From: a virus
DNA length: 28,713 nucleotides
Strand: one strand, 5' to 3'
Virus record (IMG/VR): IMGVR_UViG_3300013104_000067
Location: 1-28,713 of that record
Part shown: piece after piece, positions 1 to 28,713 of the stretch
How the letters are laid out: each line of letters opens with the position of its first letter
Position numbering within the stretch: position 1 is the stretch's first letter
The notes under the pieces: model-generated
Databases searched by the model: none
The model's input: only the letters and a program-made list of their open reading frames with translations
What the model was told of the DNA's origin: nothing
Program-made: the position numbers and the translations under genes

Positions 1-71
1 GGAACAACGGTCTTGGGCAAATCGCCCGGCCGTGCGAGAATGCGTGCCCGGCCAGCAGGCTGGGCCGATAC

Positions 72-161
72 GGAGAGATGGCCGAGCGGTTTAAGGCACC
101 GGTCTTGAAAACCGGCGAAGGGTTAAACCTTCCGTGGGTTCGAATCCCACTCTCTCCGCCA
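72..161 (+). tRNA. tRNA-Ser (UGA anticodon), CCA encoded
   Basis: The acceptor stem GGAGAGA (72-78) pairs with TCTCTCC (151-157), followed by discriminator G158 and an encoded CCA. The anticodon loop is CTTGAAA with anticodon TGA at 106-108. There is a long variable arm, as in class II tRNAs, and a T-loop GGTTCGAATCC. Length is 90 nt including CCA. It is probably a host gene and the likely integration target, since phage genes begin directly after its 3' end. Confidence 0.98.
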
Positions 162-165
162 GAAT
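118..165. other. Candidate left attachment site (attL core in the tRNA 3' half)
   Basis: Prophages of this kind commonly recombine into the 3' part of a tRNA gene and restore it. Here the tRNA-Ser 3' half is intact and phage genes start 65 bp beyond it. The matching right-hand copy is outside the window, so the core cannot be delimited. This is inference from position only. Confidence 0.3.
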
Positions 166-171
166 TTTCGA

Positions 172-201
172 AAAGCCCCTGGAAATAGGGGCTTTTTCTT
201 T
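172..201. terminator. Bidirectional intrinsic terminator
   Basis: A 9-bp stem, AAAGCCCCT (172-180) with AGGGGCTTT (187-195), has a 6-nt loop and is followed by TTCTTT. On the minus strand the same hairpin ends in TTTTCG. It would end the tRNA-Ser transcript and also the leftward phage operon whose last gene stops at 227. Confidence 0.85.
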
Positions 202-226
202 GCCTCAGCTATTGCTACCCGCCCGC

Positions 227-442
227 CTACCCATCCACCTGCGCAGGCCGATTCAGGGCAATCTGCTGCCGAACCCAGCCTTGCACCTCGGATTGTATCC
301 ACAGTGCGCGCCTTCCGATGCGGATTGATCGCGGAAAGCGGCCGACCTTGATCTCGCCGTAGATGAAGGTGGTGCCCATGCCGGTCATTTGCCGCACGCG
401 GTCCAGTGACAACAGCTCTTCCAGCTTTTCAGCGGCGCCCAT
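227..442 (-). CDS. AlpA-family regulator / excisionase-like protein
   Basis: This 71-aa protein has the compact winged-helix layout of AlpA/MerR-like phage regulators. A leading helix (EELLSLDRVRQMTGM, from about residue 8) is followed by an FIYGEIKVGRFPRSIRIGRR segment and a WIQSEVQGWVRQQI helix. The family includes the P4/CP4-57 activator AlpA and many directionality factors that act with tyrosine integrases. The ATG at 442 has a strong GGGAGG ribosome binding site 5-6 nt upstream and overlaps the upstream gene by 14 bp. It is the last gene of the leftward operon and lies next to the putative attachment site, which fits an excision or integrase-control role. No integrase gene is visible beside it. 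Confidence 0.8.
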   Translation of the reverse strand: MGAAEKLEELLSLDRVRQMTGMGTTFIYGEIKVGRFPRSIRIGRRALWIQSEVQGWVRQQIALNRPAQVDG

Positions 443-740
443 ATTCGCCTCCCGTCGCGCGCTGCGGTTTTTGTGACTGCTCGGCCAAGCTCAGCTTGAA
501 CTGCACAACGTTGCCGGGCGCGATCGGCGCAGCACGCGGGCTCCGCACCGGCCTGTTGATCCGACGCCACTCGGCCAACGCCGCCTCGGCGTCTGCCTTC
601 TTGCTGGTCGACCTGCAGCAGCATTCGACCAGGTGTCCACCACCGGCGCTCGCCCTCCGCTCGTCGTGGATGTGGCGCGCGCGGTGGCCTGCGGCGCAGT
701 TGGGCAGGCCTTCGGGATGGCTGATCTGCTTCTGAGTCAT
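429..740 (-). CDS. Small Cys-rich phage protein, possibly Lar/zinc-ribbon-like
   Basis: This 103-aa protein starts at the ATG at 740, whose codon overlaps the stop of the upstream gene (ATGA), in preference to an upstream in-frame start at 752. Near the N terminus are a CAAGH segment and, about 25 residues later, VECCCRST, followed by a helix ADAEAALAEWRRIN. The order of Cys pairs then an 'EA...W..R' helix recalls the small zinc-ribbon proteins of the restriction-alleviation (Lar) type, but the usual CxxC pairs are not clean here, so function is not established. The C-terminal half is basic and low in complexity. It lies in the leftward early operon between a hypothetical gene and the AlpA-like gene. 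Confidence 0.6.
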   Translation of the reverse strand: MTQKQISHPEGLPNCAAGHRARHIHDERRASAGGGHLVECCCRSTSKKADAEAALAEWRRINRPVRSPRAAPIAPGNVVQFKLSLAEQSQKPQRATGGEYGRR

Positions 741-1327
741 GGCTTCTCGCACTCCTCAATGTAGGCGTTCAGCTGGTCACGGAGGAACGCCGCTTCCTTG
801 GCCCTGCAACGCCTGTCAAAACTGTTGATGGGGATAGGTCCGGCGTCGATCAGCCACTGCAGCGGTTGCAGCAGCCAGCGCGGATTGAACGGAAGCCTGC
901 TGCGCGGATCTACCGGCGGCGCCAGCGGCACGCAGTCAGGGCCGGCCCAGTCTTCGGGGTCGCCACACACGGTGCAGGTGCGGTTCTGGAACACGTGCTC
1001 CTTCTCCGGCTGCGGCACGCGCGGCTTTTCGAACAGAGCGCGAATGACCAGGCCACGCTGCGGGCCGTAGTAGACCTGTTCGGCGTTCGCTTCGGCCCAG
1101 CAGCCCGGCGCGAAGTCGTCCGCGTGGCGGTACTCCCAGCGGGCAACGTGAGCCGAGTAAAGCTCGGCCATCAGGGTGTTGGCCCAGGCGCGGACCTGGT
1201 CGGCGGAGACAGGGCCGCCAGCCGGATCGATCCGACGCATGGCGGCGACCACCGCGGCCGCCGGCGACGATGCCTTGGTGGCGTCGACCACCGCAGCCGG
1301 GTTGGCGGGGAAGCGGGGCGTGTTCAT
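737..1327 (-). CDS. Hypothetical phage protein with a possible Cys cluster
   Basis: A 196-aa protein of no family I can name. The start at 1327 is chosen over an upstream in-frame start at 1345 because it has a GGAG ribosome binding site 5 nt away and forms an ATGA overlap with the methyltransferase stop. The N-terminal half is Ala-rich and helical. The middle contains CTVCGDPEDWAGPDC, a possible single metal site. The last 30 residues (RRCRAKEAAFLRDQLNAYIEEC) look helical. It is translationally coupled on both sides in the leftward operon and so is probably an early phage accessory function. Confidence 0.65.
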   Translation of the reverse strand: MNTPRFPANPAAVVDATKASSPAAAVVAAMRRIDPAGGPVSADQVRAWANTLMAELYSAHVARWEYRHADDFAPGCWAEANAEQVYYGPQRGLVIRALFEKPRVPQPEKEHVFQNRTCTVCGDPEDWAGPDCVPLAPPVDPRSRLPFNPRWLLQPLQWLIDAGPIPINSFDRRCRAKEAAFLRDQLNAYIEECEKP

Positions 1328-2310
1328 AGGAGCTCCGGGTGGCAATCCATGTAGGCGCCGATCACTTCCGCCGCGACTTCCGGGACGATTGCATTGCCGT
1401 AGGCGCGCAGGCGTCCCACTCGGGCAGGAACCCCATGAGCCAGCAGACGAATGCTGGGTTCAACGCGCCTGGCTTTTCCGTCGTGGCCGATGACCCATCC
1501 GGCTCCATCCCAATGGCTACGCTCGACAGATACAGCCCGTGCCGGCCATCGAGCTGCGAGGGCGGGATCTTGGTCGTGCGGTTTTCGTTGGCCGATGCTC
1601 TCGGCGTTGGGTACAGAGCAAGTGCGTGCGCACGGATCGCTACCAGCCCCGCCGAGTTGCCCGCCTCGTTGTTGCCATTCTTTGCTGGGGCCAGGGAGGT
1701 AGGGGTGGGCCACAATGCCGCTACCTGGTCCGCCAGGCCCACCTGCGGATCGGAGGGCTTCCGGCCTTCCAGCTTCACCACGTTCGACTTCGCATCCACC
1801 ACGTGCGCGTTCGGTGTGCGCCACAAACCACAGGCGATCCCTTCGGTGGGGCGCGTCGACGGCACAAGCTGGGACAACGACCGCCCGGCAGGCGTAGTCC
1901 TCTGCTTCCAGGTCAGCAGACACTCCGTCGAGCCAGTTCTTGCCAACCGCCGCCGCAACCTGTTCTCCCATGACGACAGCGGGCCGTCGGGCACGGATGA
2001 GGCGAAGGAAGTGGGGCCACAGGTGCCGATCGTCATCCTGGGCTTTTCCTTTACCCGCGACGGAGAACGGCTGGCACGGGGCGCTGCCGGTCCAGAGCTC
2101 GCGGTCGTCGGGCCACCCAGCAAGTCGAGCTGCAAGGGACCAACCGGCGATGCCGGCGAAGAAATGGCACTGCCGGTATCCGGCGAGGTCTGAGGGTTGA
2201 ACATCGGTGATGCTCCTGGTGTCGACGTGGCCGGGCGGGATCAGCCCGGCATCGATGAGGTTGCGGATCCACTGCGCGGCGTATGAATCCCATTCGCTGT
2301 AGTAATTCAC
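1324..2310 (-). CDS. Orphan DNA (cytosine-5-)-methyltransferase
   Basis: It methylates cytosine in DNA using S-adenosylmethionine. The proposed 328-aa protein shows the C5-MTase motifs in order: CHFFAGIAGWSLAARLAGW (SAM-binding motif I), TGSAPCQPFSVAGKG (motif IV, catalytic Cys in PCQ), HLWPHFLRLI..RPAVVMGEQV (motif VI, with E in EQV), HRRDRLWFVA (motif VIII) and RLRAYGNAIVPEVAAEVIGAY (motifs IX-X). A long Gly-rich region between VIII and IX would be the target-recognition part. The GTG at 2310, just before NYYSEWDS, matches where relatives begin; an in-frame GTG at 2382 would overlap the neighbouring rightward gene. No restriction endonuclease is adjacent, so it is probably for self-protection against host restriction. 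Most of its length is overprinted by another frame (1362-2204). Confidence 0.9.
   Translation of the reverse strand: MNYYSEWDSYAAQWIRNLIDAGLIPPGHVDTRSITDVQPSDLAGYRQCHFFAGIAGWSLAARLAGWPDDRELWTGSAPCQPFSVAGKGKAQDDDRHLWPHFLRLIRARRPAVVMGEQVAAAVGKNWLDGVSADLEAEDYACRAVVVPACAVDAPHRRDRLWFVAHTERARGGCEVERGEAGRPEALRSAGGPGGPGSGIVAHPYLPGPSKEWQQRGGQLGGAGSDPCARTCSVPNAESIGQRKPHDQDPALAARWPARAVSVERSHWDGAGWVIGHDGKARRVEPSIRLLAHGVPARVGRLRAYGNAIVPEVAAEVIGAYMDCHPELL
1362..2204 (-). CDS. Overprinted reading frame inside the methyltransferase gene
   Basis: A 280-aa frame lies on the same strand as the methyltransferase but in a different phase. It starts at the ATG at 2204 with AGGAG 8 nt upstream, a better ribosome binding site than the methyltransferase itself shows. 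The protein begins MFNPQTSPD and contains STECLLTWKQRTTPAGRS, ALWPTPTSLAP and ALYPTPRAS repeats, and LNPAFVCWLMGFLPEWDACA near the end. From memory, proteins with LTWK..TPxGRS, WPTP and LNPxFxxWLMGxPxEW motifs are widespread in phages, always close to such methyltransferases, sometimes labelled as methyltransferase or hypothetical. Function is unknown. It may be a true second product, or it may be conserved only because the overlapping enzyme is. Confidence 0.5.
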   Translation of the reverse strand: MFNPQTSPDTGSAISSPASPVGPLQLDLLGGPTTASSGPAAPRASRSPSRVKEKPRMTIGTCGPTSFASSVPDGPLSSWENRLRRRLARTGSTECLLTWKQRTTPAGRSLSQLVPSTRPTEGIACGLWRTPNAHVVDAKSNVVKLEGRKPSDPQVGLADQVAALWPTPTSLAPAKNGNNEAGNSAGLVAIRAHALALYPTPRASANENRTTKIPPSQLDGRHGLYLSSVAIGMEPDGSSATTEKPGALNPAFVCWLMGFLPEWDACAPTAMQSSRKSRRK

Positions 2311-2372
2311 CCGACTATCGCTCACCGGCAGAACATGTGAGCATCGGCCGAATCTCAAGCAAGGAATGCGGT

Positions 2373-2861
2373 ATGAACCCACAGCAAGAAGAGGCGCAGC
2401 GTGCGAAGGCGTACAAGCGGATAAAGACTATTTGCGACGGACTCCTCGCTGTAATGTCCCTCGCTGGTGGTCCGGCGATTGTCTTGCTTGCATTCGACCC
2501 CGCGACAAAATTTGTGCCGCACGCCTCGTCTGCGGTCGTGCTTTTCACGCTGATAGTGGCGGGCGGGGTTCTGCCGATGATCCCAGTGGTATCTTTCGCA
2601 GTGAGCGCTTTTCCAAAAGCACTGGGAAAAGCGGATGGTGTGTGGCGCACCATTTTCATCTTCGTGATGGGCTTGGTTTGTTTCGCTGTAAACGATTTTG
2701 CATATGACTGGCACACAAAACGGACTGAAGACGCTATTGCCACTACCCAAAGAATCGAAGATGGGAAACGCGCCCAGTCGGCTGCGGATAAGGAAGAGCT
2801 TCGTGCATTGATCGAAGGGGCAGTAGCGGAGAAATGCGGACCTTCAAGAACAGCGCCGTAG
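2373..2861 (+). CDS. Three-pass membrane protein, probable inserted accessory gene (moron)
   Basis: A 162-aa protein that I do not recognise. The ATG at 2373 has AAGGA 8 nt upstream; an earlier in-frame start at 2283 would run deep into the methyltransferase gene. Hydrophobic segments lie at about residues 22-44, 52-76 and 88-104, after a charged N terminus (QQEEAQRAKAYKRIK). The C-terminal 50 residues are charged, probably coiled and cytoplasmic. It is the only rightward gene in the leftward operon and is visibly lower in GC than its flanks. It separates the methyltransferase from what seems to be a truncated leftward gene. This fits an independently expressed accessory gene acting in the host envelope, but exclusion or conversion is only a guess. 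Confidence 0.7.
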   Translation: MNPQQEEAQRAKAYKRIKTICDGLLAVMSLAGGPAIVLLAFDPATKFVPHASSAVVLFTLIVAGGVLPMIPVVSFAVSAFPKALGKADGVWRTIFIFVMGLVCFAVNDFAYDWHTKRTEDAIATTQRIEDGKRAQSAADKEELRALIEGAVAEKCGPSRTAP

Positions 2862-2968
2862 CCAAGGTCGCAGCCAGGAAAGCGAGCGGGCTGGGGCGCA
2901 TCTCCAAATCGCACGCATCTGCCGCGCTTCGCGATCTTCGGGGCGGCCTGGGTCTTGTCGGCGGTCAT
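2862..2968 (-). pseudogene. Truncated 5' part of a leftward phage gene
   Basis: An ATG at 2968 overlaps the stop of the upstream gene (ATGA), just like the other couplings in this operon. About 35 codons of normal-looking protein follow (MTADKTQAAPKIAKRG...PARFPGCDLGYG), after which the frame runs into the antisense of the membrane-protein gene. That frame stays open to 2315, but the continuation has the Ser/Thr/Ala-rich composition of an antisense shadow. The simplest reading is a gene cut by insertion of the rightward accessory gene. Confidence 0.35.
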
Positions 2969-3177
2969 GCATGCTGCTCCTTGCGTTCGGTGGTGGCGCG
3001 CGCGCTGTGCGCGGCGAGGTTGTCCCAGCGGTCGGCCTCGGCCAGGTAGAAGGCGCGGCGCTCCAGCCGGACGGTTTCGGTGAACTGCACGTCGTGCAGT
3101 GCGCGCTCGGCGGCGGCGCGGTTTGCCGCTGCCATGCGGGCTGGGTCGTGATCAAAGATGTCGAGCTGGTTACGCAT
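2965..3177 (-). CDS. Small hypothetical phage protein
   Basis: A 70-aa, mostly helical and charged protein of the leftward operon with no recognised domain. It begins MRNQLDIFDHDPARMAAANRAAAERALHDVQ and ends in a basic helix. The ATG at 3177 has AGGAG 7 nt upstream. Small proteins with a similar 'LF/IFDHDP' start occur in early regions of related phages from memory, without function. It is separated from the upstream gene by 87 bp that contains an inverted repeat. Confidence 0.65.
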   Translation of the reverse strand: MRNQLDIFDHDPARMAAANRAAAERALHDVQFTETVRLERRAFYLAEADRWDNLAAHSARATTERKEQHA

Positions 3178-3229
3178 GCTGGACTCCTGGGATGGGTTGC
3201 CGGCTGGTGGAACCCGGCCGGCGCGGGCT

Positions 3230-3257
3230 CCCTGCGCTACAGGGGGAGAGCGCAGGG
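3230..3257. repeat. Inverted repeat between two leftward genes
   Basis: CCCTGCGCT (3230-3238) and AGCGCAGGG (3249-3257) form a perfect 9-bp stem with a 10-nt loop in the 87-bp gap between the genes at 2965-3177 and 3265-3507. No T tract follows in either direction, so it is not a normal intrinsic terminator. It could be an mRNA stability or processing hairpin. Confidence 0.4.
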
Positions 3258-3264
3258 CAGGGGA

Positions 3265-3507
3265 TCAGTGGGTGTCGTCTGCGGGCATCGGCGCGCGCTG
3301 TCGCTCTGACGCGCGCTGCTGCATTTCCTCGCGGAACGCTGGCCAGTTCCGGACCAGGTCGCGCACGCCGCACCAGGCGAAGAAGACGACGCCTGCAGCG
3401 AAGGGCAGGAGGAACGAGGCAGCGCCGGTGTAGATGGCGCGCGCGAGCAGCGCCAGCAGCAGCCCGACGATGACGGCGCAGTAGAAGGGCAGGGCGAGGT
3501 GGCGCAT
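3265..3507 (-). CDS. Small membrane protein
   Basis: An 80-aa protein with two hydrophobic segments at about residues 6-22 (LPFYCAVIVGLLLALLA) and 29-46 (SFLLPFAAGVVFFAWC), then a charged tail rich in Arg, Glu and Gln. The start at 3507 overlaps the stop of the 35-aa gene upstream by one base (TAATG), indicating coupled translation. It is in the leftward early operon. Function is unknown; small inner-membrane phage early proteins are often host-takeover or exclusion factors, but nothing here identifies the target. Confidence 0.6.
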   Translation of the reverse strand: MRHLALPFYCAVIVGLLLALLARAIYTGAASFLLPFAAGVVFFAWCGVRDLVRNWPAFREEMQQRASERQRAPMPADDTH

Positions 3508-3614
3508 TACTCGGCGTCCTGTTCGGTGGTGGGCTCGGCCGGCGCCGGGCCGGCGGGCGGGGTGATGGGCGGGATGCCTACGGCCATGGCGGCGATGAAA
3601 TCGGGGGCGGTCAT
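3507..3614 (-). CDS. Very small phage peptide (35 aa)
   Basis: This short frame begins at the ATG at 3614, which overlaps the upstream stop (ATGA), and ends with a TAA sharing its last base with the next start. The peptide starts MTAPDFIAAMAVGIPPITP and is then rich in Pro, Ala and Glu. The tight overlaps on both sides are the main evidence that it is translated; composition alone would not support it. No function can be assigned. Confidence 0.5.
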   Translation of the reverse strand: MTAPDFIAAMAVGIPPITPPAGPAPAEPTTEQDAE

Positions 3615-4024
3615 GGGGCACCAGCTGCAGTGATGTGGCGCTCTACCCACGTCCGCATGCGCGTCCATCGCTGCTCCGGGGTTTCGTTGTCCCGGCGCCA
3701 CTCGCCGTCGTTCTCGTGAACGATCTCGGCCGCCATCGCTTCGGCGATTCCAAACGCCTTGCTCACGGCCTCGCGGTCGTTGGGGTCCAGGCCGGTCATG
3801 TCCAAGCCGCGCTTGGCGCCGATCACCCCCAGCGTGCAATGGCAGCCTGTGCTGTCCTGCAGCTGCTCGGCGATGAGCCGCTTTTCTGGCATCGCGTCGA
3901 GCGCATCGCGAAGCTCGATCAGGAACTGCTGGCCGCGCTTGCCGCGCAAGGCGGAAGAAACCGCGCCACGCCAGCAGATCAGCGGCCAGGTGTCGCAGTC
4001 GTCGCTGTATCCGCTGCGGCTCAT
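3611..4024 (-). CDS. Conserved phage protein of unknown function
   Basis: A 137-aa protein starting MSRSGYSDDCDTWPLICWRGAVSSA..RGKRGQQFL. From memory this N terminus is a recurrent sequence in early regions of phages of Pseudomonas, Burkholderia and Xanthomonadaceae, usually labelled hypothetical. The centre contains DAMPEKRLIAEQL and CTLGVIGAKRGLDM and the rest is charged and helical with several Trp. Both ends overlap neighbours by four bases (ATGA). No enzymatic motif is visible. Confidence 0.75.
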   Translation of the reverse strand: MSRSGYSDDCDTWPLICWRGAVSSALRGKRGQQFLIELRDALDAMPEKRLIAEQLQDSTGCHCTLGVIGAKRGLDMTGLDPNDREAVSKAFGIAEAMAAEIVHENDGEWRRDNETPEQRWTRMRTWVERHITAAGAP

Positions 4025-4320
4025 GCAGCACCGCCTTGGGCGCTCGCGCCCTCGATCGTGGCAATGAATGCCCGCAGCTTCTCGTGGCTCGCGGCCGGCA
4101 GGGAAATGTAGGTGCGGCCTGCAACAACACAGGGGTCGTTGTCGTCCTCGGTGAAGGTCGGCGCGGCATCCGTGGCCGCGAACATCACCATGGCCTTTCT
4201 GCCTTGAGTGCGTCGCCAGCCTGAAATGTGCCAGCCACCCTCATCCTTCATGACGCGCAGACGCATGCCGAAGGCAGGGACTTCGATGATGGCGAAGCTC
4301 GGGGCGATGGGTGCGCTCAT
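4021..4320 (-). CDS. Hypothetical phage protein
   Basis: A 99-aa protein with alternating short strands (FAIIEVPAFGMRLRVMKDEGGWHISGW) and a C-terminal helix (AASHEKLRAFIATIEGA). It may be a small beta-rich fold, but I recognise no family. It is coupled by ATGA overlaps to the genes on both sides in the leftward early operon. Confidence 0.6.
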   Translation of the reverse strand: MSAPIAPSFAIIEVPAFGMRLRVMKDEGGWHISGWRRTQGRKAMVMFAATDAAPTFTEDDNDPCVVAGRTYISLPAASHEKLRAFIATIEGASAQGGAA

Positions 4321-4532
4321 GCAGCACCTGCCTGTGCGCGCGCTGTGCGGCGAGCCGCAGCGACAGCGCCCGCTGCGCTCTTGCCGTTCCGCAGGACGGC
4401 ATTGGCGGCGATGCTTGCTGCGACGACGACCTGATAGGGGAGCAGGCCCCAGCGCTTACCGGCGCGGGCGACGATGCCTGCGGCTGCTGCCGCGCGCTGT
4501 GCCTGGGAGTGGTTGGCGATGACGGCGCTCAT
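4317..4532 (-). CDS. Ala-rich small hypothetical protein
   Basis: A 71-aa protein, strongly Ala-rich and basic, with helices such as QAQRAAAAAGIVARAG and VVVAASIAANAVL. Composition alone would make it doubtful, but four-base overlaps with the neighbouring genes on both sides favour translation. No function is suggested by sequence. Confidence 0.5.
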   Translation of the reverse strand: MSAVIANHSQAQRAAAAAGIVARAGKRWGLLPYQVVVAASIAANAVLRNGKSAAGAVAAARRTARAQAGAA

Positions 4533-4723
4533 GCGGCGGCGTCCTGGCTTTCGCCGCGCAGCTGCTGGGCAGCGCGTTGCAGTTCGGCAGCCAGCTGGTC
4601 AGTCTCGACCGCGTCCAAGAGGATGCTTGCGCAGCCGATAGTGACGGTGACGACGCCCAGGTCGGGCATCGGTGTGGCAGCGGGCTTCAGGTCTTTGAAG
4701 GCGCCGAGAGATAGGCGAGCCAT
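4529..4723 (-). CDS. First gene of the leftward operon, hypothetical
   Basis: A 64-aa protein beginning MARLSLGAFKDLKPA, followed by a beta-like stretch LGVVTVTIGCASILLDAV and a helix AAELQRAAQQLRGE. The ATG at 4723 has AGGAG 7 nt upstream and lies about 50 nt after the predicted PL start. It occupies the place where lambda has the antiterminator N, but it lacks an Arg-rich RNA-binding N terminus, so that role is not supported. Confidence 0.6.
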   Translation of the reverse strand: MARLSLGAFKDLKPAATPMPDLGVVTVTIGCASILLDAVETDQLAAELQRAAQQLRGESQDAAA

Positions 4724-4776
4724 GTGTGATCTCCTGCGCCGCGCCCCGGGATGGGACGGTGTTCGGCGTTGGAGAC

Positions 4777-4805
4777 AGTAAAGCAGCGCTTTAGTTTCAA
4801 GTCAA
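4777..4805 (-). promoter_or_regulatory. Leftward early promoter (PL)
   Basis: Read on the minus strand there is TTGACT (4805-4800), a 17-bp spacer, then TTTACT (4782-4777). Both hexamers fit sigma70, with the -10 at 4/6. One operator overlaps the -35 and another lies in the spacer and touches the -10. The layout matches the rightward promoter at 6127-6155 almost base for base. Confidence 0.75.
4781..4791. promoter_or_regulatory. Operator AAGC-AGC-GCTT at PL
   Basis: One of five AAGCNNNGCTT sites in the window. It lies in the PL spacer and touches the -10, so binding there would block transcription of the leftward operon. Its centre is 23 bp from the second PL site. The likely ligand is the S24-type repressor or the Cro-like protein. 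Confidence 0.75.
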
Positions 4806-4814
4806 GCGATGCTT
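4804..4814. promoter_or_regulatory. Operator AAGC-GAT-GCTT at PL
   Basis: The second PL operator shares its inner end with the -35 hexamer TTGACT on the minus strand. It is identical in symmetry to the sites at 6075, 6118 and 6141. Confidence 0.75.
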
Positions 4815-4837
4815 AAGAAATTTGTCCGAGCCAATAG

Positions 4838-4862
4838 AAAAGCCCCGCCGGAGCGGGGCTTT
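4838..4862 (-). terminator. Intrinsic terminator after the lipoprotein gene
   Basis: AAAGCCCCGC (4839-4848) pairs with GCGGGGCTTT (4853-4862) around a 4-nt loop. On the minus strand the stem is followed by TCTATT after its TTT end. It separates the repressor/lipoprotein transcript from PL. Confidence 0.8.
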
Positions 4863-4881
4863 GGTCGCGATGATCTGTTGA

Positions 4882-5346
4882 TTACTGGGCGTCCGCGGGA
4901 GCCAGTCTGGTTCGAACGCGCTCTAGAGCCGCTTGAGTTTCGTTCTGAACATTGTTGCCAGTCAGGCGCTGTGACCGAACCTGGCCGAACGCCATCTGGG
5001 TTTCGACCATCTGATATGCGGTCAGGAAGACGCCATGATTCTGCTTAGCGAAGGTGAATTGGATGCTCACCTCCGGAGTCGTGGAGTAGGAGTTGCCGAT
5101 TAGCGTCTGTGTTAGCGCTGCCTGCATCCCCTGCATTTGCATCTTGCAAGCCACCGTATTGCTGGTCACGTTGGCCGATCCACCCATCTCTGCGCAGCGC
5201 AGGACTAGGTCATCTCGGACCTGCTCCGTATCGACAAATGGAATGAAAACCTCAGCGTTCCCGGAAGCGGTTGGCTTATTGAGAGCCTGTTGTGTCGCGC
5301 AGCCAGTGAGTGCGACTGCAGCTGCGACTATCGCAAGGTACTTCAT
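4882..5346 (-). CDS. Lipoprotein encoded behind the repressor gene
   Basis: A 154-aa protein with a lipoprotein signal peptide: MKYLAIVAAAVALTGC, lipobox LTGC with Cys16 as the lipidated residue and Ala at +2, predicting the outer membrane. The mature part has two further Cys (in VLRCAEMGG and VACKMQ), possibly a disulfide, and a beta-like C-terminal half. The ATG at 5346 has AGGGGG 4-5 nt upstream. It lies 71 bp downstream of the repressor stop with no terminator between, and a terminator follows it. It would therefore be made in the lysogen, like lambda rex or other conversion genes. Superinfection exclusion at the cell surface is a reasonable but untested guess. Confidence 0.8.
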   Translation of the reverse strand: MKYLAIVAAAVALTGCATQQALNKPTASGNAEVFIPFVDTEQVRDDLVLRCAEMGGSANVTSNTVACKMQMQGMQAALTQTLIGNSYSTTPEVSIQFTFAKQNHGVFLTAYQMVETQMAFGQVRSQRLTGNNVQNETQAALERVRTRLAPADAQ

Positions 5347-5417
5347 GATTCCCCCTGGGTCCTTTGATTCTCGATGAACGTCTTCCGTGCCAGCCGATCC
5401 AAGACTGCCGGAATAGG

Positions 5418-6095
5418 TCAGTTGAATCGGTCTATTCGATTTCTGAGGTACACCTTGCCGCCGATGACCGTGTTGCGAGGCATAGCGAACGCCGGATAGA
5501 GCGCAGCGTTAGCGCTGACCACGTACACGGCATCGCCCCGATCCTGAAGGGCCTTCACCTGCTGCCCGTTCCCGGTATTGAGCAGGTAGATCCCATCACC
5601 ATCGAAAGAGGTCACCCCAGTGTCGACCATCAAGGACTCGCCGGGGTTGATAACCGGAATCATAGAGTCGCCGCGACCCGTCACCAGCACCAGCCTGCCT
5701 GGTGCCGGAACGAACCCAACAATCGACCGGATGTAGGTGGGCGCGAAGTCCATCGCTCGGACAATGTCCGGAAAATCATCATTGATACGCCCATCCCCCA
5801 TGTCGGCATCTCCGTCCAGCTGTTGGACGCGAACATAGCTTTGGTCGGTCGCAGAAATCGCGACGACATCCACTGTCTCACCCATGCCGAAGTGAGACAG
5901 GGGCTTGCCTGTGAGATGCGCGAGCTTCGGGAGCTTTCGCTTATCGACCTTCCCTGTGCGAAGCCACCCGGAGACAGCCTGCTCCGTCACGCCAAACGCG
6001 TCCGCGACACCTTTTTGTGTCAGCGGGGACTCTTCAATGGCCGAGCGAATGGCGGCCGCCATAGCGGTGTTGTCAAGCATCGCTTGATTGTCCAT
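5418..6095 (-). CDS. CI-like phage repressor, HTH plus S24 peptidase domain
   Basis: A 225-aa transcriptional repressor that should maintain lysogeny. The N-terminal HTH spans about residues 25-50 (LTQKGVADAFGVTEQAVSGWL). The C-terminal LexA-like domain has the catalytic Ser144 in GRGDSM and Lys181 in QQVKAL. No Ala-Gly or Cys-Gly dipeptide, the usual self-cleavage site, occurs between them. The ATG at 6095 is kept; internal Mets at 6080 and 6062 are possible starts and have no better ribosome binding site. The gene diverges from the Cro-like gene, with three AAGCNNNGCTT operators at or near its 5' end, one within its first codons, which implies autoregulation. Confidence 0.92.
   Translation of the reverse strand: MDNQAMLDNTAMAAAIRSAIEESPLTQKGVADAFGVTEQAVSGWLRTGKVDKRKLPKLAHLTGKPLSHFGMGETVDVVAISATDQSYVRVQQLDGDADMGDGRINDDFPDIVRAMDFAPTYIRSIVGFVPAPGRLVLVTGRGDSMIPVINPGESLMVDTGVTSFDGDGIYLLNTGNGQQVKALQDRGDAVYVVSANAALYPAFAMPRNTVIGGKVYLRNRIDRFN
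6075..6085. promoter_or_regulatory. Operator AAGC-ATC-GCTT inside the repressor start
   Basis: This site lies in codons 4-7 of the repressor gene, 43 bp centre to centre from the next operator. Occupancy would hinder repressor transcription just after initiation, as a negative-autoregulation site would. Confidence 0.65.
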
Positions 6096-6108
6096 CGGCC
6101 TATGCGCG

Positions 6109-6136
6109 AATGTAAGAAAGCATTGCTTGACTGCAA
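6109..6136 (-). promoter_or_regulatory. Candidate repressor maintenance promoter (PRM)
   Basis: On the minus strand: TTGCAG (6136-6131), a 16-bp spacer, TACATT (6114-6109). The -35 is poor (3/6) and the -10 fair (4/6), as expected for a promoter that needs activation. The operator at 6118-6128 lies in its spacer. The start would be only about 7 nt before the repressor ATG. Confidence 0.45.
6118..6128. promoter_or_regulatory. Operator AAGC-ATT-GCTT at PR/PRM
   Basis: This site overlaps the -35 of the rightward promoter and sits in the spacer of the candidate repressor promoter. It is 23 bp centre to centre from the site at 6141-6151, the same spacing as the PL pair. Confidence 0.8.
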
Positions 6137-6155
6137 ACTAAAGCAACGCTTAAGC
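6127..6155 (+). promoter_or_regulatory. Rightward early promoter (PR)
   Basis: TTGACT (6127-6132), a 17-bp spacer, then TTAAGC (6150-6155). The -10 is weak by consensus, but the arrangement with two operators copies PL. The expected transcription start, about 6162, falls on or next to the ATG at 6163, so the first message may be leaderless. Confidence 0.65.
6141..6151. promoter_or_regulatory. Operator AAGC-AAC-GCTT at PR
   Basis: The second PR operator lies in the spacer and reaches the -10. With the site at 6118-6128 it forms a pair that would occlude RNA polymerase at PR. Confidence 0.8.
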
Positions 6156-6162
6156 TGGCGTC

Positions 6163-6660
6163 ATGAACCCAATCGCCACCGCCATCGAGAAGTCGGGAGC
6201 CGGTCAAGCCGGAATCGCTCGCCTGTTGGGGGTATCCCCGCAGGCGGTAAACCAGTGGGTAAGCGGCATCAGGCCTGTTCCGTCTCGCCACGTGCTCGCC
6301 ATTGAAGCTGCAAGTGGGATTTCCCGCCATGAACTTCTCCCTGAGGTGTTCGGGCCAGCTCCAGGGGCCGTCGCTCCGCTCAGTTCTGGAACATCCAGTT
6401 CCCAGGCTCCCTCGGTCCTTGTTGACAGTCGCATGAGCAAGCGCGCGCTGCGCGCCAAGCTGGGCCTGAGCACCGACAAGCAGTTGGCCAAGGTTCTGAA
6501 GTTGCCGTTGGAGCAGGTGAGCGGTTGGGCGGATGACGAGATGGTCCCGGCCTTGCCGCAGGTAATGAGGCTGCTTGGACACCCCGTGCAGCTGGAGCCG
6601 GCCAAGCCGGCCAACGACGACCCCGATGCAGACCGCATCGCGCCAATTGAGGTGGCCTGA
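6163..6660 (+). CDS. Cro/YdaS-like regulator with a C-terminal extension
   Basis: A 165-aa DNA-binding protein. Residues 1-65 match the YdaS/Cro-like HTH pattern (IEKSGAGQAGIARLLGVSPQAVNQWVSG, then ISRHELLPEVFG, the usual end of these short proteins). After a Ser/Pro linker, residues about 88-150 add a second helical unit (SKRALRAKLGLSTDKQLAKVLKL..VSGWA), which looks like another HTH-like repeat. Typical relatives are 70-90 aa, so this is a long form. It is the first gene from PR and divergent from the repressor, the classic cro position. No Shine-Dalgarno sequence is visible before the ATG. Confidence 0.85.
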   Translation: MNPIATAIEKSGAGQAGIARLLGVSPQAVNQWVSGIRPVPSRHVLAIEAASGISRHELLPEVFGPAPGAVAPLSSGTSSSQAPSVLVDSRMSKRALRAKLGLSTDKQLAKVLKLPLEQVSGWADDEMVPALPQVMRLLGHPVQLEPAKPANDDPDADRIAPIEVA

Positions 6661-6661
6661 T

Positions 6662-6826
6662 ATGCGATGGCTTCGCGATGCGCTGCGCAGATGGCTGGTG
6701 CCTGAGATTGGTGAGATCCGTTCGACGCAAGAACGCCTGTTGGCTGATGAGCGAAAGAGGGCGATCCGAGAGCACCTGCGGACCGCCCCGAACGACGCGC
6801 TCAGCGAGCGGAGAACTCTGCGATGA
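6662..6826 (+). CDS. Short basic phage protein
   Basis: A 54-aa, Arg-rich helical protein (MRWLRDALRRWLVPEIGEI, then a charged helix). The ATG at 6662 overlaps the end of the Cro-like gene region, one base after its stop, so translation could be coupled. Its 3' end overlaps the leftward gene 6801-7022 tail to tail by 26 bp. No function is assigned. Confidence 0.5.
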   Translation: MRWLRDALRRWLVPEIGEIRSTQERLLADERKRAIREHLRTAPNDALSERRTLR

Positions 6827-7022
6827 GGCGCTTCATTTCCAGCATCTCCTCGAGCGCGCTGCGCAGTGCGGCCGGCATCGTTAGCACGGCAACCGACTCC
6901 CCATTGATCAGGACTTCCTCGACGTCCTCCGGGAATGTCGCTCGGGCTGTGTTGAGTCGGATATCCCTCGCGCGCTGGCTCAACAGCAACGCCTGGATGT
7001 TCTCCAGCAGCTCTTCCTTCAT
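6801..7022 (-). CDS. Small leftward protein with hairpin-covered start
   Basis: A 73-aa acidic, mostly helical protein (MKEELLENIQALLLSQRARDIRL..., a short beta segment EEVLINGESVAVL, and a C-terminal helix ALEEMLEMKRLIAEF). The ATG at 7022 has an unusually strong AAGGAGG site 5 nt upstream, which supports this start and the gene. It points against the flow of the rightward early operon, so PR transcription would be antisense to it. The ribosome binding site and start lie in one arm of a perfect 16-bp inverted repeat. I recognise no family; a small regulator or antitoxin-like protein is possible. Confidence 0.7.
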   Translation of the reverse strand: MKEELLENIQALLLSQRARDIRLNTARATFPEDVEEVLINGESVAVLTMPAALRSALEEMLEMKRLIAEFSAR

Positions 7023-7081
7023 GTCGCCCTCCTTGCGGGCTGTGTTGTTGGCACATCCAGCGTAGCGCAAGGAGGGCGACA
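7022..7081. repeat. 16-bp perfect inverted repeat over a ribosome binding site
   Basis: TGTCGCCCTCCTTGCG (7022-7037) and CGCAAGGAGGGCGACA (7066-7081) are exact reverse complements, 28 bp apart. On the minus-strand mRNA the 5' arm is an anti-Shine-Dalgarno and the 3' arm holds AAGGAGG and the A and T of the start codon of the 73-aa gene. Folded, it would hide the ribosome binding site. It could instead, or also, be a protein-binding dyad. Confidence 0.85.
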
Positions 7082-7178
7082 CCCGTCGTCCGTGAGTTGT
7101 TGATCTCCATGGCGCCCATCGTGCGCCGCCCGGCCCCAACCCGAAACCCTGAAAAGCCGTCCCTCCCAAGGTGACCCG

Positions 7179-7709
7179 ATGACCTGCCGTACTTCCTCGC
7201 TCAACTGGCTCGACAACCTCTACAACTCCGTGCGCGAGACGCCGGGAGGTGTGGAGGCTGCAGCTGCGTACCTGGCCCAGCGCCGGGGCAAGTCGATGCA
7301 TCCCGAGACGCTGCGCGCCAAGTTGCGCGGTCTGGAGGGTGAGTCGGTGACGCTCCAGATCGCCGAGTTGCTGACCGAGTGGATGCAGGAACAGGCGGGC
7401 GGTGGTGAGCGTGCGCTGGGTTGGCTGCAGTCGTTGGTAGCGCGTTTCGGCATGGCCGCCGACGTGGTGCCGCCGGCGCCGGAGGGCGGCTGGTCCGACG
7501 AGATCGGCGCCATCCAGATGAAGCTGCTGGAGATCACCAGTCGGGTCGGGAAGCTGTCCGGTACTGCGGTGGAGGCCATCGCCGACTCGACCATCACGAA
7601 CGCAGAGGCCGAGCAGATGATTGCCGAGATCCGCGCGCTGCGCACGATGGCCAATCGCTTGGAGCGCAACGTCGCGCGGGCTGCGGCGAAGGGGAGGGTG
7701 GCGCGATGA
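7179..7709 (+). CDS. CII/YmfL-family phage regulator
   Basis: A 176-aa protein matching the phage regulatory CII/YmfL pattern. The N terminus LNWLDNLYNSVRETPGGVEAAAAYLA is followed by the conserved MHPETLRAKLRGLEGESVTLQIAELLTEWMQ, an HTH that binds DNA. The rest is helical (EIRALRTMANRLERNVARAA). Family members are transcriptional regulators between the immunity genes and replication genes. The ATG at 7179 has AAGGTG upstream, and the stop overlaps the next start (ATGA). In lambda terms it fits the cII position and may activate lysogenic promoters. Confidence 0.8.
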   Translation: MTCRTSSLNWLDNLYNSVRETPGGVEAAAAYLAQRRGKSMHPETLRAKLRGLEGESVTLQIAELLTEWMQEQAGGGERALGWLQSLVARFGMAADVVPPAPEGGWSDEIGAIQMKLLEITSRVGKLSGTAVEAIADSTITNAEAEQMIAEIRALRTMANRLERNVARAAAKGRVAR

Positions 7710-8017
7710 ACCATCCTGCGCGATCCACCGATCCCAGCACCAGCCACGAGGCCGCACGCCACGTTGTGCACAGTGGTCTCCAGGCCGATCAGCAAGCCGT
7801 GGCGCTTGCGGCCGTAAAGTTCGCGTCGGGCCTGACCAGCCATGAACTGGCGCAGAGAACAAACCTCGACCGCTACATGCTCGCGCGACGCTTGCCGGAG
7901 CTGGCGGAGGAGGGCCTTGTATGGCGCGGCCCGAAGAAGCCCTGTGCGGTAAGCCGCCGCAGCGCTTGCACCTGGTGGGCCGTTGCGCCGGGCCAGACGT
8001 ACCCGATGGCGGTCTGA
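7706..8017 (+). CDS. Winged-helix phage protein before the replication genes
   Basis: A 103-aa protein starting MNHPARSTDPSTSHEAARHV. A winged-helix segment follows (AVALAAVKFASGLTSHELAQRTNLDRYMLARRLPELAEEGLVWRG), then a Cys-containing strand ending WWAV. From memory this 'STSHEAA...' protein is common in phage early regions. It probably binds DNA in control of early transcription or replication, but the role is unproven. It is coupled to the CII-like gene and is 3 bp from the O-like gene. Confidence 0.7.
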   Translation: MNHPARSTDPSTSHEAARHVVHSGLQADQQAVALAAVKFASGLTSHELAQRTNLDRYMLARRLPELAEEGLVWRGPKKPCAVSRRSACTWWAVAPGQTYPMAV

Positions 8018-8020
8018 CCC

Positions 8021-8899
8021 ATGAGCATTTCCCTGATGACCGCCGCGTGGCGTCTTGACCTGCCGGCGTCGCCAAAGCTGGTGCTACTGGCCCTGTGCGA
8101 CTGGGCGAATGACGAGGGTGCCAGCCTGCATCCGTCCGTCAAGGCGGTGGCAATCCGCGCGTCGATGAGCGAGCGCAATGCCAAGCGGGTTCTGCACACC
8201 CTGATCGAGGCCGGGTGGCTCTCGGTGGTGGGCAATTCGCTGGGTGGAAAGCCCGGTATGACGCGGCAGTACCAGCTCAACGCTGCGGCGATCATGCGGG
8301 GTGGACTCACCCCGACGGGTGACAACTTGTCACGGGTGACAAATCCCGCAGGGACGGGTGACACCACGGGCAAGGGACGGGTGACAAATGGAGCAGAGAC
8401 GGGTGACACGGGTGTCACCCAAACCACCATAGATCCATCAGTAGAACCACCAAAAGCAAAGAAGCGCGCAAGCGCGCCGCTCGTGGTCGCGGTGGATCTC
8501 GATTTCTCGACCTGGCCCAACCCGCCTTCACCGCAAGTCCTCGGTGACTGGCTCCACCTCCGCCGCCAGCGCCGCGCCCCGGTCACACCGACGGTGCTGG
8601 AGGCATTTGGCCGCGAGCTGCATCTGGCAGCGGCCCTGGGCTTGACCGTCGATCAGTGCCTGGCGAAGTGCTGCACCCGCAACTGGCAGGGCTTCGAAGC
8701 CGCATGGCTGGAGCGCGACATTCCGACCAACTCCCGAACCACTGGAGGTTCCAATGCAAGCCATCACGTCGGTTCTGCCGGCCGCACCGACCAGCTCCAC
8801 CAGCAGTTCCTCGCCGGTCGACGGGGCCAAGGCGGTGGTGGCGGGCTTGGCGGCGATGCCGGAGAGGTCATCGACGGAGATTTCAGCGTCGTCCGCTGA
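8021..8899 (+). CDS. O-like phage replication initiator
   Basis: A 292-aa protein. The N-terminal 95 residues form a winged-helix primase/replication-initiator domain (TAAWRLDLPASPKLVLLALCDWANDEG..LHPSVKAVA...RVLHTLIEAGWL). A low-complexity linker at about residues 97-145 contains repeated TGD and RVTN units, because its DNA carries the origin iterons. A C-terminal domain follows (TWPNPPSPQVLGDWLHLRRQRR...CTRNWQGFEAAWLERD). This is the organisation of lambda O, which binds iterons in its own gene and recruits the helicase loader P. The last 146 bp overlap the P-like gene, encoding a Gly-rich tail. Confidence 0.85.
   Translation: MSISLMTAAWRLDLPASPKLVLLALCDWANDEGASLHPSVKAVAIRASMSERNAKRVLHTLIEAGWLSVVGNSLGGKPGMTRQYQLNAAAIMRGGLTPTGDNLSRVTNPAGTGDTTGKGRVTNGAETGDTGVTQTTIDPSVEPPKAKKRASAPLVVAVDLDFSTWPNPPSPQVLGDWLHLRRQRRAPVTPTVLEAFGRELHLAAALGLTVDQCLAKCCTRNWQGFEAAWLERDIPTNSRTTGGSNASHHVGSAGRTDQLHQQFLAGRRGQGGGGGLGGDAGEVIDGDFSVVR
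8315..8465. other. Phage replication origin with iterons inside the O-like gene
   Basis: Five direct copies of ACGGGTGACA start at 8315, 8332, 8354, 8377 and 8399 (steps of 17, 22, 23 and 22 bp). Two perfect dyads include this core: TTGTCAC-GG-GTGACAA at 8327-8342 and GGGTGACAC-GG-GTGTCACCC at 8401-8420. An A-rich tract, about 59% A+T by hand count against mid-30s for the surroundings, follows at 8421-8465 as a likely unwinding region. The helical 22-bp phasing and place in the linker of O match lambda ori. Confidence 0.88.
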
Positions 8900-9467
8900 G
8901 CCCCTCAGCGAGGAGGTTGGCGATTACCTGTTCACGTTCTGGAAGCAGATGGGCTCGATGTTTCCGGGCACCTGGGAGCGCCAGAACGGAGTGGCACCGG
9001 TGAACAAGGCTGGTGTTCTGACCATTGCGGGCAACACCTGGTTTCAGGTGCTCAAGGGCCGAAGCCGCGCGCTGCATGCACGGGGCATGGCCTGTTGCCT
9101 GAGCGAGGGCAGGGAGTGGCCGCCGAACCCGGGCAGGTTCTTGGCGATGTGCCTGGACATTCCGGTCATGACCGCTGTGGAGCGGGAGATGGTGCCGGGG
9201 CGTCCGCAGAGCGGCTTCACAGTGCTGGTTCGCTCGATGTTGGACCTGCACGTCTACGCCAGCGCAGACAACGGGTTCCAGCAGCGCCAGATGCTGAGCG
9301 AGGCCTACGAACGCGCGGTGCGCCATGTGGTGGAAGGCAAGCCGGTGCCGGAGCCGGTGCTGGCAATCGAACAGGAGAAGCACGGCGTTCGGCCGGTCCG
9401 CGATCGCGAGTTGGCGCGCGCTGCGATGGAGCGGGCTGCCGCAGAACTGAACTTCGATGGTGACTGA
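8754..9467 (+). CDS. P-like replication protein (helicase loader)
   Basis: A 237-aa protein with a Ser/Pro/Ala-rich N terminus of about 50 residues, then the recognisable P-type core YLFTFWKQMGSMFPGTWERQNG, and a helical region with ARGMACCLSEGREWPPNPGRFLAMC. The C terminus is charged and helical. Lambda P-like proteins deliver host DnaB to the origin-bound O protein. The ATG at 8754 has GGAGG 5 nt upstream and overlaps O by 146 bp in another frame; the internal ATG at 8856 has no such signal. The order O-P after a CII-like gene is typical of lambdoid phages. Confidence 0.8.
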   Translation: MQAITSVLPAAPTSSTSSSSPVDGAKAVVAGLAAMPERSSTEISASSAEPLSEEVGDYLFTFWKQMGSMFPGTWERQNGVAPVNKAGVLTIAGNTWFQVLKGRSRALHARGMACCLSEGREWPPNPGRFLAMCLDIPVMTAVEREMVPGRPQSGFTVLVRSMLDLHVYASADNGFQQRQMLSEAYERAVRHVVEGKPVPEPVLAIEQEKHGVRPVRDRELARAAMERAAAELNFDGD

Positions 9468-9657
9468 GGCGGAACTGGCCCAGGCCGAGCAGGCCGGGAG
9501 CTGGGCGCGGGACGCTTGTCGGGATCGGGAGTCGGCACCGCGGTACGAGATGGGCCAGGACGGCGTCAGGCGCCGTCGGCGCTGGCAGGCAGGTTGGGAC
9601 AAGCGGGACCTGGAACTGAGCGCGGCACGCCGCATCACGACGAGGAAGAAGCGCTGA
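9457..9657 (+). CDS. Small charged hypothetical protein
   Basis: A 66-aa protein, acidic at the N terminus (MVTEAELAQAEQAGSWARDACRDRES) and very basic at the C terminus (RRRRRWQAGWDKRD...TTRKKR). The ATG at 9457 overlaps the end of the P-like gene; a GTG at 9460 is an alternative start. Its stop overlaps the start of the Ref-like gene (TGATG). It may bind nucleic acid by charge; no family is recognised. Confidence 0.55.
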   Translation: MVTEAELAQAEQAGSWARDACRDRESAPRYEMGQDGVRRRRRWQAGWDKRDLELSAARRITTRKKR

Positions 9658-10025
9658 TGTGGTCGAAAGCACCGCCACGGACGAAGGAAGAGGGCGCCCG
9701 GATCGAGCTGGCCAAGACCGGGCCGTGCATGGCCTGTCTGGCGCTGCTGGAGCAGCAGCTGTTGGAAGCCGAGCTGGTGGTTTACGGCTGCGATTACAAC
9801 CACGCCAAGAGCGGCAACCGGCGGCGCGGCCACTTCTTCGGCTTCGCGCTCTGTGTATGGCACCACCGCCGCATTCCGATGGAGGGGAACACCTTCGCGA
9901 CGATGCGCCAGATCTACGGCCCGAGCCTGTTGGATGGCTCGCGGACCTTCCACGAAACCTACGGATCTGATGACGACCTGATCGAGCAGCAGACCTATAT
10001 CAACGAACTGAGGGCGACGGCATGA
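9657..10025 (+). CDS. Ref-like HNH nuclease (RecA-dependent recombination enhancer family)
   Basis: A 122-aa protein with the hallmarks of the P1 Ref catalytic domain. Residues Cys24 and Cys27 (CMAC) form part of a zinc site, His49 lies in CDYNHAKSG, and RRGHFFGFALCVWHHRR carries His59, Cys66, His69 and His70. It ends with GPSLLDGSRTFHETYG, the usual Ref tail. Ref cuts DNA in a RecA-filament-dependent manner. The N-terminal disordered basic part of P1 Ref is mostly absent. It sits among replication genes, where phages commonly keep recombination (ninG-type) functions. The start at 9657 overlaps the upstream stop. Confidence 0.8.
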   Translation: MWSKAPPRTKEEGARIELAKTGPCMACLALLEQQLLEAELVVYGCDYNHAKSGNRRRGHFFGFALCVWHHRRIPMEGNTFATMRQIYGPSLLDGSRTFHETYGSDDDLIEQQTYINELRATA

Positions 10026-10231
10026 AGAAGACGAAGGCACTGGCACCGAGGTTGAACCCTCAGATCGCGCCCAGGGAGCGGCGGATGGACCACAACACGG
10101 TGTCCCGTCCCAAGCGAAGGAAGCCCGGCACGCTGGCGGCCGGCCAAGTCGAGACGGTAGAGCAGTTCGAGGCTCGTGGTGGACAGGTGCAGCGCCTTCC
10201 GGCCAACTGGGAGATGGGACATGCAAGTTGA
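10022..10231 (+). CDS. Small basic hypothetical protein
   Basis: A 69-aa, strongly basic protein (MKKTKALAPRLNPQIAPRERR..RPKRRKPGTL) ending in VEQFEARGGQVQRLPANW. The ATG at 10022 overlaps the Ref-like stop (ATGA), and its 3' end overlaps the next gene by 11 bp. The 'IERLP/VQRLPANW' type ending is familiar from memory as a recurrent short phage protein without known function. Confidence 0.6.
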   Translation: MKKTKALAPRLNPQIAPRERRMDHNTVSRPKRRKPGTLAAGQVETVEQFEARGGQVQRLPANWEMGHAS

Positions 10232-10649
10232 CGTTTTTGGGGTGTACGTTCGCGCTGAGCTCGACCACTGGGGAAGGGAGTTCGCACTTCACCGGGATTG
10301 CGCTGAGCTAGGTCACCAAGCGAGGAACCTCCTACAGGTCTTGATTGAGCACAAAGGTGATCTAGCAGGAAGGGTCAAGGGTTACAAGCCGATCGAGTCT
10401 GATGCGCGGGCGCAGAGAATAGAAGACATCGTCACTTCAATTGCTCGAGACAGCATCGTGATGGCGTGTTGCCTGCGTGCTTACCACTGTGGCTTGGGGA
10501 GACGCAAAGTGGAGCGCTTTGACACTGCGCTCAGACTTCTGGCGAACTGCTCTCAAAGGCCGATATCTAACCGCCAATATCTCAGTTTGGTTGAGCTTGG
10601 CTTCCAGCGTGTTCGCGGCCGACTAGAAGCTTGCGCGATCGCTGCGTAG
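10221..10649 (+). CDS. Candidate late antiterminator (Q position), unproven
   Basis: A 142-aa protein. The start is the ATG at 10221 (MQVDVFGVYVRAELDHWG); the in-frame extension to 10176 is inside the upstream gene. The central part ARDSIVMACCLRAYHCGLGRRKVERF and the C terminus SNRQYLSLVELGFQRVRGRL look like a small helical DNA/RNA-binding protein. GC is visibly lower than in O or P. It is the last gene of the early rightward operon, where lambdoid phages keep Q, and a promoter-terminator pair lies downstream. The function rests on position; I cannot match Q by sequence. Confidence 0.6.
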   Translation: MQVDVFGVYVRAELDHWGREFALHRDCAELGHQARNLLQVLIEHKGDLAGRVKGYKPIESDARAQRIEDIVTSIARDSIVMACCLRAYHCGLGRRKVERFDTALRLLANCSQRPISNRQYLSLVELGFQRVRGRLEACAIAA

Positions 10650-10679
10650 AATTGCGTCGAATTCTAAGCGGAGCAGGGG

Positions 10680-11465
10680 ATGGCGGCGCACGTTGAGCAC
10701 GAGTTTAGGGGGAAGTTCGTCCTGGAAGAGGAGCATCTTCGCAAGCTCGATCAGATGATAGGGCAGAAATGCCCTGCTGGAGGTAGGTATCGACTGGCCA
10801 TTAAGAGGTCGGACTCTGCAGCCTATACCACGGATCAAATCGATGAGGTGTGTGCGGAGGAAAATGGAGCTTCAGCCGCGATTTCCTCGATAAGCTATTT
10901 GGTTGAATCTGAGTGGTTGTCAATTAAGTTGGAGTTCGTGCGGGGGAAGAAGGCAAATCTTGAAGTGGTCGGTGATGATCGTGGCGAGGTCTTCCTTATC
11001 GCAGGGGACCTGCGTTCGTACATCGATGCCGAAATCATGAAGTGGCGAGCCATTTCTAGGAAGGGTGTTCTTTCCTACGTGGTCCCAGCCTTGATGTTCA
11101 TCGCGTTGGGTGTCGTTTTCGGTTTTACTTTCTTTAACCAGGCATCTTCAGCTGAAATAAGCGCGGCCTTAGCTAGTCGCGATCTTCATGCGAAGCTTGA
11201 TTTCCTTATCTCTCAGCGCCCTGAGACGCGCATTACAGCCTTCTCTTGGGTAATGGGGGTTCCTTTCGTTGTAATGGGGATTACCATCTTCGATCTGCAT
11301 ACGCGGCTTATCAATTTTCTTTATCCGCTTGACGACTTCTTTATCGGGAAGAAGAAGGCGCTTCTCCAAAAGAAGGCGACTCTGCGGCAGAATATATTCT
11401 GGATCGTGATAGTGACGACCTTGATCTCTGTTGCCGTCGCTAAGCTCTTTCAACAGAAGGCGTGA
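10680..11465 (+). CDS. Low-GC membrane protein with N-terminal soluble domain
   Basis: A 261-aa protein of unknown family. Residues 1-125 are a charged soluble domain with beta-like segments (YRLAIKRSD, SIKLEFVRGKKANLEVV, GEVFLIAGDLRSYID). Hydrophobic segments lie at about 130-152, 186-206 and 239-257, and Lys-rich stretches (GKKKALLQKKATLRQ) predict cytoplasmic loops. The ATG at 10680 has GGAG about 8 nt upstream. It stands alone between early and late genes, just before the late promoter, and is clearly lower in GC than its neighbours. It looks like an acquired accessory gene; exclusion of other phages is possible. A holin role is unlikely at this size. Confidence 0.7.
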   Translation: MAAHVEHEFRGKFVLEEEHLRKLDQMIGQKCPAGGRYRLAIKRSDSAAYTTDQIDEVCAEENGASAAISSISYLVESEWLSIKLEFVRGKKANLEVVGDDRGEVFLIAGDLRSYIDAEIMKWRAISRKGVLSYVVPALMFIALGVVFGFTFFNQASSAEISAALASRDLHAKLDFLISQRPETRITAFSWVMGVPFVVMGITIFDLHTRLINFLYPLDDFFIGKKKALLQKKATLRQNIFWIVIVTTLISVAVAKLFQQKA

Positions 11466-11470
11466 CATCA

Positions 11471-11499
11471 TTGACGGGTGTGCACCTGTACTGTAATTT
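11471..11499 (+). promoter_or_regulatory. Candidate late promoter (pR'-like)
   Basis: TTGACG (11471-11476), an exact 17-bp spacer, TAATTT (11494-11499). It lies at the end of the membrane-protein gene, immediately before an intrinsic terminator and the lysis genes, the arrangement of lambda pR'. The start would be at about 11506. Confidence 0.6.
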
Positions 11500-11518
11500 A
11501 CATGCCACGTTGACATAG

Positions 11519-11553
11519 AAGCCCCCGGCGAAAGCTGGGGGCTTTTTCTTTTT
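11519..11553 (+). terminator. Intrinsic terminator before the lysis genes (tR'-like)
   Basis: AAGCCCCCGGC pairs with GCTGGGGGCTT around a GAAA tetraloop, with one G-U pair, followed by a T-rich tract ending at 11553. It starts about 13 nt after the predicted late transcript start, so late expression would need antitermination. Confidence 0.85.
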
Positions 11554-11563
11554 CGGAGACGCC

Positions 11564-12052
11564 ATGGCGCAAATCACTCCCCAACAGGCTGGCGGCGTGA
11601 ACGTCGTGGCCTTTCTCGACATGCTGGCGTGGTCCGAAGGGACCGACAACGGCAAGCAGGCGACCAAAGACCGTGGCTATGACGTGATCGTCGGTGGCCA
11701 CCTGTTCAATGGATATGCCGACCATCCGCGAGTCTTGGTGCCTCTGCCGAAGCTGGGCATCCAGTCCACCGCCGCAGGCCGCTACCAGCTGCTGCGCCAC
11801 TACTACGACGCCTACCGGAAGACGCTGGGCTTGAAGGACTTCTCTCCGCTGAGCCAAGACCTGATCGCACTCCAGCAGATCCGCGAGCGCCGCGCTCTGC
11901 CGCTGATCCAGGCGGGAAGGATCGCGGAGGCCATCAAGCAAGTCAGCAACATATGGGCAAGCCTGCCTGGTGCTGGCTACGGCCAGAACGAGCACAGGCT
12001 GGCTGACCTGTTGGCTGCGTACCGGAAGGCTGGCGGGACGGTGGCTCCGTGA
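11564..12052 (+). CDS. R: Endolysin, lambda R-type lytic transglycosylase (GH104)
   Basis: A 162-aa enzyme that cleaves peptidoglycan glycan strands at lysis. It aligns by eye with lambda gpR almost throughout: AFLDMLAWSEGTDNG with catalytic Glu25, GYDVIVGG, the TAAGRYQLL motif, YDAYRKTLGLKDFSP.SQD, ALQQI.ER, and SNIWASLPGAGYGQ near the end. Length matches the family. There is no signal peptide, so release needs a holin. The ATG at 11564 follows GGAG. It is the first gene after the late terminator and overlaps the next gene by four bases (GTGA). Confidence 0.97.
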   Translation: MAQITPQQAGGVNVVAFLDMLAWSEGTDNGKQATKDRGYDVIVGGHLFNGYADHPRVLVPLPKLGIQSTAAGRYQLLRHYYDAYRKTLGLKDFSPLSQDLIALQQIRERRALPLIQAGRIAEAIKQVSNIWASLPGAGYGQNEHRLADLLAAYRKAGGTVAP

Positions 12053-12363
12053 CCGGGGTCGATGTGGACTGGCAAGCCATCGGTACGGCCGTTGGCGGTC
12101 TGATGGTCGGCGCTGGTGGTGTTGCACTGTGGTGGCGCAAGCAGTTCGTTGAGACTGCCAGGGAAGGGGCCGAGGTCAACGTGATCCAACTGATGCGCGA
12201 AGAAGTGACCCGGCTGGGCGAACGGGTGGGGCGTATGGAAGCCAGGGAGCTGCGCTTGATCCGCCATATCTACCGGCTTGAAGGATTGATGCGCGCAGCC
12301 GGCTTGGAGCCGCCGCCGTTTGACCCGGACAGCGACACGATCAGGCTAGGGGGTTCCGAGTGA
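12049..12363 (+). CDS. Small membrane-anchored coiled-coil protein of the lysis cassette
   Basis: A 104-aa protein starting at the GTG at 12049, which overlaps the endolysin stop. There is one hydrophobic segment at about residues 8-29 (WQAIGTAVGGLMVGAGGVALWW), then a long charged helix (VNVIQLMREEVTRLGERVGRMEARE..HIYRLEGLMRAAGLEPPPF). Its place between endolysin and spanin genes makes it the best holin candidate in the cassette. A single anchor plus coiled coil is not a standard holin topology, and such proteins are usually left as hypothetical. It is coupled to Rz by a GTGA overlap. Confidence 0.7.
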   Translation: MTGVDVDWQAIGTAVGGLMVGAGGVALWWRKQFVETAREGAEVNVIQLMREEVTRLGERVGRMEARELRLIRHIYRLEGLMRAAGLEPPPFDPDSDTIRLGGSE

Positions 12364-12836
12364 GCAGGATCGCCATCGCGGTCGCCGCCTTCGCGCTTTG
12401 GTCCGGTGCCATGTTCGGTGCTGGCTGGGCTTGGCGCGGCGACCGATCTGAGGGTGTAGCCGCCAAACAACGCGCCGCCGGCGCTGAGGCATTCGCCGAC
12501 CAAGTGAATCAAACCCGCGCCACCGAGCAGAGCAAGGCGCTGCAGCTGGCTGACATTGGAGCCAAGCATGAAGAAGACCGGACTGCGGCCGAGGCCGTGC
12601 CTGCTGCTGTTGTTGCTGGCCTGCGCAGCGGCAACCTCCGCCTGCGCGACGACCTCGCCACCTGCCACACCGCTCGCCTGTCCGAAGCTGCCGCCGGCGC
12701 CGTCGAACGTGATGCGCGCGCCGAACTACGTCCAGAGGTTGTCGGAGCTGCTGTTCGAATCGTCACCGACGCCGAAGACCATGTCCGAGCCTGCCAAGCG
12801 GTGATCGCTGCTGACCGGCAGCCGGTGACGCAATGA
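12360..12836 (+). CDS. Rz: Rz-like inner-membrane spanin
   Basis: A 158-aa protein starting at GTG 12360. An N-terminal transmembrane anchor (residues 4-25, IAIAVAAFALWSGAMFGAGWAW) is followed by a long charged periplasmic helix with Gln/Ala/Glu repeats, and Cys residues in LATCHTAR and VRACQ. With an outer-membrane lipoprotein partner it fuses the two membranes in the last step of lysis. The partner gene is nested within it in another frame (12568-12804), the lambda Rz/Rz1 arrangement. Confidence 0.85.
   Translation: MSRIAIAVAAFALWSGAMFGAGWAWRGDRSEGVAAKQRAAGAEAFADQVNQTRATEQSKALQLADIGAKHEEDRTAAEAVPAAVVAGLRSGNLRLRDDLATCHTARLSEAAAGAVERDARAELRPEVVGAAVRIVTDAEDHVRACQAVIAADRQPVTQ
12568..12804 (+). 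CDS. Rz1: Rz1-like outer-membrane spanin lipoprotein, nested in Rz
   Basis: A 78-aa protein entirely inside the Rz gene in another frame. The signal peptide MKKTGLRPRPCLLLLLLACAAA is followed by lipobox-like ATSAC with Cys26 (Cys19 after LLA is an alternative). The mature part is Pro-rich (TSPPATPLACPKLPPAP), as in Rz1 proteins. The ATG at 12568 (MKK) is preferred over the in-frame start at 12556. It pairs with Rz across the periplasm. The combination of nesting, lipobox and proline content is diagnostic. Confidence 0.88.
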   Translation: MKKTGLRPRPCLLLLLLACAAATSACATTSPPATPLACPKLPPAPSNVMRAPNYVQRLSELLFESSPTPKTMSEPAKR

Positions 12837-13177
12837 ACCGCCGGATGCTGGCGCTTGGCCGGTTGAAGGTCGGCGAGATGAACAGGACCGAGGCGGCGTA
12901 TGCCGAACGCCTGCGCGTGTTGCAGGCCGCCGGCGAGATCCTGTGGCACCGGTTCGAGGGGCTGAAGCTGCGTCTGGCGGACAACACCTTTTACACGCCC
13001 GACTTTGCCGTGTTGGAGGCCGACCGCGTCATGGCCTGTCACGAGGTGAAGGGTCACTGGCAGGACGATGCCAGGGCCAAGATCAAGATTGCTGCGGCCA
13101 TGTACCCATTCCGCTTCATTGCGGTGAAGGCCAAGCCCAAGCGAGACGGCGGCGGCTGGGCAGTGGAGGAGTTCTGA
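12833..13177 (+). CDS. DUF1064-type PD-(D/E)xK nuclease
   Basis: A 114-aa protein with the small phage nuclease pattern: an N-terminal Glu in MNRTEAAYAERLRVLQAAGEI, Asp57 in YTPDFAVL, and Glu71-Val-Lys73 in ACHEVKGHW, followed by a KIKIAAAMYPF helix/strand. This D...ExK spacing and the phrase 'FYTPDF..' match DUF1064, related to Holliday-junction or T7 endonuclease I-like enzymes. It probably resolves branched DNA before packaging. The ATG at 12833 overlaps the Rz stop (ATGA). Confidence 0.85.
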   Translation: MNRRMLALGRLKVGEMNRTEAAYAERLRVLQAAGEILWHRFEGLKLRLADNTFYTPDFAVLEADRVMACHEVKGHWQDDARAKIKIAAAMYPFRFIAVKAKPKRDGGGWAVEEF

Positions 13178-13380
13178 TGAGCGGACATATTCACACCCCT
13201 GGCGACGGCCGAGGGCGGCGCAGAGTGCTCGTGGACGGCCGCGAGGTGAAGCGGGTTGTTTACGCCAACACAGTCACCGGTGAAGTGCGCCATTACGAAG
13301 ATCCCATCCGCATTGTGGGTGATGAACCTGTGACCCATAGCATGCGCGGCCACGTCGATGTGGAGTTCGTCAATGGCTGA
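13177..13380 (+). CDS. Small hypothetical phage protein
   Basis: A 67-aa protein with a His-rich start (MSGHIHTPGDGRGRRR) and a run of short strands (VLVDGREVKRVVYANTVTGEVRHYEDP), which suggests a compact beta fold. From memory 'VLVDGREVKRVVYANT..GEV' is recurrent in phages near nuclease and terminase genes, without function. The ATG at 13177 overlaps the upstream stop (TGATG). Confidence 0.7.
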   Translation: MSGHIHTPGDGRGRRRVLVDGREVKRVVYANTVTGEVRHYEDPIRIVGDEPVTHSMRGHVDVEFVNG

Positions 13381-13555
13381 GTCCCTGATGGCAGCTGTCC
13401 GCATGCGTTGGTGGCTGCGGTGCTACTTGGCCGTGGTGGTGTGGTTTGCCCGGACGACGGGCATGGAACCGGACTGGGATCGGGTCGAGCGGTGGATACG
13501 TCGCGGCCTGGTACTTCGAACAACGAGGGTTGCCGATGGACGTTGCACGGATTGA
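13373..13555 (+). CDS. Small hypothetical protein with a hydrophobic segment
   Basis: A 60-aa protein. The ATG at 13373 overlaps the previous gene by 8 bp. Residues about 12-27 (WWLRCYLAVVVWFA) are hydrophobic but short and interrupted by Arg, so a membrane anchor is uncertain. The rest is Arg- and Trp-rich. It overlaps the next gene by 20 bp. No function is assigned. Confidence 0.5.
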   Translation: MAESLMAAVRMRWWLRCYLAVVVWFARTTGMEPDWDRVERWIRRGLVLRTTRVADGRCTD

Positions 13556-13826
13556 AGCGCTGGCGGCAGAACTGGCCGCCGAGCAAGCTGCGCGCGCAGC
13601 CGCCGACGCCGCCTTGGCCGCGCGCATCGATGGCAGCACAGATGCTCGCATTGACCGTCTGGTCGGGGTCATCGAGCAGCAGGGCGGGCAGATCGCGGAG
13701 CTGGCGGCGCATGTCGGCATGCTGGTCCAAGCTGTCGCGCAGCTGTTGGGGGAGGAAGCTGGCACACCGGTTCCGGACGAAGGTGCCGAGCCTCCGCGCG
13801 TGGACTTGGACGGGAACCCGTACTGA
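13536..13826 (+). CDS. Coiled-coil hypothetical phage protein
   Basis: A 96-aa protein. Residues 1-45 are an Ala/Glu-rich helix (MDVARIEALAAELAAEQAARA...), followed by a second amphipathic helix (DRLVGVIEQQGGQIAELAAHVGMLVQAVAQLL) and an acidic, Pro-rich tail. A longer in-frame extension starts at 13446, but the Met at 13536 matches the start of the recognisable helical protein. It may pack as a coiled coil with a virion or packaging partner; unknown. Confidence 0.6.
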   Translation: MDVARIEALAAELAAEQAARAAADAALAARIDGSTDARIDRLVGVIEQQGGQIAELAAHVGMLVQAVAQLLGEEAGTPVPDEGAEPPRVDLDGNPY

Positions 13827-14152
13827 TGCCTGTCAGGCCAGCGCAGCACCGAGCGGCAGGTTGGCGTCCCTACAAAGAAACCAGCGCCCAGGTGCGCAAG
13901 AGGCAGGCCCGCCGCGCGCTGCCAACGAACTCAGCGCTCTGGAGGCGGATCCGAGCGGTGGTGCTGGCCCGTGAGCCGCTGTGCAGGTGCTGCGCGGAGC
14001 AGGGAAGGGTGCGGGCAGCCACTGAGGTCGACCACATCGACGGGGACGATGCCAACAACGCCGACAGCAACCTGCAGCCCCTGTGCCGGCCGTGCCACAG
14101 CACGAAAACAGCGCTGGAGAACGGCGGATTCGGCCGAGGAGCGCGGGATTGA
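13826..14152 (+). CDS. HNH endonuclease next to the terminase genes
   Basis: A 108-aa protein with a classic HNH core: a CRCC pair (Cys53, Cys56), EVDHIDGDD with His70, NLQPLCRPCH with Asn82, Cys87, Cys90 and His91, and STKT following. HK97-group phages keep such a nuclease (HK97 gp74 type) beside the terminase genes, where it helps cos cleavage. Here it lies just before the proposed cos region and TerS, as expected. The start overlaps the previous stop (TGATG). Confidence 0.92.
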   Translation: MPVRPAQHRAAGWRPYKETSAQVRKRQARRALPTNSALWRRIRAVVLAREPLCRCCAEQGRVRAATEVDHIDGDDANNADSNLQPLCRPCHSTKTALENGGFGRGARD

Positions 14153-14316
14153 TGGTTCCACGAGCGTGGAACGTCCACAATCACGCAAATTAACTAAATA
14201 TTAACATTTTAACGGGGGGGAGGGTCAAAGTTCGGCGCCCTCTCGCGACGATACGCGCGCCCCCCTTTCTTCGCGCGTCCACAGAATTTGAATTTCAGAT
14301 TTGGAGCTGACCGGCG
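14153..14316. other. Non-coding gap with candidate cos site
   Basis: This 164-bp gap lies between the HNH gene and TerS, the standard cos position in HK97-like phages. It has an AT-rich block (14189-14212), a G-run (ACGGGGGGGAGGG from 14212), GC-rich dyad-like segments (GGCGCC, TCGCGA, ACGCGCGC) and a C-run near 14260-14266. The exact nicking positions and the overhang cannot be read from sequence alone. Confidence 0.6.
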
Positions 14317-14697
14317 ATGGCCAGGCACAAGCAGCCCGCCGAGCTGGCCAAGCTCAAGGGGGCGGATAAGCGCAACCCACAGCGCTACAAAACCGAGGCG
14401 CCAAAGACCGGGAAGGCGCTGGGCAAGGTGCCCGGCCATCTGCCCGAAGAGGTCTCAGTGGTCTGGAAGGAGCTGGAGAAGTGCGCCCTGCCGGGCGTCC
14501 TCACCAGCGCAGACCGTTTCATCATGGAAGTGGCGTCATCGCTGCTTTCCGAGTTCCGCGCCAATCGCGGCGAGTTCGTCGCGGCCAAGTACTCCCACCT
14601 GATCGGCTGCCTGGCGCGCTTGGGCCTGACCCCGGCGGACCGTCAGAAGCTGGGGACCGAGAAGACCCCGGAGGGCAACCCATTCGACGAGTTCTGA
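14317..14697 (+). CDS. terS: Terminase small subunit (P27/Terminase_4 family)
   Basis: A 126-aa DNA-packaging protein that recognises the packaging site and regulates the large subunit. The N terminus MARHKQPAELAKLKGADKRNP and the LPEEVSVVWKELEKCALPGVLTSADRFIMEVASSLLSEFR region, with the tail LGLTPADRQKLG...NPFDEF, follow the P27-type small terminase pattern. It begins right after the cos candidate and ends 3 bp before TerL. Confidence 0.92.
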   Translation: MARHKQPAELAKLKGADKRNPQRYKTEAPKTGKALGKVPGHLPEEVSVVWKELEKCALPGVLTSADRFIMEVASSLLSEFRANRGEFVAAKYSHLIGCLARLGLTPADRQKLGTEKTPEGNPFDEF

Positions 14698-14700
14698 TCC

Positions 14701-16371
14701 ATGACCCCCACCGAATCAGCCAAGGCCTACGCCAAGGGCGTGACGGCGGGAAAGATCATTGCCAACGAGTTCATCCGGTTGGCCTGCCAGCGGTTCCTCG
14801 ATGACCTGAAGCGAAAGGGGGCCGACTGGCCCTACAAGTACGACGCCGAGAAGGCAGACCGTGCGGTGCGCTTCATGGAGAAGATGCCGCACACCAAGGG
14901 AAAGTGGGCGGCGCAGAAGCGGCTGCTGGTGCTTGAGCCCTGGCAGCGCTTCATTGAGTGCAATTTGTTCGGCTGGGTCCACAAGAAGACGGGGCATCGG
15001 CGGTTCCGCCGTGCCTACGAGGAGATCCCGCGCAAGAACGGCAAGTCGCTTCGCCTGGCTGCCCGTGGCCTGTACTTGTTCTGCGCAGACGGCGAGGCAG
15101 GTGCCGAGGTCTACTCAGGCGCCACCAGCGAGAAACAGGCCTTCGAGGTGTTTCGGCCGGCCTGGCAGATGGTCCAGAAACTGCCGGCGCTGCGCTCGCG
15201 CTTCGGCATTGAGCAGGCTGGCAACCCGAAGAACCCCGGCCCGCTCTTCGTCATGGAGGACATGTCGAAGTTCGAGACGATGATCGGCAAGCCGGGCGAC
15301 GGTTCGAGCCCGCATGCTGCGCTCGTGGACGAGTACCACGAGCACGACGACGACCACATGGTCGATGCGATGGAAACGGGCATGGGCGCGCGCGAGCAGC
15401 CCCTGCTGTCGATCATCACCACAGCCGGCACCAATCTATCCGGCCCTTGCTTCGAAATGCGGGGCGATGCGATACGCATCCTGCGCGGCGAGGTCACCGA
15501 CGAAACGGTTTTCGCCGCGATCTACTGCATCGATGAGGGCGACCGTTGGGACGACCCGGCGAGCCTGCGCAAAGCTAACCCCAACTACGGCGTGTCTGTA
15601 TTCGAGCAGTTCCTGCTCGATCAGCTGGCCAAGGCAAAGCGGTCAGCGAGCAAGCAGAGCGCTTTCCGCACCAAGCACTTGAACGACTGGGTGGGCGCCA
15701 AGCTCGCGTGGATGAACATGCTGGCGTGGCAGCGGCAGAAGCGGGCGTTTGAGATTGACGACTTCGCCGGGTGCCCGTGCTGGGTCGGCGTTGACCTGGC
15801 TTCGAAGCTGGACGTAGCCGCGGTCGTGATGCTGTTCGAGAAGGACGACAGCTACTACGTCATCCCAAGGTTCTACGTGCCGGAGTCGGCCGTGGAGGAT
15901 AACGAGAAGTACCAGCATTTCCTGCTGGACGAGCTGATCGTGTCCACCCCCGGCAACATGACCGATTACGCCTTCATCGAAGAAGAGCTGAAGGAGCTTG
16001 CCGCGCGGGGTATCGACGTTCGGGATATCGCGTTCGATCCGGCCCAGGCGGCATACCTCATGACGAGGCTGGAGCAGGAAAGCCTGCCGGTGGTCGAGAT
16101 GGCACAGTCCGTGCGCAATCTGTCAGAGCCGATGAAGGAAGTGGAAGCGCTGATCCTCTCACGTCGCTTGTGGCACGACGGCAACGCGGCGATGACATGG
16201 ATGATGGGCAACGTGGTTGCGCGCCTGGACGCGAAGGAGCACGTCTACCCGCGCAAGGAAAAGATGGAGAGCAAGATCGACGGCGCGGTGGCGCTAATCA
16301 TGGCCATGGGCCGCGCCATGCAGGCGCGGGACACCGGCACAACCCAACAAGGCTTCGTGGTGATCGACTGA
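14701..16371 (+). CDS. terL: Terminase large subunit (HK97-like)
   Basis: A 556-aa packaging motor and nuclease. The ATPase part has Walker A PRKNGKS (residues 110-116) and Walker B HAALVDEYHEH with Glu211; SIITTAGTN provides the coupling motif. The nuclease part starts with WVGVDLASKLDVAAVV, with Asp365 as the first metal ligand, and contains VRDIAFDPAQAAYL further on. Length is normal for this family. The start at 14701 is close behind TerS, and the stop overlaps the portal start (TGATG). Confidence 0.97.
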   Translation: MTPTESAKAYAKGVTAGKIIANEFIRLACQRFLDDLKRKGADWPYKYDAEKADRAVRFMEKMPHTKGKWAAQKRLLVLEPWQRFIECNLFGWVHKKTGHRRFRRAYEEIPRKNGKSLRLAARGLYLFCADGEAGAEVYSGATSEKQAFEVFRPAWQMVQKLPALRSRFGIEQAGNPKNPGPLFVMEDMSKFETMIGKPGDGSSPHAALVDEYHEHDDDHMVDAMETGMGAREQPLLSIITTAGTNLSGPCFEMRGDAIRILRGEVTDETVFAAIYCIDEGDRWDDPASLRKANPNYGVSVFEQFLLDQLAKAKRSASKQSAFRTKHLNDWVGAKLAWMNMLAWQRQKRAFEIDDFAGCPCWVGVDLASKLDVAAVVMLFEKDDSYYVIPRFYVPESAVEDNEKYQHFLLDELIVSTPGNMTDYAFIEEELKELAARGIDVRDIAFDPAQAAYLMTRLEQESLPVVEMAQSVRNLSEPMKEVEALILSRRLWHDGNAAMTWMMGNVVARLDAKEHVYPRKEKMESKIDGAVALIMAMGRAMQARDTGTTQQGFVVID

Positions 16372-17675
16372 TGTTCGGACTATTCGAGAAGAACCGGCGG
16401 GCCGATGCCCGCGACCGTATCGAGCCGACGATCAGCAACCTGGTCGACGGCGAGGTGATCCAATCCTCCAGCCCGGCAATGTTCGAGGTGTTCGGGAACC
16501 CGACGACCGCCTCTGGTGCCGTTGTCAGCCCGGAATCCGCGATGCGGGTCTCGGCGGTGTTCGCCGCCGTTTCGTTGCTGGCAGGTGCGATAGCCCAGCT
16601 GCCGCTGCCCGTCTTCGAGCGCGTGGATGGGCACCGCAAGCGGGCTGAGCACGACTACTGGTGGCTGCTTAACGAACAGTTCTCCTCCGGTTGGTCAAGC
16701 GCCACCGGCTGGGAGTTCATCGTCGGCCAAATGCTGCTGCGCGGTGATGGCGTCGCCTACGTGACGCGCAACCGCGCCGGCGTGGCGACCGGGCTGATTC
16801 CCTGGCCCCGCGACAGAGTGATGATTCTCAAGCAGGACAAGACCAGCCCGCGTGAACCGACGCGCCTGCAGTACACGTTCCACGACGTGGAGGGGTACTT
16901 CACCGTTGACCAGGACGATGTGCTCCATTTCCCCGGCTTCGGATTCAACGGCGTGCACGGCATGTCGGTGATCCAGTGGGGTGCTCGGAACGGCATCGGC
17001 ATTGCCATCCAAGGGGATGAGCATGCCGGCAAGTTCTTCAGCGAGGGCGGTAAGCCGGAGGTGGCCATCACGGCGACCAACAAGATGAACCAGGCGATGC
17101 AGGATGACTTCCGCGATGCCTGGGTCAAGAAGTACGGAGGCACGCAGGGCAACCGCCGCATACCTCTGATCCTGACGGAAGGGCTCGATATCAAGGAGCT
17201 GACCATGTCCGCCGTCGACCAGCAGCTGCTGGAGTCCCGGCAATGGCAGGTCATCGACGTGGCTCGCGCATTCGGTGTTCCGCCTCACATGATCGGCGAG
17301 ACGACCAAGTCCACCAGCTGGGGCAGCGGCATCGAGAGTATGGGCATCGGCTTCGTGAAGTACACGCTGGGTCCGCACCTGAAACGGATAAAGGACGAGC
17401 TGAACCGCAAGCTGTTCCGCACGCCGCGCTACTTCGTTGAGCACAACGTTGACATGTTCATGGCCGGTGACTCAAAAACGCAGGCTGAGTACTTCAGCAA
17501 GGCGCTGGGCGGCCCCGGAACACAAGGCTGGATGGCCGTGAACGAAGTCCGCCGCCTCAAGAACCTGCCTCCCATCGAGGGTGGCGACGAGCTTTACAAA
17601 CCGAAAGATCCCGCGCCGCCGGCGAAGCCCAGCGGCGACGACCCTGAAAGGAACCCTGACGATGCCGATTCCTAA
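16371..17675 (+). CDS. Portal protein (HK97 family)
   Basis: A 434-aa protein forming the dodecameric portal through which DNA enters the head. The start at 16371 (MFGLFEKNRR) overlaps the TerL stop; an upstream in-frame extension lies within terL. Typical features are SAVFAAVSLLAGAIAQLPLPVF near the N terminus, LLNEQF...W.FIVGQMLLRGDGVAYV, LHFPGFGFNGVHGMSVI, and the FGVPPHMIGETTKSTSWGSGIESMGIGF motif. The tail is Pro/Asp-rich. It overlaps the protease gene by 14 bp. Confidence 0.95.
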   Translation: MFGLFEKNRRADARDRIEPTISNLVDGEVIQSSSPAMFEVFGNPTTASGAVVSPESAMRVSAVFAAVSLLAGAIAQLPLPVFERVDGHRKRAEHDYWWLLNEQFSSGWSSATGWEFIVGQMLLRGDGVAYVTRNRAGVATGLIPWPRDRVMILKQDKTSPREPTRLQYTFHDVEGYFTVDQDDVLHFPGFGFNGVHGMSVIQWGARNGIGIAIQGDEHAGKFFSEGGKPEVAITATNKMNQAMQDDFRDAWVKKYGGTQGNRRIPLILTEGLDIKELTMSAVDQQLLESRQWQVIDVARAFGVPPHMIGETTKSTSWGSGIESMGIGFVKYTLGPHLKRIKDELNRKLFRTPRYFVEHNVDMFMAGDSKTQAEYFSKALGGPGTQGWMAVNEVRRLKNLPPIEGGDELYKPKDPAPPAKPSGDDPERNPDDADS

Positions 17676-18399
17676 GCTGCTGCAGCTGGCCAAGAACAAT
17701 ACAGGCCAGTCCCAGCCGATCCGCGCCGAGGCGGACGGCAACGAGGCCACCATCTACCTGCACGGCGTTATCGGTGGGTGGTGGGGCGACATTGACGAAA
17801 CGATGTTCGCCCAGGCCATGGCGGGCATTGACGCGGACGTGATCCACCTGCGCATTGACTCGCCCGGCGGCGACGTGTTCGCGGCACGTTCGATGATGAC
17901 CGCCATTGCCCAGCACAAGGCAACGGTAATTGCCCACATCGATGGCTTGGCCGCCTCGGCTATGACGGGGGTTTGCATGGCATGCGACAAGGTCGAGATC
18001 AGCCAAGGCGCCGGGTTCATGATCCACAACGCGTGGACAATCACAGTCGGCAACAAGGCAGACATGACCAAGACTGGCGAGCTGCTGGCCAAGATCGATG
18101 CCGGCCTGGCTGGTGACTACACCCGCCGCACCGGCAAGGATCAGGCGCAGATCGTCCAGTGGATGGACGAAGAGACCTGGTTCACGGCTGACGAGGCCAA
18201 GGAACACGGCTTCGCAGACGAGGTGGTGGAGATCGTGGGCAAGAAGAAGGCATCCAACACCTGGGATCTTTCCGCATACGACAACGCTCCGGCCGCGCTG
18301 GCCAATCGCAAGACCGAACCCGACGACGGCGCAGCCGCCGCGGCCCACAAAGCCAACCTGTCGCGCCGTCTGGCGCTGCTGGAACGCTCCGCTGCGTAA
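17662..18399 (+). CDS. ClpP-like head maturation protease
   Basis: A 245-aa serine protease of the ClpP/S14 fold that processes the capsid during head maturation. Visible are LRIDSPGGDVFAARSM (oxyanion region), the nucleophile Ser99 in GLAASAMTGV and His122 in GAGFMIHNAW; the third residue is probably an Asp further along. The start is the ATG at 17662 with AAAGGA 9 nt upstream, overlapping the portal gene. It lies between portal and capsid, its standard place. The C terminus is Ala-rich and charged. Confidence 0.93.
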   Translation: MPIPKLLQLAKNNTGQSQPIRAEADGNEATIYLHGVIGGWWGDIDETMFAQAMAGIDADVIHLRIDSPGGDVFAARSMMTAIAQHKATVIAHIDGLAASAMTGVCMACDKVEISQGAGFMIHNAWTITVGNKADMTKTGELLAKIDAGLAGDYTRRTGKDQAQIVQWMDEETWFTADEAKEHGFADEVVEIVGKKKASNTWDLSAYDNAPAALANRKTEPDDGAAAAAHKANLSRRLALLERSAA

Positions 18400-18424
18400 G
18401 CGACTCCCGCCCGCAGTTACTCCG

Positions 18425-18447
18425 ACCGCCGAAAGGCGGTTTTTTTT
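18425..18447 (+). terminator. Terminator-like hairpin between protease and capsid genes
   Basis: ACCGCC (18425-18430), a GAAA loop, GGCGGT (18435-18440), then a run of eight T. The stem is short but the T tract is excellent. In the middle of the late operon it would attenuate transcription or require an antiterminated polymerase. Confidence 0.65.
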
Positions 18448-18466
18448 CGACCAGAGGAAATAGCCA

Positions 18467-19714
18467 ATGCCCTTCAACATTCAGGCCGAGCGGGAGCGCC
18501 GTACCGCGCTGGCAAAGGAAACCCGCAACCTGCTGGACACCAGCACCGGTGACGGCAACAAGTGGACCCCGGAAAACCAGAAGAAGTACGACGAGAACGT
18601 CGGCGAGATCGAGCGAATCGATGCGGCTATCGAGCGCCACCAGAAGGTCATGGACCTGACGGCCGACGAGGAACTGCGCGAACAGGGCGTGCGCGAGCAC
18701 TCCACCTCGGCGACCCGTGGTGGCCGGGAGCTGTCCAACGAAATGCGGCTGTTCGACCGCTGGGCACGCGGCGGTGACGGCGCCCTGAACGCAGAGGACT
18801 GGAAGCAGGTCAACGCGGCAATGTCGGGCAACCCGGCCGTCAACCCGGAACAGGGCGGCTACACCGTGCCGACCACGCTGGCCGAGCAGATCCTGGAATC
18901 GCTCAAGGCTTACGGGGGCATGCGCCAGGTGGCCGACGTGTTCAGCACCGCCGGCGGCGAGCCGATGCAGTACCCGACCAGCGACGGCACCTCGGAAGAG
19001 GGCGAGTTGGTGGCCGAGAATCAGTCTGCGACCGACCAGGATGTGGCTTTCGGCACCAAGGGCCTGCAGGTCTACAAGTACAGCTCCAAGGTGGTGACCG
19101 TGCCGTGGGAGCTGCTGCAGGACAGCACCGCCGATATTGCCGGCTTCATCGAGAAGCGGCTGCAGACCCGCCTGGGCCGCATCACCAATCGCAACTACAC
19201 CGTCGGTAGCGGCGTCGGTCAGCCGATGGGTGCTTTCACTGCGGCCTCGGTTGGCAAGATCGGTTCCGCGTCGGCTCTCCCGATCATCACCTATGACGAC
19301 CTGGTGGATCTGGAGCACAGCGTCGACCCGGCCTATCGCGCGCTGGCGAAGTGGATGTTCCACGACGACATGCTCAAGCTGATTCGCAAGGTGAAGGACG
19401 ACCAGGGCCGGCCGATCTTCGTGCCGGGCTACGAGCAGGGCAACCCGGGCGGTGCGCCGGATCGCCTGCTCAACCGCGATATCCAGATCAACCAGCACGC
19501 CCCGGCGCCGGCAGCCGGCGCCACTTCCATCGCCTTCGGCGACTTCAGCTACTACAAGATCCGCGACGTGATGGCGGTCACCCTGTTCCGCTTCAACGAC
19601 TCGGCCTACGTCAAGAAGGGACAGGTGGGCTTCATGGCGTGGATGCGCTCCGGCGGCAACCTGGTTGATGTGGGTGGAGCGCTGAAGACCTTCAAGCACG
19701 GCGCCGCGGCCTAA
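18467..19714 (+). CDS. Major capsid protein (HK97 gp5 family)
   Basis: A 415-aa shell protein. Residues 1-105 are a charged helical Delta/scaffolding-type domain (ERERRTALAKETRNLLD...IERIDAAIERHQKVMD). The HK97-fold core starts near GNPAVNPEQGGYTVPTTLAEQI and includes KYSSKVVTVPWELLQDS, LGRITNRNYTVGSG..QPMG and AFGDFSYYKIRDV. The prohead protease encoded just upstream would remove the Delta region around residues 100-125. The start at 18467 has AGAGGA upstream. Whether it cross-links as HK97 does cannot be decided here. Confidence 0.96.
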   Translation: MPFNIQAERERRTALAKETRNLLDTSTGDGNKWTPENQKKYDENVGEIERIDAAIERHQKVMDLTADEELREQGVREHSTSATRGGRELSNEMRLFDRWARGGDGALNAEDWKQVNAAMSGNPAVNPEQGGYTVPTTLAEQILESLKAYGGMRQVADVFSTAGGEPMQYPTSDGTSEEGELVAENQSATDQDVAFGTKGLQVYKYSSKVVTVPWELLQDSTADIAGFIEKRLQTRLGRITNRNYTVGSGVGQPMGAFTAASVGKIGSASALPIITYDDLVDLEHSVDPAYRALAKWMFHDDMLKLIRKVKDDQGRPIFVPGYEQGNPGGAPDRLLNRDIQINQHAPAPAAGATSIAFGDFSYYKIRDVMAVTLFRFNDSAYVKKGQVGFMAWMRSGGNLVDVGGALKTFKHGAAA

Positions 19715-19734
19715 GCGCCCGGACCACGAACGGA

Positions 19735-19758
19735 GGGGCGCCCCGTGTGGGGCGTCCC
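19735..19758 (+). other. GC-rich mRNA hairpin before the Ala-rich head protein gene
   Basis: GGGGCGCCCC (19735-19744) pairs with GGGGCGTCCC (19749-19758) through a GTGT loop, with one G-U pair. No T tract follows; GGAG of the next gene's ribosome binding site starts 3 nt after it. It could be an mRNA stability or translation-control element. Confidence 0.55.
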
Positions 19759-19770
19759 TCGGAGACGATC

Positions 19771-20358
19771 ATGGCAAAGCAGAAGAACACCGCAACGCGG
19801 GTTGCGCCAGTTGTCGCGGCCGAGGCTGGCGCGCCCGTCACGGCCCCGGTAGTCGTTGATGCTGGCGCGGCCACCGGTGAGAAGCCCGAAGAACTGACCG
19901 GCGATGCTGAACTGCCGGTTGCCGGGGGCGCCGAGGTGGTCACCGGTGAGCCCGGCCAGGTGGCCGACAGCGTGGATGAAGACGGCGCGGCGGTCACAGT
20001 ACCGGCAGTCGTCGATGCCGGTGTGGCTACCGGTGAAGAAACCGAAGAACTGACCGGCGATGCTGAACTGCCGGTTGCCGGCGGCGCCGAGGTGGTCGCC
20101 CGTGAGCCCGGACAGATTGCCGACGGCGTGGGCGAAGGCAACGGCGCGGCCGAAGCAGAGAGCGCCGCGGCGCCGCCGCACCAGCCGCCGCAGCAATCGG
20201 AGCGTGAGACCGTGCCGGCTCTGGTGCTCAGCGACAACCACTTGGGCAAGGTCGGCCAGGTAATCCAAGTCGATGCGGCCCACGCCGAGGCGCTGCGCCT
20301 GGGCGGGCTGATCGACACCTATCCCAACGCGATCAAGGCGGCAACGCCGGAGGAGTAG
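19771..20358 (+). CDS. Head-associated protein with a tandem 52-residue duplication
   Basis: A 195-aa acidic protein. The ATG at 19771 follows GGAG. About residues 24-131 are two copies of a 52-aa Ala/Gly/Val/Glu-rich unit (ATGE..EELTGDAELPVAGGAEVV). A Pro/Gln linker leads to a C-terminal domain of about 45 aa (VPALVLSDNHLGKVGQVIQVDAAHAEALRLGGLID). That last domain matches, from memory, the short protein found after the capsid gene in many HK97-like phages. It may be a minor head or decoration protein; the duplicated arm is unusual. Confidence 0.7.
   Translation: MAKQKNTATRVAPVVAAEAGAPVTAPVVVDAGAATGEKPEELTGDAELPVAGGAEVVTGEPGQVADSVDEDGAAVTVPAVVDAGVATGEETEELTGDAELPVAGGAEVVAREPGQIADGVGEGNGAAEAESAAAPPHQPPQQSERETVPALVLSDNHLGKVGQVIQVDAAHAEALRLGGLIDTYPNAIKAATPEE
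19840..20162 (+). repeat. In-frame tandem duplication, 156-bp period
   Basis: Two units, about 19851-20006 and 20007-20162, are offset by exactly 156 bp (52 codons). The longest identical run is 40 bp (19886-19925 matching 20042-20081); elsewhere the copies have diverged mainly by substitution. It keeps the reading frame of the head-associated protein. Confidence 0.88.
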
Positions 20359-20361
20359 CCC

Positions 20362-20784
20362 ATGCTGCGCACGGTGAGCCCGGCGACCGAAGAGCCTGTG
20401 TCGCTGAGTGAAGCGAAGGCGCATCTTGTCGTGATCCATGACGCCGACGACGCGCTGATCGGCGCGTTCATTGCCGCTGCTCGCGAGTCCGTGGAGCGCA
20501 ATACCGGCTATGCGTTGGTGGAGGCTTCCTACGAATGGACGCCAGTGGGACAGCGGCAATCGCCTCTCCCCATTGAGCCGGCGACGGTGACGAGCGCTGC
20601 CGGCGAGTATCCGGTTCTCTTCACCACCACCCCCGGACCAATGCCAGGGCCGTTGCGGGCCGCGATCTTGCTGACGCTGGGCGACCTCTACGCCAATCGC
20701 GAAGGATTGGTGGTGGGTGCGACCTGTGTCGAGAATCCAACCGTGGATCGCCTGATGTTCCCATACCGTCGGGTGCTGCCATGA
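20362..20784 (+). CDS. Head-tail connector (gp6-like / phiE125 gp8 family)
   Basis: A 140-aa connector that binds the portal to continue the neck. The N-terminal helix pattern PVSLSEAKAHLVVIHDADDALIGAFIAAARESVERNTGYALVEAS is characteristic of the HK97 gp6-like family. The C-terminal PLRAAILLTLGDLYANREGLV is the second hallmark helix. It begins 3 bp after the preceding gene and overlaps the next (ATGA). Confidence 0.92.
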   Translation: MLRTVSPATEEPVSLSEAKAHLVVIHDADDALIGAFIAAARESVERNTGYALVEASYEWTPVGQRQSPLPIEPATVTSAAGEYPVLFTTTPGPMPGPLRAAILLTLGDLYANREGLVVGATCVENPTVDRLMFPYRRVLP

Positions 20785-21113
20785 GGCGGGCAGGAAAGTA
20801 TCGCCATCGCATTGCCTTGCAGATTCAAGAACCCGTGCGTGATCCGCTTGGGGGCGATGAGGTGGAATGGGTGGGCTGGCAGGCAGACGTGCCGGCCGAG
20901 GTGGTCCCGCTTTCAGGGCGTGAATTCGTTGCTGCATCGGCTGAGTACGGCCAAGTCACAGCGCGCATGGAAATTCCGTATCTGCCAGGTGTTCTCAACA
21001 CAATGCGCGCGGTGTTTGACGGCCAGCACTACGCGATCCGCGCCGTCCTGCCTGATCCCACGGCGCGGGGGCACATCACCTTGATGGTAGACGCGGGGCT
21101 CTCCGATGGCTGA
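20781..21113 (+). CDS. Head closure protein (SPP1 gp16-type head-tail joining)
   Basis: A 110-aa protein of the phage head-tail joining family. It starts GKYRHRIALQIQEPVRDPLGGDEVEWVGWQADVPAEVVPLSGREFVAA, a barrel-like pattern typical of stoppers that close the neck after packaging. It ends in a strand HITLMVDAGL. Overlaps of 4 and 8 bp with its neighbours indicate coupled translation. Confidence 0.9.
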   Translation: MRRAGKYRHRIALQIQEPVRDPLGGDEVEWVGWQADVPAEVVPLSGREFVAASAEYGQVTARMEIPYLPGVLNTMRAVFDGQHYAIRAVLPDPTARGHITLMVDAGLSDG

Positions 21114-21609
21114 GCAGATCGAGATCCATGGCCTTGACGGGCTCCTCTCGTCGCTGAAGGCGCTGCCGGTTGAGCTGCAGGGAAAGCCTCTGCAGACCGC
21201 GCTGCGTCGGGGCGGCAATCTGATTCGCGATGCGGCACGCGCTCGTGTGCCGCGTGCCAGCGGATTCCTGGCCACGCAGATCGTGGTGCGCAGGGCCAAT
21301 GCGCGCAATCGGAACAGGGCCGGCGTTGGGCCGGGTGGCGAGTATTTCACCGTTGGCGTCAAAACTGGCAAACGCGCCAAGTATGCAAACACCAAGAGGA
21401 ACCGCCGGCAGCGCCGGGTTGGCAAGGTCTACGTGCAGGCAGGTTGGGCCAGCTACTGGCGGTATCTGGAATTTGGCACGAAGAAGATGGCGGCAAAGCC
21501 GTTCCTGACGCCAGCCGCTGAGGCGAACGGGCCCCAGGCGGCGCAGCTGATTGTCGACCAGACCCGCGCGGCTATCGACCGGGTAATGAAGGCAAGGGGG
21601 TGGAAATGA
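21106..21609 (+). CDS. HK97 gp10-like tail/neck protein
   Basis: A 167-aa protein of the HK97 gp10 family, used at the head-tail interface. Key phrases are IEIHGLDGLLSSLKALPVELQGKPLQTALRRGGNLIRDAARARVP, a basic middle region, and WASYWRYLEFGTKKMAAKPFLTPA, which is the family signature. The start at 21106 overlaps the head-closure gene, and the end overlaps the next gene by four bases. Confidence 0.92.
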   Translation: MAEQIEIHGLDGLLSSLKALPVELQGKPLQTALRRGGNLIRDAARARVPRASGFLATQIVVRRANARNRNRAGVGPGGEYFTVGVKTGKRAKYANTKRNRRQRRVGKVYVQAGWASYWRYLEFGTKKMAAKPFLTPAAEANGPQAAQLIVDQTRAAIDRVMKARGWK

Positions 21610-21968
21610 TGGTGCCGCTTATTCAGGAGCTGCTGCAGGGCGATGAGGCCGTGCGGAGTCTGTTTGGTGATCCCGTCCGTGTTTTCCCCTCTACGGCGCC
21701 GCAGGACACCGCATTGCCTTACGCCACGTGGGATGTTGTGGGCGGCTCACCATCCAAACTGCTTTCCGAGCGACCGCCCGCCGATGGCTGGCGCGTCCGG
21801 TTGACGGTTTGGGGGAAATCGACGTCCAAAGCCAACGCTGCTGCGGTGGCAGTTCGCGACGCTGTGGAGACAGTCGGAAGCATCGAGTCCTACAACCCAC
21901 CGCCCGATGACGACGATACAGGGGCGTTTGGCATCTCCTTCGACGCTCGACTGCTGCAGCTTCGCTGA
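21606..21968 (+). CDS. Tail completion/terminator protein (DUF3168 family)
   Basis: A 120-aa protein with the DUF3168 pattern: MVPLIQELLQGDEAVRSLFGD at the start, FPSTAPQDTALPYATWDVVGG, and WRVRLTVWGKSTSKANAAAVAVRDAVETV. It probably caps the tail tube. The ATG at 21606 gives an ATGA overlap with the previous stop and has a G-rich ribosome binding site; a GTG at 21600 and an ATG at 21609 are alternatives. A terminator-like hairpin follows. Confidence 0.88.
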   Translation: MMVPLIQELLQGDEAVRSLFGDPVRVFPSTAPQDTALPYATWDVVGGSPSKLLSERPPADGWRVRLTVWGKSTSKANAAAVAVRDAVETVGSIESYNPPPDDDDTGAFGISFDARLLQLR

Positions 21969-21990
21969 CCAATTCAACGGCAATCCATCG

Positions 21991-22010
21991 GCCCCGCAAG
22001 GGGCTTTTTT
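21991..22010 (+). terminator. Terminator-like hairpin before the tail tube gene
   Basis: GCCCC (21991-21995), a GCAA loop, GGGGC (22000-22004), then six T. It is a small but complete intrinsic-terminator pattern inside the late operon, upstream of a highly expressed tail gene. Confidence 0.7.
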
Positions 22011-22046
22011 CATACCCGGCGACGGGCACAACGCAAGGAAAACCCT

Positions 22047-22520
22047 ATGGGACAGGTACTGAAGTCCAAGCACACCCAGCTGTTCATCGCCATCGGCGCG
22101 GCGGAGGTCATCAAGGTGACCCGTGTCCGTTCGGTCGGCTTCCCTGACGGCCAGGCCTCGGAAATCGATATCTCGGACTTCGATGACGACTGGGATCAGT
22201 TCGTCGCTGGCCGCAAGGCGACCGGCAGCACGAGCATCGAGGTGATCTATGACTCGGTCGATTCCGAGGCGCTGGAGGAACTGCACCGCACTGGCGCGGT
22301 GGTCAACTTCCTGGTCACCGCGCCGGCCAGCGAAACGGCGGGCGCGGATAAGCCTGCGGCGGTAAATGGCGTCATCACCCCGCCGACGGCGGTTGTGTCG
22401 AAGCAGTTCAATGGCTTCGTGCAGAACTTCGCGGTGACGGTGGCCGACAACGATGTGTGGAAGGCCACGATGACCATCCGTGGCTCCGGCGCAGTCGAAA
22501 CGCACCGCCCGACGCCCTGA
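22047..22520 (+). CDS. Major tail tube protein
   Basis: A 157-aa protein, beta-rich, with GQVLKSKHTQLFIAIG at the start, SVGFPDGQASEIDISDFDDDWDQFVAGRKATGSTSIEVIYD, and a C-terminal strand segment FVQNFAVTVADNDVWKATMTIRGSG. This is the lambda gpV-type tail tube pattern without the extra Ig-like domain. The ATG at 22047 has AAGGAA upstream. It is followed by a hairpin terminator and the tail chaperone genes. Confidence 0.9.
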   Translation: MGQVLKSKHTQLFIAIGAAEVIKVTRVRSVGFPDGQASEIDISDFDDDWDQFVAGRKATGSTSIEVIYDSVDSEALEELHRTGAVVNFLVTAPASETAGADKPAAVNGVITPPTAVVSKQFNGFVQNFAVTVADNDVWKATMTIRGSGAVETHRPTP

Positions 22521-22545
22521 CGGCAACAACGGCGCTGTCTCTTTC

Positions 22546-22571
22546 GGCCCACTTCGGTGGGCCTTCTCTTT
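22546..22571 (+). terminator. Terminator-like hairpin after the tail tube gene
   Basis: GGCCCAC (22546-22552), a TTCG loop, GTGGGCC (22557-22563), followed by TTCTCTTT. The UUCG tetraloop makes a very stable stem. It may set the ratio of tube protein to downstream products. Confidence 0.75.
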
Positions 22572-22646
22572 GGCAGGGCGCGCGGATCCTCCGCGTGTTA
22601 GCCGTGCGCGGCCCGCGCGCCCTGTCGCCATTCAAGGAAACGGCCA

Positions 22647-23018
22647 ATGAGCAAGACCAACGACAGCAACGAAGCCCTGGCAGGAACGGTGAGCATCCTT
22701 CAGGCGTTCACCAGCGCCGGCATGTTCGCCGCAAAGGACGTGCAGCCGGACACAATCGAACTGCCGGACGGCACCAAGGCGGACTTCTTCGTGCGCGCGC
22801 TGCCGGATACCGAGTTCCGCCAGCTGTGGAGCACCGCCGACCGTGCCAAGCTGATCGCGGCCACGATCTGCGATGAGAGCGGCAAGCGTGTACTCACTGA
22901 AAAGCAGGCCGGCGAGCTGAAGCCGAAGGTGGCGGCAAGTCTGCAGACGATTGCGCTCAAGCACGCAGGCTTCGGCAGTGACGCTGACGCCCTGCGGGAA
23001 GAAGCGGGAAACGGCTAA
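22647..23018 (+). CDS. Tail assembly chaperone G
   Basis: A 123-aa protein, the unshifted product of the tail chaperone pair. Features are EALAGTVSILQAFTSAGMFAAKD and PDGTKADFFVRALPDTEFRQLWST, then a helical region ending in EEAGNG. G and the longer GT product coat the tape measure and bring tail tube subunits during assembly; neither stays in the virion. The start at 22647 follows AAGGAA. A slippery heptamer lies two codons before the stop codon. Confidence 0.85.
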   Translation: MSKTNDSNEALAGTVSILQAFTSAGMFAAKDVQPDTIELPDGTKADFFVRALPDTEFRQLWSTADRAKLIAATICDESGKRVLTEKQAGELKPKVAASLQTIALKHAGFGSDADALREEAGNG

Positions 23019-23311
23019 GGCAGCGCGGCGAGGATTGGTTCTGGCATGTCCTCGCCGGCCATCTGCATCGCACGGTGGCGGAGCTGCGATCCACCATGTC
23101 GCGCCGGGAGTTCCTGTGGTGGTGGGAGTTCCACAAGCGCAACCCCATCGACCCAGTCAGCATCCATCAGAAGCCTGCGGCATTCATCGCGTACATCACA
23201 GCTGCACACAGCCAAGGCGGAACTAAGCGCGGCATGCAGCATTTTCTAGACGCCCTGGTGCCTCGCTCTGACGACGACGAGGCGCAGGACTGGTTCGATT
23301 CCCTTGGATGA
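22647..23311 (+). CDS. Tail assembly chaperone GT, -1 frameshift fusion
   Basis: The joined product is 122 codons of G, then -1 slippage on GGGAAAC and 99 more codons (23012-23308), 221 aa in total. The T part begins RLRQRGEDWFWHVLAGHLHRTVAELRST and contains MSRREFLWWWEFHKRNPIDP, a DUF4035-like pattern typical of the T region. The -1 frame is open from the slip site to the stop at 23309-23311. T alone has an ATG at 23075 but no convincing ribosome binding site, which supports fusion rather than separate translation. Confidence 0.85.
23006..23012 (+). promoter_or_regulatory. Programmed -1 frameshift slippery site GGGAAAC
   Basis: The heptamer is in the correct phase (G GGA AAC in the G frame), so tRNAs on GGA and AAC can re-pair with GGG and AAA. 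It lies one codon before GGC-TAA. Lambda uses GGGAAAG in the same role. Confidence 0.88.
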
Positions 23312-23314
23312 CCC

Positions 23315-25282
23315 ATGGCTGACACGTTCGGGCGCTTCGCAGCGCTCCCCATTGGACCCCTGCTCGCAGCTCGCGACGGAGGGCTTACTCTCGCAACTAC
23401 CGCAGCCGCCGACGCGCGCAGGTGCGCGCGGTCCGACTTCGCGCTCACGAGCGGAACCGTGGGCGTCGAGTTCGCCGCGTGGGGTGATGACGATCTGGCG
23501 GCAGTAGTCGGGTTTGTGAACGATTCCGCGCCGCTCAACGAGCCGTTAGGCTCCAACGGTGCCGGTATCGGGTGGGAGCTGGCGACCGGTCGGCTAGTGC
23601 AAGGGATCGGCGCGATTGCCACTGGCCTGCCGACGGTGGCCAAGGGCGATATTGTCGGGCTGCGTGTGGTGTTTGGTGGCCCGTCTCGCCTGCAGCTCTA
23701 CCTAAACGAGGCGATGGTTCATCAGCGGGATTTGCTGCTGGCGGGGCCGCTCTACTTTGCGGCGTCTCTCTCGGCCACGAAAGCGGGTGGCCTGTGCCTG
23801 GCGGTCAACGCCGGGCAGTGGGGGGCGCGCAGTGATGCAGCGATTGCCGGGTGGCGGCTGGATCAGGCACAAGCCGCTGCCACTCGCCTTGCCGATGCCG
23901 ACTGGCTTTCGGCACCGGGCGATAGCCCCGCAAATGCCCGCTACGAAGGGTTGGTGGCCGAGGGCGTGAACCTGGTGCAGGAATTGAGTTTCTGGCCGTG
24001 GGGAGGTGACCCCGTATCGCAAACGGCAGCTGCTGAGTGCGTGGTGGCTGATGCCGACGGCATGCTTGACGGTCTCGCGCTCTCGGGCGGCTCGGGTGCC
24101 TCGGTACAGATCCTGCTGGTTGATGAAACCGCCATGCTCGCCGACGCGGCGCCGGTGTTCCGTTGCGCAATCGATCAGATCGAGATCAACGACGACGGCA
24201 GCAAGACCCTCCATCTGCGGGACGCGCACGACTATCTGGCCCAGCCCATCAACCGCGGCGTCTTCCTGCCCAATGTCGCGTCTCTGGCATGGAAGCCGCA
24301 GCCGGTCGTGATCGGCGCCGTGGCGAGCGTGCCGGCCGCCGGCGGCAATTCGGATGCCACCTCCATGTTCCTGGCCGATGGCCCGGTCTACGTCGATGCG
24401 GTTATGGATCGCGGCGACCTGATGGAACCGGGGACGTTTGAAGTTGCGCCGGATCACCAGCAACTGCTGATGAAGTCTCCACCGGTGACGCCTGTGGTGG
24501 TGGACCTGTCCAGCGTGGGGGCCGGAATGGCGCCCGCAACGCTGTCTGCAGCCGTCGCCGAGATCATGGGGCGGTTGGGCATGGGGGCATGGTCTGCGGT
24601 CGACTGCGCAGCGATCGACGCCGCTACCGGCTATGCGGGGGTCGGGTACTACGCAGGGACCTCGATTACCGGCCGCGATGCACTCAACGCGATCTTGCCC
24701 AGCTATGGAGCCGGGTGCTACCAGGATGCCACGGGCGTGCTGCGCTTCGTTCGGGTAGTGGCGCCCGAGAGCTACGAGGGCCTGCCGGCGTTCGAGCTGA
24801 CCGACGACGATTTGGCCAGCGACTTGGTGGGCGTACCTGACGAAGCTCCCAATCTGACCCGCCGCATGGCCTACAGGCCGAATGCCCAGGCCTTGGGTGC
24901 GTCGGACCTGGTCACCGACGTGGTCGACGTTCCGCAGGCGCGGCGTGACGAACTGACTGCCTTGTATCGCGGCCAGGTGTTCGCGGCTGGGCCGCTGGAC
25001 GCTCACTACCGCCGGGCCGAGGCAGCAGATCCGGTGATCTCGCTGTTCTGGCGGGCCGCCGACGCGCAGGCCGAAATCGACCGGGTTGTGGCGATCTACC
25101 AGCGGCAGCGCTTCTTCTACCAGGTCACCGTCCGCGGCGATCAGCAGCTTGCGCCGCTGCCCGGGCAGATTGGCCGGCTGTCCTACGGCCGTTACGGCCT
25201 GGCCGACGGGAAACCGGTGATGGTGCGCCGAGTCGAGCGAAACCCAGCCACGGGTGATGTGGTGCTGACCTTGTGGGGATGA
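23315..25282 (+). CDS. Large tail protein with N-terminal lectin/SPRY-like region
   Basis: A 655-aa protein that I cannot assign to a named family. Residues about 1-195 look like a beta-sandwich; KGDIVGLRVVFGGPSRLQLYLNEAMVH and LYFAASLSATKAGGLCLAVNAGQW resemble SPRY/concanavalin-like domains. Residues about 210-330 are beta-rich (QTAAAECVVADADGMLDGLAL). The C-terminal 300 residues (DVVDVPQARRDELTALYRGQVF..., QRFFYQVTVRGDQQLAPLPGQIGRLSYG) look like a tail hub or baseplate module. It lies between the GT chaperone and the tape measure, where siphophages usually have nothing. A role at the tail tip or in host binding is inferred. Confidence 0.75.
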   Translation: MADTFGRFAALPIGPLLAARDGGLTLATTAAADARRCARSDFALTSGTVGVEFAAWGDDDLAAVVGFVNDSAPLNEPLGSNGAGIGWELATGRLVQGIGAIATGLPTVAKGDIVGLRVVFGGPSRLQLYLNEAMVHQRDLLLAGPLYFAASLSATKAGGLCLAVNAGQWGARSDAAIAGWRLDQAQAAATRLADADWLSAPGDSPANARYEGLVAEGVNLVQELSFWPWGGDPVSQTAAAECVVADADGMLDGLALSGGSGASVQILLVDETAMLADAAPVFRCAIDQIEINDDGSKTLHLRDAHDYLAQPINRGVFLPNVASLAWKPQPVVIGAVASVPAAGGNSDATSMFLADGPVYVDAVMDRGDLMEPGTFEVAPDHQQLLMKSPPVTPVVVDLSSVGAGMAPATLSAAVAEIMGRLGMGAWSAVDCAAIDAATGYAGVGYYAGTSITGRDALNAILPSYGAGCYQDATGVLRFVRVVAPESYEGLPAFELTDDDLASDLVGVPDEAPNLTRRMAYRPNAQALGASDLVTDVVDVPQARRDELTALYRGQVFAAGPLDAHYRRAEAADPVISLFWRAADAQAEIDRVVAIYQRQRFFYQVTVRGDQQLAPLPGQIGRLSYGRYGLADGKPVMVRRVERNPATGDVVLTLWG

Positions 25283-25286
25283 GAAC

Positions 25287-26048
25287 GTGCTTATCGGATT
25301 TGGAATGCCGGCTGCGGTGACCGTGGCGCTGGCTGGCGGGACATGGCTCAGCAGCGATCAGGGCTCGGCTCTTTTTGACGGCAAGCCTGGTCGCGCCAGT
25401 CGGATCCGCAGGACGGGGCCACTGTCGGTCACTGTCACGCTTGCTCAGGCTGTCGTACCTGGGATCGTGGCAGTGCTGGGTCTGAATGTCCCTCCTGGCA
25501 TTGAGGTTCGTGCTGCAGGCGCAGTGGGCACAACCACGCGGCTCCCTGACGGCACCGTGTGCGCGTGGCTATTTCCACAGGCGCAGGTGCCGCTTGCGAC
25601 CGTGTCGGTGGAGATCGACACCAACGTGACCAACGTCGATATCGGCGAGATTGCGATCTTCCAGGCTGTCGACGTAGGTATCAGCGACGGATGGGGAGTT
25701 GCACCAATCGACACGAGCGCTCACACGCGAACGAAAGGGGGGCAGGTCAACACCGTTCCCGGCGTGGTGTACCGCCGCCTGACCTGCACCTTCTCGGGTC
25801 GGCCTACCGACGTCGTTCGTGGCGGCGGCCTGGCCGGTGTCGATTGGGAGACCGTCGCTGCGGCGCTGGCTGGGCGACGCCGTTCCTGCGTGGTCCCTCA
25901 GTACAGGGACATGGCAACAAAGGAACTGGACCCCAGGTTGGCGGCGCGATCTGCGCTGTATGGCTACCCGACTCAGCTGCCGAGCGCGGAGAACATCAGC
26001 CGGCAGTACTTCACGGGATACATGGAGTTTGAAGAAGTGCCTGCCTGA
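25287..26048 (+). CDS. Tail-associated protein of unknown function
   Basis: A 253-aa protein starting at GTG 25287, or ATG 25305 (MPAAVTVALAGG). It is beta-rich throughout (LSVTVTLAQAVVPGIVAVLGLNVPPG, ATVSVEIDTNVTNVDIGEIAIFQ). It ends in YPTQLPSAENISRQYFTGYMEFEEVPA. It is 4 bp behind the 655-aa gene, followed by a terminator and the tape measure. It probably works with the preceding protein as a virion component; no family is recognised. Confidence 0.7.
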   Translation: MLIGFGMPAAVTVALAGGTWLSSDQGSALFDGKPGRASRIRRTGPLSVTVTLAQAVVPGIVAVLGLNVPPGIEVRAAGAVGTTTRLPDGTVCAWLFPQAQVPLATVSVEIDTNVTNVDIGEIAIFQAVDVGISDGWGVAPIDTSAHTRTKGGQVNTVPGVVYRRLTCTFSGRPTDVVRGGGLAGVDWETVAAALAGRRRSCVVPQYRDMATKELDPRLAARSALYGYPTQLPSAENISRQYFTGYMEFEEVPA

Positions 26049-26120
26049 CCGAGAAGCCTCACGACCCTCATCTATCGGAGGGCGCTCGTAGAAAAGCCGG
26101 ATCCACCGGCAGCCACCAAG

Positions 26121-26150
26121 AGTCCCGCCATGAGCGGGGCTTTCTAGTTT
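26121..26150 (+). terminator. Terminator-like hairpin before the tape measure gene
   Basis: AGTCCCGC (26121-26128) pairs with GCGGGGCT (26134-26141), including a T-G pair, and is followed by TTCTAGTTT. It is the fourth hairpin of this kind within the late genes. Confidence 0.6.
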
Positions 26151-26161
26151 CTGGAGCCGCG

Positions 26162-28713
26162 ATGTCTCTCTACACCCTCACCATCGATCTGCTGATGAAA
26201 ACGGGCTCTTTCGAGCGCGATAGTGGGAAAGCTGCTCGGCAGTTTGAGCAGCGAATGCAAGGCATGCAGGCATCGGCAAGGCGCGCTGGCACCGCGGTTG
26301 GTGTGGCGATCTCGGCCGGCCTTGCTGCAGCGGGTACTGCGGCCGTGCAGTGGACCCGCCAGGTTGCGCAGCTCAGCGTTGAGTATGATCGCCTCGCGGT
26401 GCTGTCCGGAACAAACGCCCAGGTGTTCCAGCGGATGGCAGCTGGCGCCAATACCGTGGGGGTGAGCCATGAAAAGTTGGCCGATATCTTCAAGGACGTG
26501 CAAGACAAGATCGGCGACTACATCCAGACTGGCGGCGGCGCCATGGCGGATTTCTTCGACAACATCGCGAAACGGACCGGCGTTACTGCTGAGCAGATGC
26601 GGAAGCTGTCGGGGCCGGACGCGCTCGGGCTGTACTTCAACAGCCTGGAGCGAGCCAACCTCTCGCAGTCTGAGATGACCTTCTATCTTGAGGCTATCGC
26701 GAGTGACGCCTCAGCACTGATTCCTCTTTTGCGGGGCAATGGCGCAGGTTTCAAGCAGTGGGGTGACGCGGCTGAGGCCGCGGGAGCGATCATTGATGGA
26801 AAGACCAGCAAGGCAACCGAGCGTCTGCGCAAAGTCAGCATGGAAGCCGATTTGGCGGTTCAGGGGCTGAAGATCAGCGTGGCTGACCAAGCACTGCCCG
26901 CCCTCTCCGATCTTGCCGAATTGCTGAACGATCCTGGCTTTCGCCAAGGCTTTGGCAACATTGTGGAAGGCCTGGTTGCGATAACCACCAAGGCTGCCGA
27001 AGCGGCTGCCATGATCGGCAACCTCTCAAAGATTGCCGCCGATGCCTTCAAGCCCCGCGACCAGCGCGGCCAAGGCGCGCTCATTGAGGAGCGGATGCAG
27101 CAGGAAGCAAATGCTGCCGGCGCCCGTGACGTGGCAGCGAGGGCTCGCGCCGGTAAGGCTCGCTGGTGGGAAGGCCCATTGGTCCTCAACACCAACAGCG
27201 AAGAGAACGCGAAGGGCTGGGATGAGGCGGCGCGAAAGGCGGAGGGCGAAATTGCCAAGATTGATGAGGCATTGCGTCGCCGCCGCATCGCTGATCTCGC
27301 GAAGGAAGTTACCATCATCGACAACGGCCAGATGCTGCCGGAGTCGGTGCTTAAGCCCAATGGAGTGGGCTATAGACCTACCGGGAACATCGACAAAGCA
27401 GGCAAGGCAAGGTCAGACAGCGAGGCAAGGCGTCGCGCCGACGAAATCGCGCGCTACCGGCAGCAGGCACAAGAGGCCGCCGGCGCCATGGAGGGGCCGC
27501 TGGCCGAGGCCATGGCCAAACACCTTGGCAACATGGCTGAGTACAACGATCTGCTGGCCAAGGGCAACATTGCCCAGGCCGACGCCAACGTGCTCATGGG
27601 CCAGAGCGCCATGGAGTACGCCAAGGTTGCGGCGGAAGTGGAGAAGGCCATGGCAGGGCCTGAGCAGTTGCTGGCAACCTTCGATACCGAGCTGGTCATG
27701 CTGGGCAAGGTAGGGCGAGCCCGTGAGCTGTATCGCCGGCAGCTTGTGAACGAGAAGGACATGCGCGACGAGCTGCAAAAGGCAGTCGAGGCAGCCGGTA
27801 GCAAGGAGGCACTGGCGCTGGCCAAGGGGGCAGCCAGTTACGAGGAGTACGAGCGGTCCGTGCTGGCGGCGGCGGCAGCTGCTGCGGAACTGTCTCTGCA
27901 GGTTGAGGAATCCGCAGCGCACGTCGAGGCGCTGGCCAACATAGTCGTCTCTGGCTTGGCCGACGGTGTCGATGCGTTTGCCGACTTTGCCGTGGATGGG
28001 TTGCGCAAGTTCGATGATCTGTGGGACGGCTTGAAGAACGCGGCGAAGCGCGGGCTGCGCGACATGATTGCTGAGATCGCGAAGCAGAAGCTGATTATTC
28101 CGATCCAGACCCAGATCATGAGCGGAATCAGTGGACAGGGTGGAGGCTTCAGCCTGGACAGCCTCATGGGTCTGTTTGGCGGAAACGGATCGGCCGCAGG
28201 TGGCAAGAACCTGAGCAACATCGCCGGCCTCCTGTCGAAGGGGCAGGGGTTGTTCAGCGCTGGCGCGGGCGCGGCCAGCAGCGGGATCAGTGCCGGCAGC
28301 CTCGCAGGGTTCGGAAACAACGTGGCTGCGTTCGCCGGCGGCGGCGCCTCCGCAGCGAGCGGAACCGCAGCAGCTGGTGCCGGTGCCGCATCGACGGCCG
28401 CCGCCGCGGTGCCAATCATCGGCTGGATCGTCGCCGGCATGATGAAGAATGCCGAGCTGTTCGATCAGGGCTGGGACATTGCCAACGGCTCGAGCTGGGC
28501 CGGCAAGATTGCAACGGCCGGTGCCGTTGGGCTCGCGGATAAGGGGTTCCGTGGACTGGGCTTCAACGACAAGACGGCATCCATCCTGTCGGGTTCCAGC
28601 ATCCACGCCAAGTTGTTCGGCCGCAGCGCGCCCAAGGTTACCGGGCAGGGCATTACGGGCGATTACGGGTTCGGTGGCTTCAACGGCCAGTCCTACGCCG
28701 ATATCAAGGCCAA
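26162..28713 (+). CDS. Tape measure protein (incomplete at the right edge)
   Basis: At least 850 codons, running off the window. The N terminus SLYTLTIDLLMKTGSFERDSGKAARQFEQRMQGM is typical of lambda-type tape measures. Hydrophobic Ala/Gly stretches follow (VGVAISAGLAAAGTAAV), then long charged helices. The later part has the family phrase VDGLRKFDDLWDGLKNAAKRGLRDMIAEIAKQKLIIPIQTQIM and a Gly/Ser/Ala-rich hydrophobic region (about residues 700-770), which may insert in the host membrane during DNA injection. The ATG at 26162 follows GGAG. It sets tail length and is bound by G/GT. Confidence 0.95.
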   Translation, partial: MSLYTLTIDLLMKTGSFERDSGKAARQFEQRMQGMQASARRAGTAVGVAISAGLAAAGTAAVQWTRQVAQLSVEYDRLAVLSGTNAQVFQRMAAGANTVGVSHEKLADIFKDVQDKIGDYIQTGGGAMADFFDNIAKRTGVTAEQMRKLSGPDALGLYFNSLERANLSQSEMTFYLEAIASDASALIPLLRGNGAGFKQWGDAAEAAGAIIDGKTSKATERLRKVSMEADLAVQGLKISVADQALPALSDLAELLNDPGFRQGFGNIVEGLVAITTKAAEAAAMIGNLSKIAADAFKPRDQRGQGALIEERMQQEANAAGARDVAARARAGKARWWEGPLVLNTNSEENAKGWDEAARKAEGEIAKIDEALRRRRIADLAKEVTIIDNGQMLPESVLKPNGVGYRPTGNIDKAGKARSDSEARRRADEIARYRQQAQEAAGAMEGPLAEAMAKHLGNMAEYNDLLAKGNIAQADANVLMGQSAMEYAKVAAEVEKAMAGPEQLLATFDTELVMLGKVGRARELYRRQLVNEKDMRDELQKAVEAAGSKEALALAKGAASYEEYERSVLAAAAAAAELSLQVEESAAHVEALANIVVSGLADGVDAFADFAVDGLRKFDDLWDGLKNAAKRGLRDMIAEIAKQKLIIPIQTQIMSGISGQGGGFSLDSLMGLFGGNGSAAGGKNLSNIAGLLSKGQGLFSAGAGAASSGISAGSLAGFGNNVAAFAGGGASAASGTAAAGAGAASTAAAAVPIIGWIVAGMMKNAELFDQGWDIANGSSWAGKIATAGAVGLADKGFRGLGFNDKTASILSGSSIHAKLFGRSAPKVTGQGITGDYGFGGFNGQSYADIKA

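Follow-up and report, generated by a model that had tools for sequence, protein, structure and literature searches.

Long overlaps between genes on the same strand are usually explained by the birth of a new, unrelated protein inside an older gene. In the methyltransferase (MT) M.EcoHK31I, the beta gene is reported by Lee, Kam and Shaw (1995) to be contained within alpha in a different reading frame, with both proteins being needed for the enzyme. The conserved motifs of M.EcoHK31I are divided between its chains, with motif IX standing alone on the small polypeptide and the large subunit bearing motifs I-VIII and X without IX (PMC3404938). M.AquI (CYCGRG) is a two-subunit cytosine-5 MT that is split in the variable region, with the small subunit comprising motifs IX and X (PMC3404938). 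Here we describe a phage locus that very probably specifies a two-subunit cytosine-5 DNA MT from two overlapping reading frames of one mRNA. A literature search for any description of the nested phage gene at this locus found none.

The locus was recovered from the IMG/VR viral record IMGVR_UViG_3300013104_000067, of which positions 1 to 28,713 constitute the window, i.e. the whole 28,713-nucleotide stretch of DNA analysed here. At the start of the window a tRNA-Ser gene (72-161, +) is adjoined by the gene for an excisionase-like protein (227-442, -), which together suggest a prophage end. Farther along, a 655-aa protein (23315-25282, +) matches PHROG 8917 (5e-131), a family of unknown function. 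The features of the MT locus are as follows:

1324..2382, minus strand: MT (alpha) ORF, a cytosine-5 DNA methyltransferase, 352 aa as listed
1362..2204, minus strand: nested gene (beta), 280 codons with an ATG start, in the +1 frame inside the MT ORF
2213..2217, minus strand: AGGAG ribosome-binding site of the nested gene, 8 nt 5' of the nested ATG
2202..2204, minus strand: nested ATG, overlapping the MT Asp codon GAT
2062..2079, minus strand: MT catalytic motif IV, PCQPFS, in invariant alignment columns and aligned with M.HhaI
1834..1854, minus strand: MT motif VIII, APHRRDR, from alignment conservation
1845..1982, minus strand: nested residues 75-120, a predicted helix and beta hairpin (LTWK..TPxGRS), from AF2 and nested-frame constraint
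1500..1829, minus strand: variable region, with W/YPTP repeats in the nested frame and a low-complexity, predicted disordered linker in the MT frame
1416..1463, minus strand: nested motif IX-like segment LNPAFVCWLMGFLPEW, conserved and similar to M.HhaI KLHPRECARVMGYPDSY
1381..1413, minus strand: MT motif X, RLRAYGNAIVP, in invariant columns, immediately 3' of the nested motif IX

The MT more likely starts at the GTG at 2310 (giving 328 aa) than at the listed position, because the starts of its relatives fall near YYNE. In the register of the two frames, MT codon position 3 coincides with nested position 2, and MT position 1 with the nested wobble position.

The MT matches PHROG 363 (7.9e-80) and, over only profile positions 61-163 of 324, PF00145 (4.8e-18). 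It carries motifs I-VIII and X, including the PCQ of motif IV and the motif VIII that mark the PF00145 catalytic domain. The chain lacks a canonical motif IX and a folded small domain, which typify the usual monomeric form without being required for membership in that catalytic-domain family. Its AF2 model is confident for the catalytic domain (residues 24-192) and for the motif X end, and residues 197-272 (pLDDT <50) are predicted to be disordered; the large domain aligns to M.HhaI over 175 residues (Z 17.4, 2.4 A). The nested protein matches PHROG 1008 (1.1e-23) over residues 43-271. Modelled alone, it yields the helix and hairpin of residues 75-120, with pLDDT block means of 82-92 over residues 81-120, and two C-terminal helices at 250-266, the remainder being unconfident and the whole-protein pTM 0.30. 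Its C-terminus, LNPxxxxWLMGxPxEW, shows the spacing of the canonical motif IX seen in M.HhaI and in other canonical MTs (LTPRECARLMGFPDTF). Against a profile of canonical MTs this segment scores weakly (median 1.7 bits versus -3.6 for shuffled sequences), though still above the shuffled, reversed and other-frame controls. The number of W/LPTP units differs between relatives, a variability that would suit target recognition. Searching PDB sequences with the nested profile gave no match, and Foldseek with the low-confidence nested model gave no significant one; Pfam, NCBIfam and PADLOC hold no family for the nested protein.

The strongest evidence for the identity of the nested protein comes from sequence comparison with distant actinophage MT relatives. 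The single-chain ShiLan gp70 has the LPTP repeats and LAPAFSEWMMGWPAGW in the MT frame, with motif VIII before them and motif X after. The MT frame of Gordonia phage Camerico and of mycobacteriophage-like loci (L418, L425) stops past motif VIII, and a +1 gene there holds the hairpin, the repeats, motif IX and also motif X. A profile of the nested protein detects these separate +1 genes over positions 128-298 (E to 3e-12; L421, E 3.3e-12) and the in-frame part of the single-chain MTs over positions 165-298 (E to 2e-12), including residues 255-404 of one such MT (L394, E 2.6e-10). Repeat regions may inflate part of these matches; nevertheless, two short matches comprise motif IX alone (24-25 bits; L501, 24.9 bits), so that the homology does not rest on the repeats only. 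A regular-expression census over fetched, redundant loci, the counts of which are consequently not frequencies, placed motif IX in the +1 frame and X in frame 0 (nested) at 285 loci, both in the +1 frame with an earlier end of the MT frame (split) at 10, and both in frame 0 at 31, with 126 unresolved and 2 others. Three loci (L484, L487 and L394) that have motif IX in the MT frame nonetheless retain an overlapping +1 ORF, which encodes the hairpin and LPTP repeats. As the same repeats and motif IX occur in actinophage MTs, whether fused or split, the nested protein would represent a detached TRD/motif IX part. The single-chain nature of canonical MTs favours the fused state as the deepest ancestor.

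We therefore take the nested protein to be, most likely, the MT small domain in detached form, a beta subunit that would be needed for methylation. We propose that alpha and beta would both be translated from one mRNA, with beta using its own AGGAG and ATG. Beta would then supply the target-recognition/small-domain region (helix-hairpin and W/LPTP repeats) and the motif IX that alpha is missing, and the two would assemble in trans into one MT, in which the repeats may contribute to specificity. The enzyme would methylate phage DNA, presumably as a protection against host restriction, with a likely benefit to the phage. A sequence-only reading of this DNA had supposed that the overlap encodes two unrelated proteins, a view left unsupported by the match of the nested protein to the small-domain/motif IX part of single-chain relatives. 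It had also offered two roles for the product, of which that of an MT partner probably stands, while nothing points to anti-restriction. That the nested protein is instead a separate accessory, either an MT regulator or an anti-restriction factor outside the catalytic fold, appears unlikely. Obligate association with the MT is what any partner would show, the AF2 model of the nested protein lacks a compact fold, and the only names given by annotators are 'Mte8-like' and 'internal gene'; but such an accessory would not account for single-chain actinophage MTs holding the same repeats and motif IX in frame, or for an alpha chain that by itself lacks a folded small domain.

The overlapping two-frame arrangement is widely distributed. 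Searches with tblastn using the nested protein recovered matches in 194 phage records and 7 plasmids, bearing out the recurrence in phages that the first reading had noted. We assembled 256 loci from viral contigs, GTDB genomes and annotated records, chosen mainly by nested-frame similarity; at 246 of these both frames are intact in the same +1 phase, and among all 256 no nested protein was found without an accompanying MT. The fairer count, from loci selected by the MT only, gave the nested frame in 80 of 80, always in phase +1. Breaks in either frame are few among relatives, to which the phase is common. In four loci (L143, L176, L250, L252) an in-frame stop interrupts the MT frame and leaves the nested one open, which may point to a sequencing error or to alpha beginning to decay. 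The genome loci come from hosts that include Proteobacteria, Acidobacteria, Verrucomicrobia, Planctomycetes and Nitrospira, and phage records extend the range to Paenibacillus and Lacticaseibacillus. Both genes are annotated in PhiXhv-5, K1ind2 ('Mte8-like'), fTaEco03 and Diva ('g49 internal gene'), and the MT alone in many other records. In phage N15, the methylase gene (gene 58, L085) has a nested frame in this phase as well, which is missing from its annotation. In Paracoccus phage, the annotated gene for the MT Pyei1_p05, which has tested homologues, is much longer, at 2,022 bases.

The nested start signals are conserved beyond the needs of the MT protein. The MT Arg codon within the AGGAG site is the rare AGG in 30 of 79 relatives versus 6.7% elsewhere (p=1.5e-15), and the MT Asp codon at the nested start is GAT, which yields the ATG, in 63 of 73 versus 38% elsewhere (p=1.7e-17); these p-values assume independent relatives and are too small, though the sequences are diverse. 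An alternative nested start at residue 57 was rejected, with ATG being present there in just 21 of 84 relatives and the residue-1 start being conserved. Programmed ribosomal frameshifting, which would yield the second frame as an alpha-beta fusion without the use of its own start, would be in keeping with the continuity of both frames over about 840 bases and with the existence of single-chain relatives; we consider it very improbable given this conservation of a dedicated ATG and AGGAG.

Several lines of evidence establish that the nested frame is coding. Across the nested ORF of Diva (GC 47%), R9.1 (48%) and N15 (52%) there are zero +1 stops, with many outside it, and the +2 frame over the same ORF has 20-26 stops. 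When MT codons were shuffled synonymously, the real +1 frame exceeded the shuffle mean length in 94 of 94 loci. It reached p<0.01 in 34 of these, whereas the +2 frame did so in 1 and the three antisense frames in 4, 0 and 0. Canonical MTs, used as a negative control, have open +1 stretches of just 31-202 aa. Frame-specific substitution was estimated as nested-frame dN/dS with the MT class held fixed, over 38 disjoint pairs. Nested residues 1-55, with NN/NS of 0.97, show no second-frame constraint. The ratio falls to 0.66 (0.59-0.75) for residues 56-130, where SN/SS is 0.41, and to 0.51 (0.42-0.65) for residues 239-280, where SN/SS is 0.32. In the intervening residues 131-238, NN/NS is 0.71 and the MT-frame NN/SN is 0.83, i.e. 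nearly unconstrained, so that constraint seems to be stronger on the nested frame in this stretch, where the alignment is uncertain. The nested frame is therefore under purifying selection from about residue 56 to its end, with ratios of 0.5-0.7. The other alternative frame, +2, gives about 1.1-1.2, denoting an absence of purifying selection, and control MTs without a nested gene give 0.90 and 0.83. Divergence at MT position 3 drops from 0.27 upstream to 0.10 across nested residues 51-100, and the order of divergence at positions 1 and 3 flips near nested residues 90-97, 162-173, 194-200 and 250-257, which are constrained segments.

These observations confirm a real second coding gene. The initial proposal of a gene overprinted in the cytosine MT gene is upheld by the conserved phase, the stop counts and dN/dS, as are the particulars given with it: an AGGAG at good spacing, which is conserved in relatives, and a protein with LTWK..TPxGRS, WPTP repeats and a PEW motif, all of which are present. 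Constraint confined to the MT frame or frequent stops in the second had been named as evidence against it; both frames proved to be constrained and stops to be rare. That the nested frame is an untranslated shadow ORF, kept open by high GC and MT conservation, is scarcely credible: high GC does lengthen alternative frames, a 284-aa antisense ORF (1339-2193, +) is also open in the window and the first 55 nested residues lack constraint, but only the +1 frame has a dN/dS below 1, that frame is stop-free even at 47-52% GC, its SD and start are conserved and canonical MTs are devoid of it, with stop counts, shuffles and substitution ratios together rejecting GC content as the cause. The antisense ORF itself was set aside as a chance occurrence (p=0.005 versus shuffles in the window), which relatives do not keep open.

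Unlike in the usual explanation of long overlaps, the overlapped product here appears to be part of the same enzyme, and the survival of fused, split and nested states in relatives allows the origin of such an overlap to be studied stepwise. On balance we lean towards a broader picture of an ancient and widespread overprinted enzyme, whose catalytic and recognition halves would occupy two frames in phages and prophages that number in the hundreds and span several bacterial phyla. Its motif IX would have moved between frames, leaving the three surviving states, and the beta repeats would set specificity, with the alpha linker left to drift under almost no selection. Records with a single phage cytosine MT, e.g. 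N15 gp58, probably list one of two subunits, and recombinant assays that use one recoded gene could consequently fail. PHROG 1008 and the Mte8-like proteins also gain a likely function.

Among annotated proteins, the PHROG 1008/'Mte8-like' products of coliphages K1ind2 and K1H and the 'g49 internal gene' of Paenibacillus phage Diva are similar to the nested protein and occupy the same nested position, though these records offer names only, without function or mechanism. The single-chain actinophage MTs ShiLan gp70 and JKSyngboy gp4 have the same motif IX segment, in ShiLan along with in-frame LPTP repeats; they differ from the window in carrying motif IX in the MT frame, and the overlapping +1 ORF, which retains the hairpin and repeats, is shorter. 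Like M.AquI, the window enzyme would be a cytosine-5 MT split in the variable region, but M.AquI has both IX and X on its small subunit and its genes are not described as nested (PMC3404938); the actinophage split form (L398, L418, L425) is closer to M.AquI than the window is. M.EcoHK31I (YGGCCR) is part of a restriction-modification system, whereas the window enzyme is an orphan phage MT, and no EcoHK31I-like restriction-modification locus was found in the plasmids or E. coli searched. Moreover, the TRD of M.EcoHK31I is assigned to alpha, whereas in the window it is beta that has the hairpin and repeats, the middle of alpha being predicted as disordered. On the small chain, the window segment agrees with motif IX in pattern and position and is in the MT frame in actinophages, with a low score against the canonical motif IX profile. 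Nonetheless, M.EcoHK31I is the closest known case: as in that enzyme, the large subunit of the window has motifs I-VIII and X without IX, and the small gene is nested in the large one in a different frame, as Lee, Kam and Shaw (1995) are reported to have described for M.EcoHK31I.

Follow-up and report, generated by a model that had tools for sequence, protein, structure and literature searches.

The window (the whole 28,713-nucleotide stretch of viral DNA analysed here, in itself a virus record) contains two divergently oriented genes coding for a CI-type and a Cro-type protein, both with an HTH domain, an arrangement shared with the immunity regions of lambdoid phages. The cI-type repressor gene lies on the minus strand (5418 to 6080; 220 aa from the revised start discussed below) and codes for a protein with the HTH helix TEQAVSGWLRTGK, whose recognition helix reads EQAVS-W-RTGK, and an S24 peptidase C-terminal domain recognized by Pfam (PF00717, 47 bits; phrog_4, 8.5e-32). 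On the plus strand, the cro gene (6163 to 6660) codes for a 165-aa protein of the YdaS/Xfaso 1 type and is followed by a gene for a CII-like regulator of the CP76 type (Phage_CP76; 7179 to 7709, plus strand; PF06892, 34.6 bits; phrog_101) and an O-like replication gene. The minus strand also carries a lipoprotein-like cargo gene (4882 to 5346; phrog_3152) in the interval from cI to OL, the position of rexAB in lambda. The nearest cellular relatives were found in Stenotrophomonas and Xanthomonas. In the loci L087 to L133, the slot between cI and OL was hypervariable: where the window has the phrog_3152 lipoprotein (4882 to 5346), many relatives code for zinc-ribbon membrane proteins of ∼290 aa, and L109 for an exonuclease-like protein. 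Possibly, this interval is a superinfection-exclusion or moron slot.

Counting over the window located the motif AAGCNNNGCTT at 4781, 4804, 6075, 6118, and 6141, exactly where the initial annotation had placed it. The two OL sites (4781 to 4791, AAGCAGCGCTT, and 4804 to 4814, AAGCGATGCTT), a pair kept in relatives, overlap the -10 and -35 elements, respectively, of a promoter PL predicted from the sequence on the minus strand (4777 to 4805; -35 TTGACT at 4805-4800, 17-bp spacer, -10 TTTACT at 4782-4777). On the other side of cI, OR3 (6075 to 6085, AAGCATCGCTT) is centred on the predicted ATG of cI (6080-6078, minus strand), while OR2 (6118 to 6128, AAGCATTGCTT) and OR1 (6141 to 6151, AAGCAACGCTT) cover the -35 and -10 elements of the predicted plus-strand promoter PR (6127 to 6155; -35 TTGACT at 6127-6132, 17-bp spacer, -10 TTAAGC at 6150-6155). 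As had been claimed, both the PL pair and the PR pair (OR2 and OR1) measured 23 bp from centre to centre, and TTGACT as well as AAACTAAAGC occurred in both promoters; OR3 and OR2 are 43 bp apart. Since one operator lies over each -35 element and the other over each -10 element, 23 bp is a spacing that promoter geometry also imposes. The -10 elements of PL and PR are weak, and a strict consensus sigma-70 scan called no promoter at either position, so that both promoters rest on conservation and on TTGACT.

Seven matches to AAGCNNNGCTT were present in the whole window compared to 0.40 expected, and none of the shuffled sequences reached seven. Clustering of five sites within 1.37 kb had an approximate Poisson probability of ∼1e-11 at a rate of 0.4 per 28.7 kb, a value to be read with the caveat that the motif was picked after the data were seen. 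The two further copies, at 487 and 3804, had not been listed before; we judged them to be chance occurrences, as they are single, unpaired, and outside the set kept in relatives.

A third promoter, PRM, was predicted on the minus strand between OR3 and OR2 (6087 to 6115; -35 TTACAT at 6115-6110, 17-bp spacer, -10 GACAAT at 6092-6087), with its start at 6080. Across the 23 loci in which OR2 lies at exactly 43 bp, conservation reached 1.96 bits at the -10 element (ATTGTC, i.e., minus-strand GACAAT) and 1.68 bits at the -35 element (ATGTAA, i.e., minus-strand TTACAT), with a variable sequence of 0.50 bits in the 17 bp between them. This is how a promoter starting at 6080, with OR2 at -43, would be expected to look. 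The 6080 ATG, which marks the middle of OR3, was found in every locus of the alignment (these had been selected for it), and the distant repressors L136 and L141 likewise have their ATG inside a similar palindrome. At 6095, from which the initial annotation had read a 225-aa repressor, several relatives have no ATG but CCG, GGG, TTC, or CTC, and that start is probably wrong. We therefore predict that cI probably starts at the 6080 ATG and is expressed from PRM as a leaderless transcript coding for 220 aa. Conservation of OR3 could also stem from coding, if selection acted on the D-N-Q-A-M-L-D-N stretch of a 225-aa protein read from 6095 and no operator were present; the frame upstream of 6080 is indeed open in the window and in relatives. 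However, the replaced codons at 6095, the identity of the OR3 palindrome with the word found at the other four sites, and a similar word at the same ATG of the distant L136 and L141 make this explanation very improbable.

The sites were retained in close relatives, where OR2 and the third OR site are 43 or 44 bp apart. The operator pair was present in 35 of 37 nonredundant repressors with EQAVS in helix 3 versus 1 of 15 without it (Fisher p 1e-9, which overstates independence because the loci are related). The sole carrier of the pair without EQAVS (L134) is on a contig cut inside the helix, while the two exceptions with EQAVS are L141, with one arm changed, and L142, an unrelated protein with no sites. 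Helix and operator were also kept in L135 to L140, which share 33 to 39% of the N-terminal domain and about 13 to 20% of the C-terminal domain, and five sites were kept in L132 and L133, in which the DNA-binding domain is the same but is followed by an unrelated, non-S24 C-terminal domain. Conversely, relatives with the same CI C-terminal domain and another HTH had no AAGC sites and a different operator set instead. In L132, whose repressor has no recognizable S24 domain, the PR side upstream of cI holds three copies of AAGCNNNGCTT (at -90, -67, and -48; 23 and 19 bp apart) besides a one-mismatch OR3, i.e., an extra operator.

In principle, Cro (or a complex) might be the main or sole reader of the sites, with CI binding other DNA, comparable to the partly distinct CI and Cro sites of some telomere phages. 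The Cro helix SPQAVNQW likewise contains Q-A-V, and the N-terminal domain of Cro changes along with the operators. Yet loci with a different Cro (helix TPAAVGQW in L136 and L138) still show joint conservation of CI helix and operator, and the CI DNA-binding domain switches with the code; we thus regard exclusive or predominant reading by Cro as quite unlikely.

Specificity of the motif was assessed in host genomes. Single AAGCNNNGCTT motifs occurred 80 to 115 times per genome versus 53 to 79 times for the reversed motif (three host genomes), and being so frequent, a lone site means little. In contrast, a scan for pairs, which the initial annotation had suggested for related prophages, was run across 91 Stenotrophomonas genomes (about 390 Mb) and detected 12 pairs with 23- or 24-bp spacing, confined to 8 genomes, versus none for the reversed motif, and comparison of pair coordinates with a repressor search revealed that every one of them (12/12) adjoins a cI gene related to that of the window. 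This answers the refuting condition named in the initial annotation, i.e., equal frequency of the motif elsewhere in the prophage and host genome. That the motif is a commonplace word of the genome, or belongs to a host regulator and happens to lie near phage promoters, as the abundance of host singles above the control might suggest, is hardly conceivable given the confinement of pairs to these cI genes and the loss of AAGC sites upon exchange of the CI DNA-binding domain. One locus, L095 (JAHREJ010000035.1), is titled Bacillus subtilis SK7B5 and has the Stenotrophomonas-type immunity region of the window; since G074, from the genus set of Stenotrophomonas, contains a pair identical to that of L095, this title looks mislabelled.

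Specificity, conservation, and co-variation with the repressor DNA-binding domain strongly support the operator reading of the five sites, including the earlier suggestion of a complete operator set for one repressor/Cro pair. With a probability of roughly 0.9, the sites would be OL and OR of a temperate Stenotrophomonas (Xanthomonadales) phage, i.e., the operators of its lambdoid-type lysis-lysogeny switch.

Like lambdoid CI/Cro immunity regions, the window has repeated palindromes over PL and PR at a spacing of about 23 to 24 bp. The closest layout was that of HK022 (X16093): as in the window, cI and cro are divergent, OL has two operators and OR three, paired sites (the OL pair and OR1-OR2, each with a 24-bp spacing in HK022) lie over the -35 and -10 elements, and the centre of OR3 falls on the start codon of cI. 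The two CI proteins are 31% identical over 88%. However, the operators of HK022 are of the TGAAC..GTTCA type rather than AAGC-N3-GCTT, OR2 and OR3 are 33 bp apart instead of 43 bp, and the Cro of the window is of the YdaS type and much larger. The HK022 sites contain no AAGCNNNGCTT, and the window does not belong to the HK022 specificity. The HK022 repressor has reportedly been the subject of earlier work. A two-turn operator spacing, which the initial annotation had regarded as unlike lambda, does not set the window apart, as the OR centres of lambda are separated by 23 and 24 bp and the five sites of HK022 are laid out in the same way. OR2 of lambda lies 42 bp upstream of the start of cI (37982 to 37940), comparable to the 43 bp by which OR2 of the window lies upstream, and cI of lambda begins directly at the PRM start. 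What does differ from lambda is the sequence of the operators and the place of OR3, which lies on the cI start codon in the window but upstream of it in lambda; besides, two OL sites are visible instead of three, and cro is predicted to be leaderless, unlike in lambda. The immunity code, described as new looking, is therefore new in operator sequence but not in layout. Among the phage records of the collection, no DNA match to the immunity region was found beyond short chance pieces.

The Cro protein matched PF15943 with 59.2 bits (cutoff, 30), which places it in the YdaS/Xfaso 1 family. Its N-terminal domain resembles the Cro of Xfaso 1, a Xylella prophage (3bd1), by sequence (phmmer E 1.9e-4) and weakly by fold, and matches YdaS of CP-933P (8c7k) weakly by fold; both were among the fold matches, none of which was below E 0.001. 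Studies of Xfaso 1 Cro and of Cro recognition codes have reportedly been published. Unlike Xfaso 1 Cro and YdaS, the Cro of the window has an extra C-terminal helical domain, for which the structure model (moderate confidence, pLDDT 65) showed four helices. This domain of ∼75 residues is conserved, and relatives carry it behind many different N-terminal HTHs, although some lack it; an HTH-like part was noticed at window positions 6436 to 6597 (residues about 92 to 145). Our guess is that it serves as a further DNA-binding or dimerization domain. Several relatives whose CI has the S24 domain have a short Cro of 73 to 84 aa, and a strict tie of the C-terminal domain of Cro to the S24 domain of CI was therefore dismissed. 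For comparisons of Cro across relatives, only entries with a clear HTH were used, as the longest-ORF rule had misframed some. In most relatives, OR1 and the cro ATG were separated by 10 to 11 nt with no Shine-Dalgarno-like run in between, and the cro mRNA is therefore predicted to have little or no leader. YdaS acts as Cro, and the repressor gene opposite it is leaderless (PMC8630535); repression of both PRM and PR via shared operators is known for YdaS of CP-933P only (PMC8630535).

In such a switch, each AAGC-N3-GCTT palindrome would be bound by a CI dimer through the helix TEQAVSGW, and adjacent dimers on the 23-bp pairs would cover the -35 and -10 elements of PL and PR, turning off both early operons. 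From OR2, whose centre lies at -43 relative to the predicted start of PRM, CI may activate its own leaderless transcript, while occupation of OR3, on both the PRM start and the cI start codon, by Cro or excess CI would shut off PRM. Cooperativity of CI and use of the same sites by Cro are likewise presumed. Regarding cooperative CI binding and RecA-stimulated self-cleavage, which would be expected of a lambdoid repressor, the S24 domain is present.

Relatives carrying the window's CI C-terminal domain with another DNA-binding domain displayed at least four other operator codes: ACAG-4-CTGT (L020/L126), AAAC-5-GTTT (L022), TACC-4-GGTA (L021/L023/L026/L093), and AGGA-2-TCCT (L130). These sets mostly comprised three OR and two OL sites, some with one mismatch, with OL pairs 23 to 25 bp apart, and when each of 21 loci was shuffled 20 times, a strict search retrieved no such set. 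A group with the helix NPQA[IV]TGWER (L092, L119, L121, L123, L124, L127, and L131) has AAGC-N3-GCTT at OR1 and mostly at OR3, and AACC/GGTT arms at OR2 and, in some members, at an OL site; it may be intermediate between codes. At even odds, we propose an exchangeable cassette in which the CI DNA-binding domain, the three OR sites, the N-terminal domain of Cro, and the two OL sites (>1 kb away) switch together between at least five codes, including AAGC-3-GCTT, while the C-terminal domain of CI, often that of Cro, and the 23- to 25-bp geometry stay constant.

The system thus represents a known kind of switch with a new specificity, and defines an immunity specificity of Stenotrophomonas and Xanthomonas prophages that is readable from sequence. 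The more interesting part than the specificity itself is the set of operator codes on a constant chassis: natural swaps of repressor DNA-binding domains with matching operator sets, which make it testable how a phage changes five operators, CI, and Cro together.

Follow-up and report, generated by a model that had tools for sequence, protein, structure and literature searches.

The DNA analysed (the "window") comprised 28,713 nucleotides, positions 1 to 28,713 of IMG/VR virus record IMGVR_UViG_3300013104_000067, taken as one strand, 5' to 3'. The features considered here are given below in window coordinates (+, rightward; -, leftward; SD, Shine-Dalgarno sequence). An S24-type CI repressor is encoded farther left of the 73-aa gene.

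6163-6660, +: Cro/YdaS-like regulator, the left neighbour
6662-6826, +: 54-aa ORF that starts beside the cro stop, overlaps the 3' end of the leftward gene head-on and resembles the RWNPRLWLRDWL-type partner described below
6801-7022, -: 73-aa leftward gene (ATG at 7022-7020), a member of a 10-sequence family
7022-7037, -: proximal arm of the inverted repeat, TGTCGCCCTCCTTGCG; it holds the SD AAGGAGG (7034-7028), touches the ATG of the 73-aa gene and is near-invariant across leaders
7038-7065: inter-arm region, with conserved GCTG (7039-7042) and CAGC (7058-7061), a possible inner stem
7059-7064, -: TACGCT, candidate -10 element (TAnGCT), from which RNA would start near 7052
7066-7081, -: distal arm, CGCAAGGAGGGCGACA, an anti-SD in leftward RNA that reads through from upstream
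7143-7154: GAAACCCTGAAA direct-repeat element, candidate site for a leftward establishment promoter
7179-7709, +: CII-like activator (Phage_CP76, phrog_101), the right neighbour

The first-pass annotation had described a perfect 16-bp inverted repeat at the start of the leftward gene. The arms were indeed complementary at 16 of 16 positions, across a gap of 28 nt, and the repeat at 7022-7081 is the longest perfect one in the window among those with arms within 150 bp. Its improbability by chance, also claimed, was borne out by simulation: in 60 first-order Markov sequences of the window's length, with a loop of up to 60 allowed, the best perfect repeat measured 10-13 bp or was lacking, versus 16 bp in the real sequence. 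On the gene strand, the distal arm is exactly complementary to CGCAAGGAGGGCGACA and pairs with the SD-bearing proximal arm, as expected of the anti-SD that had been proposed. The repeat does not have the form of an intrinsic terminator (a G+C stem followed by a T run), and none was found near this copy.

The repeat is part of a portable expression leader, and it does not belong to one gene. In Xanthomonadaceae prophages and genomes, a leader of about 58 bp, ending at the ATG, was located directly 5' of small ORFs; there are 149 such modules, with 105 distinct leaders. The modules were counted after the removal of duplicates and had the ORF at a fixed place; the loci overlap and are mutually related, and these counts are accordingly non-independent observations. 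The limits of the leader coincide with those of the inverted repeat, and the start codon lies at a fixed offset.

Several search routes contributed to this set. The 73-aa protein as sole query returned nothing in three collections. The cII gene as query gave 77 viral relatives; in most of these, cro runs directly into the cII leader with no module between them, and in about 14 the same leader stands at the same place ahead of differing leftward ORFs. A pattern scan for the distal half yielded 33 stretches, one for both halves 95 viral stretches (a core of 14-20 nt was allowed, and a few chance matches were dropped where no ORF followed) and one for the proximal half alone at least 119. True matches in genome_contigs came from Stenotrophomonas, Luteimonas and Xanthomonas. 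Of 395 genomes of the family, 16 contain a 19-base proximal block and none its backward control, and the two-arm pattern was found in 7 of 398 genomes in an order-wide scan. Relatives reached solely via the protein also carry the leader, including L303, a chromosomal relative of the window's protein family with a leader variant. One module (L137), from a record titled Bacillus subtilis SK7B5, is a typical Stenotrophomonas-phage module, and its contig is probably contamination. In the cultured Stenotrophomonas phage S1 and Bordetella phage PHB09, which have a related cII, no leftward gene is annotated in the corresponding gap. The leader is real, conserved and apparently undescribed: DNA searches of phages and plasmids returned no copy, Rfam 15 gave no match above the gathering score, and it was not found in the literature searched.

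The genes behind the leader are diverse. At a BLAST E-value of 1e-3, the module ORFs fell into 31 clusters; one consists of a 19-residue fragment lying at the end of a contig, which leaves about 30 families. The 73-aa protein had been said to lack a recognised family, and Pfam, PHROG, NCBIfam and PADLOC gave no match for it, though it belongs with unnamed homologues to a family of ten members, of which those aligned were 36-49% identical to it. Its AlphaFold model has a beta hairpin between two helices (pLDDT 94.9). That of the largest ORF family contains three helices (pLDDT 92.0), a different fold, and fold searches with these two models gave no convincing structural match. A few ORF representatives matched poorly characterised phage families, and none of 27 representatives matched a defence-system model in the library used. 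The suggestion that the dyad is an operator for autoregulation by the 73-aa protein did not survive this survey. Self-repression by the encoded protein is very unlikely, because one leader precedes about 30 unrelated families and different folds, and an operator of that kind would be expected to serve one family.

On the gene strand, the leader reads GTCGCCCTCCTTGCG-n-TAnGCTG-(variable)-GCCCGCAAGGAGGGCGAC-ATG. The proximal arm and the adjoining GCCC are near-invariant, and the distal arm varies more. Pairing is nevertheless conserved among relatives: in leaders that had been found via cII or solely by the proximal arm, and hence unselected on the distal arm, 13 of 15 pairs were kept, versus 3.9 in a control placed 15-30 nt farther on. 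Covariation, which had been named as a check, was represented by two double compensatory changes (L044 and L210) and was otherwise almost absent; it is hardly testable because the proximal arm is near-invariant, presumably as the ribosome site. The variable core measures 17 nt in 126 of the 149 modules, 23 nt in 21, 20 nt in one and 14 nt in one. These lengths all differ by multiples of three, and a coding role was considered on that account. It was set aside: one frame on the gene strand stays open throughout (105 of 105 leaders), but the changes do not fall mainly on third positions.

The distal half contains a second constant element. A bulged TA is shared without exception by the 46 leaders that were selected solely on the proximal arm (the window included); it is unpaired in the predicted hairpin, and the bases adjoining it vary freely. 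In the -10 element TAnnnT, TA occupies key positions. The sequence TAnGCT suggests such an element, belonging to a promoter that would start RNA inside the loop. No -35 hexamer or consensus sigma-70 promoter was found in the leader.

The consequences of such a start for the SD were explored by folding predictions. Over 143 leaders, the mean unpaired probability of the SD was 0.13 in read-through RNA, 0.66 in loop-started RNA and 0.48 when the distal arm was shuffled; the corresponding values for the window were 0.00, 0.69 and 0.46. Values below 0.2 were obtained for 112 of the 143 leaders in read-through RNA and for 3 of 143 in loop-started RNA. The gene-strand fold of the window was predicted at -60.3 kcal/mol (z = -5.5 versus shuffled sequence). 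In L134 and L227, much of the leftward-RNA pairing is lost.

The upstream region offers a possible source of read-through RNA. A direct repeat, GAAACCnTGAAA, occurs upstream of cII in 69 of the 77 relatives, and it is a candidate CII site or leftward promoter region that may feed such RNA. Also kept upstream of cII in relatives is an imperfect palindrome, GGCGCCCATCGTGCGCC (7110-7126 in the window), a possible operator.

The model best supported by this anatomy, and resting on predicted structures, is the silencing of read-through messages. The leader would carry its own promoter, with the TAnGCT -10 element in the distal half. The normal mRNA would start inside the loop and would lack the distal arm, leaving the SD open. 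RNA reading in from upstream would have both arms and would fold, with the SD buried and the gene untranslated; in the window, such RNA might come from a CII-activated leftward promoter beside cII. The leader would thereby insulate a swapped-in gene from its neighbours' transcription, like the leader of T4 gene e. This model is put forward tentatively, at slightly less than an even chance. Two points stand against it: no -35 box is visible, and pairing is slightly better kept in the opposite-strand RNA. The lost pairing in L134 and L227 and the near absence of compensatory change weigh against it as well. The translational switch proposed in the first-pass annotation is thus plausible, the SD being predicted as paired in the long RNA and open in the loop-started RNA, and the part of that proposal concerning dyad autoregulation is unsupported. 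It had also been held that a transcript start inside the loop would count against a switch. The invariant TAnGCT suggests just such a start, but the present model does not count it as a refutation: it would be the mechanism itself, since the distal arm would be present in read-through RNA only.

Another reading, judged unlikely, is that the dyad is an operator: some other regulator (phage CII or CI, or a host factor) would occupy its inverted half-sites and govern the leftward promoter, much as Aca proteins do at anti-CRISPR promoters. The leader has features appropriate to this, namely two inverted sites of 15 bp, nearly identical and with a spacing that is mostly constant (the 17-nt core in 126 of 149 modules, where 14-20 nt was allowed). 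The right-hand neighbours are also mostly CII-like, with phrog_101-type genes beside 64 modules and phrog_4834-type genes beside 14, and the 186-type CII, a member of the same Pfam family, turns on a leftward establishment promoter. That CII primes the expression of CI has been described (PMC7708051). However, 21 modules have a spacing longer by 6 nt, the window ORF is not followed by an Aca-like gene, and modules also occur beside a small membrane protein gene (phrog_16049), beside a spanin-like gene and on a chromosome, with no single neighbouring regulator common to them. In the modules that adjoin the spanin-like lysis gene (L065, L168, L182 and L198), the leader does not lie between cro and cII.

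Less likely again is a role for the hairpin in the rightward (PR) RNA instead of the leftward mRNA: it might, for example, protect that RNA, take part in its processing or mask the ribosome site of a gene read rightward. The strand comparison is its principal evidence. Standard pairs made up 96.7% in the rightward RNA versus 91.5% in the leftward RNA (38-62% in slid controls), G.U mismatches in the 105 distinct leaders occupied 120 cells in the rightward RNA versus 15 in the leftward, and RNAalifold gave -18.9 versus -8.0, with the long stem recovered on the rightward strand only. This wobble preference is confounded: it stems mostly from A-to-G change in the distal arm, which the bias of a G+C-rich genome also yields, and A-to-C changes, which disrupt the pairs in both RNAs, are frequent. 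In type C modules (L222, L227, L230, L237, L243, L246 and L261), a rightward phrog_16049 gene has the distal arm as its SD, and the phrog_16049 profile begins at the ATG of that ORF; in the window, no start codon lies at SD distance past the distal arm, and the absence of a terminator there also speaks against a rightward role.

The type C arrangement bears also on a third and rather improbable explanation, in which the arms are two outward-facing ribosome-binding sites, originally for divergent genes, with the symmetry a by-product and the leader kept as a homology block for exchange. In those modules, a gene with proper SD spacing stands at each arm, and the sequences indicate that the two arms can serve two divergent genes; a conserved block next to a variable gene would also favour swapping by homologous recombination. 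Against this, pairing extends past the SD core on both sides and into the inner GCTG/CAGC stem, and the distal arm is kept even though most modules lack a rightward start there. Finally, a single-strand hairpin for cassette movement, like integron attC or REP-type elements, would account for a bulged hairpin adjoining swapped ORFs but is very improbable, as exact copies number at most one per genome in the 16 positive genomes, no recombinase is seen alongside and the element is the gene's start region and not a cassette end.

Beyond the leader, the leftward ORF in many modules runs head-on into a rightward ORF, the two overlapping at their 3' ends, and this layout of the window is common in its relatives. 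A strict RWNPRLWLRDWL-type motif or a window-like variant was present in the partner in 56 of 140 modules versus 0 of 168 control segments, a count in which the 54-aa ORF of the window fits only the variant, itself composed with the window in view. In the window (6662-6826), L007, L222, L065 and others, the rightward gene has a conserved RWNPRLWLRDWL start and a variable end. It is possible, if on balance doubtful, that the whole is a dedicated swap locus of Xanthomonadaceae prophages, in which a constant hairpin leader and an often constant gene start (RWNPRLWLRDWL) enclose a highly variable pair of small genes, head-on and overlapping. Newcomers would be exchanged between these ends, expressed at once from the loop promoter and insulated from read-through.

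If such a swap locus exists, its contents would constitute a catalogue of candidate host-takeover, exclusion or anti-defence proteins. The short, constant leader makes many unnamed small prophage proteins findable by sequence alone. Should the silencing model hold, the leader would be a natural insulated expression cassette and a case of temperate phages accepting genes without losing control of lysis and lysogeny.

Four known systems were compared with the module. Like acr-aca operons, it places diverse small proteins behind a conserved start region with an inverted repeat. In contrast to them, no common Aca gene was seen, the repeat overlaps the ribosome site and no defence-family match was obtained in the library used; in the window, the leftward ORF converges on a rightward ORF and has no co-directional HTH gene that could be a co-operonic aca. 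Phage morons are similar in that a small accessory ORF, missing from most close relatives, runs against its neighbours' direction with a self-contained start region. They differ in that the conserved leader is here reused with many ORF families, often with a head-on partner, and has no terminator near the window copy. As with lambda PRE and 186 pE, a leftward start region lies between cro and cII and points to cI, a position that fits most modules; unlike those promoters, the leader occurs at sites away from cII too, it is absent from most close relatives that share the same cII, and no CII site was recognised inside it.

The fourth system is T4 gene e. Its long early transcripts form a structure that results in approximately 100-fold less lysozyme, while those begun at promoters just 5' of the ribosome site are without the 5' strand and translate well (PMC3014915). 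The module differs in that one leader serves about 30 unrelated genes of temperate phages, in having no T4 late promoter and in that its promoter and regulation are candidates. The likeness to gene e (and to soc, 49 and I-TevI; PMC3014915) is that a predicted hairpin, with the SD paired in the long transcript by prediction, buries the ribosome site in the longer RNA; the candidate promoter inside that hairpin, suggested by the invariant TAnGCT but with no consensus promoter found, would give a proper transcript that misses the 5' arm.
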